Assembly (NCBI RefSeq): GCF_017163755.1
Contig: NZ_JAFIWC010000003.1
Span: 62,001 to 126,000, forward strand
Source: Xanthomonas sp.
GTDB taxonomy: Bacteria; Pseudomonadota; Gammaproteobacteria; Xanthomonadales; Xanthomonadaceae
Direction: 5' to 3'
Length of the DNA stretch: 64,000 nt
The notes under the pieces were generated by a model, which did not search any database, was not told the origin of the DNA, and was given only the letters and a program-made list of their open reading frames with translations. Positions 1 to 64,000 of this stretch are shown piece after piece. The position numbers and the translations under genes were made by a program. Within the stretch, counting starts at the first letter, position 1, and each line of letters opens with the position of its first letter.

Positions 1-1
1 C

Positions 2-2395
2 GCGTGGGATCTGGAAGTGCCCCGGATAAAGACCATAACTGCCAATGGCAGCAACTATGATCGAGGCAGCACCATATCGCCCACAAGCCCGGTGGGCTGG
101 CAGGTGGCGGCGCCGGACAAGAACGCCCGTTGCAGCAGCTTCACCCTGCCCGCGGATGTGACCTATGAAGACCGGTCAGTGGAATTCTTCGTTCGGGACT
201 GGTGGTTCGGGTACTTCCTGGTCGATACCGAAGGTAACGAGCACAAGCTGCTGCATCGCTCCGCCAGCTTGCCCGGATCCGAGCACAAAATCGGTACGAA
301 GGACGGCTGGGTCGTGGACTGCCTCGGCTCGACCTCAAACGGCGAACCCGGGGAGGCATTCTTGGCCACCGCTCCCGATGGCACCCGGTACTGGTTCGAT
401 TACCTGGCCTATACCGAGGTGCCAGGCCTGTCGATGCCGTTCGAAGACATGCCACCGAAAGGCTACACGCTGATATTCACGTTGCATCGTCGCGCAGCGG
501 CCATGCTGGTGACCCGCATCGAGGATCGACACGGAAACTGGGTCAGGTATTCCTATACCGCGGGACGGCTTTCCTCGATTGTGGCAAGCGACGGACGCCA
601 ACTAACCGTAGCTGGCCAGGCAGGGATCACTGCGATTTCAACAGGAACCGGCCGCACATGGACGTACGGCTACGCGGATGCCGAGCAGACGCAACTCAGC
701 ACAGTTACTCGTCCCGATGGCTCATCGTGGCGCTACGAGGGAAACTTCGCCGGCAATATGTTCTCTCTGAGCCCCTTCAAAGGGTGCGACCAAACGATAC
801 CCGGCGGAACATTGAACGGCACTCCGCGCACGTTGAACGTGACATCGCCATCCGAAGCGCGCGCGACATTCAGCCTGAATGCTCGGGCATTCGGTCGGTC
901 TTATGTAAGCAAGCACTGCATCACCAGCATATATGCCCCGGACATAGTGATGAATCCGAAGCTATATGAGTCCCTGGCGATGACGAGTAAGTCCGTTTCC
1001 GGTCCGGGGGTCTCTGCCACGTGGCAATACACCTACTCCGATCACGGCGGAAGTTACCTGGAGGATTGTGCGTCGGTCGCCTGCACCACTCGCGTGTGGA
1101 CGGATGTCGTCGAGCCCGACGGGTCGAGAACGCGTAATGTATTCTCGAACAAGGTGGATCAGCTCGAGAACAGTCTGGTCAGGCAGGAATTTTACGCGCC
1201 ATCGGGCAACATGCTCAGATCGCGCGACATCGTCTATGCCGTGCCAGCGGCTGACGGAACCCATGCTTACCCCTGGCCGCTGCAATATGGAATCCAACCG
1301 GATGATGCTGGCAACTATTTGGTCAACCAGCGCTTGAGCCCCGTTGTCCAGGAGGTGATCAATGAGAGTGGCGCCGCGTTGGTCCTGCACAACACCGCCT
1401 TCGATCAATGGGGAAGGCCTGTGTCTACGGCCCGGTACAGCCCATGGCATTCCCGTACGGATACAGTGACCTATTACGATGATCTGCCAAGGTGGATTAT
1501 TGGCCAGGTCAAGAGCGTCGTTAACGGAAACACGGGGCAAACGGTTTCCCATACCGAGTTCGATTCGAGGTCCCTCCCGTCCAAAATATGGCAGTTCGGG
1601 AAGCTGCAGCAAACGTTGACCTACAACAGCGACGGCACTGTGGCCGCGGCCAAGGATGGCAAAGACAACACGACTACGCTTTCGTCGTGGAAGCGCGGCA
1701 TCGCCCAATCGATCAAGTATGCCGACGGTACGGCCACATCCTCGACCGTCAACGACGATGGTTGGATTACCGCAACCACCGACGAGAATGGCTATGTCAC
1801 TGCCTATGGCTACGACCCGATGGGACGGCTAGCCAGCATTGTTCATCCTGGCGGCGACGGCATTGCCTGGAACGCCACCACGCAAGCGTTCGAGCAGGTG
1901 GCTGCGGCAGAATACGGGCTCCAGGCGGGGCATTGGCGGCAGACGGTCGCCACCGGCAACGCGCGCAAGGTGACCTACTTCGATGCCTTCTGGCGTCCGG
2001 TCATTACCCATGAGTTCGACGCTGGAAGCCCGGATAGTAGCCGTTACCAACGGTTCTCCTACGACCACGCAGGTAGAGTGACGTTCGCCTCATATCCGGG
2101 CCAGACGGATGCGCTCAGCAGCGGCACATGGACCGCCTATGACGCGCTAGGACGTATTACCTCGCATTCCCAGGACAGCGAACTGGGCCTGTTGACCACG
2201 CTGACAGAGTACCTGCCCGATAACCAGACGCGGGTAACCGACCCGCGCGGTAACCAGTCGTTGACCGGCTACCAGGTCTTCGATCAACCCGCTTACGACA
2301 AGCCGATATGGATCCAGCATCCAGAGCAGGCAAGAACGGAAATCGCCCGGGACGTATTCGGCAACGTGTTGCAGATCACGCGAGGACAGCAGTGA
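2..2395 (+). CDS. RHS/YD-repeat protein, 5' end outside window
   Basis: The reading frame is open from base 2 and already reads RHS-type sequence, so the true start lies upstream; the GTG at 17 is only an internal possibility. About 795 residues are visible. YD-type repeats (YDPMGRL, YDALGRI, YDHAGRV forms) fill roughly the second half, and the N-terminal part resembles the beta-rich RHS leader (RVEFFV-like and GTRYWFDY-like strands). YD repeats in known RHS and TcC proteins form a hollow shell that encloses a C-terminal toxin. This protein has no RHS core motif and no toxin tip; those are in the next gene, whose ATG overlaps this stop (TGATG at 2393-2397). The two are therefore probably translationally coupled halves of one apparatus, or a split RHS gene. 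The coupling is seen; the joint function is inferred. Confidence 0.85.
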   Translation, partial: AWDLEVPRIKTITANGSNYDRGSTISPTSPVGWQVAAPDKNARCSSFTLPADVTYEDRSVEFFVRDWWFGYFLVDTEGNEHKLLHRSASLPGSEHKIGTKDGWVVDCLGSTSNGEPGEAFLATAPDGTRYWFDYLAYTEVPGLSMPFEDMPPKGYTLIFTLHRRAAAMLVTRIEDRHGNWVRYSYTAGRLSSIVASDGRQLTVAGQAGITAISTGTGRTWTYGYADAEQTQLSTVTRPDGSSWRYEGNFAGNMFSLSPFKGCDQTIPGGTLNGTPRTLNVTSPSEARATFSLNARAFGRSYVSKHCITSIYAPDIVMNPKLYESLAMTSKSVSGPGVSATWQYTYSDHGGSYLEDCASVACTTRVWTDVVEPDGSRTRNVFSNKVDQLENSLVRQEFYAPSGNMLRSRDIVYAVPAADGTHAYPWPLQYGIQPDDAGNYLVNQRLSPVVQEVINESGAALVLHNTAFDQWGRPVSTARYSPWHSRTDTVTYYDDLPRWIIGQVKSVVNGNTGQTVSHTEFDSRSLPSKIWQFGKLQQTLTYNSDGTVAAAKDGKDNTTTLSSWKRGIAQSIKYADGTATSSTVNDDGWITATTDENGYVTAYGYDPMGRLASIVHPGGDGIAWNATTQAFEQVAAAEYGLQAGHWRQTVATGNARKVTYFDAFWRPVITHEFDAGSPDSSRYQRFSYDHAGRVTFASYPGQTDALSSGTWTAYDALGRITSHSQDSELGLLTTLTEYLPDNQTRVTDPRGNQSLTGYQVFDQPAYDKPIWIQHPEQARTEIARDVFGNVLQITRGQQ

Positions 2396-5300
2396 TGCAG
2401 AGCGCATGGATCGCGATAGTATCGAAAGCGCTTACGGCGTCGGGGTTGCGAGCCTTCCTGCTTGCGCTTGTTGCATTGTTTGCAACGGTCGGCCCGGTAT
2501 CCGAAGCGACCGCGGCACGCGCGGAATGTCCGGATGGTACGATTCCCCCGCATGGCGAGCCATGTGATCCCACGCCGCTACCTCAGCTGAGCGCCATCGT
2601 CGTGTCGCAGTCGGTCCCGGTCACCATGGTGGTCGGCCAATCTTATTCGGGCTCGGTCGTCATGCAGAATAAGGGGAACGCCACATGGTCTGCGTCCCGT
2701 GCTTTCAATCTCGGCTCGCAAAATCCGGGCGACAACGGCACTTGGGGGCTAAGCCGCGTAGCGGTCCCATCAGATACGGCGACCGGCGCACAAGCCAGGT
2801 TCGATTTTGCGGTTCGTGCACCCACGACGCCGGGCACCTACAACTTCCAATGGAGGATGGTTCAGGACGGCGTGGCATGGTTCGGCGCTCTGACGCCGAA
2901 TCAGTCCATAACCGTCCTTGGTTCCAATATCGTTGGAAACATCGATGGAACCTCTGGGAGCGTCATCACCGGATGGGCATGTTCGACCCATCTGAACCAA
3001 TCCATCGATGTGCATATGTATCTAGGTGGCCCTTCTGGCAGCGGAACGTTCGCCGGCGGCTATCGCGCGGATCGCGCCAGCGACGCGGCGGTGGCGTCAG
3101 CATGCTCGGCCGGAGGTGGAGCCTATCGGTTCGCGATCCCCATCACCGAGGATCTGATCACCCAGCACGGCGGCAAGGCGATCTACATCCACGGCATTTC
3201 CCCAGTGGGCGCAGCCCATGCAACGATTGGCGGCTCGGGCAATTTCCGTATCCCGGCCATCAACCGCAACGCCGAGTTCGTGGCCCAGTCGGTGCCCTCG
3301 ACGATGGAGGCGGGCCAGTCGTATCCGGTCACCATCAACATGAGGAACACGGGGAACGTCACCTGGAAGCCGGCTTCCGGCTACGTGTTGGGCTCCTACA
3401 ACCCGCTCAACAACGGCACGTGGGGCACTGGTCGCGCGGGCTTGTCGGTGAATATCCAGCCGGGGCAGACGGCGACGATCTCCTTCAACGTTCGCGCTCC
3501 GGCCGCTGGCTCGTACAATTTCCAGTGGCAGATGCTGCAAGAAGGCGTCGCGTGGTTCGGACCGCCGACCAGCCAGGCGGTCACCGTGATGCCGGCCAAC
3601 CAGCCGCCACGGGTGGCCCTGACCTCGCCGCGCAACGGCGTCGTCCTGCCATCGCCAGCCGATATCCTCGTGCGTGCGGACGCCTCCGATCCCGAGGGCG
3701 GATTGGCGCGCGTGGATTTCTACGTCAATGACCAGTTGGCCGGCAGCGCCACATCGGCGCCCTACCAGATCACCCTCACCCAGAAGCCGGCCGGCAGCTA
3801 CCGCTTGCGTGCCACCGCAAGGGACAACAAGGGCCTGAGTGCGGATTCGGCCACGATCACCGCCAACGTGCTGATCGCCAAGGCGCCGTCCTCATTGTCC
3901 CGCCGCTACGTCTACGACCAGTATCGGCAGCTGTGCAAGGTGATCGAGCCGGAGACCGGCGCCACGGTGATGGCCTACGACGCGGCCGGCAACCTGGCGT
4001 GGTCGGCGTCCGGACTGGACCTGCCGAGCGCCAGCAGCTGCGACTTGGACGCAGCCTATGCCAGCGGCCGCCGCGTGGACCGCACCTACGACCTGCGTAA
4101 CCGCCTGGCCGGGCTGAGCTTTCCGGATCAGAACGGCAATCAGACCTGGCGCTATACCCCCGACGGCTTGCCCTCGGAAGTGACCACGCTCAACGACGGG
4201 GGCGCCAGCCGGATCGTCAATCGCTATGTCTACAACACCCGGCGCCTGCTCACCGGAGAGTCGATCGAACAGCCCGGCTGGTACACCTGGGGCGTGGGCT
4301 ATGGCTACGACGGCAACGGCCACCTCGCCAGCCAGGCCTATCCGACCGGATTCACCGTCATCTACGCCCCCAATGCGCTGGGCCAGCCGACCGCCGTGCG
4401 CGATACCGCCGGCGGCACCTACGCCAGCGGCATCCAGTACCATCCCAATGGCGCCGCGCGGCAATTCACCTATGGCAACGGCGTGGTGCATACGCTTGCG
4501 CTCAATGCGCGGCAGATGCCGTTGCAGGTGCGCGATGCCAATGTCGCGGCGTACGAGTACCGCTACGATGCCGCCGGCAACGTCGCCATCATCTACGATC
4601 AGCAGCAGGGCGACGGCTACAGCCGCAGCATGAGCTACGACGGGCTGGACCGTCTGACCGCGGCCGGTTCGGCCAGCTTCGGCGGCGACCACTGGCACCG
4701 CTACGTATACGACGCGCTGGACAATGTGCTGTCGGCCCGGTTGGGCGGGGTGCGGCAGAACAACTACTGGTACGACGCGAGCAACCGGCTGACCAACGTG
4801 GTGGACGACAATGGCGCCACCACGGTGGGCTTGGCCTATGACGTGCAAGGCAACCTGCGGCAGAAGAACGGCCAGGTCTATGCCTTCGATACCGGCAACC
4901 GGCTGCGCGACGTTCCTGGCGTCGAGTCCTACCGCTACGATGCCCAGGGCCGGCGGGTCAATGCGATCGATGCGTCCGGGGCGAAGCTGACCTCGGTCTA
5001 CACCCAGGGCGGCCAGTTGCTGTACGAGGAACGCCGCAACCGCGGCGGCTTCGAGTACGTGTACCTGGGCGGCAGTCTGCTGGCCACGCGCAACAATGGC
5101 ACGACCAGCTACCAGCATACCGACGCTCTGGGCAGTCCGGTGGCCGTTACCAACACGGCCGGGCAAGTAACCGAACGCACCCAGTACGAGCCCTACGGCG
5201 CGGCGATCGGCAAGACGGTGGACGGCATCGGCTACACCGGGCATGTGATGGATGCGGCCACTGGCCTGACCTACATGCAGCAGCGGTACTACGATGCCAT

Positions 5301-5946
5301 CTGTGGGTGCTTCCTCAGTGTCGATCCGGTCACTGCCTATGGCAGCGGCGATTGGCGGCAATTCAATCGGTATGCTTACGCCTACAACAATCCTTACCGC
5401 TTTACTGACCCGGATGGGCGGCAAAGCTGGGAAGAGTTTTCCAATGCATTTATGCAAGGGGCCAGCGAGGCTGCCGTTGATGAAAACCGTTTTCCGTATG
5501 GGGCTAGCGCAACAACGCAGGCAGGGTACTCTCTTGGCGTGGGTATGGTGCGAGGCGGGCAGAAGCACGCCGGCGTCAGAGTGCCTGCTTTGCGGATGGG
5601 AATTAAGCCTGCGATAAATGCTGGAAGTGTGCATGGCAACTCAAGCGAAAGCAGTAAGCCTCAGCATCGTTATATAATCAAAGACAAGGACGAGGATGTC
5701 GTCAAAACTGGCATAAGTGGCCGCATCTTAAATCAAGACGGGAGTTCCGGTCGGGCCAACTCTCAGGTCAACTCGTTGAATAAGGTTGAAGGTGCTGGCT
5801 CCTATTCATCAGAAATTGTTGAAGTCAATATTCCAGGGCGCGCGGCTGCCCTATCTGCGGAAAGATCAGCAACAACCGAACTTAGGAAGCAAGGGAATAC
5901 TTTAAGACTACAGCAGCGCCCAAAGCCAGATTGGATAGCCAAATGA
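2395..5946 (+). CDS. Secreted RHS core protein with Ig-like domains and C-terminal toxin-like domain
   Basis: 1183 residues from the ATG at 2395. I chose this start because it overlaps the upstream stop and is followed at once by a signal peptide (hydrophobic LRAFLLALVALFA, cleavage near ATAA-RAEC). Domains in order: two NBR1-type Ig-like repeats (about 66-172 and 292-398, each with PGTYNFQWRM or GSYNFQWQM), a bacterial Ig domain (about 402-491, DPEGGLARVDFYVND), YD repeats (about 500-935), and the RHS-associated core (about 942-1003). The core carries RYYDAICGCFLSVDPV where most families have PALGRF, an odd Cys-Gly-Cys variant. The last ~180 residues are variable, richer in A+T codons, and contain HRYIIKDKDEDVVKTGIS and a later RAAALSAERSATTELRKQG. 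These resemble URI/GIY-YIG-fold toxin tips, an assignment I hold only moderately. The next gene starts inside this stop codon, as expected for an immunity gene. Confidence 0.88.
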   Translation: MQSAWIAIVSKALTASGLRAFLLALVALFATVGPVSEATAARAECPDGTIPPHGEPCDPTPLPQLSAIVVSQSVPVTMVVGQSYSGSVVMQNKGNATWSASRAFNLGSQNPGDNGTWGLSRVAVPSDTATGAQARFDFAVRAPTTPGTYNFQWRMVQDGVAWFGALTPNQSITVLGSNIVGNIDGTSGSVITGWACSTHLNQSIDVHMYLGGPSGSGTFAGGYRADRASDAAVASACSAGGGAYRFAIPITEDLITQHGGKAIYIHGISPVGAAHATIGGSGNFRIPAINRNAEFVAQSVPSTMEAGQSYPVTINMRNTGNVTWKPASGYVLGSYNPLNNGTWGTGRAGLSVNIQPGQTATISFNVRAPAAGSYNFQWQMLQEGVAWFGPPTSQAVTVMPANQPPRVALTSPRNGVVLPSPADILVRADASDPEGGLARVDFYVNDQLAGSATSAPYQITLTQKPAGSYRLRATARDNKGLSADSATITANVLIAKAPSSLSRRYVYDQYRQLCKVIEPETGATVMAYDAAGNLAWSASGLDLPSASSCDLDAAYASGRRVDRTYDLRNRLAGLSFPDQNGNQTWRYTPDGLPSEVTTLNDGGASRIVNRYVYNTRRLLTGESIEQPGWYTWGVGYGYDGNGHLASQAYPTGFTVIYAPNALGQPTAVRDTAGGTYASGIQYHPNGAARQFTYGNGVVHTLALNARQMPLQVRDANVAAYEYRYDAAGNVAIIYDQQQGDGYSRSMSYDGLDRLTAAGSASFGGDHWHRYVYDALDNVLSARLGGVRQNNYWYDASNRLTNVVDDNGATTVGLAYDVQGNLRQKNGQVYAFDTGNRLRDVPGVESYRYDAQGRRVNAIDASGAKLTSVYTQGGQLLYEERRNRGGFEYVYLGGSLLATRNNGTTSYQHTDALGSPVAVTNTAGQVTERTQYEPYGAAIGKTVDGIGYTGHVMDAATGLTYMQQRYYDAICGCFLSVDPVTAYGSGDWRQFNRYAYAYNNPYRFTDPDGRQSWEEFSNAFMQGASEAAVDENRFPYGASATTQAGYSLGVGMVRGGQKHAGVRVPALRMGIKPAINAGSVHGNSSESSKPQHRYIIKDKDEDVVKTGISGRILNQDGSSGRANSQVNSLNKVEGAGSYSSEIVEVNIPGRAAALSAERSATTELRKQGNTLRLQQRPKPDWIAK

Positions 5947-6608
5947 CAAAAAGAAAATTCATTAATGAGTTTGATCTTGACGCGCCAACTTTGCCTAAAG
6001 AGGATCGCAGCGAATTCCGCTATCAAACCAGAAGCGTAACCAGCCTTTACGAAAGATGCTTAACAAAAAAGTTACAGCTGGGCACGGCGTGGAAAGTTTT
6101 AGTCGAAGTTGTTCCTTTGGTAAATTTTGCACATCATCGAAACTTGCTCGGCGTTCTTGTTATTCAAATAGAAGACGAAGCAAGCCGTCTCTTGCTTACA
6201 CAAGAAGAAGGCAAAGCAGAACTCGTATTGGAATGGCTAACGCAAGGCCTCTTCAAGTTGTCGGACGAGGTCGGCATCGATAAAACGATCTTCTCAGATA
6301 CCGCAGACGCGGTCCGCGCGATGGACTTCCGGAACATACGAGAGTGGATAAAGCCTCGCCGGAGTCCCGACGGATTCCTCAAGGCAGACATTATTGTTGA
6401 CCACCGAGCGTTAGAGGCGAGGATTATCGGAAGAATTTTATCCAGAGATGGCAGCATTATCAGTGAACAGATACTGGCTACTAGCAAGCCAGATGAATTT
6501 ATCTTCGCGCCGATGATGGGATCTCTTCATTGGGTAGATGAGAAGGTAGTGGAGCTTCGGTCCAAGGATGGCCTTTCCTCCCGGCGATTCGGGTTTGCGT
6601 CTGCTTAA
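5943..6608 (+). CDS. Probable immunity protein for the RHS C-terminal toxin
   Basis: 221 residues. The ATG at 5943 shares ATGA with the RHS stop, so the two are translationally coupled. I do not recognise the family. The product is soluble, with no signal peptide or membrane helix, which fits a cytoplasmic immunity protein neutralising a nuclease-type toxin delivered to kin. Base composition is clearly more A+T-rich than the surrounding genome, as is usual for exchangeable toxin-immunity cassettes. The role is inferred from position, overlap and composition only. It could instead be an accessory or adaptor protein. Confidence 0.7.
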   Translation: MTKRKFINEFDLDAPTLPKEDRSEFRYQTRSVTSLYERCLTKKLQLGTAWKVLVEVVPLVNFAHHRNLLGVLVIQIEDEASRLLLTQEEGKAELVLEWLTQGLFKLSDEVGIDKTIFSDTADAVRAMDFRNIREWIKPRRSPDGFLKADIIVDHRALEARIIGRILSRDGSIISEQILATSKPDEFIFAPMMGSLHWVDEKVVELRSKDGLSSRRFGFASA

Positions 6609-6692
6609 GTGTGTTATGAATTTTTCGTCGTTTTCCCTACCCCCACTGAAAAGGCGTTATTCCGCGGATGGAAGAGATCGGGAGTAGCCTTG

Positions 6693-6968
6693 ATGGTCGA
6701 GACAACCGCAATCGTATGTGGACACGTTTTTCGAAATGAGCGCGAAATAAGGTTGGTCGCCCACCACTCAGACGGAATTTGGCAATTGGTCTGTGGCGAA
6801 AGCGATCACCCTGAGGATTGTTCGGACTTTGAACCTGTTGGATTAGAGCATCTGCTGGAGAGACAAGAAGACCTTTCGGGAGTACTCGAAATTGGTAGAG
6901 GGTGGATCGCAGAAAGAGACAGATCTGGCCACTGGGTTCACAAGCCTGATGAAGATGATACGGTGTAG
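6693..6968 (+). CDS. Small conserved-looking hypothetical protein
   Basis: 91 residues if translation starts at the ATG at 6693, which has GGGAG about 10 bases upstream. The frame is open back to a GTG at 6609 directly after the previous stop, so a longer form is possible. The sequence starts MVETTAIVCGHVF and has an acidic stretch (GESDHPEDCSDFEPVGLEHL) followed by a basic and aromatic tail. No signal peptide or membrane segment is visible. Similar short proteins occur beside toxin-immunity loci, but I cannot name a family. Its place directly after the presumed immunity gene, in the same A+T-rich patch, suggests a second immunity protein or a passenger of the cassette; that is inference. Confidence 0.5.
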   Translation: MVETTAIVCGHVFRNEREIRLVAHHSDGIWQLVCGESDHPEDCSDFEPVGLEHLLERQEDLSGVLEIGRGWIAERDRSGHWVHKPDEDDTV

Positions 6969-7202
6969 TCCATGCATGGTCTCTTGTGGGAGATCAGCCA
7001 GTTTTTTGGAATCGGCAACATCGGCTCGAAAGGCAGCAGCCCGTTTCAGCTTCGAGCTAGCGGATGTAATAGCACTGGTTGCGACCGAATAGGCACGACC
7101 ATGATCCACGCGGCCTCCGCCGAGGATGAAGGCCGCCTTGGGAAAAGCAAGCGGATTACAAATCGCAGAGACGGCTGAATTCGCCGAGTTACTGGTATCT
7201 AA

Positions 7203-7439
7203 AATGACGCAGCAGCGAGCCCGGGAAAGAGCGCCCAGGATTTTATGGTTGCCTCGAGCGAAGTGGCAATCAGTGCAGCTGAAGCTCCGCTGCAAGGATC
7301 CATTGGCGTTGATGTTGGGACAGATGGCGCTGGCATATCTGGCGCTGGTGCGCGCGGCGGTGTTGGAGTCGGAATTTGGGCTGCAGGCGGGCCGCAGAAC
7401 ACTCACACTAGCGCGACAGATGATCTGAGGAAGAAATGA
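7203..7439 (+). pseudogene. Glycine-rich open frame, possible displaced RHS C-terminal tip
   Basis: An open frame with stops just upstream (TAA at 7200, TGA at 7176) and no convincing start. It encodes a glycine/alanine-rich tail (VGTDGAGISGAGARGGVGVG) and ends in ATDDLRKK. Its TGA overlaps the ATG of the next gene as ATGA, the same junction as between the intact RHS gene and its partner at 5943. A neighbouring frame upstream (about 7126-7200) reads through and could be continuous with it after one frameshift. RHS loci often keep displaced toxin tips with their immunity genes downstream of the active one. That reading is inference. The rest of 6969-7435 shows no other gene I can support. Confidence 0.3.
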
Positions 7440-7714
7440 AAGGATCGATTATGATGGCGATACTGAAGATTCAGTATGTATCTGGTTTTGTTTTTTGTCT
7501 TCTCGGAATGTGCTTCGGTGTACTGGTTTTTGAAAAATTTCGCGATACCGGTGTGCCAATAGCGGGCTCCGATCAGACGCTCAGCGCTTTTGGCTGCGCC
7601 ATAACCATTTCTGCCATAGCGATCGCCTTCGGACTTGCAGCGTCATTCGTCGCAAAGCATCAATTGCGAAAACAGGGCTCAAATGAAGCCAATGAGCATA
7701 AACTCAGGCGGTGA
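7436..7714 (+). CDS. Small membrane protein, possible orphan immunity protein
   Basis: 92 residues with two hydrophobic segments, about residues 12-31 (YVSGFVFCLLGMCFGVLVF) and about 48-70 (FGCAITISAIAIAFGLAASF), and a basic, polar C-terminus (KHQLRKQ, HKLRR). It is therefore probably an inner-membrane hairpin protein. The start overlaps the stop of the preceding glycine-rich frame (ATGA), the same junction used by the intact RHS toxin and its partner gene. Two-helix membrane proteins are common immunity proteins for membrane-acting toxins, but nothing in the sequence proves that here. The family is not recognised. Confidence 0.6.
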   Translation: MKGSIMMAILKIQYVSGFVFCLLGMCFGVLVFEKFRDTGVPIAGSDQTLSAFGCAITISAIAIAFGLAASFVAKHQLRKQGSNEANEHKLRR

Positions 7715-7794
7715 TCCATCTGCTGGCGAATGAGCTGAAGGTATTGGCCGATAGGCAATGGGCGCCTTGCATCGGATACTTCGCGTGCTCCGCA

Positions 7795-8149
7795 TCAGTG
7801 GAAATCGCGACTGCGGATGTCCAGCCCCAGCAGCAATGGGATCAGGTCTTCGAGGTGGCCGGCGATCAGGTGGCGCACGCAATCGGCGGTTTCCAGGCGG
7901 CCGCGCACCGCCAGCAGTTTGGATTCGATCAGCGCCTGGCGCTGGCGATCGGCCAGGCGCCGCCACACCACCACGTTGACCAGGCCGTGTTCGTCCTCGA
8001 GGGTGAGGAAGGTGACGCCGCTGGCGGTCTGCGGGCGCTGGCGCATCGTCACCAGGCCGGCGATGGCGACCGCGCTGGCGTGGGGCAGGGCGCGCAGTTC
8101 GCCGGAGTGGCGATAGCGGCGCGCGGCCAGTTGCCGGCGCAGCAGCGAC
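7795..8149 (-). pseudogene. Duplicated 3' fragment of dnaE2
   Basis: This 355-bp block closely repeats 8836-9190, the 3' end of the intact dnaE2, with few differences and the same orientation. Read on the minus strand it gives the C-terminal OB-fold region ([20 protein letters not shown] ... [11 protein letters not shown] ... RSRDFH) with scattered substitutions such as TADGVRH to TADCVRH. Homology stops abruptly at 8149, and no start or upstream domains follow, so it is a dead fragment. It lies exactly where the RHS locus meets the dnaE2 operon. Bases 8150-8493, between the fragment and the next gene, show nothing I can annotate. Confidence 0.85.
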
Positions 8150-8493
8150 CGCTGGCGCAGGCCGAGCAAGTCGGCTGGGGTTGACCGTGCCTGCGCCATC
8201 GACGGCGATGGGCGACGCTGCGGCCGCGCTTCGTTCCGCCGATCCGGATTTTCGCTCTGCGCTGGCGGCGTTTCGTCGCAGCGGGGCTGGCGTGAGCGTT
8301 GGCGGTGGCTATCTTCCATCGGCGCTGTCCGCGATGAGGTGGATGGCGATACGCGCGGCCTGATGCCACTGTGCTGTTTGCCTGCGCCCCGGCAGCGCGT
8401 GCGGCGATGCCGTACGGTGTGCAGGGCTGTCTCGCAGTGCATCAACCCTGCGCGGCCGCATGGGATGACGGTCTTCGTCCCAGGGGAGCCGCT

Positions 8494-8784
8494 ATGAACA
8501 ACGCACTCGCAGCGCTTGGATTTTCGTGTTTGCTGATGTTGGACCTGCCGGCACAAGCGGCACCGGCCGAATGCGGCAGCTTGGTCGCATCGGCCAGGCT
8601 CGTGGCCAGGTATCGCCAGCTGGGCGGGCCGCTGTCGGACATCGCCAGCCACGGTGCGATCGGGTCGAGCAAGGCCAGGCGCGCGCTGGCCGCCACCATC
8701 TACCGCGAGCGCCTGGGCGAAGCCGATGCGGTGCAACGGGCGATGCAGGCATGCGACGGTGCGGTGGATGCGCCGTTGCGATAG
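8494..8784 (+). CDS. Small secreted protein of unknown function
   Basis: 96 residues from the ATG at 8494, which is preceded by AGGGGAG at good spacing. A signal peptide is evident (hydrophobic [15 protein letters not shown], cleavage near QAA-PAEC), leaving a mature protein of about 73 residues with two cysteines (CGSL, QACDG). It is probably periplasmic. The family is not recognised. The gene sits between the two copies of the dnaE2 3' end, so it was either carried in with, or trapped by, the duplication event. No operon partners are visible. Confidence 0.6.
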
Positions 8785-8835
8785 CGACGGGCTGGCTGTG
8801 TTCCAGCGCAACGTGCCGCTGTTGCGCTTGCCGCG

Positions 8836-11800
8836 TCAGTGGAAATCCCGGCTGCGCGCATCCAGCCCCAGCAGCAAGGGGGTCAGGTCTTCGAGGTGGC
8901 CGGCGATCAGGTGGCGCACGCCATCGGCGGTTTCCAGGCGGCCGCGCACCGCCAGCAGTTTGGATTCGATCAGCGCCTGGCGCTGGCGATCGGCCAGGCG
9001 CCGCCACACCACCACGTTGACCAGGCCGTGTTCGTCCTCGAGGGTGAGGAAGGTGACGCCGCTGGCGGTCTGCGGGCGCTGGCGCATCGTCACCAGGCCG
9101 GCGATGGCGACCGCGCTGGCGTGGGGCAGGGTGCGCACGTCGGCGGAATGGCGGTAGCGGCGCGCGGCCAGTTGCCGGCGCAGCAGCGACAACGGGTGCT
9201 TGCCCAGGGTGGTGCCGATCGTGGCGTAGTCGGCGCGGATGTCTTCGCCCTGGGTGGGCAGCGGCAGTGCCACCTGCCGCTCCGGCGTGGCCTGCAGCGC
9301 TTCGAACAACGGACGCTGCGCTTCGACGCCGGCCACCGCCCAGCGCGCGCGGTGGCGATGCCCGGCCAGCGGCTTCAGCGCGCCGGCATCGGCCAGGCTG
9401 TCGCGCGCCTTGTCGTCGAGCGCGGCGCGGTGGCACAGGTCGGCCAGGTCGCGGAACGGCGCCTGCGCGCGCGCCTGCTGCAGGCGCAGCGCGGCGTCTT
9501 CGGCCAGGCCGCGGACCATGCGCAGGCCCAGGCGGATCGCAGGCTGTACTGTCGGATCGGCGCTGTAGGCTTCCAGTCCGCAATCCCAGTCGCTGTAGCG
9601 CACGTCCACCGGACGCACCTGCAGGCCGTGGCGGCGCGCGTCCTGCAGCAGCTGGTCTGGGCTGTAGAAGCCCATCGGCCAGCTGTTGATCAGCGCGCAG
9701 GTGAACGCGGCCGGTTCGTGGCATTTGAGCCAGCAGCTGGCGTAGGTGAGCAGGGCGAAACTAGCGGCATGGCTCTCGGGGAAGCCGTAGCTGCCGAAGC
9801 CCTTGATCTGCTCGAAGATGCGCGCGGCGAATTCGGCGCTGTAGTCGTTTTTCAGCATGCCCTCCATCAGTTTTTGGCGGTGCGGCTCCAGCCCGCCGTG
9901 GCGCTTCCAGGCGGCCATCGAGCGGCGCAGTTGGTCGGCCTCGCCGGGTTCGTAGTCGGCAGCGACGATCGCCAACTGCATCACCTGTTCCTGGAACAGC
10001 GGCACCCCGAGCGTGCGCTTGAACACCTCCTTCAATTTCTCGGGCAAGTCGTCGGGTTGTTCTTCGCCGCTGCGACGGCGCAGGTAGGGATGCACCATGC
10101 CGCCCTGGATCGGGCCGGGGCGCACGATCGCCACCTGGATCACCAGGTCGTAGAACTCGCGCGGTTTCAGCCGCGGCAGCATCGCCATTTGCGCACGCGA
10201 TTCGATCTGGAACACGCCGATGGTGTCGGCGCGCTGGATCATCTTGTAGGTCTTGTCGTCTTCGGCGGGGATGCTGGCAAGGTCCAGATCGAGGCCGCGG
10301 TGCGCACGCAACAAATCCAGCGTGCGTCGCAACGCGCTGAGCATGCCCAGCGCGAGCACGTCGACCTTCATCAGCCCGACCAGTTCCAGGTCGTCCTTGT
10401 CCCACTGGATCACGGTGCGCTCGGCCATCGTCGCGTTCTCCACCGGCACCAGCGTGTGCAGCGGATGCTCGGAGATCACGAAGCCGCCCGGGTGCTGCGA
10501 CAGGTGGCGCGGAAACCCGATCAACTCGCCGGTCAGCACCAGCAGCCGGCGCATCAGCGGCGTGTCCGGATCGAAGCCGCGCTCGCGCAGCAGCTCCTGC
10601 GGCGATTCGACGGGGTCGCGCTGGCCGAGGGCGGCCGACAGCGCATCGACGGTGTCGCTGGGCAAGCCCAGCGCGCGCGCCACGTCGCGCACCGCGCTGC
10701 GCGCGTGATAGGTGATCGCCACCGCGGCCAACGCCGCCCGCCCGCGGCCGTAGTGGCTGAAGATGTACTGGATCACTTCCTCGCGGCGGTCGTGCTCGAA
10801 ATCGATGTCGATGTCGGGCCGCTCCTTGCGCTCTTCGGAGATGAAGCGCTCGAACAGCATGCCGATGCGGTCCGGGTCGATCGCGGTGATGCCCAGCGCG
10901 TAGCACACGGCGGAGTTCGCCGCCGAGCCGCGGCCCTGGCACAGGATGTGGCTCGACCTGGCGAAGCGCACCAGGTCGTAGACGGTGAGGAAGTAGGATT
11001 CGTAGCCCAGGCGCTGGATCACGCCCAGTTCGTGTTCGATCAGGCGCCGCGCCTTCTCCGGCGCGCCGGCTTCGCCCCAGCGCTCGATGACGCCGCGTTC
11101 GGTGAGCGTGCGCAGCCATTGCGTCGGGGTCTGCCCGGGCGGCACCAGTTCGTGCGGGTACTGGTAGCGCAGTTGGCCGAGGTCGAACGTGCAGCGCTGC
11201 GCGATGCGCACCGACTCGGCCAGCAAGGCATGCGGATACAGCGTGGCCAGGGTGGCGCGCGGGCGCAGGTGGCGCTCGCCGTTGGCGAACAGGTGCGCGC
11301 CGGCCTCGCTCAGCGGCAGGCGCTGGCGGATCGCGGTCAGCGTGTCCTGCAGCGCGCGGCGGCCGCGCGCGTGCATGTGCACGTCGCCGCTGGCTACCGC
11401 GGGCAGGCCCAGGCGCTGCGCCAGCTGCAGGCGCGCGTGCAGCTGGGCGTCGTCGTCGGGGCCGCGCAGCAGTTCCACCGCCAGCCACAGGCGTTGCGGG
11501 AAGCGTGCCTGCAGCCAGGCGCCGTCGGATTCGTCTTCGCGATGGTCGCGCGGCAGCCACAGGCACAGCAGGCCTTGCAGGTCGCCGTCGAAATCCTCGC
11601 GCAGCGCGCGATACGTGCCCTTGTCGGCGCGGCGGCGGGCCAGGGTGATCAGCCGGCACAACTGCTGGTAGCCGTGCAGGGTCTCGGCCAGCAGTACCAG
11701 CTTGGGGCCGTGCTCGAGCTGGATCTCGCTGCCGACGATCAGCGCCAGGCCGGTGTCCCTGGCCGCCTGCCAGGCGCGCACGGTGCCGGCCAGGGTGCAT

Positions 11801-12033
11801 TCGTCGGTGATCGCCAGGGCGCGGTAGCCGTGGCGGGCGGCGCGTTCGAACAGTTCCCGCGCATGCGAGGCGCCGCGCTGGAAGCTGAAGTTCGACAGGC
11901 AATGCAGTTCGGCGTAGTCGGGCAATGCCGTGCGCGTGGACGCGGCGTCGTGCGCCGATACGGATGGCGCGGCCGGCGCCTGTGCCGGCGCAGGCACGGC
12001 GTGCAGCCGCGGGCGTGGCGGGGCGTGGCTCAT
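8836..12033 (-). CDS. dnaE2: Error-prone DNA polymerase DnaE2
   Basis: 1065 residues, normal for DnaE2. The start is the ATG at 12033-12031, which overlaps the imuB stop by four bases (ATGA); the frame is also open much further upstream, but there it is only antisense-like read-through of imuB. Domains: N-terminal PHP domain ([16 protein letters not shown]), C-family polymerase palm with catalytic aspartates in [15 protein letters not shown], then helix-hairpin-helix and a C-terminal OB fold ([19 protein letters not shown]). It is the catalytic subunit of the ImuA-ImuB-DnaE2 mutasome for SOS-induced translesion synthesis. Its last 355 bp are duplicated downstream at 7795-8149. Confidence 0.95.
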
Positions 12034-13475
12034 GCGAACCAGCCGTGCAGCATCAGCGCGTCCGGCGCGTCGGCGGGCGCGAACACCCAGGCACGCTGGC
12101 CCTGGCGGGTGCGCACGACGTAGTAGTCGCGGCGTACGTCGCCGTCGTCCCACCAGCCGCTCTCGATGCGTTCTGGGCCGGCCAGGCGTTCGGGAGCGCG
12201 CTCGCGCAGCGGGATCGGCCGGGTCAGCAGCCAGCCGGGCCGCGGCGGCGCCGCGGGCGCGGGGGCGGCGCTGGCCTTGTGCGCCTTGTGCGGCTGCGCC
12301 GGCCTGGCCGATTCGGCGCGCCATGCCTGTTCGGGACGATGGTCGGCATGCGCGCGCAGGCCGTGCACGGCGTCGTCGCCCAGGCGCGCGCGCAGGCGCT
12401 CGCGCAGTTGTTCCCAGGGCAGCGCCTGCTGCGCGCGGTCGTCGAACAGTTCGCGCGCGGCCGGCACGAACGGCGGCAGCTCGTCGGCGCGCAGGCGCAG
12501 GGCCTGCACCGGCGCCGGCACGCTGGCGTGCTGCAGGCGCCCGCGCGCCAGTTCGAACAGCATCGCCGCCTCGCGCTCGGCGGCGAGCAGGCCGACCGGC
12601 ACCACGCTGTCGTCCAGGCCCTCGTGTTCCAGGTGCAGCTGGAAGCGCTGCACGCCGCCGTCGCGCCCGGCCAGGAACGCGGCCAGGTCGGAGGTCAGGC
12701 GGCGCAGCGGGAACAGCAGCGCCTGGCTGGATTCCACCGCATAGCCCAGTTCCAGCCGCGCGTCGAAGCGGTCCGGCGGCAGGTAGTACTGCAGCGGCAG
12801 CGGCGCCTGCCCGCGCAGGGCGTCCAGGTGCTGCAGCAGCGCGGCCGGGTAGCGCCGCGCCAGCGCCGTGCGCGGCAGCGCGAACAGCTGCTGCAGCCGG
12901 CGCAGGCCCATCCGCGCGAAGGCCTCGGCCAGGCCCGGCTCCAGCCCGGCGCGGGCGATCGGCAACTGGCCCAGCGCGCGCTGCAGCGCGTGGTTGTCGA
13001 GCAGGGCGATGCCGTCGTGCGCGTTGGCCAGCACGCGCGCGGCCAGCGGATGCGGCGCGACCACGATGCGGTGGCGGAAGCCCAGCGCGGTCAGTTCCTC
13101 GCGCAGGCGCGCCTCGAAGCGCGGCCACGGCCCGAACAGGCCCAGGCTGGCCTCGATCTCCAGCAGCAGCGCGCCGGGAGAGTCGGTGCTGACCAGCGAA
13201 CTGAAGCGGTATGCCCAGGCGGCCAGGAGCTGCTGGCTGCGGCGGCTTTCGTCGGGGTCGTGCAGCGCGGTGGCGAAGCGGTCGCACAGCGCCTGCGCGG
13301 TGGCCAGCGACTGCCCCGGCTGCAGGCCGCGCGCGCGCGCGGCGGCGTTGACCGCCTTCAGCGTGCGCCGTTGCGGCGGACCGCTGAGCAGCGCCAATGG
13401 CTCCTGCGGCGTCGGCCAGCGCCGCAGCACGGTGTCGAGCGCCAGTTGCGGCAGCAGGATGCAGGCCCAGCGCAT
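12030..13475 (-). CDS. imuB: ImuB, Y-family polymerase-like mutasome protein
   Basis: 481 residues from the ATG at 13475-13473 ([14 protein letters not shown]). An open frame extends further upstream but runs across the imuA junction, so the internal ATG is preferred. It has the DinB/UmuC fold but lacks the usual catalytic DxD start motif, as is known for ImuB, which acts as a non-catalytic hub linking DnaE2 to the sliding clamp. The stop overlaps the dnaE2 start and the gene follows imuA by 10 bases, so the three form one operon under LexA control. The assignment rests on family resemblance plus unmistakable operon order. Confidence 0.92.
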
Positions 13476-13485
13476 GCGTGCGTCC

Positions 13486-14121
13486 TCAAGCCGATGCCGG
13501 CGCCGGCATGGCCAACGCGGACAGCGCGATCGGCCGCGCCGGCGGCATGCCGCCGCGGCACTTGAGCACGCGCAGCTGCGCCGGCGCGGCATCGATGGCG
13601 ATGCGCAGCGCGGCCGGCGACGGATTGGCCGCGGCCTTCAGCGGCCGGTAGGCGAAGCCCAGCGCGCGCCCGGTCTCGGCCGCCACCTGCAGCCGGCGCA
13701 GGGTCTTGTCGCCGGCCAGCGCCGGCCAGCACAGCACCGCCGCGCAGCTGCCCGAGCGCAGGCATTGCTCGGCGGCCCAGGCCGCATCCGCACCGGCGCG
13801 CACGATCTGCAACTGCGCCAGCGCCACCCCGGCCTGCTCCCAGGCGCCGGGGTAGGGCAGGTACGGCGGATCGACCAGCACGATGCGCCCACCGCCCTGC
13901 GACAGCCGCGCCAGCGTCGGCCACAGCAGCTGCAGCTCGCCGATGCCGTCGGCGGCATGCAGCAGCTCGGTCAGCGCCATCTCCGGCCAGCCGCGCGCCG
14001 GCAGCGCCGCGTCGAGCGCGGCATGGCCGGTGGGCTGCGCGCTGGGCGGCAGCGCGGCGGGCTGGCCGCGCCAGATGCGCCGTTCGGCGAGCAGGCGGTC
14101 GAGGGCGACGACGGCGCCCAT
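13486..14121 (-). CDS. imuA: ImuA, mutasome accessory protein
   Basis: 211 residues. The ATG at 14121-14119 overlaps the lexA stop by one base (TGATG). The sequence follows the RecA/SulA-like ImuA pattern (PARGWPEMALTELLHAADGI, GGGRIVLVDPPYLPYPGAW) with a proline/alanine-rich C-terminus. In characterised systems ImuA is required, with ImuB and DnaE2, for damage-induced mutagenesis. Order lexA-imuA-imuB-dnaE2 with overlaps or tiny gaps indicates one SOS-regulated transcript. Older annotations call this family a SulA-like or RecA-like protein. Confidence 0.9.
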   Translation of the reverse strand: MGAVVALDRLLAERRIWRGQPAALPPSAQPTGHAALDAALPARGWPEMALTELLHAADGIGELQLLWPTLARLSQGGGRIVLVDPPYLPYPGAWEQAGVALAQLQIVRAGADAAWAAEQCLRSGSCAAVLCWPALAGDKTLRRLQVAAETGRALGFAYRPLKAAANPSPAALRIAIDAAPAQLRVLKCRGGMPPARPIALSALAMPAPASA

Positions 14122-14729
14122 CAGCCTTGCCGGATCAGGCCGCAGTACTGCCCCTCGATGGCGAAGTCCTGCCCCGGCTGGACCGCGATCGGCGCATAGG
14201 CCGGGTTGCGCGGCAGCAACTGGATGCGCCCGCCATCGTGCCGGTAGCGCTTGATGGTGATCTCCCCGTCCAGCCGCGCCACCACGATCTGGCCGTTGCG
14301 TGCGTCGGCGGCGCGCTGCACCCCGACCAGGTCGCCGTCGAGGATGCCGTCGTCGATCATCGAATCGCCCTGCACGCGCAGCAGGTAGTCCGGGCGCAGC
14401 GCGAACAGCGCACGGTCCAGGCGCAGTTGCTGGTCCAGGCCGATGTCGGCGCCGATCGGCGCGCCGGCGGCGACCCGGCCCAGCACCGGCAACTGCATCA
14501 GCCCGCTGCGCGCACCGGCCTGCGCCGGTCGCAGGCTGCGTGCCTGCTGCGGGACATGATCGAGCAGCCCGGCCTCGACCAGCGCCTGCACGTGCTTGCG
14601 CGCGGCGTTGCGCGAGGCGAAGCCGAAGCGCTCGGCGATCTCGGCCAGGGTCGGCGGCCGCCCGGCCTGCTCGGCGCAGTCGTGGACGTAGGCGAGGATG
14701 GCGGCGCGCTGGGGGGAGAGGGTGTTCAT
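14121..14729 (-). CDS. lexA: LexA repressor (LexA2 type)
   Basis: 202 residues from the ATG at 14729-14727. It has an N-terminal winged helix (residues about 1-65, TLAEIAERFGFASRNAARKH), a self-cleavage site A88-G89 (RVAAGAP), and the Ser-Lys dyad S123 (GDSMIDDG) and K160 (EITIKRY). It represses SOS genes until RecA-stimulated autocleavage. Being first in the mutasome operon identifies it as the second LexA (LexA2) known in xanthomonads. The operator palindrome ends one base before the start codon, leaving no room for a Shine-Dalgarno, so the message may be leaderless and autorepressed. An in-frame ATG three codons upstream lies inside the operator and is less likely. Confidence 0.95.
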   Translation of the reverse strand: MNTLSPQRAAILAYVHDCAEQAGRPPTLAEIAERFGFASRNAARKHVQALVEAGLLDHVPQQARSLRPAQAGARSGLMQLPVLGRVAAGAPIGADIGLDQQLRLDRALFALRPDYLLRVQGDSMIDDGILDGDLVGVQRAADARNGQIVVARLDGEITIKRYRHDGGRIQLLPRNPAYAPIAVQPGQDFAIEGQYCGLIRQG

Positions 14730-14747
14730 GGTGTACATTTGTACACC
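14730..14747 (-). promoter_or_regulatory. LexA2 operator
   Basis: A perfect palindrome, GGTGTACA-TT-TGTACACC, immediately upstream of the lexA ATG. The core matches the TGTACAAATGTACA-type site I recall for LexA2 of Xanthomonas. Its position over the presumed transcription start implies direct autorepression of the whole lexA-imuA-imuB-dnaE2 operon. Confidence 0.88.
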
Positions 14748-14788
14748 GTTGCAGACAAATTGGCGATGCGGGCCCACTGAATTGAAAT

Positions 14789-14809
14789 GGCTACCCCTAT
14801 TTGGTAGCC
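14789..14809. other. Short hairpin upstream of lexA
   Basis: GGCTACC and GGTAGCC, 7-bp arms around a 7-base loop, between lexA and the convergently placed toxin-antitoxin unit. There is no T-run, so a terminator role is doubtful. It could be a protein-binding site. Confidence 0.35.
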
Positions 14810-14922
14810 GTCATTGGCTTGCTATGGCTGCATCCGCTGGCGCTGCGCCATCCGGCGCCAGCGCGATCGAGCCCTGGGCAAGTTCGCCGTCGGTCTGTGG
14901 ACGCTACGGACGCCCTGCATTG

Positions 14923-15279
14923 TCAGGTTCGTGCATCGGCCAGCGCTTTGCGCTTCGCCGTCGCCGATTTCTTGCCGGGTTTTTTCGCCTGGGCAACGAC
15001 CAGTCCGATCTGTATCTGATAACCCAGGGCCGTGGCGGCACGGCTCAGCGTATCCAGGGTCAGGCCGGTATCCGTTTCGTCCAGCACGCGATCCAGCTGC
15101 GAGCGACTGGTGTTCATGCGCCGGGCCAATGCGGTCTTGGTGAGCTTGGCTGCCTTCATGGCTTCGGCGACTTGCCACGCGATCACGCGCTTGGCCGCGA
15201 TGGAAGCAGCTTCTTCGAGGATGCCTTCCTCGGTGAGAAAGTCGTCGAAGCTGGATCCGATGTGGGTATTTCGACTCAC
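14923..15279 (-). CDS. HigA-like XRE-family antitoxin
   Basis: 118 residues if started at the GTG at 15279-15277 (VSRNTHIGSSFDDFLTEEG). The C-terminal half is a helix-turn-helix of the XRE/HigA type (KTALARRMNTSRSQLDRVLD) ending in a lysine-rich tail. In this family the antitoxin binds its toxin and represses the operon. The start overlaps the expected toxin stop (GTGA), the normal arrangement, but a +1 base in the upstream toxin puts both in one continuous 231-residue frame. Depending on slippage, the cell could make the antitoxin alone, a fusion, or both. Confidence 0.8.
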   Translation of the reverse strand: MSRNTHIGSSFDDFLTEEGILEEAASIAAKRVIAWQVAEAMKAAKLTKTALARRMNTSRSQLDRVLDETDTGLTLDTLSRAATALGYQIQIGLVVAQAKKPGKKSATAKRKALADART

Positions 15280-15618
15280 TGCATCACCTCGTCTCTGCGC
15301 CGTTTGGCTGTTTCGAGATCGGACTTCGGGGTCTTGTCCGATTTTTTTGACGATGCCGTGCAACAGCACCATGTCCGATTTCACGATCGTGAAAAAAATC
15401 CGCGCAATGCCCTCGGGGATCGTGCTGCGTATTTCCCAGAGGCGATGGTCCATCTTGCGCACCAATGGCATGCCCAGGGGCCAGCCCAGTTGCACCGTCT
15501 TCATGTCGCCGCCGATGGTCCTTCTTGCCTGGGCCGAGACTTCTTCCCTGAGCCAGTTCCGCACCGGCTCAGCGCCCGATGCAGAACGGTAGAAGCGCAC
15601 TTCCAGTGTGGTTTCCAT
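15276..15618 (-). pseudogene. HigB-like (DUF891/Gp49-type) toxin, frameshifted into its antitoxin
   Basis: The ATG at 15618-15616 starts a RelE/HigB-fold toxin (METTLEVRFYRSASGAEPV ... LVRKMDHRLWEIRSTIPEG ... VLLHGIVKK). After VKK the frame meets seven consecutive A's (T7 at 15342-15348 on the plus strand). Read as written it continues IGQDPEVRSRN and runs straight into the antitoxin. With six A's it would read SDKTPKSDLETAKRRRDEV and stop at 15278-15276, which is the usual family C-terminus. So either the toxin has been disarmed by a one-base insertion, or the homopolymer permits slippage, or the base is a sequencing error. Confidence 0.75.
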
Positions 15619-15627
15619 GCGCCATGG

Positions 15628-15645
15628 TGTACTTATTTATGTACA
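15628..15645 (-). promoter_or_regulatory. Possible toxin-antitoxin operator
   Basis: TGTAC and GTACA arms eight bases apart, within 30 bases upstream of the toxin start. This is a typical place for HigA autorepression. The arms resemble half-sites of the LexA2 operator, but the spacing is different, so I favour the antitoxin as the ligand. Confidence 0.4.
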
Positions 15646-15684
15646 TGCGCAAGCAGCTGCCTTGCGTTCGCGCAGACGCCGTAC

Positions 15685-16920
15685 TCAGCCCGGCGCCGCG
15701 CCGTCGGGCATCACTCCGGCATAGCGCGCGCGCGGGCGGATCAGCTTGCCCAGCGCCTGCTGTTCCAGCGCGTGGGCCAGCCAGCCCGACAGCCGGGCGG
15801 CGGCGAACAGCACCAGCGCATGGGCGGCCGGAAGCCCGTGGACGAGGCAGATCGCCGCCAGCATGCCGTCGATGTTCGGGCGCTGGCCGCTGCAGTCCTG
15901 CGCCGCGGCGATCGCCGCTTCCACATGCCGCAGCTGCGCGCTGCCGCCGCAGCGTTCGCGCAGCAGGCGCAGCACCTCGGCCGCGCGCGGGTCGCCGTCC
16001 GGGTAGAGGGCGTGGTGGAAGCCGGGCAGGTCGTCGCCGCGCTGCCAGCGTTCGGCGATGAAGGTGGCCGGGCTGGCGGCGTCCTGCGCGTCGCGCAGCA
16101 GGGCATGGGCGCGTGCGGTGGCGCCGCCATGGCGCGGGCCGGACAGCGCGGCCAGCCCCGCGCTGACGGTGGCGTGCAACGGCGCGCCGGTGGAGGCGAC
16201 CACGCGCGCGGCGAAGGCCGAGACGTTGAGTTCGTGGTCGGCGCACAGCACCAGCGCGGCGCGCACCAGTTCGGCGAAGCCGGCATCGCCCGGCCGCCAG
16301 CGGTCGGCGATCAGGCGATGCACCGGCCGGACGTCCGGCTGGATGCCGACCAGCAGTGCGGCGTTCTGCCGCAGCAGGGTGGCGGCGATCTCGCGGCGCA
16401 CGTTCGGCGCGGCGTTGAGCGGCTGGCGCAGCTCCAGGGCCAGCAGCGGGATGCAGGCCATGGCGCGCTCCAGCGGCGGCAGCGTGGTGTCGCCGGCCAG
16501 GGGCGCCACGCGCGCTGGCCAGGGGGCGGCGGGGGCGCCGGCGAACGGGTCTTCGTCCAGGCATTCCCACAGCAGCCGCGCGATGTCCTCCAGGCCGGCG
16601 CCCTCGCGCACCGCGGCCACCGCCGAGCGCCCGCGGTAGTAGGGGCTGTCGGGCCGGATCAGCGAGATGCGCGTCTCCAGCACCGGCAGGCCGCGGTCCA
16701 GGCTCTGCGCGGCGCCGCGCGCGGCACCGCGGCCGACGCGCTTGCGCTGGGCCAGCCGCTCCACCTCCGCGCGCAGGTAGGCGCGGCTGCGGTGGTCGGC
16801 ACCGGCGCGGGAACTGAGCAGGCCGCGGCTCACGTAGGCGTAGAGGGTGGCGCTGCTGATGCCGAGCAGGGCGCAGGCTTGCGCGGCGGAGATCAGGTTG
16901 CGGTCGGCGGCGGGAGGCAT
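15685..16920 (-). CDS. HTH-citrate synthase fusion protein
   Basis: 411 residues. An N-terminal MerR-like helix-turn-helix (about 8-60, AAQACALLGISSATLYAYVSRGLL) is joined to a citrate-synthase domain. The three regions that carry catalytic residues in citrate synthases are recognisable: SGPRHGGA, LPGFHHALYPDGD and NIDGMLA, each with the expected His/His/Asp. It is divergent from prpB across a 119-bp gap that holds a 17-bp palindrome. It may be an active enzyme, a sensor of 2-methylcitrate or acyl-CoA that controls the prp operon, or both. The regulatory idea is inference. No PrpR-type activator is visible nearby. Confidence 0.85.
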   Translation of the reverse strand: MPPAADRNLISAAQACALLGISSATLYAYVSRGLLSSRAGADHRSRAYLRAEVERLAQRKRVGRGAARGAAQSLDRGLPVLETRISLIRPDSPYYRGRSAVAAVREGAGLEDIARLLWECLDEDPFAGAPAAPWPARVAPLAGDTTLPPLERAMACIPLLALELRQPLNAAPNVRREIAATLLRQNAALLVGIQPDVRPVHRLIADRWRPGDAGFAELVRAALVLCADHELNVSAFAARVVASTGAPLHATVSAGLAALSGPRHGGATARAHALLRDAQDAASPATFIAERWQRGDDLPGFHHALYPDGDPRAAEVLRLLRERCGGSAQLRHVEAAIAAAQDCSGQRPNIDGMLAAICLVHGLPAAHALVLFAAARLSGWLAHALEQQALGKLIRPRARYAGVMPDGAAPG

Positions 16921-16936
16921 GGGATCCGGCGATAGG

Positions 16937-16953
16937 TTGATTCATTGAATCAA
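16937..16953. promoter_or_regulatory. Palindromic operator between HTH-citrate synthase gene and prpB
   Basis: TTGATTCA-T-TGAATCAA is a perfect 8+1+8 palindrome, 17 bp from the start of the minus-strand HTH gene and about 87 bp upstream of prpB. A further half-site-like ATTGAT follows at once. It could serve both divergent promoters. The binding protein is most likely the adjacent HTH-citrate-synthase protein; that is inference. Confidence 0.65.
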
Positions 16954-17039
16954 GATTGATCGGTGCGGGCGATGGTGCCAGATTGGCGGCCATCGCGGAA
17001 CGGCCGTGCGGGCCGCCGCCCTTCGCTCAGGAGTTCGCC

Positions 17040-17927
17040 ATGTCGCACGTTTCCGCCGGTGCCCGTTTCCGCGCCGCGCTGGCCGCCGAATCGCCGCTGC
17101 AGGTGATCGGCGCGATCAACGCCCACCATGCGCTGCTGGCGCAGCGCGCCGGCTACAAGGCGATCTACCTATCCGGCGGCGGCGTGGCGGCCGGGTCGCT
17201 GGGCCTGCCGGACCTGGGCATCAACACCCTGGACGACGTGCTGATCGACGTGCGCCGCATCACCGATGTCTGCGAACTGCCGTTGCTGGTGGACATCGAC
17301 ACCGGCTTCGGCCCCAGCGCGTTCAACATCGAGCGCACGGTCAAGGCGCTGATCAAGGCCGGTGCGGCCGCCTGCCACATCGAGGACCAGGTCGGCGCCA
17401 AGCGCTGCGGGCACCGTCCCGGCAAGGAGATCGTCAGCCAGGACGAGATGGTCGACCGGGTCAAGGCCGCAGCCGATGCCAAGACCGATCCGGACTTCTT
17501 CCTGATCGCGCGCACCGACGCGATCCAGGTGGACGGCGTGGACGCGGCGATCGAGCGCGCCGTCGCCTGCGTGGAGGCCGGCGCCGACGGCATCTTCGCC
17601 GAGGCCGCCTACGACCTGGACACCTACCGCCGCTTCGTCGAGGCAGTGAAGGTGCCGGTGCTGGCCAACATCACCGAATTCGGCAAGACCCCGCTGTTCA
17701 CCCGCGACGAACTGGCCCAGGCCGGGGTGGCGATCCAGCTGTTCCCGCTGTCGGCGTTCCGCGCCGCCAACAAGGCCGCCGAGGCGGTGTACACGGCGAT
17801 CCGCCGCGACGGCCACCAGCAGGGCGTGCTGGCGACGATGCAGACCCGCGAGGAGCTGTACGAACGCATCGGCTACCACGCCTTCGAACAGCGGCTGGAC
17901 GCCTTGTTCGCCAACAAGGGCGCATGA
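17040..17927 (+). CDS. prpB: 2-methylisocitrate lyase
   Basis: 295 residues from the ATG at 17040, which has AGGAG 7 bases upstream. It belongs to the isocitrate-lyase/PEP-mutase superfamily, with signature K121-R-C-G-H125 carrying the catalytic cysteine and the metal-binding region [10 protein letters not shown]. It splits 2-methylisocitrate to pyruvate and succinate, the last step of the cytosolic methylcitrate cycle. It is first in the prp cluster on this strand, and the divergent gene upstream is a citrate-synthase fusion. The closely related oxaloacetate decarboxylases are less likely given prpC, acnD and prpF next door. Confidence 0.93.
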
Positions 17928-17957
17928 TCTGCGGCGGCTCCCCCGACGCATAACCGA

Positions 17958-18563
17958 ATGAACACCCACGCCACCGCTTCATCGTCGCCCCGCAGCGGCC
18001 GCATCGACCGCCGCCAGACCGCGCGCCAACTGCTGCAGAGCGAACTGGAAAAGCTGCCCGACGCCGAGCGCGCGGTGGTCGAGCGCTTCATCGCCAAGCG
18101 CCATGTGGCGCGCGACATCGTCAAGCAGGCCGATCACGACCGCTCGCTGGGCGAGCGCATCGCCGACCGGGTGGCCGAGGTCGGCGGCAGCTGGACCTTC
18201 ATCATCGGCTTCGGCCTGGTGCTGCTGCTGTGGATCGCGCTCAACAGCCTGGTGCTGGCGCACGGCTTCGATCCGTACCCCTACATCCTGCTCAACCTGT
18301 GCCTGTCGTGCCTGGCCGCGATCCAGGCGCCGGTGATCATGATGAGCCAGAACCGCCAGGCCGCCGTGGACCGCCTGCGCGCGCAGAACGATTACGAAGT
18401 GAACATCAAGTCCGAGCTGGAGATCCTGCAGGTGCACGAGAAGCTCAACCAGCTGCGCGAGCAGGACTGGGCGACGCTGGTCGAACTGCAGAACCGCCAG
18501 ATCGCCCTGCTGCAGCAACTGCTCGAGCGCGCCGGGCCGCCGCCGGCCGCGCCCGCGCACTGA
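17958..18563 (+). CDS. DUF1003 membrane protein
   Basis: 201 residues. A basic N-terminal region is followed by a DUF1003 core with two membrane segments (about 78-96 [20 protein letters not shown] and about 107-126 [20 protein letters not shown]). After these comes the conserved [11 protein letters not shown] and a long charged helix (about 140-190), probably a coiled coil. The role of DUF1003 is unknown. It lies 30 bases after prpB and 41 before prpC, so it is likely co-transcribed with the propionate genes, an insertion I do not think is part of the pathway itself. Confidence 0.85.
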
Positions 18564-18604
18564 CCCTCATCGATCACACGACCGCGATACCCGGGAGACA
18601 ACGC

Positions 18605-19771
18605 ATGAACGACACCACCGCCAGCCAGGCCGCGCCGGCCTTCAAGCCGAAGAAATCGGTGGCCCTGTCCGGCACCGCCGCCGGCAACACCGCGCTGTGC
18701 ACGGTGGGCCGCAGCGGCAACGACCTGCATTACCGCGGCTACGACATCCTGGACCTGGCGCGCAGCAGCCAGTTCGAGGAGATCGCCTACCTGCTGGTGC
18801 ACGGCAAGCTGCCCAACAACGCCGAACTGCGCGGCTACAAGGCCAAGCTGCGTTCGCTGCGCGGGGTGCCGGCGGCGGTGAAGGCGGCGCTGGAACAGCT
18901 GCCGCCGTCGGCGCACCCGATGGACGTGATGCGCACCGGCGTGTCGGTGCTCGGCTGCGTGCAGCCGGAGAAGGACGACCACAACCATCCCGGCGCGCGC
19001 GACATCGCCGACAAGCTGATGGCCTCGCTGGGCTCGATGCTGCTGTACTGGTACCACTACAGCCACAACGGCAAGCGCATCGAGGTGCAGACCGACGACG
19101 ATTCGATCGGCGGCCATTTCCTGCACCTGCTGCACGGGAGCAAGCCGCAGGACGAATGGGTCGAGGCGATGCACACCAGCCTGATCCTGTATGCCGAGCA
19201 CGAATTCAACGCCTCCACCTTCGCCTGCCGGGTGATCGCCGGCACCGGCAGCGACATGTACAGCGCCATCGCCGGCGGCATCGGCGCGCTGCGCGGGCCC
19301 AAGCACGGCGGCGCCAACGAAGTGGCGTTCGAGGTGCAGAAGCGCTACGACACCCCGGACGAGGCGGAAGCCGACATCCGCGCGCGGGTGGAGCGCAAGG
19401 AAGTGATCATCGGCTTCGGCCACCCGGTGTACACGGTGTCCGACCCGCGCAACCAGGTGATCAAGGAAGTGGCGCTGGAGCTGTCCGAGGCGCAGCGCAG
19501 CCGCAAGATGTACGACATCGCCGAGCGCCTGGAGGCGGTGATGTGGGACATCAAGAAGATGTTCCCGAACCTGGACTGGTTCAGCGCGGTCAGCTACCAC
19601 ATGATGGGCGTGCCGACGGCGATGTTCACCCCGCTGTTCGTGATCGCGCGCACCGCCGGCTGGAGCGCGCACATCATCGAGCAGCGCATCGACGGCAAGA
19701 TCATCCGCCCCAGCGCGAACTACACCGGACCGGAAGACCAGCCGTTCGTGCCGCTGGACCAGCGCAGCTGA
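18605..19771 (+). CDS. prpC: 2-methylcitrate synthase
   Basis: 388 residues from the ATG at 18605, which is preceded by CGGGAGA. It is a citrate-synthase family protein with catalytic H234 (GPKHGGANE), H273 (GFGHPVY) and D324 (NLDWFSAV). It condenses propionyl-CoA with oxaloacetate, the entry step of the methylcitrate cycle. Neighbouring acnD and prpF show that this is the PrpC paralogue and not the housekeeping citrate synthase. A strong hairpin follows the stop within six bases, so acnD downstream may need its own promoter or read-through. Confidence 0.93.
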
Positions 19772-19776
19772 TTGCT

Positions 19777-19799
19777 CCCCTCTCCCGCCGGGAGAGGGG
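19777..19799. terminator. Hairpin after prpC, dispersed repeat type
   Basis: CCCCTCTCCC-gcc-GGGAGAGGGG, a 10-bp perfect stem followed by TTGGGGGTGAGGGT. The same hairpin with a near-identical tail recurs at 52711-52733. There is no U-run, so it may be an mRNA-stabilising or REP-like element and not a true Rho-independent terminator. Confidence 0.6.
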
Positions 19800-19847
19800 T
19801 TGGGGGTGAGGGTACGGGCGAAGCCTCGTGTTGTTTCGATCGCATGA

Positions 19848-20050
19848 GCTTCGCTCGTACCCTCATCCGCCCCATGTGGGCTCATTCGCACGAGGCTTCG
19901 CCCGTACCCTCATCCGCCCATTGGGCTCTCATTCGCACTAGGCTTCGCTCGTACCCTCATCCGCCTCATATGGGATCTCATTTGCACGAGGCTTCGCCCG
20001 TACCCTCATCCGCCCCTTCGGGGCACCTTCTCCCGATGGGAGAAGGGTCC
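19848..20050 (+). repeat. Tandem ~47-bp repeats between prpC and acnD
   Basis: Units start at 19848, 19895, 19942 and 19991, each beginning GCTTCGCYCGTACCCTCATC. The first three are 47, 47 and 49 bp; the fourth turns into a hairpin region (CTTCTCCC-GAT-GGGAGAAG) near 20028-20047. The whole 309-bp gap between prpC and acnD is therefore repeat DNA, with no gene in it. Confidence 0.85.
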
Positions 20051-20080
20051 GTCTTCGCTTTATCTCTACTGTAGCCAGCC

Positions 20081-22693
20081 ATGAACAGCCACTACCGCAA
20101 ACCCCTGCCGGGGACCTCGCTGGATTATTTCGACGCGCGCGCCGCGGTCGATGCGATCCGCGCGGGCGCCTATGCCACGCTGCCGTACACCTCGCGGGTG
20201 TTCGCCGAGAACCTGGTGCGCCGCTGCGATCCGGCCACGCTGGAGGCGTCGCTGACGCAGCTGATAGAGCGCCGCCGCGACCTGGATTTCCCGTGGTTCC
20301 CCGCGCGCGTGGTGTGCCACGACATCCTCGGCCAGACCGCGCTGGTGGACCTGGCCGGGTTGCGCGACGCGATCGCCGAGCGCGGCGGCGACCCGGCGCA
20401 GGTCAATCCGGTGGTGCCCACCCAGCTGATCGTCGACCACTCGCTGGCGGTGGAACACGGCGGCTTCGACAAGGCCGCGTTCGCCAAGAACCGCGCGGTG
20501 GAGGACCGCCGCAACGAGGACCGCTTCCACTTCATCGACTGGACCAAGCGCGCGTTCAAGAACGTCGACGTGATCCCGCCCGGCAACGGCATCATGCACC
20601 AGATCAATCTGGAGAAGATGTCGCCGGTGGTGCAGGTGCTCGATGGCGTGGCGTTCCCGGACACCTGCGTGGGCACCGACAGCCATACGCCGCACGTGGA
20701 CGCGCTGGGCGTGGTCGCCATCGGCGTCGGTGGGCTGGAGGCGGAGAGCGTGATGCTGGGGCGCGCCTCGTGGATGCGGCTGCCGGACATCGTCGGCGTG
20801 GAGCTGAGCGGCCGGCCGCAGCCGGGCATCACCGCCACCGACGTGGTGCTGGCGCTGACCGAGTTCCTGCGCGCGCAGAAGGTGGTCGGCGCCTACCTGG
20901 AGTTCTACGGCGAAGGCGCGTCCGCGCTGACCCTGGGCGACCGCGCCACGATCTCCAACATGACCCCGGAGTTCGGCGCCACCGCGGCGATGTTCTACAT
21001 CGACCGGCAGACCACCGACTACCTGAAGCTGACCGGGCGCGAGGACGCGCAGGTCAGGCTGGTGGAGACCTACGCCAGGACCGCCGGGCTGTGGGCCGAC
21101 GAACTGGCCGGCGCGCAGTACGAGCGCGTGCTGCGCTTCGACCTGTCGGCCGTGGTGCGCAACATGGCCGGCCCGTCCAATCCGCACAAGCGCGTGGCCA
21201 CTTCCGACCTGGCCGCGCGCGGCATCGCCGACGAGGCCAAGCTGCAGGCCGGCAAGGCCGAACAGGCGCAGGGCCTGATGCCCGACGGCGCGGTGATCAT
21301 CGCCGCGATCACCAGCTGCACCAACACCAGCAATCCGCGCAACGTGATCGCCGCCGGCCTGCTGGCGCGCAACGCCAACGCGCGCGGGCTGACCCGCAAG
21401 CCGTGGGTCAAGACCTCGCTGGCGCCCGGCTCCAAGGCGGTGCAGCTGTACCTGGAGGAATCCAGGCTGCTGCCGGAGCTGGAGCAGCTGGGTTTCGGCA
21501 TCGTCGGCTTCGCCTGCACCACCTGCAACGGCATGAGCGGCGCGCTGGACCCGGCGATCCAGCGCGAGGTGATCGAGCGCGACCTGTACGCCACCGCGGT
21601 GCTGTCGGGCAACCGCAATTTCGACGGGCGCATCCATCCCTACGCCAAGCAGGCGTTCCTGGCCTCGCCGCCGCTGGTGGTGGCCTACGCCATCGCCGGC
21701 ACGATCCGTTTCGACATCGAGAAGGACGTGCTCGGCGTGGACAAGGACGGCCAGCCGGTGACGCTGAAGGACCTGTGGCCCAGCGACGAGGAGATCGACG
21801 CGATCGTCGCCGCCAGCGTAAAGCCGGAGCAGTTCCGCCAGGTCTACGCGCCGATGTTCGCGCGCAGCGCGCTGGCCGCAGCCCGGGTCGAACCGCTGTA
21901 CGCGTGGCGCCCGCAAAGCACCTACATCCGCCGTCCGCCGTATTGGGAAGGCGCGCTGGCCGGCGAGCGCACGCTGCGCGGCATGCGCGCGCTGGCGGTG
22001 CTCGGCGACAACATCACCACCGACCACCTGTCGCCGTCCAACGCGATCCTGGCCGACAGCGCCGCCGGCGAATACCTGACCCGCATGGGTGTGCCGGAGG
22101 AGGACTTCAATTCCTACGCCACCCACCGCGGCGACCATCTCACCGCGCAGCGCGCCACCTTCGCCAATCCGCAACTGCTCAACGAGATGGCGGTGGTCGA
22201 TGGCCAGGTCCGGCGCGGTTCGCTGACCCGGCTGGAGCCGGAAGGGCAGGTGGTGCGCATGTGGGAGGCGATCGAGGCCTACATGGCGCGAAAGCAGCCA
22301 TTGATCATCGTCGCCGGCGCCGACTACGGGCAGGGTTCCTCGCGCGACTGGGCGGCCAAGGGCGTGCGCCTGGCCGGGGTGGAGGCGATCGTCGCTGAGG
22401 GCTTCGAGCGCATCCACCGCACCAACCTGGTCGGCATGGGCGTGCTGCCGCTGGAATTCCTGCCCGGCACCACGCGCAAGACCCTGGGCATCGACGGCAG
22501 CGAGAGCTTCGACGTGCTCGGCGCGCGCACGCCGCGCGCTGTGTTGACCCTGGTCGTGACCCGCAAGGACGGCGTGCGCCTCGACGTGCCGGTGACCTGC
22601 CGCCTGGACACCGCCGAGGAACTGGCGATCTACGAGGCCGGCGGCGTGCTGCAGCGCTTCGCGCAGGATTTCCTGGAGGCGTCCGCCGCCTGA
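20081..22693 (+). CDS. acnD: Fe/S-dependent 2-methylisocitrate dehydratase
   Basis: 870 residues, right for AcnD. It is an aconitase-family enzyme with 4Fe-4S ligands C413 (ITSCTNTSNPRN), C479 and C482 (CTTCNGMSG), and the swivelling domain motif (GADYGQGSSRDWAAKG) near the C-terminus. With PrpF it converts 2-methylcitrate towards 2-methylaconitate and 2-methylisocitrate, replacing PrpD. It lies between prpC and prpF, which supports AcnD over AcnA. Part of its 3' end (about 22647-22677) is imperfectly repeated at 23048-23078, after the decayed parD-like gene. Confidence 0.94.
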   Translation: MNSHYRKPLPGTSLDYFDARAAVDAIRAGAYATLPYTSRVFAENLVRRCDPATLEASLTQLIERRRDLDFPWFPARVVCHDILGQTALVDLAGLRDAIAERGGDPAQVNPVVPTQLIVDHSLAVEHGGFDKAAFAKNRAVEDRRNEDRFHFIDWTKRAFKNVDVIPPGNGIMHQINLEKMSPVVQVLDGVAFPDTCVGTDSHTPHVDALGVVAIGVGGLEAESVMLGRASWMRLPDIVGVELSGRPQPGITATDVVLALTEFLRAQKVVGAYLEFYGEGASALTLGDRATISNMTPEFGATAAMFYIDRQTTDYLKLTGREDAQVRLVETYARTAGLWADELAGAQYERVLRFDLSAVVRNMAGPSNPHKRVATSDLAARGIADEAKLQAGKAEQAQGLMPDGAVIIAAITSCTNTSNPRNVIAAGLLARNANARGLTRKPWVKTSLAPGSKAVQLYLEESRLLPELEQLGFGIVGFACTTCNGMSGALDPAIQREVIERDLYATAVLSGNRNFDGRIHPYAKQAFLASPPLVVAYAIAGTIRFDIEKDVLGVDKDGQPVTLKDLWPSDEEIDAIVAASVKPEQFRQVYAPMFARSALAAARVEPLYAWRPQSTYIRRPPYWEGALAGERTLRGMRALAVLGDNITTDHLSPSNAILADSAAGEYLTRMGVPEEDFNSYATHRGDHLTAQRATFANPQLLNEMAVVDGQVRRGSLTRLEPEGQVVRMWEAIEAYMARKQPLIIVAGADYGQGSSRDWAAKGVRLAGVEAIVAEGFERIHRTNLVGMGVLPLEFLPGTTRKTLGIDGSESFDVLGARTPRAVLTLVVTRKDGVRLDVPVTCRLDTAEELAIYEAGGVLQRFAQDFLEASAA

Positions 22694-22781
22694 TCCGGCG
22701 GCATTCTCGAAAGGAACCGCCCACGGCTTGCGCCTGCGGGCTGGCGATGCAGAATTCGGCAATCTTCCGTTGGGGGTGTGT

Positions 22782-23036
22782 ATGGCGACCAAGAACATCT
22801 CCTCGTCCGATGAACGCAAGCCGTTCGTGGACCAGCAGGTGGCCGAACACGCCTGCGGTTCAAGCGGCGAGTCCGTGTGCGAGTTGATCCACGGGCAGCG
22901 CGACGCGGAAGAACTCCGTGGCGCGCTGCTGGAGGGAGCCGATTCCGGCCCGGCCACGGCGCTGGAACCGGATTTCTTCGACATGACGCGCAAGCGGGCT
23001 AGGGATCGGGCCTTTCGCGGCAGCCAGTCTGCATGA
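22782..23036 (+). CDS. Degenerate ParD-like antitoxin
   Basis: 84 residues. The beginning (MATKNISSSDERKPFVDQQV) and end (ALLEGADSGPAT ... RKRARDRA) match the ParD ribbon-helix-helix antitoxin pattern, but the middle is eroded: the usual SASEVVRAGLRLLEE stretch reads SSGESVCELIHGQ. No ParE toxin follows. It is most likely a relic antitoxin, perhaps still expressed. It interrupts the acnD-prpF spacing and is flanked by an imperfect repeat of the acnD 3' end, suggesting insertion by recombination. Confidence 0.6.
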   Translation: MATKNISSSDERKPFVDQQVAEHACGSSGESVCELIHGQRDAEELRGALLEGADSGPATALEPDFFDMTRKRARDRAFRGSQSA

Positions 23037-23162
23037 ACCCCGCAGCATGCTGCAGCGCTTCACGCAGGATGTCCTGGCAGTGTCGAAACCGGCCCGCCCC
23101 GTTCGTCGGTGTCACGAGCGCATGCAATCCTGCCTGCGCCATCCACCGATGAGGAACCCACC

Positions 23163-23624
23163 ATGAGCAACGGCACTACCGGCACCGTCCGCCTGCACCG
23201 CGTCCTGCGCGCACCGGCCGAGCGCATCTACCGCGCGTTCCTGGAGCCGGCGGCGCTGGCCAAATGGCTGCCGCCGCACGGCTTCACCGCCACCGTGCAT
23301 TCGCTGGACGCGCGCGTGGGCGGCAGCTTCCGGATGTCCTTCACCAACCTGGGCACCGGCGCCAGCCAGTCCTTCGGCGGCACCTACCTGGAACTGGTGC
23401 CGGGCGAGCTGATCCGCCACACCGACACGTTCGACAACCCGGGCCTGCCCGGCGAGATGCGGGTGACGGTCAGGCTGCGCGCGGTGGCCTGCGGCACCGA
23501 ACTGGACATCGTCCAGGAGGGCATCCCCGCGCAGATCCCGACCGAGTTCTGCTACCTCGGCTGGCAGGAGTCGCTGGCGTTGCTGGCGCATCTGGTCGAG
23601 CCCGAGATTCCCGACAACCCCTGA
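23163..23624 (+). CDS. SRPBCC (AHSA1-like) family protein
   Basis: 153 residues from the ATG at 23163. It follows the AHSA1/START-like pattern: RVLRAPAERIYRAFLEPAAL and KWLPPHGFTATV at the N-terminus, GGSFRMSF in the middle, and a C-terminal helix (WQESLALLAHLVEPEIPDN). Such proteins form a helix-grip fold with a hydrophobic ligand cavity. The ligand cannot be told from the sequence. It lies 25 bases before prpF and may be co-transcribed. No link to propionate metabolism is known to me. Confidence 0.85.
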   Translation: MSNGTTGTVRLHRVLRAPAERIYRAFLEPAALAKWLPPHGFTATVHSLDARVGGSFRMSFTNLGTGASQSFGGTYLELVPGELIRHTDTFDNPGLPGEMRVTVRLRAVACGTELDIVQEGIPAQIPTEFCYLGWQESLALLAHLVEPEIPDNP

Positions 23625-23648
23625 GCCCTACGCCGACCGGAAACCCCC

Positions 23649-24839
23649 ATGTCCTATGTTCCCCAGCTCCGCATTCCCGCCACCTACATGCGCGGCGGCA
23701 CCTCCAAGGGCGTGTTCTTCCGGCGGCAGGACCTGCCGGCCGCCGCGCAGGTGCCGGGCGCGGCGCGCGATTCGCTGCTGCTGCGGGTGATCGGCAGCCC
23801 CGACCCCTACGCCAAGCAGATCGACGGCATGGGCGGGGCGACGTCCAGCACCAGCAAGGCGGTGATCGTGGCGCCGAGCGAGCGTCCCGGCCACGACGTG
23901 GACTACCTGTTCGGCCAGGTGTCGATCGACCGCCCATTCGTGGACTGGAGCGGCAACTGCGGCAACCTGTCCGCGGCGGTGGGCCCGTTCGCGATCGCCA
24001 ACGGGCTGGTCGATGCGGCGCGCGTGCCGCGCGACGGCGTGGCCAGCGTGCGGATCTGGCAGGCCAACATCGGCAAGAGCATCGTCGCGCACGTGCCGAT
24101 CGCGGCCGGGCAGGTGCAGGAAACCGGCGATTTCGAACTGGACGGGGTCACCTTCCCGGCGGCCGAGGTGCAGCTGGAATTCCTCGACCCGGCCGCCGAC
24201 GAGGAGGGGGCCGGCGGCGCGATGTTCCCCACCGGGCGCATCGTCGACGAACTGGACGTGCCCGGCGTGGGCACGCTGCAGGCCACGCTGATCAACGCCG
24301 GCATCCCGACCATCTTCATCGACGCCGCCGCCATCGGCTATGCCGGCACCGAACTGCAGGAGCGCATCAACGGCGATGCGCACGCGCTGGCGATGTTCGA
24401 GACGATCCGCGCGCATGGCGCGCTGCGCATGGGACTGATCGCCACGCTGGAAGAGGCGGCCACCCGCCAGCACACGCCCAAGGTCGCCTTCGTCGCGCCG
24501 CCGGCCGACTACGTCGCCTCCAGCGGCAAGCCGGTCGCCGCCGCCGACATCGACCTGCTGGTGCGGGCGATGTCGATGGGCAAGCTGCACCACGCGATGA
24601 TGGGCACCGCCGCGGTCGCGATCGGCACCGCCGCGGCGATCCCGGGCACGCTGGTCAACCGCGCCGCCGGCGGCGGCGTGCGCCAGGCGGTGCGTTTCGG
24701 CCACCCGTCGGGCACGTTGCGGGTCGGCGCCGAGGCGCGGCAGGTGGACGGGCAGTGGACGGTGGCCAAGGCGATCATGAGCCGCAGCGCGCGGGTGCTG
24801 ATGGAAGGCTGGGTCCGGGTGCCGGGCGACGTCTGCTGA
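23649..24839 (+). CDS. prpF: 2-methylaconitate cis-trans isomerase
   Basis: 396 residues, the full length of PrpF. It has the family start (PATYMRGGTSKGVFFRRQDLP) and the core VDWSGNCGNLSAAVGPFAI, where the cysteine acts in the diaminopimelate-epimerase-like fold. It isomerises the 2-methylaconitate made by AcnD so that the cycle can proceed. It is last in the cluster. The following 291-base gap up to the receptor gene holds an A+T-rich, promoter-like patch around 25050-25080 and nothing else I can name. Confidence 0.93.
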   Translation: MSYVPQLRIPATYMRGGTSKGVFFRRQDLPAAAQVPGAARDSLLLRVIGSPDPYAKQIDGMGGATSSTSKAVIVAPSERPGHDVDYLFGQVSIDRPFVDWSGNCGNLSAAVGPFAIANGLVDAARVPRDGVASVRIWQANIGKSIVAHVPIAAGQVQETGDFELDGVTFPAAEVQLEFLDPAADEEGAGGAMFPTGRIVDELDVPGVGTLQATLINAGIPTIFIDAAAIGYAGTELQERINGDAHALAMFETIRAHGALRMGLIATLEEAATRQHTPKVAFVAPPADYVASSGKPVAAADIDLLVRAMSMGKLHHAMMGTAAVAIGTAAAIPGTLVNRAAGGGVRQAVRFGHPSGTLRVGAEARQVDGQWTVAKAIMSRSARVLMEGWVRVPGDVC

Positions 24840-25130
24840 CGCGGCGCGCGCGGGAGACACGGTCTGCCGCGGTCCGGCGGGCACCGGTGTGGCGCGCCTG
24901 CCAGCCTCATGTATTCGCTGGCGGCCTGCGCTCCGCCGATCGGGCCGGGCAGGGCACTTCGTGCGCAAGGCGACAGGGCAGCCGATCCGCCCGGCAGGAG
25001 GGGATCCGGCATGTTTCGCGGTCCGGCGGCATATGACCGGATCATGCAAACCGCGTGTATTTTGTGTTAATTATGTTGCGACGCGGCAACGCCGCCACGC
25101 CCGCTCCTGCCCCTCCCATCCGGAGTTCCC

Positions 25131-27365
25131 ATGTCCGCCAGTTGGTCGCTGCGCACCAGCGCACTTGCCGTAGCCATCGTTTCCTCGTTGTCCTTCTCCG
25201 CCGCGGCCCAGCAGGCGGACGGTACCGAGGGGGTCTCCCGCCTGGACGCGGTCAAGGTCACCGCCGAGCGGCGCTCGGAAGATTCCAAGGACGTGCCGGT
25301 GTCGGCCAGCGTGCTGCGCCCGGAGTTCCTCGACGCGATCGCCACCAGCGGCTCGGACGTGCGCGTGCTGGCCGGCAAGGCGCCCAGCCTGAACGTCGAA
25401 TCCTCCAACGGCCGCGTGTTCCCGCGCTTCTACATCCGCGGCTACGGCAATACCGACTTCACCACCTACGCCTCGCAGCCGGTGTCGCTGGTGTACGACG
25501 ACGTGGTGCTGGAGAACGCCTTCCTGAAGGGCTTCCCGATGTTCGACCTGGACGGGGTGGAAGTGCTGCGCGGCCCGCAGGGCACGCTGTTCGGCCGCAA
25601 CACCCCGGCCGGCGTGGTCAAGTTCAACTCGGTCAAGCCGGTGATCGGCAGCACCGAGGGCTACGTCAACGTGTCCTACGGCACGCATGCCACCACCTCG
25701 CTGGAAGGCGCGGTGAACCTGCCGATCAACGACGCCTGGGCCGCGCGCCTGTCGCTCCTGCAGCAGCACCGCGACGACTGGGTGACCAGCCAGATCACCG
25801 GGCAGAAGCTGGAAGGCTACGACGACAACGCGGCCCGCCTGCAGCTGCGGTTCAAGCCCAGCGAGGACTTCGAGGCGCTGTTCAACGGCCACGTGCGCAA
25901 GCTCAACGGCACCGCGCGCCTGTTCCGCGCCAACATCTTCCAGTCCGGCAGCAACCAGCTGGCCGACGGCTTCGACCCGGACACGTCCTACATCGACGGC
26001 CACAACACCCAGCAGCTGACCACCTACGGCGGCAGCGCCAACCTGAGCTGGAACCTGGGCGACATCGCGCTGCACTCGATCAGCGGCTACGAGGGCATCT
26101 CCAAGTACTACAGCCGCGGCGACATCGACGGCGGCTTCGGCCCCGGCGCGTTCGTCGACCCGAGCCAGCCCTCGGGCCCCGGCTTCATCCCGTTCTCGGT
26201 GGAGACCGCCGGCGGCATCAAGGGCCTGGACCAGTTCACCCAGGAGCTGCGCGCCGAGTCGCAGTACGCCGGCCCGCTCAACTGGCAGGCCGGCCTGTAC
26301 TACTTCCACGACGACGTCGAAGGCGAGGCCTACGACTACGACACCATCGGCGGCGGCGGGCTCACCGGCTACGACCTGACCCGGCAGAAGAACACCTCCT
26401 GGGCGGTGTTCGGCTCGCTGAACTACCAGGCCACCGAGCAGCTCGACCTGCGCGCCGGCCTGCGCTACACGCACGACAAGAAGACCTTCGACATCCTGGA
26501 CTGGGACCGCAGCACCGACGCGCCGATCGGCGGGGAGACCAGCGGCTCGAAGGTGACCGGCGACGCCAGCGCCATCTTCGCGCTCAGCGACGACGTCAAT
26601 CTCTACGCGCGCTTCTCCACCGGCTTCCGCGGCGCCAGCTTCGGCCCGCCGTCCTCGGGCGTGCCGGTGACCGTGGCCGACCCGGAGACCGTCAAGTCCT
26701 ACGAGGTGGGCGTGAAGGCCGACCTGTTCGACAAGCGCGCGCGGATCAGCTTCGACATCTACAACATGGACATCGAGAACCAGCAGCTGACCGCGGTCGG
26801 CGGCACCTCCAACGCCGTGCAGCTGATCAACGCCAAGAAGAGCCAGGCCTATGGCGCCGAGTTCGATTTCGAGGCGCTGCTCACCGAGAACCTGCGCTTC
26901 ACCCTCAACGGCAGCTACAACCATACCGAGATCAAGGACCGCAACCTGGCCAGCGGGACCTGCTCGGCGTGGGTGTGCACGGTGACCGACCCGGTCAACG
27001 CCGACGGCTTCGCGCTGCTGTACGGCAACCCGCTGCCGCAGGCGGCCAAGTGGATCGGCAACGCCACGCTGCGCTACGGCATCCCGGTGGGCGACGACGG
27101 CGAGGTGTTCTTCTACACCGACTGGTCGTACCGCAGCGAGGTGAACCTGTTCCTGTACCAGTCGCGCGAGTTCGTCGGCCAGCCGCTGTTCGAGGGCGGC
27201 GCCAAGCTCGGCTACACCTGGGCCGCGGGCGCGTACGAAGCGTCGGTGTTCTGCCGCAACTGCACCGACCAGGTCCGCGCGACCGGTGCGATCGACTTCG
27301 ACAACCTCACCGGCTTCATCAACGAACCGCGCATCTTCGGCGTGCAGTTCCGCGCCACGTTCTGA
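25131..27365 (+). CDS. TonB-dependent outer-membrane receptor
   Basis: 744 residues. The signal peptide ends near SAAAQQ. The plug domain (about 35-150) contains DAVKVTAERR, a TonB-box-like region, and YIRGYGN and VEVLRGPQGTLFGRNTPAG. The beta-barrel follows and ends in F (FGVQFRATF), as in outer-membrane proteins. It has the pattern of the FecA/iron-complex outermembrane recepter family common in xanthomonads. The substrate is unknown. The next gene, 106 bases on, is a nucleoside hydrolase with a signal peptide, so uptake of a nucleoside-containing ligand is conceivable; that is inference. Confidence 0.92.
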   Translation: MSASWSLRTSALAVAIVSSLSFSAAAQQADGTEGVSRLDAVKVTAERRSEDSKDVPVSASVLRPEFLDAIATSGSDVRVLAGKAPSLNVESSNGRVFPRFYIRGYGNTDFTTYASQPVSLVYDDVVLENAFLKGFPMFDLDGVEVLRGPQGTLFGRNTPAGVVKFNSVKPVIGSTEGYVNVSYGTHATTSLEGAVNLPINDAWAARLSLLQQHRDDWVTSQITGQKLEGYDDNAARLQLRFKPSEDFEALFNGHVRKLNGTARLFRANIFQSGSNQLADGFDPDTSYIDGHNTQQLTTYGGSANLSWNLGDIALHSISGYEGISKYYSRGDIDGGFGPGAFVDPSQPSGPGFIPFSVETAGGIKGLDQFTQELRAESQYAGPLNWQAGLYYFHDDVEGEAYDYDTIGGGGLTGYDLTRQKNTSWAVFGSLNYQATEQLDLRAGLRYTHDKKTFDILDWDRSTDAPIGGETSGSKVTGDASAIFALSDDVNLYARFSTGFRGASFGPPSSGVPVTVADPETVKSYEVGVKADLFDKRARISFDIYNMDIENQQLTAVGGTSNAVQLINAKKSQAYGAEFDFEALLTENLRFTLNGSYNHTEIKDRNLASGTCSAWVCTVTDPVNADGFALLYGNPLPQAAKWIGNATLRYGIPVGDDGEVFFYTDWSYRSEVNLFLYQSREFVGQPLFEGGAKLGYTWAAGAYEASVFCRNCTDQVRATGAIDFDNLTGFINEPRIFGVQFRATF

Positions 27366-27471
27366 GCGGCGCATAGCCGAGACCGATAGCGCGACCGCCG
27401 GCCAGGGGGCCGGCGGCCCGCGTCCGCGCGGTGCCTGTCGCCGCGGCCGCGGCGCCGCCAGCCGAGCCGCT

Positions 27472-28536
27472 ATGCTGATGCAGCCCTTGCCGATGCGCCT
27501 GTCCATGACCCGTTGCCGAATCCGTTGCGCCGTCCTGTCGCTGGTCCTGGCCCTGTTGCCGCTGCCGCTGATCGCCGCCGCGCCGGCGCCGCAGCCGGTG
27601 GTGGTCTCCACCGACGTCGGCGACGACATCGACGATGCGTTCGCGCTGGCGCTGCTGCTGCGTAGCCCGGAACTGCAGGTGCTCGGCATCGCCTCGGCAT
27701 GGGGCGACACCGGGCTGCGTGCGCAGTTGCTGCAGCGCCTGCTGCACCAGGCCGGGCGCGACGATGTCGCGCTGGCGATCGGGCAGCGTACCGCCAGCGG
27801 CATTCCCTTCAGCCAAGCGCGCTGGGCCGCGAAGGGCGCATTGCCGCGGCACGCGCCCGACGCCGCCGACTTCATCCTGGCGCAGGCGCGGCGCCATCCC
27901 GGGCAGGTCACGCTGCTGGTGCTAGGTCCGTTGACCGACGCGGCGCGCGCGCTCGAACGCGACCGGGAGGGTTTCGCCCAGCTCAAGCGGGTGGTGCTGA
28001 TGGGCGGCTCGGTGCGCGCCGGCTACGGCAAGTCCGCCTACCGGCCGGCGAATCCGCCGTCGCCCGAATACAACATCGTCGCCGACATCGGCGCCGCGCA
28101 GCGCGTGTTCGCCGCCGGCGTGCCGATCGTGATGCTGCCGCTGGACGCCACCCAGGTGACCCTGCAGGAGCCGGAGCGGGTGGCGCTGTTCGCCCATGGC
28201 GATGCGCTGACCGACGCGCTGGCGCAGCTGTACTACCAGTGGCGCGACACCGACCAGCCGTGGGCCAGCGCGTCGCCGACGCTGTTCGACGTGGTGCCGG
28301 TGGCGTGGCTGCTCGATCCGGGCCTGTGCCCGACCGTGCCGCTGCGCATCGTCGTCGACGACCGAGGCTACACGCGCGAGGTGCCGCCCGGCGCGGGCAT
28401 GACGGATGGCGCTGCAGCCGGGGGCGACTCGGTGGATGGCGGCCATGCGACGCCAGCCGCCGCCAACGCACAGGTCTGCCTGGCGCTGGACCGGCCGCGG
28501 CTGACTGCGCTGTACATGCAGCGCCTGTTGCGCTGA
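27472..28536 (+). CDS. Exported nucleoside hydrolase family protein
   Basis: 354 residues from the ATG at 27472; a second ATG at 27493 is also possible. The signal peptide (CAVLSLVLALLPLPLIAAA) indicates export to the periplasm. The N-terminal motif VVVSTDVGDDIDDAFALA matches the calcium-binding DxDxxxDD pattern of inosine-uridine nucleoside hydrolases in a variant form, and LVLGPLTDAARAL and KRVVLMGGS are also conserved. It would cleave the N-glycosidic bond of ribonucleosides. The C-terminal region has a low-complexity glycine-rich insert (MTDGAAAGGDSVDGG). Confidence 0.88.
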   Translation: MLMQPLPMRLSMTRCRIRCAVLSLVLALLPLPLIAAAPAPQPVVVSTDVGDDIDDAFALALLLRSPELQVLGIASAWGDTGLRAQLLQRLLHQAGRDDVALAIGQRTASGIPFSQARWAAKGALPRHAPDAADFILAQARRHPGQVTLLVLGPLTDAARALERDREGFAQLKRVVLMGGSVRAGYGKSAYRPANPPSPEYNIVADIGAAQRVFAAGVPIVMLPLDATQVTLQEPERVALFAHGDALTDALAQLYYQWRDTDQPWASASPTLFDVVPVAWLLDPGLCPTVPLRIVVDDRGYTREVPPGAGMTDGAAAGGDSVDGGHATPAAANAQVCLALDRPRLTALYMQRLLR

Positions 28537-28565
28537 GGCGTCTCGGCGAGCGCGCCACTCCGTTC

Positions 28566-28975
28566 GTCGCGGCTGAAGCCGCTCCTACAGGGGCTGCGGC
28601 CAACCCACCGGGCGCACTGTAGGAGCGGCTTCAGCCGCGACCTATCGCCGGAACGGTGCAGTCCAGCTCCGTTCGTCGCGACTTGAAGTCGCTCCCACAG
28701 GGACTTGCGGCCAACCAGCCGGGTGCACTGTAGGACTTCAGCCCCGACCGATTACCGAAACCGCCGGGGTCCAGGTTCCGTTCGTCGCGGCTGAAGCCGC
28801 TCCTACAGGGGCTTGCGGCCAACCCACCGGGTGCACTGTGGGAGCGGCTTCAGCCGCGACCTATCGCCGGAACGGTGGCGGTCCAGGCTCCGTTCGTCGC
28901 GACTGAAGTCGCTCCCACAGGGAGACTTCCCGGCGCTGCCGGCGGGTACTTTGTGGGAGGGACTTCAGTCCCGAC
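28566..28975. repeat. Cluster of eight palindromic REP-like repeats
   Basis: Eight copies of a ~24-bp imperfect palindrome (TGTAGGAGCGGCTTCAGCCG then CGAC) in alternating orientation, at about 28566, 28618, 28675, 28730, 28784, 28837, 28896 and 28952. Spacers share GGGGCTTGCGGCCAACC and CTATCGCCGGAACGGT. Every copy can form a hairpin. The same repeat occurs singly or paired at 40537-40905, 43776-43839, 47888 and 48347. The rest of this intergenic space, 28976-29249, holds no gene; a TATACT box lies at 29219. Confidence 0.9.
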
Positions 28976-29218
28976 TGCATCCAGATTGAGCGAGCCTGTC
29001 GCTGCGCTGGCCGCTTCCGACACTGCTCCCGCGGCGATACAGGCGATGCCGGTGCCGATGCGATGCAGGTAGGCCAAGGCGAGGCGAGCGGATGGCGCCG
29101 ACGCCAATGCACCCCGCAGTCATGGTCCTTCCACGCCGCCTCCGCACCCCTGGCGGGTGCCGGCAGGCGCCGCGTTCGCAATCTCCACGCCGACCCTCCG
29201 GCCGCCGCGCCGGCGTTC

Positions 29219-29224
29219 TATACT
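29219..29224 (+). promoter_or_regulatory. Possible -10 box of the alpha-2-macroglobulin gene
   Basis: TATACT lies 26 bases upstream of the start codon at 29250. No convincing -35 is visible at standard spacing. Confidence 0.35.
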
Positions 29225-29249
29225 CGCGCCACTTTCACGGAGCGAACAC

Positions 29250-32200
29250 ATGCATACGGATTCGAAGCCGCAGCGAAGCTTCCTGCGCGCAGGGTTGTTG
29301 GGGACCTTCCTGCTGGGCCTGGCGCTGGCCCTGGGCGGCTGCAAGCGCAACGAATCCGGGCAACTTCCCGACGCCAGCGGCGAGCCGGTCAAGGGGCAGA
29401 AGGAAGCGATCAAGGGCTTCGGCCTGGTCCGCGCCTACCCGGACCAGCAGAGCGACGGCCTGACCCTGGCGCTGGAGTTCTCGCGCCCGCTGGTCGGCAC
29501 CCAGGACTTCGACAAGCTGCTGCGCTTCGAGGAGAAGGTCGGCACCGACGAGAGCGCCTGGTCGCTGTCCGACGACGGCAAGACCCTGCGCTATCCGTTC
29601 GTCGAGGCGGCCAAGGCCTACACCGTGCTGATCTCGGCCGACCTGCTCGCCGCCGACGGCAACCGCCTCGGCAAGCCGCTGAAGCAGAAGGTCTATACCG
29701 GCGAACTGGAGCCGGCGGTCGGCTTCGCCTCGCAGGGCAGCGTGCTGCCGGCGCGGGAGAGCCGGGGCCTGCCGGTGGTGTCGGTCAACGTGCCGGAAGT
29801 GGACGTGGAGTTCATGCGGGTCAAGGAAGGTTCGCTGCCGGCGTTCTTCGCCCAGTACCAGCGCGGCGGCCGCCGCGGCAGCTGGGAACTGGACAGCGAC
29901 TACAGCGACCACACCCCGATCGCGCAGCTGGCCGAGTCGGTCTACGTCAACCGTTTCGTGCTCGGCGGCGAGCAGAACGAGCGCGCGCTGACCTACCTGC
30001 CGATCCAAGACATCAAGGAACTGCAGGAGCCGGGCCTGTACTTCGCAGTGATGAAGCGCCCGGGGCGCTTCGAGGGCGAGTACGACACCGCGTTCTTCAC
30101 CGTCAGCGACATCGGCCTGCACGCGCGCGCCTACAAGGACAAGCTGTTCGTGCACACCGCCTCGCTGCAGAGCGGCGAGGCGCTGAAGAAGGTGGAGCTG
30201 CGCATCCTCGACGCCAAGGGCGAGCTGTTCCTGAAGGGCGAGACCGACGGCAACGGCAACGCGTTGCTGAACTACACGCTCGACGCCGGCCAGGTGCTGG
30301 TGGCGCGCACCGGCAACGACGTGTCGATGCTGCCGTTCAACCAGCCGGCGCTGGACCTGAGCGAGTTCGCCGTGTCCGGGCGCGAGAACGCGTGGTTCGA
30401 CGTGTTCGCCTGGTCCGGCCGCGACCTGTACCGCCCCGGCGAGACCGTGCGCGTGTCGGCGCTGCTGCGCGACAACGACGGCAAGCCGGTCGCCGCCAGC
30501 GGCAAGGGCGCGCAGCCGGCCGGTACCCAGCCGGTGTTCCTGCGGCTGAAGCAGCCCGACGGCAAGATCTTCCGCGAGACCCGGCTGCTGCCGGGCGAGC
30601 AGGGCTATTTCAGCTTCGAGCAGGCCATCCCGGTCGACGCGCCGACCGGCCGCTGGCAGGTGGAATTCCGCACCGATCCGGCCAGCCAGGAAGCGGTGCA
30701 GGGCATGACCCTGCGCATCGAGGAATTCCTGCCCGAGCGCATGAAGCTGGACCTGGACAGCGCGCAGAAGACGCTCAAGCCGGGCGAGCCGCTCAAGCTG
30801 CAGGCCACCGCCGCCTACCTGTACGGCGCGCCGGCCGACGGCAACCGCTTCACCGCCAAGCTGGCGGTGATGGTGGAGCAGCATCCGGTCGAGTCGCTGC
30901 CGGGCTACTTCTTCGGCGACCCGACGCTGCAGCTGCCGGGCGAAGCCAAGGACGTGGTCGACACCGAGTTCGGCGCCGACGGCAAGATCGCCGAGGACCT
31001 GGCGTTGCCGGACGAGGCCAAGCCGGTCACCCCGATCGCCGCGATGGTCTCCGGCAGCGTCTACGAGACCGGCGGGCGCACCGTCACCCGCACGCTCAAG
31101 CGCGTGCTGTGGCCGGCGCCGGCGCTGGTCGGCGTGCGCCCGCTGTTCGACGACACCGACGGTGCCGACGCCAACGCCAGCGCGCGCTTCGAGCTCACCC
31201 GCGTCGACGCGCAGGGCAAGCCGCAGCCGGCCAAGGGCCTGAAGGTGACCCTGGTGCGCGAACTGCGCGACTACCACTGGGCGTTCAACGACAACCGCTG
31301 GGACTACGACTTCACCCGCCGCTTCGAGAACAAGCAGACGCTCACCGTGGATGCCGGCGCCACGGCGGCCAAGTTCGACTTCCCGGTGGAGTGGGGCGAA
31401 TACCGCGTGGACGTGTTCGACCCGTCCACCGGCCTGACCGCGCGCTATCCGTTCCGCGCCGGCTGGAGCTGGAACGACGACAACCGCGGCCTGGACGCGC
31501 GCCCGGACAAGGTCAAGCTGGCGCTGGACAAGACCGGCTACAAGGCCGGCGACACGATGAAGGTGACGCTGACCCCGCCGCATGCCGGCCGCGGCGTGCT
31601 GATGGTCGAAAGCGACAAGATGCTCTACGTGCAGGACATCGACGTGAAGCCGGGCAGCAGCTTCGAGATCCCGGTGAGCAAGGAGTGGGAACGCCACGAC
31701 GTGTACGTGACCGCGCTGGTGTTCCGCGGCGGCTCGGCGCCGAGCAAGATCACCCCGGCGCGCGCGGTGGGCGTGGCCCACGTGCCGATGGAGCGCAAGG
31801 GGCGGCGCGTGGCGGTGGGCCTGGTCGCACCGAAGCAGATGCGCCCGGAGCAGCCGCTGCCGGTGACGGTCAGCGTGCCGGAGCTGGCCGGCAAGCAGGC
31901 GCACGTGACCATCTCGGCGGTGGACGTGGGCATCCTCAACATCACCCGCTTCCCGGTGCCCGACGCCAACGCGCAGTTCTTCGCGCAGCGGCGCCTGGGC
32001 GTGGACGCCTACGACATCTACGGCCGGGTGATCGAGAGCTTCGACGGCACCACCGGCAAGCTGCGCTTCGGCGGCGACATGGCCCTGGCGGCGCTGCCGC
32101 AGGCCAAGCGCCCGACCGCGCGGGTGCAGACCGTTGACCTGTTTTCCGGCTCGGTGAAGCTCGATGCCAAGGGCAACGCGCGGGTGCAGCTGCCGGTGCC

Positions 32201-34199
32201 GGACTTCAACGGCACGCTGCGGGTGTCGGCGCTGGTGTACTCGGACGAGCGCTACGGCAACCGCGACGTGGAGACGCTGGTGCGCGCGCCGATCGTGGCC
32301 GAGGCCAGCATGCCGCGGGTGATGGCGCCGGGCGACCGCAGCACGGTCACCCTGGACGTGCAGAACTTCACCGGCCAGGCCGGCGAGTTCAAGGTGCAGG
32401 TGGACGGCGAAGGCCCGCTGGCGATCGCCGAAAACGCGCGCAGCGCCAAGCTGGGCAAGGACGCCAAGACCACGCTGAGCTTCCCGCTGGTCGCGCAGGA
32501 AGGCTATACCGTGGCCAAGGTGCGGGTGCGGGTGAACGGCAACGGCTTCCAGGTGGACCGCCGCTACGACCTGCCTGTGCGCGCAGCGTGGCCGTCGGTG
32601 CTGCGTTCGCAGACCCGCGTGCTCGATCCGCTGGCGCCGGTGACCCTGGGCGCAGCCGACGCCGACGGGCTGATGACCGGCTCGGTCAACGCGCGCATGC
32701 TGGTCAGCGCGTTGCCGCCGATCCCGTTCGCCAGCGCGCTGGACGGCGCGCTGAACTACCCGTACGGCTGCGCCGAGCAGACCACCAGCAAGGGCTACGC
32801 CGCGCTGCTGCTCGACGACGCCACCGCCAAGTTGCTCGGCGCCAAGGGCTTGAGCGCGGCGCTGCGCCGCGAGCGCATGGAAGGCGCGTTCGGGCGGTTG
32901 GCCTCGATGCAGATCTCCAGCGGCCACTTCTCGATGTGGGGCGACGACGGCTACGTCAATCCGGGCCTGACCCCGTACATCGCCGAGTTCCTGCTCGACG
33001 CCAAGGACGCCGGTTTCGCGGTGCCCGACAACGTGCTGCAGAAGGCCCTGAACCGTCTCAGCGAGGACCTGCTGTCCGGCGGCAACAACTTCTACGGCCA
33101 GGACAACCGCGAGAACCTGAAGTTCGCCAACCAGGCCTATTCCGGCTACGTGCTGGCGCGGGTCAACCGCGCGCCGCTGGGCACGCTGCGCGCGCTGTAC
33201 GACAACGAACGCGGCAAGGCGCTGACCGGCCTGTCGCTGGTGCACCTGGGCGTGGCGCTGTCGCTGCAGGGCGACAAGAAGCGCGGCGAAGCGGCGATCA
33301 AGGCCGGCTTCGGCAAGGACAGCGCCGACCGTCCGCGCTACTTCGGCGACTACGGCAGCGCGGTCCGCGACGACGCGCTGATGATCGCGCTGCTGCACGA
33401 GCGCGGGCTGGCCAAGCCGGAATACGACGGCCGCGCCGTCGCGCTCGGCCGCGAGCTGGACGTGCGCCGCCGCAGCGGCTGGCTGTGGCTGAGCACGCAG
33501 GAGCAGGTGGCGCTGGCGCGCATGGGCAAGGCGCTGGTGGCCAACCAGACCAAGCTGGTGTCCGGGCAGCTGAGCATCGGCGACAGCAGCGAGGCGATCG
33601 CCGCGGCCAAGGCGTTCGGCCGCCAGTTCGGCGACGCCGAGCTGGCGCGCGGGGTCAGCTTCGTGCCGCAGGGCGAAGCGCCGATGTACGCCAGCCTGGA
33701 CGTGGCCGGCATCCCGCGCAACGCGCCGGAGGTGGACGAGAGCACGCTGAAGGTGGAGCGGCAGTGGTACGGCACCGACGGCAAGCCGTGGACGCCGCGG
33801 CCGCTGAAGGAAGGCGAGGCGCTGATCGTGCGGGTGAGCATCACCTCCGGCGTGGCCATGCCCGACGCGCTGCTGACCGACCTGCTGCCGGCCGGCCTGG
33901 AGATCGAGAACTTCAACCTGGGCGATGCCGAGCAGTGGGCCGACGTGGTGGTGGACGGCATCGAGATCAGCGACCGTTCCGAGGCGGCCGAAGTCAAGCA
34001 CGAGGAATTCCGCGACGACCGCTACGTGGCCGCGCTGAGCCTGTCCTCGGGCGACAAGGCGCAGGTGTTCTACCTGGTGCGCGCGGTGACCCCGGGCACC
34101 TACACCGTGCCGCCGCCGCTGGTGGAGGACATGTACCGTCCCGACCTGCGCGGCGTCGGCCGCAGCACGCCGGCCACGATCACGGTGGTGCAGCCGTAA
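29250..34199 (+). CDS. Bacterial alpha-2-macroglobulin lipoprotein
   Basis: 1649 residues from the ATG at 29250. The signal peptide ends in lipobox ALGGC (Cys31), so the protein is anchored as a lipoprotein. Macroglobulin-type domains follow (YRPGETVRVSALLRDNDG in the MG2-like region). A thioester site is present with Cys1174 in YGCAEQTTS, inside an alpha/alpha toroid. This is the YfhM-type family thought to trap proteases that enter the periplasm, working with PBP1C, which repairs peptidoglycan. pbpC is present 3.7 kb downstream but separated by four other genes, unlike the direct yfhM-pbpC pair of Escherichia coli. Confidence 0.93.
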   Translation: MHTDSKPQRSFLRAGLLGTFLLGLALALGGCKRNESGQLPDASGEPVKGQKEAIKGFGLVRAYPDQQSDGLTLALEFSRPLVGTQDFDKLLRFEEKVGTDESAWSLSDDGKTLRYPFVEAAKAYTVLISADLLAADGNRLGKPLKQKVYTGELEPAVGFASQGSVLPARESRGLPVVSVNVPEVDVEFMRVKEGSLPAFFAQYQRGGRRGSWELDSDYSDHTPIAQLAESVYVNRFVLGGEQNERALTYLPIQDIKELQEPGLYFAVMKRPGRFEGEYDTAFFTVSDIGLHARAYKDKLFVHTASLQSGEALKKVELRILDAKGELFLKGETDGNGNALLNYTLDAGQVLVARTGNDVSMLPFNQPALDLSEFAVSGRENAWFDVFAWSGRDLYRPGETVRVSALLRDNDGKPVAASGKGAQPAGTQPVFLRLKQPDGKIFRETRLLPGEQGYFSFEQAIPVDAPTGRWQVEFRTDPASQEAVQGMTLRIEEFLPERMKLDLDSAQKTLKPGEPLKLQATAAYLYGAPADGNRFTAKLAVMVEQHPVESLPGYFFGDPTLQLPGEAKDVVDTEFGADGKIAEDLALPDEAKPVTPIAAMVSGSVYETGGRTVTRTLKRVLWPAPALVGVRPLFDDTDGADANASARFELTRVDAQGKPQPAKGLKVTLVRELRDYHWAFNDNRWDYDFTRRFENKQTLTVDAGATAAKFDFPVEWGEYRVDVFDPSTGLTARYPFRAGWSWNDDNRGLDARPDKVKLALDKTGYKAGDTMKVTLTPPHAGRGVLMVESDKMLYVQDIDVKPGSSFEIPVSKEWERHDVYVTALVFRGGSAPSKITPARAVGVAHVPMERKGRRVAVGLVAPKQMRPEQPLPVTVSVPELAGKQAHVTISAVDVGILNITRFPVPDANAQFFAQRRLGVDAYDIYGRVIESFDGTTGKLRFGGDMALAALPQAKRPTARVQTVDLFSGSVKLDAKGNARVQLPVPDFNGTLRVSALVYSDERYGNRDVETLVRAPIVAEASMPRVMAPGDRSTVTLDVQNFTGQAGEFKVQVDGEGPLAIAENARSAKLGKDAKTTLSFPLVAQEGYTVAKVRVRVNGNGFQVDRRYDLPVRAAWPSVLRSQTRVLDPLAPVTLGAADADGLMTGSVNARMLVSALPPIPFASALDGALNYPYGCAEQTTSKGYAALLLDDATAKLLGAKGLSAALRRERMEGAFGRLASMQISSGHFSMWGDDGYVNPGLTPYIAEFLLDAKDAGFAVPDNVLQKALNRLSEDLLSGGNNFYGQDNRENLKFANQAYSGYVLARVNRAPLGTLRALYDNERGKALTGLSLVHLGVALSLQGDKKRGEAAIKAGFGKDSADRPRYFGDYGSAVRDDALMIALLHERGLAKPEYDGRAVALGRELDVRRRSGWLWLSTQEQVALARMGKALVANQTKLVSGQLSIGDSSEAIAAAKAFGRQFGDAELARGVSFVPQGEAPMYASLDVAGIPRNAPEVDESTLKVERQWYGTDGKPWTPRPLKEGEALIVRVSITSGVAMPDALLTDLLPAGLEIENFNLGDAEQWADVVVDGIEISDRSEAAEVKHEEFRDDRYVAALSLSSGDKAQVFYLVRAVTPGTYTVPPPLVEDMYRPDLRGVGRSTPATITVVQP

Positions 34200-34311
34200 G
34201 GCCCGCTGGACCGCGCCCGCATCGTGCGGGCGCGTTCCGAGGCGCCGCGGAATACCCGCCGCCGCACCATCGCGGCCACGCTCCGACCATTGGCATTTGC
34301 GGAGGATGTCC

Positions 34312-35106
34312 ATGCCTTCTTCTCCCGTCCCGCGCACCCTCGGCCGTGGCATCGCCTGGCTGGCGGTGCTGTCGATCGCACTGCAGGTCCGCGACATCGC
34401 CGCGGCCGTCGGCATGCCGATCCCCCGCTTCCCGTTCGCCTACGGCGGCGCGATCCTCGACAACCTGCTCGGCATCGCGCTGGTGCTGGTGGCTGCGGCC
34501 TGCCTGCATCCGGGCACGATGGCGGCCGGCGTCGCGCAACTGGGGCTGCGCTGGCGCGGCGCGCGCGGCCCGATGCTGACCCTGCTGGCCACGGTGCCGT
34601 GCTGGCTGGGCTTGTGGACGCAGGCGCACTCGGTGGGCATCGACGACCTGCGCGGGTTCCTGCTGCTGGCGTTGCTGTTCCCGTTCGCCGAGGAACTCAT
34701 ATTCCGCGGCTTCGGTTTCGTGTTCGCGTGCCGTTCGCTGCACTGGCGCGCAGGGGTGCCGGCCTTGCTGCAGGCGCTGGTGTTCGCTGGCGTGCACTGG
34801 CTGGGCGCCGGCGGCGGGGGCGGCGAAGCGCTGCTGATCTTCGCCATCACCTTCGTCGGTGCATTGGCCTTCGCCATCGTCGATGCGCAGGACGGCTACT
34901 CGATCTGGAGCGGCTGGGTATTGCATGCCTCGCTCAACGCGGCGTGGATGGTGTTCGCCGTGTCCGATTCGGCCGCCAGCGGCGGGATCGGCATCGCGCT
35001 GCGGCTGGGCGCGATCCTGTTGGCGATGCTGCTGCTGCGCTGGGGTATGGGGAGCAGGCGCCAAGCCGGCGAAGGCGGGGACGTGCGGGCGCGCCCGTCG
35101 GCATAG
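34312..35106 (+). CDS. CPBP-family intramembrane glutamic endopeptidase
   Basis: 264 residues. The ATG at 34312 is preferred over 34306 because GGAGG at 34301-34305 then has proper spacing. It is a polytopic membrane protein with about seven hydrophobic segments. CPBP/Rce1 motifs are visible: E127-E128-L-I-F-R132-G, and VHWLGAG and HASLNAAW histidine motifs. The family cleaves membrane-embedded substrates or protects against bacteriocins. The substrate is unknown. It follows the macroglobulin gene by 112 bases and may share its envelope-protection role. Confidence 0.88.
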   Translation: MPSSPVPRTLGRGIAWLAVLSIALQVRDIAAAVGMPIPRFPFAYGGAILDNLLGIALVLVAAACLHPGTMAAGVAQLGLRWRGARGPMLTLLATVPCWLGLWTQAHSVGIDDLRGFLLLALLFPFAEELIFRGFGFVFACRSLHWRAGVPALLQALVFAGVHWLGAGGGGGEALLIFAITFVGALAFAIVDAQDGYSIWSGWVLHASLNAAWMVFAVSDSAASGGIGIALRLGAILLAMLLLRWGMGSRRQAGEGGDVRARPSA

Positions 35107-35163
35107 CGCGGGTTCGCAGCGGCAGGCGTGGCGAATGGACGCTGATCGCTGTCTGCAAGTTTA

Positions 35164-35189
35164 TGCATGTTGTTGCATGATTGTGCATG
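35164..35189. promoter_or_regulatory. Three phased TGCATG repeats upstream of the MFS gene
   Basis: TGCATG occurs at 35164, 35174 and 35184, exactly one helical turn apart, ending 19 bases before the MFS start codon. Each is itself a palindrome. The likely ligand is the DeoR-type repressor encoded at the end of the same operon; this is inference. Confidence 0.55.
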
Positions 35190-35207
35190 TTGCCCTAAAG
35201 TCAGCGC

Positions 35208-36389
35208 ATGTCACACCAACCGCAGATCCCCATGGACGGCCAATCCCGCTCCTTTTCCGATGTCGCCGCCCGCCCGGCGATCCATGCCACCCGCTGGGTA
35301 TTCTTGCTGTCCGGCATCGCGATGGCCGCGTGGGCGCCGATGGTGCCGTACGTGAAGGCGCGTTTCGCGCTGGACGAGGCCACCCTGGGCCTGGTGCTGC
35401 TCGCCTTCGGCGGCGGCTCGATCGTGGCGATGCCGTTGTCCGGCGTGCTCAGCCACCGCTTCGGCAGCCGCGCGGTGATGGTCGTCTCCGGGCTGGCGTT
35501 GTGCCTGGGCCTGCCGCTGGTGGCGCTGGCGCCGAGCCTGCCGGCCGTGGTCGCCGCGCTGCTGTACTTCGGTGCCGCGCTCGGCGCGCTGGACGTGGCG
35601 ATGAACGCGCATGGCGTGGAGGCCGAGAAGCGCGTCGGGCGTCCGGTGATGTCCAGTTTCCACGGCGTGTTCAGCGTCGGCGGGCTGACCGGCGCGGCCG
35701 CGATGAGCGCGCTGCTGGCCATCGGCACGCCGCTGTTTGCGGCCACCCTCGCGGTGTCGGCGCTGTTGCTGGTGCTGCTGCTGTGGCAGCGCTCCGGCCT
35801 GCTGGCGGTCGCGGCCGGCGACCACCAGCAGCGCACCCCGCTGCGCCTGCCGCGCGGGGTGGTGCTGGTGCTCGCCGCGCTGTGCTTCATCTGCCTGCTC
35901 GCCGAAGGCGCGATGCTCGACTGGAGCGCGGTGCTGCTGCGCGATTTCCACGGCGTGGACACGCGCTACGCCGGCGTCGGCTATGCGCTGTTCTCGGTGG
36001 CGATGGCGGCCGGCCGTTTCGGCGGCGACCGCGTGGTCGCGCGCATCGGCCAGCCGGCGATGCTGGCGGCCGGCGCCTCGCTGGCCGCCTGCGGCCTGCT
36101 GCTGGCTACGCAGCTGCCCGGCCTGGCCAGCGGCCTGATCGGCTACGCGCTGGTCGGCCTGGGCGTGTCCAACCTGGTGCCGATCCTGTTCGGCGCCGCC
36201 GGGCGCCTGCCCGGCACCTCGCCGGCGGTGGCGATCGCGGCGCTGACCACGCTCGGCTACACCGGCCTGCTCGCCGGCCCGGCGCTGATCGGCTTCCTCG
36301 CCCATGCCAGCAGCCTGCCGACCGCGCTGCTGGCGGTGGCCGGGCTGTTGCTGCTGGTGGCGATGGGCTCGCGCCTGTTGCGGCACTGA
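35208..36389 (+). CDS. MFS transporter
   Basis: 393 residues with about twelve hydrophobic helices. It shows the fucose-permease/YbjJ-like pattern (RWVFLLSGIAMAAWAPMVPY, GALDVAMNAHGVEAEKRVGR, FHGVFSVGGLTGA). It is probably a sugar or small-metabolite transporter in the inner membrane. It is first of three closely packed genes, with a HAD hydrolase 24 bases downstream and then a DeoR regulator that overlaps the hydrolase. That arrangement suggests uptake, dephosphorylation and control of one sugar-related substrate. The substrate cannot be read from sequence. Confidence 0.9.
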   Translation: MSHQPQIPMDGQSRSFSDVAARPAIHATRWVFLLSGIAMAAWAPMVPYVKARFALDEATLGLVLLAFGGGSIVAMPLSGVLSHRFGSRAVMVVSGLALCLGLPLVALAPSLPAVVAALLYFGAALGALDVAMNAHGVEAEKRVGRPVMSSFHGVFSVGGLTGAAAMSALLAIGTPLFAATLAVSALLLVLLLWQRSGLLAVAAGDHQQRTPLRLPRGVVLVLAALCFICLLAEGAMLDWSAVLLRDFHGVDTRYAGVGYALFSVAMAAGRFGGDRVVARIGQPAMLAAGASLAACGLLLATQLPGLASGLIGYALVGLGVSNLVPILFGAAGRLPGTSPAVAIAALTTLGYTGLLAGPALIGFLAHASSLPTALLAVAGLLLLVAMGSRLLRH

Positions 36390-36413
36390 CCGGACCCAAG
36401 GAGAACCCCCGCC

Positions 36414-37070
36414 ATGCCATCCCCTTCCGCGCACGCACCGGACACGGTGATCTTCGACCTCGGCGGCGTGCTGATCGACTGGAACCCGCGCCACCTGTAC
36501 CGGCAGCTGTTCGACGACCACGACGAGATGGAGCGCTTCCTCGCCGAGGTGTGCTCGCCGCAGTGGAACGAACGCCAGGATGCCGGGCGGCCGTGGCGCG
36601 AGGCGGTCGCCGAGCTGAGCGCGCTGCACCCGGCGCGCGCCGAGCTGATCGCCGCCTACCACCACCGCTGGGAGGAGACGCTCGGCGGCCCGATCGAGGC
36701 CAGCGTGCAGATCCTGGAGGAGTTGCACGCGCAGGGCGTGCGCCTGTACGCGCTGACCAACTGGTCGCAGGAGACCTTCCCGATCGCGCTGCAGCGCTAT
36801 GCGTTCCTGCAGCGCTTCGCCGGCATCCTGGTCTCCGGGCAGGAGCGGCTGGTGAAGCCGGACGCGGCGATCTTCGCGCTGCTGCTGTCGCGCTACGCGA
36901 TCGACCCGGCGCGCGCGGTGTTCATCGACGACGCGCCGCGCAACGTGCACGCGGCCGCCGCGCTGGGCCTGCACGCGCTGCAGTTCCGCGACGCGGCCAC
37001 GCTGCGCGCCGAGCTGCGCGCGCTGGGGCTGCCGCTGCGCGGCGCCGGTGTCGACGGGCAGGGCGCATGA
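36414..37070 (+). CDS. HAD-superfamily hydrolase
   Basis: 218 residues. HAD motif I is VIFDLGGVLID with nucleophile D15; motif II is YALTNWS, motif III lysine is in RLVKPDAAIF, and motif IV is VFIDDAPRN. A helical cap occupies about residues 20-90. It resembles the YihX/epoxide-hydrolase-like phosphatase subgroup acting on sugar phosphates. The start has AAGGAG upstream, and the stop overlaps the DeoR start (ATGA). The substrate is unknown. Confidence 0.9.
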   Translation: MPSPSAHAPDTVIFDLGGVLIDWNPRHLYRQLFDDHDEMERFLAEVCSPQWNERQDAGRPWREAVAELSALHPARAELIAAYHHRWEETLGGPIEASVQILEELHAQGVRLYALTNWSQETFPIALQRYAFLQRFAGILVSGQERLVKPDAAIFALLLSRYAIDPARAVFIDDAPRNVHAAAALGLHALQFRDAATLRAELRALGLPLRGAGVDGQGA

Positions 37071-37870
37071 ACGCCGCCGCCGACACGCTGCCGCAGGAAC
37101 GCCAGCAGGCCATCCTGCAACGCCTGCGCGAGCACGGCCGGGTCGTGGCCACGGAGCTGGCCGCCGCGTTCGCGGTGTCGGAGGACTCGATCCGCCGCGA
37201 CCTGCGCGAGCTCGCCGCGCAGGGCCTGTGCCGCCGCGTCTATGGCGGCGCGTTGCCGCCCACGCCCGGTTTCGTGCCGCTGCCGCAGCGGCGCGAGGAG
37301 CATGCCGAACGCAAGCGCGCGCTGGCGCAGGCCGCCGCGGCGCTGGTGCGGCCCGGCCAGGTGCTGCTGATCGACGCCGGCTCCACCAACAGCGCCATCG
37401 CCGCCGCGCTGCCGTCGCGGCAGCAGCTGACCGTGGTCACCAACGCACCGGACATCGCCCAACTGCTGATGCCGCGCGAGGGGTTCGAGATCCTGCTGAT
37501 CGGCGGCCGCGTCGATCCGCGCATCGGCGCGGCGGTAGGCGCGCAGGCGCTGCAGCAGCTGCGCCAGGTCCGCGCCGACCTGTGCTTTCCCGGCGCCTGC
37601 GCGATCGATGCCGAACGCGGGTTGTGGGGCATGGATGGCGAGGAAGCGCTGTTCAAGCGCGCGATGGTCGAGGCCAGCGGCGAGACCGCGGTGGTGGTCA
37701 CCCTGGACAAGCTCGGCGCGCATGCGCCGCACCTGGTGGCCGCGGTCGCGGCGATCGATCACCTGGTGGTGGAGCACGACGCGCCGCAGGCGCTGTGCGC
37801 GGCGTTCCTGGCGCAGGCGGTGCAATTGCACCGCGCGGATGCGCCGGCGCCGCCGCAACGGGCAAAATAG
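37067..37870 (+). CDS. DeoR-family transcriptional repressor
   Basis: 267 residues. The N-terminal DeoR winged helix (RQQAILQRLREHGRVVATEL ... SEDSIRRDLRELAAQGLCRR) is followed by the sugar-phosphate-binding C-terminal domain (LLIDAGSTNSAIAAAL, GGRVDPRIGAAVG, GLWGMDGEEALFKRAM). The ATG overlaps the HAD stop by four bases. It probably controls the MFS-HAD-DeoR operon through the phased TGCATG boxes at 35164-35189 and responds to a phosphorylated sugar. Operator assignment is inferred. Confidence 0.92.
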   Translation: MNAAADTLPQERQQAILQRLREHGRVVATELAAAFAVSEDSIRRDLRELAAQGLCRRVYGGALPPTPGFVPLPQRREEHAERKRALAQAAAALVRPGQVLLIDAGSTNSAIAAALPSRQQLTVVTNAPDIAQLLMPREGFEILLIGGRVDPRIGAAVGAQALQQLRQVRADLCFPGACAIDAERGLWGMDGEEALFKRAMVEASGETAVVVTLDKLGAHAPHLVAAVAAIDHLVVEHDAPQALCAAFLAQAVQLHRADAPAPPQRAK

Positions 37871-37891
37871 CCGCTTCCACCGGGAGCCCGC

Positions 37892-40309
37892 ATGTCACAG
37901 GACGTACCCGCCGCCGCGCCGAAGCCGCGGCGCACCTGGCGCTGGACGCGCCTGTTGCCGCGGCCGCGTTGGGGCGTGCTGCGCTGGGGCGCGGTGGCGC
38001 TGCTGTCCACGCTGCTGGTCCTGGACCTGGCGTTCCCGCTGCCGCTGCCGCGCTCGCGCGACACCAGCACGCTGGTGGTGTCGGCCGACGGCACGCCGCT
38101 GCGCGCGTTCGCCGACGTGCAGGGCGTGTGGCGCTACCCGGCGCGCCCGGAGCAGGTCTCGCCGCTGTACCTGCAGGCGCTGCTGAACTACGAGGACCGC
38201 TGGTTCTGGCACCACCCCGGGGTCAACCCGTGGGCGCTGGCGCGCGCCGGCAAGCAGTGGCTGTTCTCGCGGCGCATCGTCTCCGGCGGCTCCACGCTGA
38301 GCATGCAGGTCGCGCGCATCCTGGACCGCTCGGCGGACAGCCGGCGCACGCGCACGCCGTGGGGCAAGCTCAGGCAGCTGCTGCGCGCGCTGCAACTGGA
38401 AGCGCACCTGAGCAAGCGCCAGATCCTCACCCTGTACCTGGAGCGCGCGCCGTACGGCGGCACCATCGAAGGGGTGGAGGCGGCGAGCTGGGCGTACCTG
38501 GGCAAGCCGGCGGCCAAGCTGTCGCACGCCGAGGCCGCGCTGCTCGCGGTGCTGCCGCAGTCGCCGAGCCGGCTGCGCCCGGACCGCCATCCCGAGGCCG
38601 CGCGCGCCGCGCGCGACAAGGTGCTCGAGCGCATGGTCGAACTCGGGGTGTGGTCGCGCGCGCAGGTGGACGATGCGCGCATCGAGCCGGTGGTGGCGCG
38701 CTCGCTGCAGACCCCGCTGCACGCCGCGCTGCTGGCCGAGCGCCTGCGCCGCCAGCAGCCGCGCCACGCGCGCATCGTCTCCACCATCGACGCCGACCTG
38801 CAGCGCACCCTGGAAGAGCGGGTCGGCGCGTATTTCTCGCAGCTGCCCGAGCGCACCTCGGCCGCGCTGCTGGTGGTCGACAACCGCACGCTGGAGGCGC
38901 GCGCCTACATCGGCTCGGTGGCCTTCGGCGACCGCAAGCGGCTGGGCGACGTGGACATGGTGCAGGCCTGGCGCTCGCCCGGCTCCACGCTCAAGCCGTT
39001 CCTGTACGGCATGGCCCTGGACGATGGCCTGATCCATTCGGAGAGCCTGCTGGTCGATGCGCCGCAGAGTTTCGGCGACTACCGGCCGGGCAACTTCGAC
39101 GAGGCGTTCAACGGCCCGGTCGGCGCGGCCAGCGCGCTGCGGCTGTCGCTGAACGTGCCGGCGGTGGACCTGCTCGACCGGGTCGGCCCGGCGCGGTTCG
39201 CCGCGCGCCTGAGCAACGCCGGCATCGGGCTGAAGTTCCCGCACGGCAGCACGCCGAACCTGGCGCTGATCCTGGGCGGCACCGGCGCGCAGCTGGAGGA
39301 GCTGGTCGGCGCGTTCGCCGCGCTCAACCGCGACGGCATCGCCGGGCACGTGCGCTACACGCCCGGCGACACGCTCATCGAGCGCCGGCTGATGTCGCCC
39401 GGGGCGGCGTGGATCGTGCGCGAAGTGCTGGAAGCCAATCCGCGCCCCGGCTACGGCGTGGGCACCTTCGACGTCGGCGCGCGCCCGCGGGTGGCCTGGA
39501 AGACCGGCACCAGCTACGGCTACCGCGACGCCTGGGCGATCGGTGGCACCCGCCGCTACACCGTCGGGGTGTGGGTCGGGCGTCCGGACGGCACCCCGCT
39601 GCCCGGCCAGTACGGCGCGGTGACCGCGCTGCCGTTGATGTTCGAGACCATCGACAGCCTGCCGCGCGCGCGTGGCGACAACGCCGCGCGGCCGCTGCCG
39701 GCCAGCGTACAACAGGTGGACGTGTGCTGGCCGCTGGGCATCGCCGCCGCGCAGACCCCGCCCGCCCTGTGCCAGCGGCGCTTTTCCGCCTACGCGCTGG
39801 AAGGCGCGGTGCCGCCGACCTTCGCCGAGCGCGACGCGCGGCTGTGGGGCGCCGGCCGCGAGCGCATCCAGGTCGACGCGCACAGCGGCCTGCGCCTGTC
39901 GCCGGACTGCGCCAGGCCGCACGTGGCCAGGGACGTGGAGATCGCGCGCTGGCCGGCGCTGCTGACCCCATGGCTGCGCGCCGGCGAGCGCCAGGCGGCG
40001 CAGCTGCCGGCGCTGTCGCCGGACTGCCGCGCCGACGGCCGCGGCGGCGCGGGCGTGCTGCGCATCGAAGGCCTCAACGACCGCGCCACGCTGGCGCGCG
40101 CGCCCGGCAGCGCGCGCGGCGTGCGCCTGCAGGTGCGTGCGCTGGGCACCACCGCCGCGGTGGACTGGCTGCTGGACGGGCGCTGGATCGCGCAGACCCA
40201 GGGCGCGCGCACCTTCCAGCGCGACTTCGACGAAGCCGGCGAGCACACCCTCACCGCGCTCGCCGCCGATGGCGCGTGGACGCAGTCGCGGTTTCGGGTG
40301 TTGCCGTGA
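37892..40309 (+). CDS. pbpC: Penicillin-binding protein 1C
   Basis: 805 residues. An N-terminal membrane anchor (about 28-50) is followed by a family-51 transglycosylase with catalytic Glu in LNYEDRWFWHHPGVNP and GGSTLSMQVARIL. The transpeptidase domain carries the active-site SxxK in RSPGSTLKPF and KTGTSYGYRD. A C-terminal BiPBP_C domain (about 700-805) ends the protein. This is a peptidoglycan synthase placed in the inner membrane facing the periplasm. PBP1C commonly pairs with the alpha-2-macroglobulin gene found upstream at 29250. Confidence 0.94.
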   Translation: MSQDVPAAAPKPRRTWRWTRLLPRPRWGVLRWGAVALLSTLLVLDLAFPLPLPRSRDTSTLVVSADGTPLRAFADVQGVWRYPARPEQVSPLYLQALLNYEDRWFWHHPGVNPWALARAGKQWLFSRRIVSGGSTLSMQVARILDRSADSRRTRTPWGKLRQLLRALQLEAHLSKRQILTLYLERAPYGGTIEGVEAASWAYLGKPAAKLSHAEAALLAVLPQSPSRLRPDRHPEAARAARDKVLERMVELGVWSRAQVDDARIEPVVARSLQTPLHAALLAERLRRQQPRHARIVSTIDADLQRTLEERVGAYFSQLPERTSAALLVVDNRTLEARAYIGSVAFGDRKRLGDVDMVQAWRSPGSTLKPFLYGMALDDGLIHSESLLVDAPQSFGDYRPGNFDEAFNGPVGAASALRLSLNVPAVDLLDRVGPARFAARLSNAGIGLKFPHGSTPNLALILGGTGAQLEELVGAFAALNRDGIAGHVRYTPGDTLIERRLMSPGAAWIVREVLEANPRPGYGVGTFDVGARPRVAWKTGTSYGYRDAWAIGGTRRYTVGVWVGRPDGTPLPGQYGAVTALPLMFETIDSLPRARGDNAARPLPASVQQVDVCWPLGIAAAQTPPALCQRRFSAYALEGAVPPTFAERDARLWGAGRERIQVDAHSGLRLSPDCARPHVARDVEIARWPALLTPWLRAGERQAAQLPALSPDCRADGRGGAGVLRIEGLNDRATLARAPGSARGVRLQVRALGTTAAVDWLLDGRWIAQTQGARTFQRDFDEAGEHTLTALAADGAWTQSRFRVLP

Positions 40310-40312
40310 GGG

Positions 40313-40431
40313 GCTGGGGACTCGGGACTCGGGACTCGGGACTCGGGACCAGGGACCAGGGACCAGGGACCAGGGACTCGGCTGCGGGATTCTTGCTCGG
40401 GACTCGGGAGCGATTCGGGATTCGGGATTCG
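40313..40431. repeat. 7-bp tandem repeat tract (GGGACTC/GGGACCA)
   Basis: Runs of GGGACTC and then GGGACCA in tandem directly after pbpC, decaying into GGGATTC copies. The same heptamers recur at 43711, 43947, 47614 and 48259. No coding function is visible. Confidence 0.9.
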
Positions 40432-40536
40432 CAACGGCGTCGCGTAGATCTGGCTTGAACGGGGAGGTCGGCAGGCCTGGCCTTCGTTTGTGACCGGAAG
40501 GGTGCGCGCCTGTTTCCGCAGCACGCACCGGTACCT

Positions 40537-40905
40537 GTAGGAGGGGCTTCAGCCCCGACAGGATCCGCCGGAAGCCAGCAAGCCTGCCGCTGCGCGCGCC
40601 GCGGCTGGAGTCGCGCCTGCAGAGGGCATCGGCAGCAGGCCGGAGCTGCTGCGGAGGGCTTCAGCCCTGGCGGTCCGAAGTCCGCCGCAAGCCTGCCGCT
40701 TCGCGCGTCGCGACTGAAGTCGCTCCCACAGGGACGCACCGGTTGCGTGCGAAAAGGCGGGGCCTGCGAACCGCGAACGGCCCGATGTCCTGTCGCGGCA
40801 TCCTGCGATGGAGAAAGCGTCCGAAGACGCATCTTCGCTGTAGGAGAGGCTTCAGCCGCGACAGCCTTGCCCATGGATCCTGTCGCGGTTGAAACCGCTC
40901 CTACA
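40537..40905. repeat. REP-like palindromes between pbpC and the ferritin-like gene
   Basis: Clear copies at about 40537 (GGGGCTTCAGCCCC core), 40707, 40839 and 40882, with degenerate ones near 40599 and 40647. Together with the heptamer tract they fill the 650-base gap; I see no gene in it. Confidence 0.85.
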
Positions 40906-40961
40906 AAAAAGCGGTGCCCGGCGGGTGCCGGGCATGGATTGCATCGCGTACGAGCGGGGAG

Positions 40962-41537
40962 CTACTTGCCGATCCAGCCTTCCAGCAGATCGGCGAACTC
41001 GTCGGCGTGTTCCTCTTCCTGGGCCAGGATCTCTTCCAGGATGCGCTTGGTGGTGGTGTCCTGGTCGCCGACGAAGTTGATCATCTCGCGGTAGCTGTCG
41101 ATGGCGATGCGCTCGGCGATCAGGTTTTCCTTGACCATGTCGCGCAGGTCTTCGCCTTCCTTGTACTCGGCGTGCGAGCGCGCGGTAAGCGTGTCCGGGT
41201 TGAGGTCCGGCTCGCCGCCGAGCTGCACGATGCGTTCGGCGATCTTGTGCGCGTGCGCCTGTTCCTGCTGCGCGTGCTCCAGGAACTCGGCCTTGACCGC
41301 GTCGGCGAGCATGCCCTTGGCGGTGAAGTAGTGGCGGTAGTAGCGCAGCACGCACACGTACTCGGTGGCGAGGGCGTCGTTGAGCAGCTTGATCACCGCT
41401 TCGCGGTCGGCGCTGTAGCTCTGGGTGATCGCGCCGTCTTCGATGCTCTGGCGCGCGTTGGCGCGCAGCGTGGCGGTATCGGTGAGGCCGGCGGTGCGGT
41501 GCAGCGGCTTGGCGTCGTTGGCTGGCTTGTGGGACAT
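40962..41537 (-). CDS. Ferritin-like (bacterioferritin-type) protein
   Basis: 191 residues. A four-helix ferritin-like fold is shown by repeated acidic/histidine motifs ATEYVCVLRYYRH, EFLEHAQQEQAHAHKIAERI, AERIAIDSYREMI and LEEILAQEEEHADEFADLL. These supply two ExxH di-iron sites. It probably stores iron or detoxifies peroxide in the cytoplasm. It is longer at the N-terminus than classical bacterioferritin and lacks an obvious heme methionine. The peroxiredoxin gene lies 36 bases upstream on the same strand, suggesting a shared oxidative-stress unit. Confidence 0.88.
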   Translation of the reverse strand: MSHKPANDAKPLHRTAGLTDTATLRANARQSIEDGAITQSYSADREAVIKLLNDALATEYVCVLRYYRHYFTAKGMLADAVKAEFLEHAQQEQAHAHKIAERIVQLGGEPDLNPDTLTARSHAEYKEGEDLRDMVKENLIAERIAIDSYREMINFVGDQDTTTKRILEEILAQEEEHADEFADLLEGWIGK

Positions 41538-41572
41538 GGCTGGCCGGGTTCCTGTGCAGGGGAGGGAATGTC

Positions 41573-42055
41573 TCAGTCGGGAAGATGCTGCAGCACGTAG
41601 TCGGCGGCGGACACCTTGAATTCGCCCGGCGCCTCGACGAACAGCGCGCGCACCACGCCGTCCTCGGCGTACAGCGCGAAGCGGCGCGCACGCACGCCCA
41701 TGCCGTAGCTGCTGGCGTCCATCTCCAGGCCCATCGCGCGCGCCAGTTCGCCGTTGCCGTCGGACAGCATCTGCAGCCCGTCGGGCACCAGTTGGCTCTT
41801 GCCCCAGGCCTGCATCACGAACGGGTCGTTGACCGCCATGCAGTACACGTCGATGCCGCGCTTGCGGAACTCGTCGAAGTGCTCGACGTAGCCGGGCAGG
41901 TGCTTCTCCGAGCAGGTCGGGGTGAACGCCCCGGGCACCGCGAACAGCAGCACGCGGTGGCCGTCGAACAGGGTGCGGGTATCCACCGTCTCGACCCCCT
42001 CGCGGATGCGCTTGAGGACCACTTCGGGGATGCGTTCGCCGGGCTGGATGGACAT
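41573..42055 (-). CDS. Peroxiredoxin, Prx5 type
   Basis: 160 residues from the ATG at 42055-42053, with AAGGAG upstream on the minus strand. The peroxidatic cysteine is C48 in VPGAFTPTCSEKHLPGY, and RARRFALYAEDGVV is the conserved arginine region. It reduces hydroperoxides using a thiol donor (glutaredoxin or glutathione in this subfamily). A second cysteine (DVYCMAVND) could be resolving. It probably forms an operon with the downstream ferritin-like gene. Confidence 0.92.
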   Translation of the reverse strand: MSIQPGERIPEVVLKRIREGVETVDTRTLFDGHRVLLFAVPGAFTPTCSEKHLPGYVEHFDEFRKRGIDVYCMAVNDPFVMQAWGKSQLVPDGLQMLSDGNGELARAMGLEMDASSYGMGVRARRFALYAEDGVVRALFVEAPGEFKVSAADYVLQHLPD

Positions 42056-42219
42056 GGGCAACTCCTTGGATGAACCGAGTCTAGGAAGGCGAATGGGAAG
42101 GTTGCGTCAACGGCTTGAAAACGCGGGCGGGGCACCTATCTGGCAGCCATGGCGACGGGCGCGGCCCGCCGCCGCGGACCAGACCCCAACTACCAAGACC
42201 ACGTTTCCAGGAGACCACG

Positions 42220-42681
42220 ATGAGCATCGTACGTTACCGCCAGTGGCCGGCTCAGGCCGCGTTCCAGAACGAGATGAAGCAGCTGTTCGACCGGTTCTTC
42301 GACCAGGGCGGCGACACCGACGAGTCGGCCGTCGTCACCGCGCAATGGGTGCCGCGCGTGGACATCAAGGAAGAGCCCGAGCGCTTCGTGCTGTTCGCCG
42401 ACCTGCCGGGCATCGACCCGGCCGACATCGAGGTGTCGATGGACAAGGGCATCCTGTCGATCAAGGGCGAGCGCAAGAGCGAATCGACCACCGACAGCGA
42501 GCGCTTCTCGCGGGTGGAACGCCGCTACGGCAGCTTCCACCGCCGCTTCGCGCTGCCCGACAGCGCCGACCCGGAGCAGATCTCGGCCAGCGGCCGCCAC
42601 GGGGTGCTGGAAGTGCGCATCCCCAAGCGTCCGGCGAGCACGCCGCGGCGGATCCAGGTCGGGACGGAATCGGTGCAGTAA
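42220..42681 (+). CDS. Small heat-shock protein Hsp20
   Basis: 153 residues from the ATG at 42220, with CAGGAGA upstream. The alpha-crystallin domain spans about residues 45-140 (VPRVDIKEEPERFVLFADLP, SIKGERKSE, RYGSFHRRFALP, GVLEVRIPK). It is an ATP-independent holdase that keeps denatured proteins soluble. It precedes a DnaJ-like co-chaperone gene by 139 bases, forming a small proteostasis cluster. No heat-shock promoter could be assigned with confidence. Confidence 0.95.
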   Translation: MSIVRYRQWPAQAAFQNEMKQLFDRFFDQGGDTDESAVVTAQWVPRVDIKEEPERFVLFADLPGIDPADIEVSMDKGILSIKGERKSESTTDSERFSRVERRYGSFHRRFALPDSADPEQISASGRHGVLEVRIPKRPASTPRRIQVGTESVQ

Positions 42682-42820
42682 CGCGCCGTTCCCGCATCGG
42701 CGCCGCTGCGGCGGCGCCGCGCCATCACGGCCCGCCGCTAGAATGGGCGGGCCGATGGTTGACAGCATGCAACCGGCCCGTTGCCGCAAGGCGGCGGGCC
42801 GACTCTTTTTGAGGTGATGG

Positions 42821-43702
42821 ATGGAATTCAAGGATTACTACGCGACCCTGGGCGTGGAGCCCAGCGCGGGCGAGGCGGAGATCAAGACCGCGTACCGCCG
42901 GCTGGCGCGCAAATACCATCCCGACGTCAGCAAGGAAGCCGGCGCCGAGGACAGGTTCAAGGCCATCAACGAAGCCTACGAGGCGCTGCGCGACCCGTCC
43001 AAGCGCGCCGCCTACGACCAGCTGCGCGCGCAGGGCTACCGCCCCGGCGAGGAGTTCCACGCCCCGCCCAACTACGGCGGCGCGCAGGGCTACGACTTCG
43101 AGGAAGTGTTCGGCAACGGCGGCGCCGGCGGCGGCTTCAGCGATTTCTTCGAGAGCCTGTTCGCGCGCCAGCAGCGCGCGCGGCAGGGCGGCGGGCCGGG
43201 CCCGGGCGCGGCGCCGCGCGGCGATACCCGCGCCAAGCTGGCGGTGCCGCTGGAGACCGTCTACAGCGGCGACAGCGTGCGCATCACCATCAACGGCAAG
43301 CAACTGGACGTGCGCGTGCCCAAGGGCGTGCGCCCCGGGCAGGTGATCCGGCTGAGCGGGCAGGGCAACGGCGGCAGCAACCTGCTGCTGGAGATCGAAT
43401 ACGCCGCGCACCCGCAGTTCGAGGTGGACGGACGCAACATCCTGTACACGCTGCAGGTGATGCCGTGGCAGGCGGCGCTGGGCACCAGCATCAGCGTGCC
43501 GACGCTGGGCGGCGAGGTCGAGCTGAAGATCCCGCCGGACTCGGACGCCGGGCGCAAGCTGCGCCTGCGCGGCCGCGGCCTGCCCGGCACCCCGGCCGGC
43601 GACCAGATCGTGGAACTGGAAGTGCTGGCGCCGGCCCCGGAGACCGAGGCGCAGCGCAAGGCGTATCGGGGGTTGGCCAAGGCGTTTGGTGGGGCGGTGT
43701 GA
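42821..43702 (+). CDS. DnaJ-like co-chaperone (CbpA type)
   Basis: 293 residues. The J domain (about 4-70) has HPD at residues 33-35. A G/F-rich linker (about 95-140) follows, then two C-terminal substrate-binding barrels (about 145-285, GDTRAKLAVPLETVYSGD ... LRGRGLPG). No zinc-finger cysteines are present, so it is CbpA-type and not DnaJ itself. It would stimulate a DnaK-type ATPase. It follows hsp20 in the same direction. Confidence 0.93.
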   Translation: MEFKDYYATLGVEPSAGEAEIKTAYRRLARKYHPDVSKEAGAEDRFKAINEAYEALRDPSKRAAYDQLRAQGYRPGEEFHAPPNYGGAQGYDFEEVFGNGGAGGGFSDFFESLFARQQRARQGGGPGPGAAPRGDTRAKLAVPLETVYSGDSVRITINGKQLDVRVPKGVRPGQVIRLSGQGNGGSNLLLEIEYAAHPQFEVDGRNILYTLQVMPWQAALGTSISVPTLGGEVELKIPPDSDAGRKLRLRGRGLPGTPAGDQIVELEVLAPAPETEAQRKAYRGLAKAFGGAV

Positions 43703-43710
43703 TTGGAGGC

Positions 43711-43839
43711 CGGGACCAGGGACCAGGGACCGGGGACCCGGGGGATGGTCGCGAGTGCGCCGCATTTTTGCTTTCTGTAGGACGGGCTTCAGCCCCGACA
43801 CCTTACCGGTGACGCGTCGGGGCTGAAGCCCCTCCTACA
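43711..43839. repeat. Heptamer tract and two REP-like palindromes
   Basis: GGGACCA/GGGACCG heptamers at 43711-43740, then REP-like copies at about 43776 and 43816 in opposite orientation. These fill most of the gap after the dnaJ-like gene. Confidence 0.85.
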
Positions 43840-43865
43840 GAAAAAAGCGATCGACTGGAGTTGCA

Positions 43866-43901
43866 AAAAGGGCCGCTTTTTCTAAAAAAAGCGGCCCTTT
43901 T
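43866..43901. terminator. Bidirectional Rho-independent terminator
   Basis: A perfect 16-bp stem: AAAAGGGCCGCTTTTT, loop CTAA, AAAAAGCGGCCCTTTT. T-runs in both directions let it serve the dnaJ-like gene on the plus strand and the response-regulator gene on the minus strand. Confidence 0.92.
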
Positions 43902-43946
43902 GTATCAAAGTACTTGACGGCAAATATTGCTCGGACACCATCTTGC

Positions 43947-44002
43947 GGTCCCCGGTCCCCGGTCCCCGGTCCCCGGTCCCCGGTCCCCGGTCCCCGGTCC
44001 CC
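43947..44002. repeat. Eight exact GGTCCCC heptamers
   Basis: GGTCCCC is repeated eight times without error, ending three bases before the stop codon of the response-regulator gene. Copy number is likely to vary between strains. Confidence 0.95.
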
Positions 44003-44005
44003 GCT

Positions 44006-44389
44006 TCACACCTTCGGCGCTTCCTCGCCGCTGAACACCCGCTCGATGACCTCGGACAGTTCGTCCTCGGAGAACGGCTTGGTGATGTAGGCGCGCGCGC
44101 CCTGGCGCATGCCCCACATGCGGTCGGTGTCCTGGTCTTTGGTGGTGACCAGGATCACCGGGATGTTCTGCGTGCTCGGCTCGCGGCGCAGGGTGCGGGT
44201 GGCCTGGAAGCCGTTGAGGTTGGGCATCACCACGTCCATCAGCACCAGGTCCGGCAGCGCCGCCTTGGCCGCTTCCACGCCGGCGGCGCCGTCGGTGGCG
44301 GTGATCGTTTCGTGGCCCAGCTTCTCGACGATGCGCTGGATGCCCAGCAGCTGCGACGGCGAGTCGTCGACGATCAGGATGCGCGCCAT
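44006..44389 (-). CDS. PilH-like single-domain response regulator
   Basis: 127 residues, only a receiver domain: acidic pair D8-D9, phospho-acceptor D52 (LVLMDVVMPN), the conserved Thr in LVTTKDQ, and Lys in YITKPFS. The sequence closely resembles PilH of twitching-motility chemosensory systems (LLGIQRIVEKLGHE, DRMWGMRQGARAY). It has no output domain and would act by protein contact or as a phosphate sink. It is monocistronic here, not beside other pil genes. Confidence 0.85.
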   Translation of the reverse strand: MARILIVDDSPSQLLGIQRIVEKLGHETITATDGAAGVEAAKAALPDLVLMDVVMPNLNGFQATRTLRREPSTQNIPVILVTTKDQDTDRMWGMRQGARAYITKPFSEDELSEVIERVFSGEEAPKV

Positions 44390-44470
44390 GTTTCCCCCTT
44401 GGTTGCCCGGAGTGTAGTGGCAGCGGCGCGTGCTCGGAAAGCGCCCCGCGTCACAGTCCCCCGGCGGCGT

Positions 44471-45475
44471 CTACGCCGCCGTGTCCAGGCGCACCACGGT
44501 GCGCCCGAACGACTGCCCGGCGAGCATCGTCGCGAACACCTCCGGCAGTCCGTCCAGGCCCACCTCGCGGGTGCAGATCGCCTCCAGGTGGCGCGGCTTC
44601 CAGTCGCTGCCCAGGCGCTGCCAGATCAGGTCGCGCAGGTCGCGGGCGGTGCCGGCCGAGCCGATGCCCAGCAGCGACACCCCGCGCAGGATGAACGGCA
44701 TCACCGTCATGTCCAGCTCCGGGGTGGCGGCCAGGCCGGCGCTGGCCACGTTGCCGTACGGGGCGGTCTGCGCCAGCAGGCTGGTCAGCATCGCCCCGCC
44801 GACGTTGTCCAGGCCGCCGCCGAAACGCACCGACTCCAGCGGCCGCCGGGTCTGCAGCGCGTCGCGGCCCAGCACCTGGCTGGCGCCCAGCGCCTTCAGG
44901 TGCTCGGCGCGGTCGGCCTTGCCGCTGACCGCGTGCACCTCGAAGCCGGCGCGGCTGAAGATGTCGATCGCCAGCGAGCCGACCCCGCCGGTGGCGCCGG
45001 TCACGCACAGCGGGCCGTGCGCCGGGGTCTGCCGGTTGTCGAGCAGGCGCAGCAGCGCCAGCGCCGCGGTGAAGCCGGCAGTGCCCAGCACCATGCTCTC
45101 GCGCAGGCTCAGCCCGGCCGGCAGCGGCACCACCCACTTCGCCTCCAGCCGCGCATAGGCGCCGTAGCCGCCGTCGCAGGTCTCGCTGAGGCCGCAGCCG
45201 GTGACCAGCACCGCGTCGCCCTCCTTGAACGCCGGGTCGCTCGAGGCCACCACGTGCCCGGCCACGTCGATGCCGCCCACCAGCGGGAAGCGGCGCAGGA
45301 TCTTGCCCTGGCCGGTGCCGGCCAGCGCGTCCTTGAAGTTCACCGACGACCACGCCCCGCGGACCACCACCTCGCCGGGACTGAGCTGGTCCAGCGACAC
45401 CGGCTCCACGCCGCTGCGGTAGCCTGCATCGTCCTGGTGGATGCGGAAAACGGGGAACTGGGCGGGGGTCGGCAT
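44471..45475 (-). CDS. YhdH/AcuI-type quinone oxidoreductase (acrylyl-CoA reductase family)
   Basis: 334 residues from the ATG at 45475-45473. It is a medium-chain dehydrogenase/reductase without zinc ligands: an N-terminal GroES-like domain (VVVRGAWSSVNFKDALAGTG) and a Rossmann fold with nucleotide motif VTGATGGVGSLAIDIF. The YhdH/AcuI family reduces acrylyl-CoA to propionyl-CoA with NADPH, which would feed the methylcitrate cycle encoded elsewhere in this window. That metabolic link is inference. It is divergent from hflK. Confidence 0.88.
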   Translation of the reverse strand: MPTPAQFPVFRIHQDDAGYRSGVEPVSLDQLSPGEVVVRGAWSSVNFKDALAGTGQGKILRRFPLVGGIDVAGHVVASSDPAFKEGDAVLVTGCGLSETCDGGYGAYARLEAKWVVPLPAGLSLRESMVLGTAGFTAALALLRLLDNRQTPAHGPLCVTGATGGVGSLAIDIFSRAGFEVHAVSGKADRAEHLKALGASQVLGRDALQTRRPLESVRFGGGLDNVGGAMLTSLLAQTAPYGNVASAGLAATPELDMTVMPFILRGVSLLGIGSAGTARDLRDLIWQRLGSDWKPRHLEAICTREVGLDGLPEVFATMLAGQSFGRTVVRLDTAA

Positions 45476-45616
45476 GGCAAAACCTTGGTCGCTGCGAAGG
45501 AATGCACCAAGATAGCCCTTTCGAAACGTCGGATCTGCCCCATCTTGTAGAATCGGCGACTCACTTTCGGTGACCGGCGCGGGCGACCGCGGCCCCACCT
45601 TCTTATCGGAGCATGC

Positions 45617-46747
45617 ATGGCCTGGAACACACCCGGCGGCAAGGGCACAGACGGCCCGGACAATAGCGGGCGCAATCCCTGGAAGCCCCGCGGCGGCAAT
45701 GGCGGCGGCTGGGGCGGCCTGCCGGGCCCGCTGAAGGACCTGTTCAACGGCGACGGCAACATCGGCCGCTGGATCGCGGTGGCGGTGGTGCTGCTGCTGC
45801 TGTTCAGCAGCTTCCAGCTGATCGGCGAACAGCAGCGCGGCGTGGTGCTGCGCTTCGGCCAGTTCTCGCGCATCCTGCAGCCCGGCCCCAACTTCAAGCT
45901 GCCGTGGCCGATCGAATCGGTGCGCAAGGTCAACGCCACCGAGATCAAGACCTTCAGCAACCAGGTGCCGGTGCTGACCCGCGACGAGAACATCGTCAGC
46001 GTCTCGCTCAACGTGCAGTACCGCATCGACGACCCGCGCACCTACGTGTTCGGCTCGCGCAACGCCGACCAGGTGCTGGAGCAGGCCGCGCAGAGCGCGG
46101 TGCGCGAGCAGGTCGGCCGCGCCGACCTCAACGTGGTGCTGAACAACCGCGGGCCGATGGCCACCGCCGCCAAGGAGCGGCTGCAGGCCTCGCTCACCGC
46201 CTACCGCACCGGCCTGACCGTCACCGGCCTGACCCTGCCCGACGCGCGTCCGCCGGAAGAGGTCAAGCCGGCCTTCGACGAAGTCAACGGCGCCCAGCAG
46301 GTCAAGGAACGGCTGATCAACGAAGCCCAGGCCTATGCCGCCAAGGTAGTGCCGGAAGCCCGCGGCCAGGCCGCGCGCACCCGCACCGTGGCCGAGGGCT
46401 ACAAGGAAGCGTCCATCGCCCGCGCGCAGGGCGACGCCGAACGCTTCAGCCTGCTGCAGCAGCAGTACCAGAACGCGCCGGAGGTCACCCGCAAGCGGCT
46501 GTGGCTGGAGACCGTGCAGTCGGTGCTGGCCGACAACCGCAAGGTGATCGGTGGCGACGGCCGCCAGCTGATCTACGTGCCGATGCCGGCCGACGGCAGC
46601 AAGGGCGCCGCCGCATCCCCCACCGGAAGCGGGCTGCCCACGCTGCCGCAGGACGTGGTGATGCCGCAGCTGTCCAGCTCGCCCGAGAACATCCGCAATT
46701 CGGAGCGCGCGCCGCGACCGACCGGCCGTGAGGAGGTGCAACCATGA
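45617..46747 (+). CDS. hflK: HflK, FtsH-protease modulator
   Basis: 376 residues. A glycine/asparagine-rich N-terminus precedes a membrane anchor (about 54-70) and an SPFH/band-7 domain (GVVLRFGQFSRILQPGPNF ... TRDENIVSVSLNVQYRI). A C-terminal coiled region contains EARGQAARTRTVAEGYKEAS. It forms the HflKC complex around FtsH on the periplasmic side of the inner membrane and tunes proteolysis. The stop overlaps the hflC start (ATGA). Confidence 0.95.
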   Translation: MAWNTPGGKGTDGPDNSGRNPWKPRGGNGGGWGGLPGPLKDLFNGDGNIGRWIAVAVVLLLLFSSFQLIGEQQRGVVLRFGQFSRILQPGPNFKLPWPIESVRKVNATEIKTFSNQVPVLTRDENIVSVSLNVQYRIDDPRTYVFGSRNADQVLEQAAQSAVREQVGRADLNVVLNNRGPMATAAKERLQASLTAYRTGLTVTGLTLPDARPPEEVKPAFDEVNGAQQVKERLINEAQAYAAKVVPEARGQAARTRTVAEGYKEASIARAQGDAERFSLLQQQYQNAPEVTRKRLWLETVQSVLADNRKVIGGDGRQLIYVPMPADGSKGAAASPTGSGLPTLPQDVVMPQLSSSPENIRNSERAPRPTGREEVQP

Positions 46748-47607
46748 AGAATTCCCTGTGGATAGGCGTGCTGGTGATCGCGCTGTTCGCGCTGTTCGGC
46801 TCGGTGTACGTGGTGCGCGAGGACCAGACCGCGATGGTGCTCAACCTGGGCCGCGTGGTCCGCGCCGACATCAAGCCGGGCCTGCACTTCAAGGTGCCGC
46901 TGGTGGAGTCGGTGCGGGTGTTCGACCGCCGCTTCCAGGTGCTGGACACCGCGCCGGCGCGCTACTTCACCGCCGAGCAGAAGGACGTGAGCGTCGACTT
47001 CTTCGCCATCGGCTACATCTCCGACGTGCGCGCGTTCTACCGCGCCACCGGCGGCGACGAGAAGGTGGCCAATGCGCGCCTGGCGCCGATCATCACCGAC
47101 TCGCTGCGCAACCAGATCAACGCGCGCACCCTGCAGCAGCTGGTGTCCGGCGACCGCAGCGAACTGATCGCCAACCAGCTGGTGGCGATCAACGCCGCCA
47201 GCAAGACCCTGGGCATGCAGATCACCGACCTGCGCATCAAGCAGATCGACCTGCCGACCGACAGCCAGGTGATCACCGACGTGTACGAGCGCATGCGCGC
47301 CCAGCGCAAGCAGGAAGCCAGCAAGCTGCGCGCCGAGGGCGAGGAGCAGGCGCTGACCATCCGCGCCCAGGCCGACCGCGAGAGCACCGTGCTGGTGGCC
47401 GAGGCCGAGCGCGACGCGCAGCGCTTGCGCGGCCAGGGCGATGCCGAGGCCGCGTCGATCTACGGCAAGGCCGGCTCGGCCGACCCGTCGTTCTACGCGT
47501 TCTACCGCAGCCTGGAGGCCTATCGCGGCGCGATGGCCGACGGCAACAGCGTGATCGTGCTGGACAAGGACGATCCGTTCTTGCAGTACTTGAAGAGTGA
47601 TCGTTGA
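46744..47607 (+). CDS. hflC: HflC, FtsH-protease modulator
   Basis: 287 residues. An N-terminal membrane anchor (LWIGVLVIALFALFGSVYVV) is followed by the SPFH domain (DQTAMVLNLGRVVRADIKPG) and a long coiled C-terminus (QEASKLRAEGEEQALTIRAQ). It is the partner of HflK. Coupled by a four-base overlap, it lies upstream of the DUF2065 gene and purA in the order seen in many gammaproteobacteria. Confidence 0.95.
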   Translation: MKNSLWIGVLVIALFALFGSVYVVREDQTAMVLNLGRVVRADIKPGLHFKVPLVESVRVFDRRFQVLDTAPARYFTAEQKDVSVDFFAIGYISDVRAFYRATGGDEKVANARLAPIITDSLRNQINARTLQQLVSGDRSELIANQLVAINAASKTLGMQITDLRIKQIDLPTDSQVITDVYERMRAQRKQEASKLRAEGEEQALTIRAQADRESTVLVAEAERDAQRLRGQGDAEAASIYGKAGSADPSFYAFYRSLEAYRGAMADGNSVIVLDKDDPFLQYLKSDR

Positions 47608-47613
47608 GGGAGC

Positions 47614-47911
47614 CGGGACCAGGGACCGGGGACCGGGGACCCGGAAAAGCCGGCGCCCTATAGGCGCTGGCTAATCGGGCGAAGGTGAGGTTGACGTTGC
47701 TGCCCGAGTTTTGCCGGTATCCAGGATGGCTGGGCTTCTTTGCTGGGGCCGTGCCATCCCGCCGGTAGTGCCGGGTCGTGATGCCTGCATTTCGAAGCCT
47801 GCGCGCTGCAGCGCTTCGTGAGCGGCGGTCCACAGACCAGAGCTGCCGGAGTCCGCTCCTGCCGGGCTCGCGATGCCATCAGCTGCATGTAGGAGGGGCT
47901 TTAGCCCCGAC
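47614..47911. repeat. Heptamer tract and REP-like palindrome after hflC
   Basis: GGGACCA/GGGACCG heptamers at 47614-47642 directly after hflC, and a REP-like copy at about 47888. The remainder of the 456-base gap up to 48063 shows no gene I can support. Confidence 0.8.
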
Positions 47912-48063
47912 CCCGCCGCAACGGACCCCGCCGCCTTGCCGCTGCATCTGCAGCAGCCGGCGGTCGCAATCGCAATGACCCATGCGTACGCTGCGCACCC
48001 GCGGCGTACGCGACCGCCGGTGCGCTGCGGCGACGCCTTCCCAACGCCTTCGTGGAGACATCG

Positions 48064-48249
48064 ATGCGGGATCTGTTTGCGGCCTTGTGCCTGATCGCGG
48101 TGCTGGAAGGGCTGGTGCTGCTGGTGGCGCCCGATGCCTGGCGGCGCATGGCCGTGCAGCTGCTGTCGCTGCCCACCCGCCAGGTGCGCGTGTTCGGCGC
48201 GGTGACGCTGGTGCTGGGGTTGCTGGCGTTGTGGATCGTCAGGCATTGA
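48064..48249 (+). CDS. DUF2065 (YjeT-type) small membrane protein
   Basis: 61 residues from the ATG at 48064, with GGAGA upstream; an in-frame ATG four codons earlier lies on that ribosome site and is less likely. Two hydrophobic segments are separated by APDAWRRMAVQLLSLPTRQVR, the DUF2065 signature. The inner-membrane protein has unknown function. Its place between hflC and purA matches yjeT of Escherichia coli, which supports the call. Confidence 0.9.
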   Translation: MRDLFAALCLIAVLEGLVLLVAPDAWRRMAVQLLSLPTRQVRVFGAVTLVLGLLALWIVRH

Positions 48250-48258
48250 GGCCGGGCT

Positions 48259-49939
<1,681 letters not shown>

Positions 49940-50005
49940 GCAGGCCGCCTGCGCCTCGATCCTTCTCCTGCGCGCGGGAGGAGCCGGGGCCGAAGGCGAG
50001 CTTCG

Positions 50006-50029
50006 AAAGGCCTCCGCAAGGGGGCCTTT
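50006..50029 (+). terminator. Rho-independent terminator of purA
   Basis: AAAGGCC and GGCCTTT arms around TCCGCAAGGG, followed by CTTGT. It lies 67 bases after the purA stop. Confidence 0.75.
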
Positions 50030-50116
50030 CTTGTATCTGCGTGGTGGGTTGTCGATACGGATTCTGTGGCACAGAAGTACTACATTTGTCCGGGACCCAA
50101 TGTGCATGGAGGATTC

Positions 50117-50401
50117 ATGAGCACCACCACCATCCGCCTGCCCGAGGAACTCAAGGCACGGGTTGCCGCAGCGGCGAAGCGGCAGGGCATCACGCCGCAT
50201 AATTTCATTGTGGAAGCGATTGCCGAGAAAGCCGACCTGGCCGAGCGTCGCGCCGACTTCGACGCCGTGGCGGAGCAGCGCTACGCCGACATCGTCGCGT
50301 CCGGGAAGGCTATCGCGTGGAGCGATATGCGCGACTACCTGGAAAAGCGCATGGCGGGACAACCTGCCAAGCGCCCCTCGGCTCGGAAGCTGGCCAGATA
50401 G
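50117..50401 (+). CDS. Ribbon-helix-helix antitoxin, toxin partner missing
   Basis: 94 residues from the ATG at 50117, with GGAGG five bases upstream. The N-terminal RHH DNA-binding domain (TTTIRLPEELKARVAAAAKR) is followed by a helix (TPHNFIVEAIAEKADLAER) and a basic tail. This is the CopG/ParD-type layout of type II antitoxins. No RelE/ParE gene follows; the next gene is an immunity-like protein. It may be a solitary regulator or a relic. It is the first gene of the accessory island after purA. Confidence 0.8.
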   Translation: MSTTTIRLPEELKARVAAAAKRQGITPHNFIVEAIAEKADLAERRADFDAVAEQRYADIVASGKAIAWSDMRDYLEKRMAGQPAKRPSARKLAR

Positions 50402-50526
50402 AGCGCCGATATCGAACTGGTGCCGAGCGGGCAGGGAAGTAGGGATTCCAGCCGCATCGGCCAGATTGGCCCCTTACATCCTTGGGCGTTTTCCATGAAC
50501 ATCACATGGTATGCCGATTCCCTTCC

Positions 50527-51225
50527 ATGAAGCTTACGGCTGAGCAGGCTTATGAAGAGGCTGCTGGTTGGGTTGAGCGGTTGGCGAGCACTCATGAGGA
50601 TTTTTGCGACTGGTGGGCCGTGCCCGCGGGACCTAAGGATCCTTTTGTCTCGTTCTCTGACCGGCAAGCCATCGTGTCCCGCATCCAGGCAGATGACCAA
50701 ATGGACCAGGAATTTCCTGGGGCTCCCTCACAAGGAAGCAATGGGGTTCTTCTAACCAACGCAGGAAGCGAAAAGGAATGGGCCAAGCGCGGGAAAGTCT
50801 CCCTGTCCATCACGCCAAGCGCCGGGGACGTTCGCCTAGGAGTGAGTGGGATAGAGAAGCTCTACTCTCCCCCAGTGGATGTTGTTTGGGCGTTGTTGAA
50901 GGCATTGGTGTCGGATACGCGAACGAGGTTCGCACAAACCAACATCAAGCAGCGCGTCATCAACGAATTGCTTCTCTACAGCGTGGACCGCGCACCCTTT
51001 CCCCACCGCGAGTTCCTCGGCTGGATGGGCTACGTGCCTCAGGCGCTGACGACCGAGCAGGTGCCAAACGCGGCCAAGCTGGAGCGCCAGGGAAAGGGCA
51101 CGCTGATTCTCTCCACGCCGCTGCTGGATCTGTCCGATCCGGCCGCCATCGAGCAGGCCAACCAGGTGGAAATGAGCCTGGTCGATCTAGACTTGCTTCC
51201 CGTTACCGATCCATACCTGTCCTGA
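50527..51225 (+). CDS. Imm52-like immunity protein, orphan
   Basis: 232 residues from the ATG at 50527. The C-terminal half follows the Imm52 pattern: FLGWMGYVPQALTTEQVPNA, GTLILSTPLL, IEQANQVEMSLVDLDLLP. Imm52 proteins neutralise C-terminal toxins of polymorphic toxin systems, but no toxin gene is adjacent. An ATG at 50495 in another frame reads MNITWYADSLP and stops at 50528-50530, overlapping this start as ATGA. That peptide looks like the missing first strand of an immunity protein, so the gene may have suffered a frameshift near its start. The family call is by pattern memory. Confidence 0.7.
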   Translation: MKLTAEQAYEEAAGWVERLASTHEDFCDWWAVPAGPKDPFVSFSDRQAIVSRIQADDQMDQEFPGAPSQGSNGVLLTNAGSEKEWAKRGKVSLSITPSAGDVRLGVSGIEKLYSPPVDVVWALLKALVSDTRTRFAQTNIKQRVINELLLYSVDRAPFPHREFLGWMGYVPQALTTEQVPNAAKLERQGKGTLILSTPLLDLSDPAAIEQANQVEMSLVDLDLLPVTDPYLS

Positions 51226-51381
51226 CCTGATGTGATGGCGCTTCTTGTCGAGACAACGCCCTCGCTTCTGGCGTCAGCGGGATTTCGGTGGGACTAAGCC
51301 TGGGCTGCGGCTAAAGCTGTGGTAGCTTTCGCGCGCTGCACACAGTACGAACGATGGCAATCCAACAGGGGAGGATCGCCG

Positions 51382-52620
51382 ATGCTCGCGGCGCTGTTCA
51401 ACAACGTATTCAATCGCAAGCCAAGCCAGGATGCCTTCGCCAAGCTGCTTCTGGACGCGCTGCGCAAGCGGGGCTATCCGGACGAACTGGTCTACCAGCC
51501 GGACGAGTTCCGCTTTGCCGACCCGCGCGGGCGCATCATCAATCTGCACAACGCCTATCACGCCTACACCACGGCCGACCGCCGAGGGCGGGCCGAGGTG
51601 CTGCGCAGCTATGTCGCGGCATTCGCGGAAGGGCATGGCGAAGAAGACGTGTCCAAGACCTTCGAGCAGGTGCGGCCGATGTTGATGCCCGTGCTGCGCC
51701 ATCGCGGCATGCTGGAGGAATTGCGCCTGGCCCATGTGCGCGAGCACGGCTGGGAGGTTCCCTTTGGCGCCGTCTGGCGCGAACTGGCCGAGGACTGCGT
51801 CGAACTGCTGGCGATCGACCGCCCCGATTCCACCTTGACCCTGACCCACGGGCCGAAGGAAGCGTGGGGCATCACGCTCGAGGAAGGCTTGGCCATCGCG
51901 CACGGCAACCTGCGCGACGCCACGCCGGACCGCTTCGTGGAGGTTGCGGCCGGCATCTTCCGGGGCGCCTGGCAGGACGGGTACGACACCAGCCGCGCCT
52001 TGCTGCCCGACGTGCTACAGCGCGTCCCGGTGAAGGGGCGGCCGGTGTTCATGATGCCCACGCGCGATTGCCTGCTGGTGGTGGGCGACCGCGACGAAAC
52101 GGCGATGGCCGGCATGCTGGAATTGAGCCTGGAAGCGGTCGCAAATGGCCGGTGCATCTCCTCGCTGGCATTCGCCTACGACGACGATCGCCGGATCGTC
52201 CCGTTCGCGCTGCCGCAGCCCGAGCACAGGCGCCGCCAGGCCGACCTGCGCCGTCTGCTGGATGCCTCCGCCTATTCCGCGCAGAAGGAATTCCTGGAAA
52301 AGATTCACGAGGCCAACCAAGACGACATCTTCGTCGCCTCCTACCGTGTGTTCGAGGAGAACGACGGCAGCGGCCGGCAGTTCTCGGTGGCCACGTGGAC
52401 CCAGGGCGTAGAGGCCTCCTTGCCCAGGGCCGAGCGCATCGCGTTCGTTGCGCTGAAAGGCGAAGCGGACGCGGATGCGGACGTCGTGTTCGCGGACTGG
52501 CACAAGGTTGTGGCAGTGGTGGCCGAGCTCATGGAGCAGGAGCCCGATTTCTATCCGCCGCGCTTCCGGGTGTGTGGCTTTCCCAGTGAGGCGCAGCTCA
52601 GGCAGCTGATGCCGGTCTAG
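51382..52620 (+). CDS. DUF1444-like protein
   Basis: 412 residues from the ATG at 51382, with GGGGAGG upstream. The N-terminal half resembles DUF1444/YtpQ proteins (FAKLLLDALRKRGYPDELVY ... YHAYTTADRRGRAEVLRSYV ... VGDRDETAMAGMLELSLEAV). The C-terminal half (about 260-412) is a further domain I do not recognise. No signal peptide or membrane segment is seen. The function is unknown. It stands alone between an orphan immunity gene and a toxin-antitoxin pair, so an accessory or immunity role is possible but unproven. Confidence 0.65.
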   Translation: MLAALFNNVFNRKPSQDAFAKLLLDALRKRGYPDELVYQPDEFRFADPRGRIINLHNAYHAYTTADRRGRAEVLRSYVAAFAEGHGEEDVSKTFEQVRPMLMPVLRHRGMLEELRLAHVREHGWEVPFGAVWRELAEDCVELLAIDRPDSTLTLTHGPKEAWGITLEEGLAIAHGNLRDATPDRFVEVAAGIFRGAWQDGYDTSRALLPDVLQRVPVKGRPVFMMPTRDCLLVVGDRDETAMAGMLELSLEAVANGRCISSLAFAYDDDRRIVPFALPQPEHRRRQADLRRLLDASAYSAQKEFLEKIHEANQDDIFVASYRVFEENDGSGRQFSVATWTQGVEASLPRAERIAFVALKGEADADADVVFADWHKVVAVVAELMEQEPDFYPPRFRVCGFPSEAQLRQLMPV

Positions 52621-52710
52621 ACAGCGCACAGCCATATCGCCAGCGGCCGCCCGAGGGCAAACAGGCGAGGGCGGGCGCACCGAGAAGCGTGACGACGCAG
52701 CAAGCAAAAG

Positions 52711-52733
52711 CCCCTCTCCCCCCGGGAGAGGGG
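52711..52733. repeat. Dispersed hairpin repeat, second copy
   Basis: CCCCTCTCCC-ccc-GGGAGAGGGG followed by TTGGGGTGAGGGT, the same element as at 19777-19799. It lies in the 221-base gap after the DUF1444-like gene. Confidence 0.8.
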
Positions 52734-52814
52734 TTGGGGTGAGGGTCCGGCACAAGCGAAACCCAGGACGAAGCGAGATCGACGGTCGCGCGACCACCAC
52801 CATCCTTGCAAATA

Positions 52815-52846
52815 CCCAAATTGGGCAGTAACGTGCCCATTATGGG
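52815..52846. promoter_or_regulatory. Twin operator of the HEPN-MNT operon
   Basis: CCCA-AAT-TGGG at 52815-52825 and CCCA-TTA-TGGG at 52836-52846, spaced exactly 21 bp, two helical turns. The second covers the start codon at 52842. The likely ligand is the winged-helix part of the adjacent MNT protein, giving autorepression; this is inference. Confidence 0.7.
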
Positions 52847-53495
52847 TACGAAGACCGCCGGCACCACCACCCCAAAGATCGCCACCCCCCAAGCGCCAGC
52901 AACGCGGCCATCAGGACTGGCGGACGCCCTGTTCACCCGCACCCAGCAACGCGTCCTGGCCCTGCTGTACGGCCAGCCGCAGCGCGACTTCGGTGTCAGC
53001 GAGCTGATTGCGGCCACCGGCGCCGGCTCCGGCGCGGTGCAGCGCGAACTGGCCAAGCTGGCCGACGCCGGCTTGCTCACGGTGCAGCGCACCGGCAACC
53101 AGAAGCGCTACCAAGCCAACCCGCACTCGCCCATCCATGATGAGTTGGTCAGCATCGTGCAGAAGACCGTCGGCCTTGCCGGCCCGCTCGGCGAGGCCTT
53201 GCAGCCCATCGCCGCGGACATCGTGGCCGCCTTCGTCTACGGCTCGGTGGCTAAGCGCAGCGATACTGCGCGTAGCGACATCGACCTAATGGTTATCTCC
53301 GACACGCTGGGCTATGCCGACCTGATGCGCGCGCTGGATGGCATGGAAGAGCGGCTGGGCCGCCCGGTCAATCCCACGTTGTACACGCGCGCCGACTACG
53401 CCAAGCGGCTGCGCGACGAAAATGCGTTCCTGCAGCGGGTGCTGCAGCAACCTAAGATCTGGTTGATTGGAGGAATGGATGACCTCGCCACTTGA
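52842..53495 (+). CDS. Winged-helix MNT nucleotidyltransferase (antitoxin)
   Basis: 217 residues from the ATG at 52842. An N-terminal winged helix (about 27-85, RTQQRVLALLYGQPQRDFGV ... LAKLADAGLLTVQRTG) is fused to a minimal nucleotidyltransferase (about 115-205) with motif G134-S135 and D146-x-D148 (SDIDLMV). In HEPN-MNT systems the MNT protein acts as antitoxin, in some cases by adenylylating the HEPN toxin. Here the fused winged helix should also repress the operon. The HEPN gene starts inside the end of this gene, overlapping by 17 bases. Confidence 0.85.
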   Translation: MGTKTAGTTTPKIATPQAPATRPSGLADALFTRTQQRVLALLYGQPQRDFGVSELIAATGAGSGAVQRELAKLADAGLLTVQRTGNQKRYQANPHSPIHDELVSIVQKTVGLAGPLGEALQPIAADIVAAFVYGSVAKRSDTARSDIDLMVISDTLGYADLMRALDGMEERLGRPVNPTLYTRADYAKRLRDENAFLQRVLQQPKIWLIGGMDDLAT

Positions 53496-53892
53496 GAACC
53501 TGTCCGGCCTGGGCAAGCAACTCACCGCCGAGCCGGCCGACCAGCGCGAGCTGGAAGGCTTGACCCGATCGGGCCTGGCACGATTGCACGATGCCAAGAA
53601 CGCGTCCCTCGCGCTCGAAAGCCGCTTCGACCTGGCCTACAACGCCGCGCATGCGTTATGCCTGGCGGCGCTGCGCGCCAAGGGCTATCGCGCCAACAAC
53701 CGCTACATCGTGTTCCAGGTGTTGCCGCACACCTTGGGCCTGGGGCCGGAGGTATGGCGGGTGCTGGACAAATGCCACCACCAGCGCAACGTCGCCGAGT
53801 ACGAGGGCGAGCTAGATGTGAGCGAGCGGCTGGTGCTGGATTTGATCGCGGCGTGCGATGCGGTGCGGGCTGCGCTTGGGCTTACGCCATAG
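53479..53892 (+). CDS. HEPN-domain protein (toxin)
   Basis: 137 residues from the ATG at 53479, with GGAGG six bases upstream inside the MNT gene. It is all-helical, with the HEPN-type stretch R103-N104-x-x-x-Y108 (HHQRNVAEYEG) near the C-terminus and the family pattern SRFDLAYNAAHALCLAALRA. HEPN proteins are often RNases. This variant has the RNxxxY form seen in MNT-partnered HEPN proteins, and I do not see the full Rx4-6H motif. Coupling to the MNT gene marks a two-component toxin-antitoxin unit. Confidence 0.82.
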   Translation: MTSPLENLSGLGKQLTAEPADQRELEGLTRSGLARLHDAKNASLALESRFDLAYNAAHALCLAALRAKGYRANNRYIVFQVLPHTLGLGPEVWRVLDKCHHQRNVAEYEGELDVSERLVLDLIAACDAVRAALGLTP

Positions 53893-53925
53893 CAGCGAAC
53901 TTGAAGTCACAACGGCCGCCTGACA

Positions 53926-53951
53926 TCATGCGTTGCAATTGCAACGCATGA
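53926..53951. promoter_or_regulatory. 26-bp perfect palindrome, antitoxin operator
   Basis: Arms TCATGCGTTGCAA and TTGCAACGCATGA meet with no spacer, ending eight bases before the antitoxin start at 53960. It is almost certainly the autoregulatory site of the following toxin-antitoxin pair. Confidence 0.85.
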
Positions 53952-53959
53952 GGTGTCGC

Positions 53960-54223
53960 ATGAAATCAGCATCCCTTCCTTCGCTCCGTGTCGATCCTGC
54001 GCTGCGCGAGGCCGCCGAGGCGGTGCTGCAAAAGGGCGAAACCCTGTCCAGCTTCGTCGAGCAGTCCGTGCGTGCCCAAGTGCAGCTGCGGCAACAGCAG
54101 GATGCGTTTGTCGCGCGTGGCCTGGCATCGCGCGATAGCGCCCGGCAGTCGGGCCGCTACATCGACGCGAAAGACGTGCTGGCTGGGCTGCAGTCCCAGT
54201 TGGATACGGCCCGAAAGGGCTAG
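53960..54223 (+). CDS. Antitoxin of a RelE/ParE-type pair
   Basis: 87 residues from the ATG at 53960, with GAGGTG upstream; the ATG at 53948 lies within the palindrome and is less likely. The N-terminus (ASLPSLRVDPALREAAEAVL) looks like a ribbon-helix-helix strand and helix, followed by ETLSSFVEQSVRAQVQLRQQ. The family resembles YlcI/YnfO-type antitoxins, held loosely. The toxin gene starts six bases after the stop. Confidence 0.8.
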   Translation: MKSASLPSLRVDPALREAAEAVLQKGETLSSFVEQSVRAQVQLRQQQDAFVARGLASRDSARQSGRYIDAKDVLAGLQSQLDTARKG

Positions 54224-54229
54224 GCCAAC

Positions 54230-54538
54230 GTGGGATTCACCGTCCGCTTCACGGAGGAGGCGCGCGAAGACATCTCGCGCCTTTACGACTGGCTGCTGCA
54301 ACGCGCACAGGGCGACTTCACCGTGGCCGAGCGTACGCTGCAGGCCATCCGAGATGGCATCACCGTGCTTGAACTTGCGCCGTTGAGCTGCCGCAAAGCA
54401 GGTCTGGGTGATCCATTTCTGCGCGAGTTGGTCATCGGCTTTGGCGCCAGCGGTTATGTGCTGCTGTTCGAGGTCGAGGACAGCCAATGCGTCACGGTAG
54501 TGGCGGTTCGGCATCAGCGCGAAGACGACTATCACTGA
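54230..54538 (+). CDS. RelE/ParE-family toxin
   Basis: 102 residues from the GTG at 54230. The RelE/ParE fold pattern is clear: FTVRFTEEAREDISRLYDWL at the N-terminus, AIRDGITVLELAP in the middle, and the C-terminal RELVIGFGASGYVLLFEVED and VVAVRHQREDDYH. Members either cut mRNA at the ribosome or inhibit gyrase; which applies cannot be told. It pairs with the antitoxin just upstream and lies 30-60 bases before the type I methyltransferase gene. Confidence 0.88.
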   Translation: MGFTVRFTEEAREDISRLYDWLLQRAQGDFTVAERTLQAIRDGITVLELAPLSCRKAGLGDPFLRELVIGFGASGYVLLFEVEDSQCVTVVAVRHQREDDYH

Positions 54539-54568
54539 TATCCCGGTGGCACCCGACTCGATTTACGG

Positions 54569-56440
54569 ATGCGCCATTCTCCATCTGGAAAGATCACTTT
54601 GAATCACGCTTCCCTTTCCGCCTTCATCTGGTCTGTTGCCGACCTGCTGCGCGGTGATTACAAACCGCACGAGTATGGCAAGGTCATCCTGCCGTTCACC
54701 GTGCTGCGCCGTCTGGACTGCGTGCTCGCGCCAACCAAGGCTGCCGTGCTGAAAGAACTGGATGCCAAGTCCAAAGCTGGCCTGAATCCTGAGCCCTTCC
54801 TGCTGCGTAAGGCTGGGCAAAGCTTCTACAACACCTCGCCGCTGGACCTGACCAAGCTGCTGGGTGACCAGGACAACATCCGCCAGAACCTCTATACCTA
54901 CGTGAAGGCGTTTTCGCCGGCGGCGCGCGATATCTTCGAGCGGTTTGAATTTTTTACCCAGGTCGACCGACTGACCAAGGCCAACCTGCTGTACCTGGTC
55001 ACCGAGAAGTTCGCCAATATCGACCTGCACCCTGATGTGGTGGACAACGCCACCATGGGCTCGGTGTTCGAGGAGCTAATCCGCAAGTTCGCCGAAATCT
55101 CCAACGAGACCGCCGGCGAGCACTTCACCCCGCGCGAGGTCATCCGTCTGATGGTCGGCCTGCTATTCATCGAGGACGACGACGTGCTCTCGCCCGGTAA
55201 TGCCGTGGTGCGCACCATCTACGACCCCACCGCCGGCACCGGCGGCATGCTGTCCATCGCCGGCGAATACCTGGCCGAACACAACCCGCAAGCGCGGCTC
55301 ACCATGTACGGCCAGGAGCTCAACGACGAGTCCTATGCCATCTGCAAGGCCGACATGCTGATCAAGGGCCAGGACGTGGGCAATATCGTCGCTGGCAATA
55401 CGCTCAGTGACGACGGTCACGCCGGGCAAAAATTCGACTACATGCTCTCCAATCCACCATTTGGCGTGGAGTGGAAGAAGGTGGAGAAGGCCGTACGTGC
55501 CGAGTACGAGACCAAGGGCTTCGACGGCCGCTTCGGCCCTGGCCTGCCGCGCGTGTCCGATGGCTCAATGCTGTTCCTGATGCACCTGCTAAGCAAGATG
55601 CGCCCGGCGCGCGACGGCGGCAGCCGTTTCGGCATCGTGCTCAATGGCTCCCCGCTGTTCACCGGTGGTGCGGGGAGTGGCGAAAGCGAGATCCGCCGCT
55701 ATGTGCTGGAGAACGACCTGGTGGAGGCCATCGTCGGCCTGCCCACCGACATGTTCTACAACACCGGCATCGCCACCTATGTGTGGATCCTGTCCAACAA
55801 GAAGCCGGACGACCGCAAGGGCTGGGTGCAGCTGATCGATGCCGGCAGCTTCTGGCAGAAGATGCGCAAGAGCCTGGGCTCCAAGCGCAAGGAGATGGCG
55901 CAGGCCCATATCGACACCGTCACCCGCCTGTTTGGCGACTTTGCCGAGGCCGAGCTGGTCAGCGTGATCGACGCCGCCGGCAACGCGCTGGGCCAGCCGC
56001 AGCTGGTGACCAATACGCAGGCCGCGCCGCAGCCCCCGGAAGGCGGCCGCCTCAAGCGCGTGCCCATCGCGCGCATCTTCAAGAACGAGGACTTCGGCTA
56101 CACCACGATCACCGTCGAGCGTCCGTTGAAGGACGAGGCCGGCAACGTGGTGCTGGGCATCAAGGGCAAACAGAAGGGCAAGCCGCAGCCGGACAGCGCC
56201 CTGCGCGATACCGAAAACGTGCCGCTGGACCAGTACATCGCCGAGTACTTTGCCCGCGAGGTGCTGCCGCATGCGCCAGATGCATGGATCGACGAGGCCA
56301 AGAGCAAGGTGGGTTACGAGATTCCCTTCAACCGTCACTTCTACGTGTTCGAGCCGCCGCGCAGCCTGCACGCCATCGACGAGGAACTGAAAGCGGTGAC
56401 GGCCAGCATCATGAAGATGCTGGGGGAGCTGGCGGAATGA
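54569..56440 (+). CDS. hsdM: Type I restriction-modification methyltransferase subunit
   Basis: 623 residues from the ATG at 54569. A TTG at 54599 with GGAAAG upstream would give a more usual N-terminus ([20 protein letters not shown]). The N-terminal helical HsdM_N domain is followed by an N6-adenine methyltransferase with S-adenosylmethionine motif D219-PTAGTGGML and catalytic N295-P-P-F. It methylates the recognition site in a complex with HsdS and joins HsdR for restriction. hsdS starts 109 bases downstream. Confidence 0.95.
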
Positions 56441-56549
56441 ACGCGCCCGATGCTTGCTCCTCTTGTCGTCATCCCCGCGAAGGTGGGACGTGCTTTTCAA
56501 CGGCCGAACGGTTGGTCATCCAGGGACGTCGCGCCTGGCGAGGCCAGTC

Positions 56550-57848
56550 ATGAGCCTGCCGCGTTATCCGGAGTACAAGGACAGCGGTGTGGCGTGGCTG
56601 GGAGAGGTGCCGGCGCATTGGGGCGTTCGCCGTTTGAAGTTGAATCTCGCCCTCCTCACCGAGAAGGCGACGCGACGGGATTGGCCGGTCGCGTTGGAAA
56701 ACATCGAAGGGTGGTCTGGCCGCTTCTTGCCTACGGAAGGCGAGTTCGAAGGGGATGGTGTTGCCTTTGACGCAGGAGATATCCTTTTCGGCAAGTTGCG
56801 TCCATACCTTGCGAAGGTCTTTCTAGCAGAGCGTGCGGGCGAAGCCGTCGGTGACTTCCACGTCCTTCGCCCCAAGCAAGGCATGGACGGCCGCTATGTT
56901 CAGTATCAGATGCTGAGTCAGAGTTTCATCGACGCGATTGATGGCTCGACGTTTGGATCAAAGATGCCGCGAGCGAGCTGGGAGACTCTCGGTCACATGC
57001 CACTGACAGTCCCGCCCGCCAGGGAGCAAACAGCCATCACGGCCTTCCTCGACCGCGAAACCGCCAAGATCGACGCGCTGATTACTGAGCAGGAAAAGCT
57101 CATCGCCCTGCTGGCCGAAAAGCGCCAGGCCACCATCTCCCACGCCGTCATCAAAGGGCTCGACCCCAATACGCCGATGAAGGACTCCGGTGTGCCGTGG
57201 CTGGGCGAAGTGCCCGCGCATTGGCGCATGCTCCGCGTAAAAGCTGTCAGTCAGTTCACAACCAGTGGGCCGCGTGGGTGGTCTGAGCGCATTACCGAGG
57301 ACGGTAGCCTGTTCATCCAAAGCGGCGACCTCAACAACACGTTAGGCATCGATTTTGAAGCTGCAAAGCGTGTGAGTGTCGCTGATGATGCGGAGGCGGC
57401 TCGCACTCGTCTCATTGATGGAGACGTGGTGGTTTGCATTACCGGCGCCAAGACAGGAAACGTCGCTGTATGCGCTCAGCTTCGTGAGCCGGCGTATGTG
57501 AATCAGCACCTTTGCCTCATTCGTCCGACAGAGGATGTCCTTCCGCTCTTCTTGGCCTCTACGTTGAAGAGCAATTTCGGCCAGACGCAGTTCGAACTTT
57601 CGCAGTACGGCCTCAAACAAGGGCTTAGCCTGGAAAACATTCGGGAACTTTGGATTGCGGTTCCTCCGCGTCACGAACAAACCGAAATCATCGGATTTCT
57701 CAGCGCGGAAACCATCATGCTTGAAGAACTCAAAGCCCAGTCCGAACATGCCATCGCCCTGCTCAAAGAACGCCGCAGCGCCCTGATCGCCGCCGCCGTC
57801 ACCGGCAAGATCGACGTAAGCTGCCAAGTTGAGAACATCGCCATATGA
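56550..57848 (+). CDS. hsdS: Type I restriction-modification specificity subunit
   Basis: 432 residues from the ATG at 56550, the natural start MSLPRYPEYKDSG. Two target-recognition half-units are seen, each opening with DSGVxWLGEVPAHW (about residues 9 and 212), and each followed by a conserved helix (REQTAITAFLDRETAKIDAL; HEQTEIIGFLSAETIMLEEL). It determines the DNA sequence recognised. The spacer 56441-56549 contains a short TCATCCCCGCGAAGG repeat-like stretch. The stop overlaps the GIY-YIG gene start (ATGA). Confidence 0.94.
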   Translation: MSLPRYPEYKDSGVAWLGEVPAHWGVRRLKLNLALLTEKATRRDWPVALENIEGWSGRFLPTEGEFEGDGVAFDAGDILFGKLRPYLAKVFLAERAGEAVGDFHVLRPKQGMDGRYVQYQMLSQSFIDAIDGSTFGSKMPRASWETLGHMPLTVPPAREQTAITAFLDRETAKIDALITEQEKLIALLAEKRQATISHAVIKGLDPNTPMKDSGVPWLGEVPAHWRMLRVKAVSQFTTSGPRGWSERITEDGSLFIQSGDLNNTLGIDFEAAKRVSVADDAEAARTRLIDGDVVVCITGAKTGNVAVCAQLREPAYVNQHLCLIRPTEDVLPLFLASTLKSNFGQTQFELSQYGLKQGLSLENIRELWIAVPPRHEQTEIIGFLSAETIMLEELKAQSEHAIALLKERRSALIAAAVTGKIDVSCQVENIAI

Positions 57849-58759
57849 ACAGTCATCCACAGACCATCCAGATCTTTCTCCCCTCCGGGGATCCGCAGGG
57901 CGTGCGTGTTGCCGAGATCACCACGCGCATTGTGCGGATGATCGAAGTGCCGCGCAGCCTCATGGCCGAATTTTTGGCGATGCCGGAGTCTGAGCAGGTG
58001 GGCGTGTATTTCCTCTTTGGCGAGGATGAGACGAGTGGACGCGAGCAGGCTTATATCGGACAGAGCGGACTGCTGAGGCAACGGTTGTCCGAGCACAACA
58101 CAAAAAAGGATTTCTGGAGCCGTGCAGTAGTAGCGGTGTCGTTGACCCAGAGCCTGACCAACACGCATGCAATTTACCTTGAGTGGTGTTCCATCCAGCA
58201 AGCCCAAGAGGCCGGGCGTTATCAATTGCACAACGGGACCGGTGGTGGACGACCGCACACGCCTGCGCCGATGGAAGCGGATTGCCGCGAGATCCACCAG
58301 ACATTCCGAGTGCTGCTGGCGACGATGGGCTACCCGATCTTCGAGCCACTGCGAAAACTACAGGCCTCTGCCGCAGTTCAGAAGCCTCGCTATCACTGTC
58401 GTGGTCCGGAGACCGAAGGCCTTGGCGAGTACACCACCGAGGGCATGGTGGTCCTGAAGGGCTCTACTGGACGCTTTGAAACGGTCGCATCAGTCCCTGA
58501 TCGGTTGCTCGCGACGCGTAAGGAGTTGCTGGAGCAGGGGGTGCTATCCGTTCAGGGGGCGCAGATCCGGTTTGAGGTCGACCACCTGTTCCGGTCGCCC
58601 AGTGCTGCATCGGGATTGCTGCTGGGTCGCTCGTCCAATGGCTGGGACGATTGGAAAGATGCTTCCGGCCGTTCCTTAGATGCGATTGAGCGACAGGCAG
58701 TGCAGGATGGTGTGGGTACTGTGAGCGGCCGCCATTCGGGCGAAGTAGTTGTTGGGTGA
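57845..58759 (+). CDS. GIY-YIG nuclease-like protein with DUF4357 domain
   Basis: 304 residues; its ATG overlaps the hsdS stop. The GIY-YIG core appears as GVYFLFGEDE, then EQAYIGQSGLLRQRLSEH, with the usual Tyr, Arg and a later Glu (HAIYLEWCSI). The C-terminal DUF4357 domain (SGLLLGRSSNGWDDWKDASG) is often seen with such nucleases. It is translationally coupled to the specificity subunit, so it probably contributes to the restriction system, perhaps as an extra nuclease. That role is inferred. Confidence 0.85.
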   Translation: MNSHPQTIQIFLPSGDPQGVRVAEITTRIVRMIEVPRSLMAEFLAMPESEQVGVYFLFGEDETSGREQAYIGQSGLLRQRLSEHNTKKDFWSRAVVAVSLTQSLTNTHAIYLEWCSIQQAQEAGRYQLHNGTGGGRPHTPAPMEADCREIHQTFRVLLATMGYPIFEPLRKLQASAAVQKPRYHCRGPETEGLGEYTTEGMVVLKGSTGRFETVASVPDRLLATRKELLEQGVLSVQGAQIRFEVDHLFRSPSAASGLLLGRSSNGWDDWKDASGRSLDAIERQAVQDGVGTVSGRHSGEVVVG

Positions 58760-58906
58760 CTGGAGCGGTGAATCAGGAGGGGGGCAAGACGGCGCAGATG
58801 AGCCATCCATGTTCTAGGCTGGCTTTAACATAGGCCACTTTGATTTTCTTGGGCAATACTGGCGATCACATGGAGCCGCCCGCGGCGTCTTGGTTAAACT
58901 CTTCAA

Positions 58907-60070
58907 ATGATACGAGTTGATGTCCAACCTGAATTGTTGCGCTGGGCGCGGGACCGCGCGGGTCTGGATGCGCGGGCGTTGACAGTGCGGTTCCCAAAGT
59001 TGCCGGAGTGGGAGGCAGGTGATCTGCAGCCCACGCTGCGGCAGCTTGAAAGCTATGCGCGTGCGACGCACGCGCCCGTGGGCTACTTCTTCCTGCCTAG
59101 GCCGCCCGAGGAACCGCTTCCCATTCCGGACTTTCGTACCATCGGGGATCGTGCCGTTGCCCGGCCGAGCGCCGACCTGCTGGACACGCTCTATGCCTGC
59201 CAAGCTCGACAGGCCTGGTATCGCGATGAGGCGCTAGTCACGGGCCAGTGGCCGTTACCGTTCATCGGAAGCATGGACCTTTCTATTACGCCAGAACGTG
59301 CCGCCGAGCAGTTGCGGCTGACGCTGGGGTTCAGCGTGCAGGCGCGACGGGAATGTCCCGGCTGGACCGAGGCATTGCGCTTGTTCATTGCCCAGGCCGA
59401 CGCGCTTGGCGTGCTGGTGATGGTCAGCGGCGTGGTGGGCAGTAACAACACGCGTATTCTGGATCCTGAGGAATTTCGCGGGTTTGCGTTGACGGACGCG
59501 CTGGCGCCGCTGGTGTTTATCAATGGAGCGGATAGCAAGTCCGCGCAGATGTTCACGCTGGCACACGAACTGGCGCATCTGTGGCTTGGGCAATCGGCGT
59601 TGAGCGATGCCGGCGTCGAGGGAGCCGGCCGGCCGCAACATGGCGCTGACGTTGAACGCTGGTGCAACCAGGTTGCCGCCGAGTTGCTGGTGCCTTTGCC
59701 CGTGTTTGTTGCGGCCCTGCGTGATGGCGAGCTGTTGGAAGAAGCGCTGCGCAGGCTCGCGCGGGAGTTCAAGGTCAGCACGCTGGTGGTGCTGCGCAGG
59801 ATGCTGGATGCCGGCAGGCTAAGCCGCGATGCCTTCTGGCAGGCATTTCGTGCCGAGCAGGCTCGATTAGCGGCGATCCAGACAACAAGCAGTGGTGGTG
59901 GCGATTTTTATCGCACGACAACCGCGCGGGTGGGCAAGCGTTTTGCCCGTTCCCTGGTGGAGAGCACGCTCGAAGGCCGTACGCTGTATCGCGACGCCTT
60001 CCAGATGCTGGGAATCGCGAAGACAGGAACATTCAACGAGCTTGGCCGCTCACTGGGACTGCCGACCTGA
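58907..60070 (+). CDS. XRE-ImmA/IrrE metallopeptidase family protein
   Basis: 387 residues. An N-terminal XRE-like region (about 8-55, LLRWARDRAGLDARALTVRF) is joined to a zinc-peptidase domain with H220-E-L-A-H224 and a downstream Glu-containing helix (ERWCNQVAAELLVPLPVF). ImmA/IrrE proteins cleave repressors or act as antitoxin-like partners. Its stop overlaps the start of a DUF4411 PIN-like gene (TGATG), a pairing I recall as recurrent. It sits inside the restriction operon between hsdS and hsdR. The 147-base gap upstream may hold its own promoter. Confidence 0.88.
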   Translation: MIRVDVQPELLRWARDRAGLDARALTVRFPKLPEWEAGDLQPTLRQLESYARATHAPVGYFFLPRPPEEPLPIPDFRTIGDRAVARPSADLLDTLYACQARQAWYRDEALVTGQWPLPFIGSMDLSITPERAAEQLRLTLGFSVQARRECPGWTEALRLFIAQADALGVLVMVSGVVGSNNTRILDPEEFRGFALTDALAPLVFINGADSKSAQMFTLAHELAHLWLGQSALSDAGVEGAGRPQHGADVERWCNQVAAELLVPLPVFVAALRDGELLEEALRRLAREFKVSTLVVLRRMLDAGRLSRDAFWQAFRAEQARLAAIQTTSSGGGDFYRTTTARVGKRFARSLVESTLEGRTLYRDAFQMLGIAKTGTFNELGRSLGLPT

Positions 60071-60591
60071 TGGCTTATCTGCTGGATGCAAATGTCTTTA
60101 TCCAGGCCAAGAACCTGCAATACGGGTTCGATTTCTGCCCGGCGTTCTGGGATTGGCTGGTGATGAAGCATGCGGCCGGGAATGTTTTCAGCATTCGCCA
60201 GGTTGGCGAAGAGCTACAGACCGGTGAGGACGATCTGGCCGTGTGGGCGCACGCGCGCGGCGATGCATTCTTCCTTCCGCCTGACAATGCGGTGTTGGCT
60301 GCTGCTGCGCGGGTCAGCGCATGGGCTGCTAGCCAGCAATACGAGCCGGTCGCGGTGAACACCTTTCTGCAGGTCGCCGATTACTGGCTGGTGGCGTTCG
60401 CGTTGGCGGCAGGCCACGCCGTGGTGACGCATGAAGTGCCAGCCAATTCAACAAGGAAGATCAAGATTCCCAACGTCTGTGTAGGGCTTGGCGTGCGCTT
60501 CTTGACGCCATACCAGATGCTTCGACAGGAACGCGCGCGATTCGTGCTGGGGCCTCCCGCGCTTCCGGCGACGCCGGCACCATTGATTTAA
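60070..60591 (+). CDS. DUF4411 PIN-like protein
   Basis: 173 residues. It has a PIN-type fold with acidic residues in YLLDANVFIQAKN (D6), VGEELQTGEDDL and VADYWLVAFALAAGHAVVTHE. PIN proteins are usually Mg-dependent RNases and toxins of type II systems. Coupled translation with the ImmA/IrrE gene suggests a toxin with a peptidase-type partner. Which component is toxic has not been shown for this sequence. Confidence 0.82.
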   Translation: MAYLLDANVFIQAKNLQYGFDFCPAFWDWLVMKHAAGNVFSIRQVGEELQTGEDDLAVWAHARGDAFFLPPDNAVLAAAARVSAWAASQQYEPVAVNTFLQVADYWLVAFALAAGHAVVTHEVPANSTRKIKIPNVCVGLGVRFLTPYQMLRQERARFVLGPPALPATPAPLI

Positions 60592-60605
60592 ATAAGCAGC
60601 AAAGA

Positions 60606-63600
60606 ATGCCAACAGGGGATCGGATGAATCTGCACCAGGAACACCACTTCGAGCGAGAGATCTGCGCGCACCTTGCGGCCAGCGGCTGGCTGCACGAGGA
60701 GGGCGATGCGGACTTGTTCGACCGGGCGAGCGGCTTGTTCCTGCCCGATCTGCTGGCATGGATCGAGGCGACGCAACCAGACAGCTTGCAGCGCCTGGTC
60801 AAGACGCACGGCCCCGCAACGTCGCAGGTGCTGGCCGAGCGCCTGCGTAAGAACCTCAACGAGCGCGGCACGCTGGACGTGGTGCGCCGCGGCGTGGAGA
60901 TGCTTGGCCTGCGCGAGCCGCTGGAGTTGGCGCAGTTCAAGCCGGCGTTGGCGATCAACCCGGACATCCAGGCCAGGTATGCGGCAAACCGGTTGCGTGT
61001 GGTGCGGCAGGTCCGCCATTCGCCTAACAATCCCGGTGACGAGCTGGATCTGGTGCTGTTCCTCAACGGTATCCCGGTGGCCACCGCCGAGCTGAAGAGT
61101 GACTTCACCCAGGGCGTAGACGACGCGGTGGACCAATACCGCTTCGACCGCCATCCGCATCCAAAAGGTGGCGTGCTTGAGCCGTTGCTGGGATTCCCTG
61201 GAGGGGCGCTGGTCCACTTTGCGGTTAGCCAGTCCGAAGTGATGATGACAACGCGGCTGGCCGGGACTGACACGGTCTTCCTGCCGTTCAATCGTGGCAA
61301 CGACGGTGGTGCGGGCAACGCGCCAAACCCCGATGGCTATGCTACGGCCTATCTGTGGGAGGGGGTCTGGGCTCGCGAAAGCTGGCTGGACATCCTGCAT
61401 CGTTATTTGATTGGCAAGCGCGACGACAAGAAGCAGCTGGCCAGCGTCATTTTTCCCCGCTATCACCAGCTGGATGCGACACGACAACTGGTCGCCGATG
61501 TGCTTGCTAATGGCGCGGGTGGGCGCTATCTGATCCAGCATTCGGCCGGTTCGGGCAAAACAAACTCCATCGCCTGGACCGCGCACTTCCTGGCGGATCT
61601 GCACGACAAACTCCACACCAAGCTGTTCGACAGCGTACTGGTGGTGAGCGATCGCACGGTGTTAGACGCGCAGCTGAAAGAGGCCTTGTTTGACTTCCAG
61701 CGTACCACTGGCGTGGTGGCCAGCATTACCAACGAATCCGGCAGCAAGAGCGCGCTGCTGAGCCAGGCATTGAAGGACGGCAAGAAAATCATTGTCTGCA
61801 CCATCCAGACCTTCCCCTTTGCACTGCAGGCCGTGCAGGAGCTTGCGGCGACCGAGGGCAAGCGTTTCGCAGTGATCGCCGACGAGGCGCACAGCTCGCA
61901 GACCGGCGAGGCCGCGGTCAAGCTCAAGCAGGTGCTTTCCTCAGAGGAGTGGGCGCAACTGCAGGATGGTGGGGAAGTCGATACCGAAGCGCTGCTCGCC
62001 GCGCAGATGGAAGCACGTGCGAGCGTGAAAGGCCTGACGTACGTGGCTTTCACCGCCACACCCAAGGCCAAGACATTGGAGCTGTTTGGCCGCAAAGGTG
62101 AAGACGGACTGCCAAAGCCCTTCCATGTCTACTCGATGCGGCAGGCAATCGAGGAGAAGTTCATCCTCGATGTGCTGAAGAACTACACCACCTATAACCT
62201 GGCCTTCAAGCTTGCACACAATGGGCAAGAGTACGACCAGCTCCAAGTAGAGCGAAGTTCGGCGTTGAAAGGGATCATGCAGTGGGTGCGCTTGCATCCC
62301 TACAACATCGCCAGCAAGGTGCAGGTAGTGGTAGAGCACTTCCGCGAGAACGTGCAGCCGTTGCTTGGCGGGAAAGCCAAGGCGATGGTCGTGGTCGGCA
62401 GTCGCAAGGAGGCAGTGCGCTGGCAGAAGGCCATCCGCGGCTATATTGAGCGGCAGCACTATGCATTGGGCGTGCTAGTGGCGTTCTCGGGTGAGGTCAA
62501 TGACCCGGATAGCTTCCCCGATGCAGTCGCCGAATCGAATCAACTGTTGAACCCCGGGCTGCGTGGGCGTGACATTCGCGAGGTCTTTAAGGAGCCGGAT
62601 TATCACCTGCTCCTAGTGGCCAACAAGTTCCAGACGGGCTTCGACCAGCCGCTGCTGTGCGGCATGTACGTGGACAAGATGCTTGGCGGGATCCAGGCGG
62701 TGCAGACGCTGTCGCGGCTCAATCGTTCCTATCCTGGAAAGGACACGACGTACGTGCTCGACTTCGTCAACGATCCTGCCGAGATCCTGAGGGCCTTCAA
62801 AACCTATTACAAGACCGCGGAGCTTGCGTCGGTCACTGATCCGAATCAGGTGTACGACCTGCGTGCGAAGCTGGATGCAGCAGGTTACTACGATAGCTTT
62901 GAGGTCGAGCGCGTAGCGCGTGTTGAACTGGATTTTGCGGGTACGCAGAAGCAGCTGGATGCTGCCATTGCGCCTGTGGCCGATCGCCTGCTGAAGCGAT
63001 ACAAGGCTTTGCAGCAAGAGAAGATCGAATCCGAAGCCCGGGATGACCAGAAGAAAGCGAAGGCCGCCAAGGATCAGCTGGACGCTTTGATCCTGTTCAA
63101 GAACGACATGGGTGTCTATATGCGTCTTTACGCATTCCTTGGCCAGATCTTCAACTATGGCAATACCGACATCGAAAAACGCTTTCTGTTCTTCCGGCGC
63201 CTGATTCCGTTGCTCGAATTTGGACGGCAGCGCGATACAGTGGACCTTTCCAAGGTCATCCTCACACACCACACGTTGAAGGGCCGCGGCAAGCAACCGA
63301 TGGGCCTCAATCAGGACGGCAGTTACAAGCTGGCACCGATGGATGCGGTGGGCAGTGGATCAGTACAGGAGAAGCAACAGGCCTACCTGGTGGAAATCAT
63401 CGAGAAGGTGAATGGTCTTTTCCAAGGTGAGCTGACCGATGATGACCAATTGGTCTACGTTAATGGCGTCATCAAGGGAAAGCTTCTGGAGAACGACACG
63501 CTGGTGCAACAGGCGAGCAGCAACAGCAAGGAGCAGTTCGCCAACTCGCCCGACCTGAAAGACGCGCTGATGCACGCCATCATGGATGCATTCGAAGCAC

Positions 63601-63737
63601 ACCAGACGATGAGCACGCAGGCGTTGGACTCTGAGCGCGTTCGCGATGGGTTGAAGGACATCCTTCTCGGTCCGGCTCAGCTGTATGAGGCGCTGCGAGC
63701 GCGATCGCTGTCTGGAGAGCCGCCCCGACTCCCGTAA
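60606..63737 (+). CDS. hsdR: Type I restriction endonuclease subunit
   Basis: 1043 residues from the ATG at 60606; an ATG at 60624 is also possible. The N-terminal nuclease domain has GDELDLVLFLNGIPVATAEL then KSDF, the PD-(D/E)xK core. Helicase motifs follow: Walker A near residues 313-320 (HSAGSGKTNS), Walker B DEAH from D426 (IADEAHSSQTG), TATPK, and LVANKFQTGFDQP. A C-terminal region (about 800-1043) binds the methyltransferase. It translocates and cuts unmodified DNA. Three genes separate it from hsdS, which is unusual. Confidence 0.95.
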   Translation: MPTGDRMNLHQEHHFEREICAHLAASGWLHEEGDADLFDRASGLFLPDLLAWIEATQPDSLQRLVKTHGPATSQVLAERLRKNLNERGTLDVVRRGVEMLGLREPLELAQFKPALAINPDIQARYAANRLRVVRQVRHSPNNPGDELDLVLFLNGIPVATAELKSDFTQGVDDAVDQYRFDRHPHPKGGVLEPLLGFPGGALVHFAVSQSEVMMTTRLAGTDTVFLPFNRGNDGGAGNAPNPDGYATAYLWEGVWARESWLDILHRYLIGKRDDKKQLASVIFPRYHQLDATRQLVADVLANGAGGRYLIQHSAGSGKTNSIAWTAHFLADLHDKLHTKLFDSVLVVSDRTVLDAQLKEALFDFQRTTGVVASITNESGSKSALLSQALKDGKKIIVCTIQTFPFALQAVQELAATEGKRFAVIADEAHSSQTGEAAVKLKQVLSSEEWAQLQDGGEVDTEALLAAQMEARASVKGLTYVAFTATPKAKTLELFGRKGEDGLPKPFHVYSMRQAIEEKFILDVLKNYTTYNLAFKLAHNGQEYDQLQVERSSALKGIMQWVRLHPYNIASKVQVVVEHFRENVQPLLGGKAKAMVVVGSRKEAVRWQKAIRGYIERQHYALGVLVAFSGEVNDPDSFPDAVAESNQLLNPGLRGRDIREVFKEPDYHLLLVANKFQTGFDQPLLCGMYVDKMLGGIQAVQTLSRLNRSYPGKDTTYVLDFVNDPAEILRAFKTYYKTAELASVTDPNQVYDLRAKLDAAGYYDSFEVERVARVELDFAGTQKQLDAAIAPVADRLLKRYKALQQEKIESEARDDQKKAKAAKDQLDALILFKNDMGVYMRLYAFLGQIFNYGNTDIEKRFLFFRRLIPLLEFGRQRDTVDLSKVILTHHTLKGRGKQPMGLNQDGSYKLAPMDAVGSGSVQEKQQAYLVEIIEKVNGLFQGELTDDDQLVYVNGVIKGKLLENDTLVQQASSNSKEQFANSPDLKDALMHAIMDAFEAHQTMSTQALDSERVRDGLKDILLGPAQLYEALRARSLSGEPPRLP

Positions 63738-63826
63738 GTGGTTAGATGGTTGGCTCACGTTGGCTATTTACTAATTGCTTTCAAACACCTTGACGCGTCG
63801 CGCTGTCAGTAGCAAAATTACTAAAC

Positions 63827-64000
63827 GGAGCCTAGAAACTCCGCTAACAGCGGTACCCACCTCCGACAAACTGGTGGGTTTTTTGTGTCTGCATGCTTCG
63901 CAGGTGCAACCGACGCGACGTTCTGCGTCGGGAGGGCGGTGAATACAACACCCGCAAGGGGAATAAGCCCGCCGGCTGTTAGCGGTTTCTAGCCTCCCGA
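63827..64000. mobile_element. Small inverted-repeat-bounded element at the island end
   Basis: The left arm GGAGCCTAGAAACT-CCGCTAACAGC (63827-63851) is matched in reverse by GCTGTTAGCGG-TTTCTAGCCTCC (63975-63997), about 23 bp each with a 2-base gap. Roughly 120 bp lie between. On the minus strand a start-less open frame reads ADTKNPPVCRRWVPLLAEFL before its stop, a peptide I recall as frequent in xanthomonad genomes. The nature of the element is uncertain; it may continue beyond the window. Bases 63738-63826 hold no gene. Confidence 0.45.
63855..63884 (+). terminator. Rho-independent terminator downstream of hsdR
   Basis: ACCCACC and GGTGGGT arms around an 11-base loop, followed by a six-T run. 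It lies inside the terminal inverted-repeat element and may belong to it as well as ending the restriction transcript. Confidence 0.75.

What the first reader, a model, noticed from the sequence alone, without database searches (positions are those of the whole stretch)
14923..15618. Toxin-antitoxin pair fused into one frame by an A7 homopolymer
The HigB-like toxin and HigA-like antitoxin form a single 231-residue frame. Removing one A from the run at 15342-15348 restores the canonical toxin end (LETAKRRRDEV then stop) and a GTGA overlap with the antitoxin start. A7 runs are known sites of transcriptional slippage, so the cell may make toxin, antitoxin and fusion from one message, or switch the toxin on and off by replication slippage. 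A simple inactivating insertion or sequencing error is the plain alternative.
Basis: partly seen in the sequence, partly recalled or inferred. Interest (0 to 1): 0.7.

Follow-up and report, generated by a model that had tools for sequence, protein, structure and literature searches.

The report
Toxin gene slipped into antitoxin's frame
A bacterial toxin gene of a toxin-antitoxin pair has changed reading frame at a run of seven identical bases and now runs on into its antidote gene; related species have broken the same toxin at a neighbouring run, which looks like ordinary repeated loss of the toxin rather than a designed switch.

Summary
One open frame (14923-15618, minus strand, 231 aa) holds a Gp49/RelE-type toxin and an HTH antitoxin; the A7 run at 15342-15348 is where the toxin's own frame is left. 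Five of 20 genus genomes carry the pair, beside lexA. G017 and G010 keep two overlapping genes; the window is fused at the A run; G015 and G009 lose the toxin frame at another run, a T run 43 bases upstream. The antitoxin is open in all five. None of 50 other loci with both genes is a single-frame fusion. The runs are not conserved, and the bridging frame is closed in G017 and three near outgroups, though open in others. E. coli RNA polymerase showed no detectable A7 slippage in a published reporter. Best reading: a recent slippage mutation, probably weakening or inactivating the toxin, in a module this genus keeps losing, antitoxin kept. Toxin and antitoxin look constrained between species, so the indels are young, reversible or miscalled; only reads can tell. 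Programmed slippage is not supported; reversible switching is not excluded. Single-gene gp49-HTH fusions are already known.

The parts
14923..15618 (-). single 231-codon frame: toxin domain then antitoxin domain
15349..15618 (-). toxin part read in its own frame, before and up to the A run (Gp49/RelE type)
   Evidence: PF05973 match; 85% identity over residues 1-111 to the G017 toxin
15342..15348 (-). A7 run (coding strand) in the Lys-Lys codons; frame change point
15276..15347 (-). stretch matching the relatives' toxin tail, but in another frame, closing with TGA 15276-15278
15392..15398 (-). T7 run (coding strand) in the RIFF codons; the run at which G015 and G009 lose the toxin frame
14923..15279 (-). 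HTH antitoxin, own GTG start at 15277-15279, purine-rich stretch upstream
   Evidence: 96% identical to the G017 antitoxin
15628..15645 (.). palindrome TGTAC-N8-GTACA just upstream of the toxin start, likely operator (inferred)
   Evidence: same place in G017 and G015, changed in G009 and G010

Best explanation
This is a chromosomal Gp49-HTH (HigBA-like) toxin-antitoxin module in which a replication-slippage indel in an A run, at the end of the toxin's catalytic core, has recently moved the toxin into the antitoxin's frame. Shown: the fused frame, the run, relatives with separate overlapping genes at the same site, an open antitoxin in all five carriers. Inferred: the fused product keeps the mapped active-site positions but loses most of the conserved last segment and carries the antitoxin in cis, so it is probably weak, dead or self-neutralised; the antitoxin can still be made from its own GTG and can still repress the promoter. 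The same toxin lost its frame at a second run in two related species, and sister species lack the module. The window thus shows one stage of repeated toxin loss, with A/T runs as weak points, rather than a programmed switch.
For: Relatives G017 and G010 keep two overlapping genes; G015 and G009 lose the toxin frame at the T run; antitoxin open in all five. 0 of 50 other loci with both genes is a single-frame fusion. 13 of 18 genus genomes with the neighbouring gene lack the pair, and four of the five carriers have a non-carrier as sister. The runs are not conserved. Three of the four residues invariant after the run in 18 toxins are lost in the fused frame. Precedents: integrase loss at homopolymers (PMC11023631, passages) and frameshifted hicAB toxins in S. 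maltophilia (PMC7650669, section 7).
Against: Between species the toxin looks constrained (dN/dS 0.07-0.33 before the T run), so it was not decaying for long; three frame changes on three tips is a lot for a constrained gene and would also fit switching or miscalled runs. The mapped active-site positions are kept, so the fused product may not be inactive. No reads, transcripts or proteins were seen. Repeated gain at one site, instead of repeated loss, is not excluded.
Confidence: 0.6

Rival explanations
1. Assembly or sequencing error: the run length was miscalled here, in G015 and G009, or in all three, and the genes are really separate.
For: All three frame changes lie in homopolymers, where miscalls are common; purifying selection on the toxin fits a working gene; no read data; G015 and G009 are single-contig assemblies of unknown platform.
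Against: In matched stretches 31 to 121 genes per comparison kept one frame, and the only point frame split beside an A/T run of six or more was this locus. Weak, since few such runs lie in the other genes (for example 10 runs of six or more in G015, 5 in G009). The window is a 75-contig draft, which suggests short reads (inference).
Confidence: 0.2
2. Reversible phase switching: the A and T runs change length by replication slippage and turn a functional toxin off and on in a population.
For: Run lengths differ among the five genus copies at two sites; toxin and antitoxin constrained; 7-base runs attract indels, less than 8-base runs (PMC11023631, passages).
Against: Runs are short for contingency loci (recalled) and are interrupted in G017 (T run), G010 and G009 (A run). 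Toxins elsewhere with runs of 7-8 at the same codons read in one frame (L062, L066, L068). No within-clone data.
Confidence: 0.1
3. A kept, working toxin-antitoxin fusion protein, self-inhibited in cis, as in other single-gene gp49-HTH modules.
For: 69 prokaryotic gp49-HTH fusions are tabulated, and some TA fusions are said to be functional (PMC11980606, passages). The fusion keeps the mapped active-site positions and a complete antitoxin.
Against: Found in one genome only; 0 of 50 other loci. Three of four invariant tail residues lost.
Confidence: 0.06
4. Programmed transcriptional or ribosomal slippage at the A7 run yields toxin, antitoxin and fusion from one message.
For: A hairpin follows the run (z -1.6 in the window, -2.1 in G017). 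cDNA sequencing found 0.39% insertions at an A7 run and 0.75-0.82% at T7 and T6 runs with E. coli RNA polymerase (PMC6260861, section 20). The bridging frame is open in G010, G015, G009 and several outgroups.
Against: No detectable reporter slippage below eight A and none by deletion on poly(A) (PMC6260861, section 19); known cases use longer runs, e.g. 11 A (PMC4256274, passages). Run not conserved. Bridging frame closed by a stop in G017, L020, L021 and L022. Hairpin not notable in G009 and G010 (z -0.2 and -0.1).
Confidence: 0.03

Closest known systems
Gp49-family (PF05973) HigB with HTH HigA, e.g. S. pneumoniae HigBA (PDB 6af3, 6af4)
   Same: toxin domain over the Pfam cut-off, toxin before antitoxin, HTH antitoxin
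   Different: two genes there, one frame here; weak sequence similarity (E 1.9e-9); all genus copies have Ile where SpHigB has catalytic Phe90
Single-gene gp49-HTH fusions (mBio 2025, PMC11980606, passages read)
   Same: toxin and antitoxin domains in one gene, in that order
   Different: here the fusion comes from a homopolymer indel, replaces the toxin tail, and is not shared by relatives
Frameshifted hicAB toxin genes in Stenotrophomonas maltophilia (PMC7650669, section 7 read)
   Same: toxin frame lost in some isolates of a related genus (kinship recalled)
   Different: another toxin family; one shared frameshift there, several run-length states here
Citrobacter rodentium tssM1 transcriptional frameshifting (PMC4256274, passages read)
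   Same: an A run separates two frames of one gene
   Different: 11 A with about 20-25% frameshifting there; 7 A here and no conservation of the run

Membership tests
Gp49-HTH (HigBA-like) type II toxin-antitoxin module | toxin domain PF05973 over Pfam cut-off | tested here: met
   44.3 bits against 23.9; G017 copy 67.1 bits
Gp49-HTH (HigBA-like) type II toxin-antitoxin module | adjacent HTH antitoxin, toxin first | tested here: met
   PF13744 and PF13443 over cut-off, residues 134-204
Gp49-HTH (HigBA-like) type II toxin-antitoxin module | two separate genes, translationally coupled | tested here: not met
   one frame in the window; separate and overlapping in G017 and G010
Gp49-HTH (HigBA-like) type II toxin-antitoxin module | toxin inhibits growth and antitoxin relieves it | not testable with these tools
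   no bench data
HigA equivalog (TIGR02607) | score over NCBI's cut-off of 47.7 bits | tested here: not met
   18.2 bits; G017 antitoxin 20.1 bits
single-gene gp49-HTH fusion | both domains in one open frame | tested here: met
single-gene gp49-HTH fusion | fusion shared by relatives | tested here: not met
   0 of 50 other loci with both genes
programmed transcriptional slippage site | conserved slippery run with conserved bridging frame | tested here: not met
   runs vary; bridging frame closed in G017, L020, L021, L022 but open in G010, G015, G009, L023, L024, L026, L027
programmed transcriptional slippage site | mixed transcript lengths | not testable with these tools
   no RNA data
phase-variable contingency locus | run length varies between related copies | tested here: met
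   five genus copies, one per species
phase-variable contingency locus | reversible variation within one clone | not testable with these tools
   one genome per species is held; no reads

The most novel reading that the evidence does not exclude
Short A/T runs in the conserved RIFF and KK codons act as fragile switches of a chromosomal TA toxin in this genus: cells flip between separate toxin, truncated toxin and toxin-antitoxin fusion by replication slippage, next to the lexA-imuA mutagenesis genes, while the antitoxin stays on.
Probability: 0.1. Interest if true: 0.65.

Novelty: new member of a known kind. Interest (0 to 1): 0.3.

Why it matters
It gives a natural series of one TA module at one chromosomal site: separate genes, frame lost at a T run, fusion at an A run, module absent. 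That makes the order of TA decay (toxin first, antitoxin kept) readable and shows one way in which single-gene TA fusions could arise. If reads showed mixed run lengths within a strain, it would be a TA module under slippage control; none of the papers listed by the searches had such a case in its title or the abstract start shown, but those searches see open-licence full texts only.

Tried and rejected
Phage origin: no match in 50,697 phage records; in viral contigs 17 stretches matched a pattern and none was confirmed. Plasmid origin: 35 plasmid records match, all under 60% identity. A second copy in its own genome: none found. RNA structure as a stimulator: a modest hairpin after the A run, not notable in the second sub-clade. 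Background frame errors: 3 to 10 split candidates per comparison; most were not resolved one by one, and many look like start-site differences or antisense frames. Structure of the fused protein: not obtained. Alignments A1, A2 and A4 were not used as evidence: A1 and A4 visibly misplaced pieces, A2 was seen as a summary only; A5 was made for the structure job and not used further. Taxonomy: the genus looks like Xanthomonas (Rfam sRNA-Xcc1 in the window; the rest recalled), but no record names the strain. One search gave dN/dS above 1 (1.66, 1.91) for the 63-nt toxin tail between G015 and the second sub-clade; with 1.5 silent and 7.5-8.5 replacement changes it is too short to weigh. Rows dropped: seven duplicate loci of the same genus copies, the window itself, and loci with only one of the two genes; the loci are those the tools returned (at most 30 per search), not every match.

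Full report
What is there. A single open frame of 231 codons runs on the minus strand at 14923-15618. Its first half is a Gp49/RelE-type toxin (PF05973, residues 26-110), its second half an HTH antitoxin (residues 134-204), both over Pfam's cut-offs. No second copy was found in its genome, a 75-contig draft. GC falls to about 0.6 across it. On the coding strand it holds an A7 run in the Lys-Lys codons (15342-15348) and a T7 run in the RIFF codons (15392-15398), with 43 bases between them. These are two of five A/T runs of seven or more in 184 kb sampled from this contig; shuffling the gene's own synonymous codons gives two or more such runs in 4% of cases, so codon use accounts for part of the excess.

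Relatives. Of 20 genus genomes searched, 5 (the window included) carry the pair; 29 of 395 family genomes and 56 of 369 class genomes match, many only through one weak domain. In the five, alignment and piecewise reading give: G017, interrupted T run and six A, full toxin overlapping the antitoxin start; G010, T7 and AAGAAG, full toxin overlapping the antitoxin; the window, T7 and A7, fused; G015, T6 and six A, toxin frame lost at the T run and stopped after 78 codons; G009, T6 and AAGAAA, frame lost at the T run and stopped 7 bases before the antitoxin start. The antitoxin is open in all five.

Is the fusion kept? Of 50 other loci in which both genes were found, none has them in one unbroken frame; L034 is a decayed copy in several frames, and L044 and L045 have both genes in the same frame but with stops. 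The runs are not kept either. Outside the genus, 8 of 55 toxin loci have an A/T run of six or more at the RIFF or KK codons, three of them of seven or eight (L062, L066, L068), and those three toxins read in one frame. The frame that would bridge toxin and antitoxin is closed by a stop after the run in G017 and 12 bases before the antitoxin start in the nearest outgroups L020, L021 and L022; it is open in G010, G015 and G009 and in L023, L024, L026 and L027.

Site and history. The pair lies between an HTH-citrate-synthase gene and lexA. Eighteen of 20 genus genomes have that neighbouring gene in full; 13 of the 18 have no pair there. In 10 of the 13 a lexA gene follows directly; in three (L078, L080, L088) no full lexA lay in the fetched stretch. 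On a tree of the neighbouring gene, G015, G017, G009 and G010 each pair with a non-carrier (support 0.83-0.98), and the window's copy branches alone. Silent divergence of the antitoxin within sub-clades (0.11-0.19) resembles that of the neighbouring gene (0.15-0.22); between sub-clades it is higher (0.60-0.77 against 0.27-0.33). This fits an old module lost many times, though repeated gain at one site is not excluded.

Constraint. Before the T run the toxin shows dN/dS of 0.07 (window/G017), 0.17 (window/G015), 0.14 (G017/G015) and 0.33 (G009/G010); the antitoxin 0.08, 0.21, 0.16 and 0.23 for the same pairs. The 63-nt tail differs between window and G017 by two silent changes only; between G015 and the second sub-clade it has more replacement than silent change (1.66, 1.91), on very few changes. 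The frame changes are therefore young, reversible or erroneous. In matched chromosome stretches, 31 to 121 genes per comparison kept one frame; the only point frame split beside an A/T run of six or more was this locus, and one other candidate with such a run (L151) was a long unaligned gap. Few coding runs of that length exist there, so this is weak evidence against miscalls.

What the fused protein may do. The only solved relative found by sequence is S. pneumoniae HigB. Of its active-site residues R68, R73, F90 and K92 (PMC7984235, passages), three map by that alignment to Arg64, Ile89 and Lys91; R73 falls in a gapped stretch, near an Arg73 that is invariant in 18 toxins. These positions are read before the frame changes. 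After the run, P97, L101, A104 and R107 are invariant in the 18 full toxins; the fused frame keeps only P97. In the genus copies the Phe90 position is Ile. The product may be weak, dead or inhibited in cis; this is inference. The antitoxin has its own GTG and a purine-rich stretch upstream, so it can plausibly be made alone.

Slippage. In E. coli, reporter slippage by the host RNA polymerase was not detected below seven T or eight A, nor by deletion on the poly(A) runs tested (PMC6260861, section 19). cDNA sequencing gave insertions of 0.39% at an A7, 0.75% at a T7 and 0.82% at a T6 run (section 20), so low-level products, above all at the T runs, are not excluded. A hairpin follows the A run (z -1.6 in the window, -2.1 in G017) but is not notable in G009 and G010. 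Programmed use at A7 is unlikely.

Known parallels. 69 prokaryotic gp49-HTH fusions are tabulated in PMC11980606 (passages). Frameshifted hicAB toxins occur in S. maltophilia isolates (three of eight cloned versions non-functional; PMC7650669, section 7). In the V. cholerae integrase, indels in an A8 run were the commonest route of loss under selection, with 6- and 7-base runs hit less (PMC11023631, passages). Outside the genus I looked at four broken toxin genes beside a kept antitoxin (L045, L048, L055, L058); none is broken at a run of six or more, against three of three in the genus. This is a small comparison made after the fact, and other partial toxin matches (for example L034, L059, L065) were not examined.

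Verdict. Ordinary in kind: a recent slippage mutation, or possibly a miscalled run, in a TA module that this genus seems to be losing. The run-length differences across five species make the switching idea worth a read-level check.

Noticed in passing
15685-16920 (-): An HTH_17/MerR-like domain precedes a citrate-synthase C-terminal domain in one 411-aa protein, divergent from prpB, acnD and prpF-like genes: perhaps a regulator of that operon.
   Followed up: no
13486-14777 (-): The pair lies directly upstream of lexA and imuA on the same strand, a mutagenesis cassette; whether it is co-regulated is unknown.
   Followed up: no
14732-14745 and 15628-15645: The only two TGTAC-N(2-10)-GTACA palindromes in the window (0.02 expected) lie at the lexA start and just upstream of the toxin start, with different spacings. 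A Caulobacter higBA linked to the SOS response appears in a search listing (PMC13384398).
   Followed up: partly
15349-15357 and relatives: Genus toxins carry Ile where most relatives and S. pneumoniae HigB carry Phe (HGIVKK against HGFVKK), a position that matters for activity there.
   Followed up: partly
63927-64000 (+): Rfam sRNA-Xcc1 match cut off by the window end (64.9 bits).
   Followed up: no
L097, L098, L099 (Burkholderia plasmid records): Related pairs lie in records that carry only three or four listed genes, so no annotation overlaps them.
   Followed up: no
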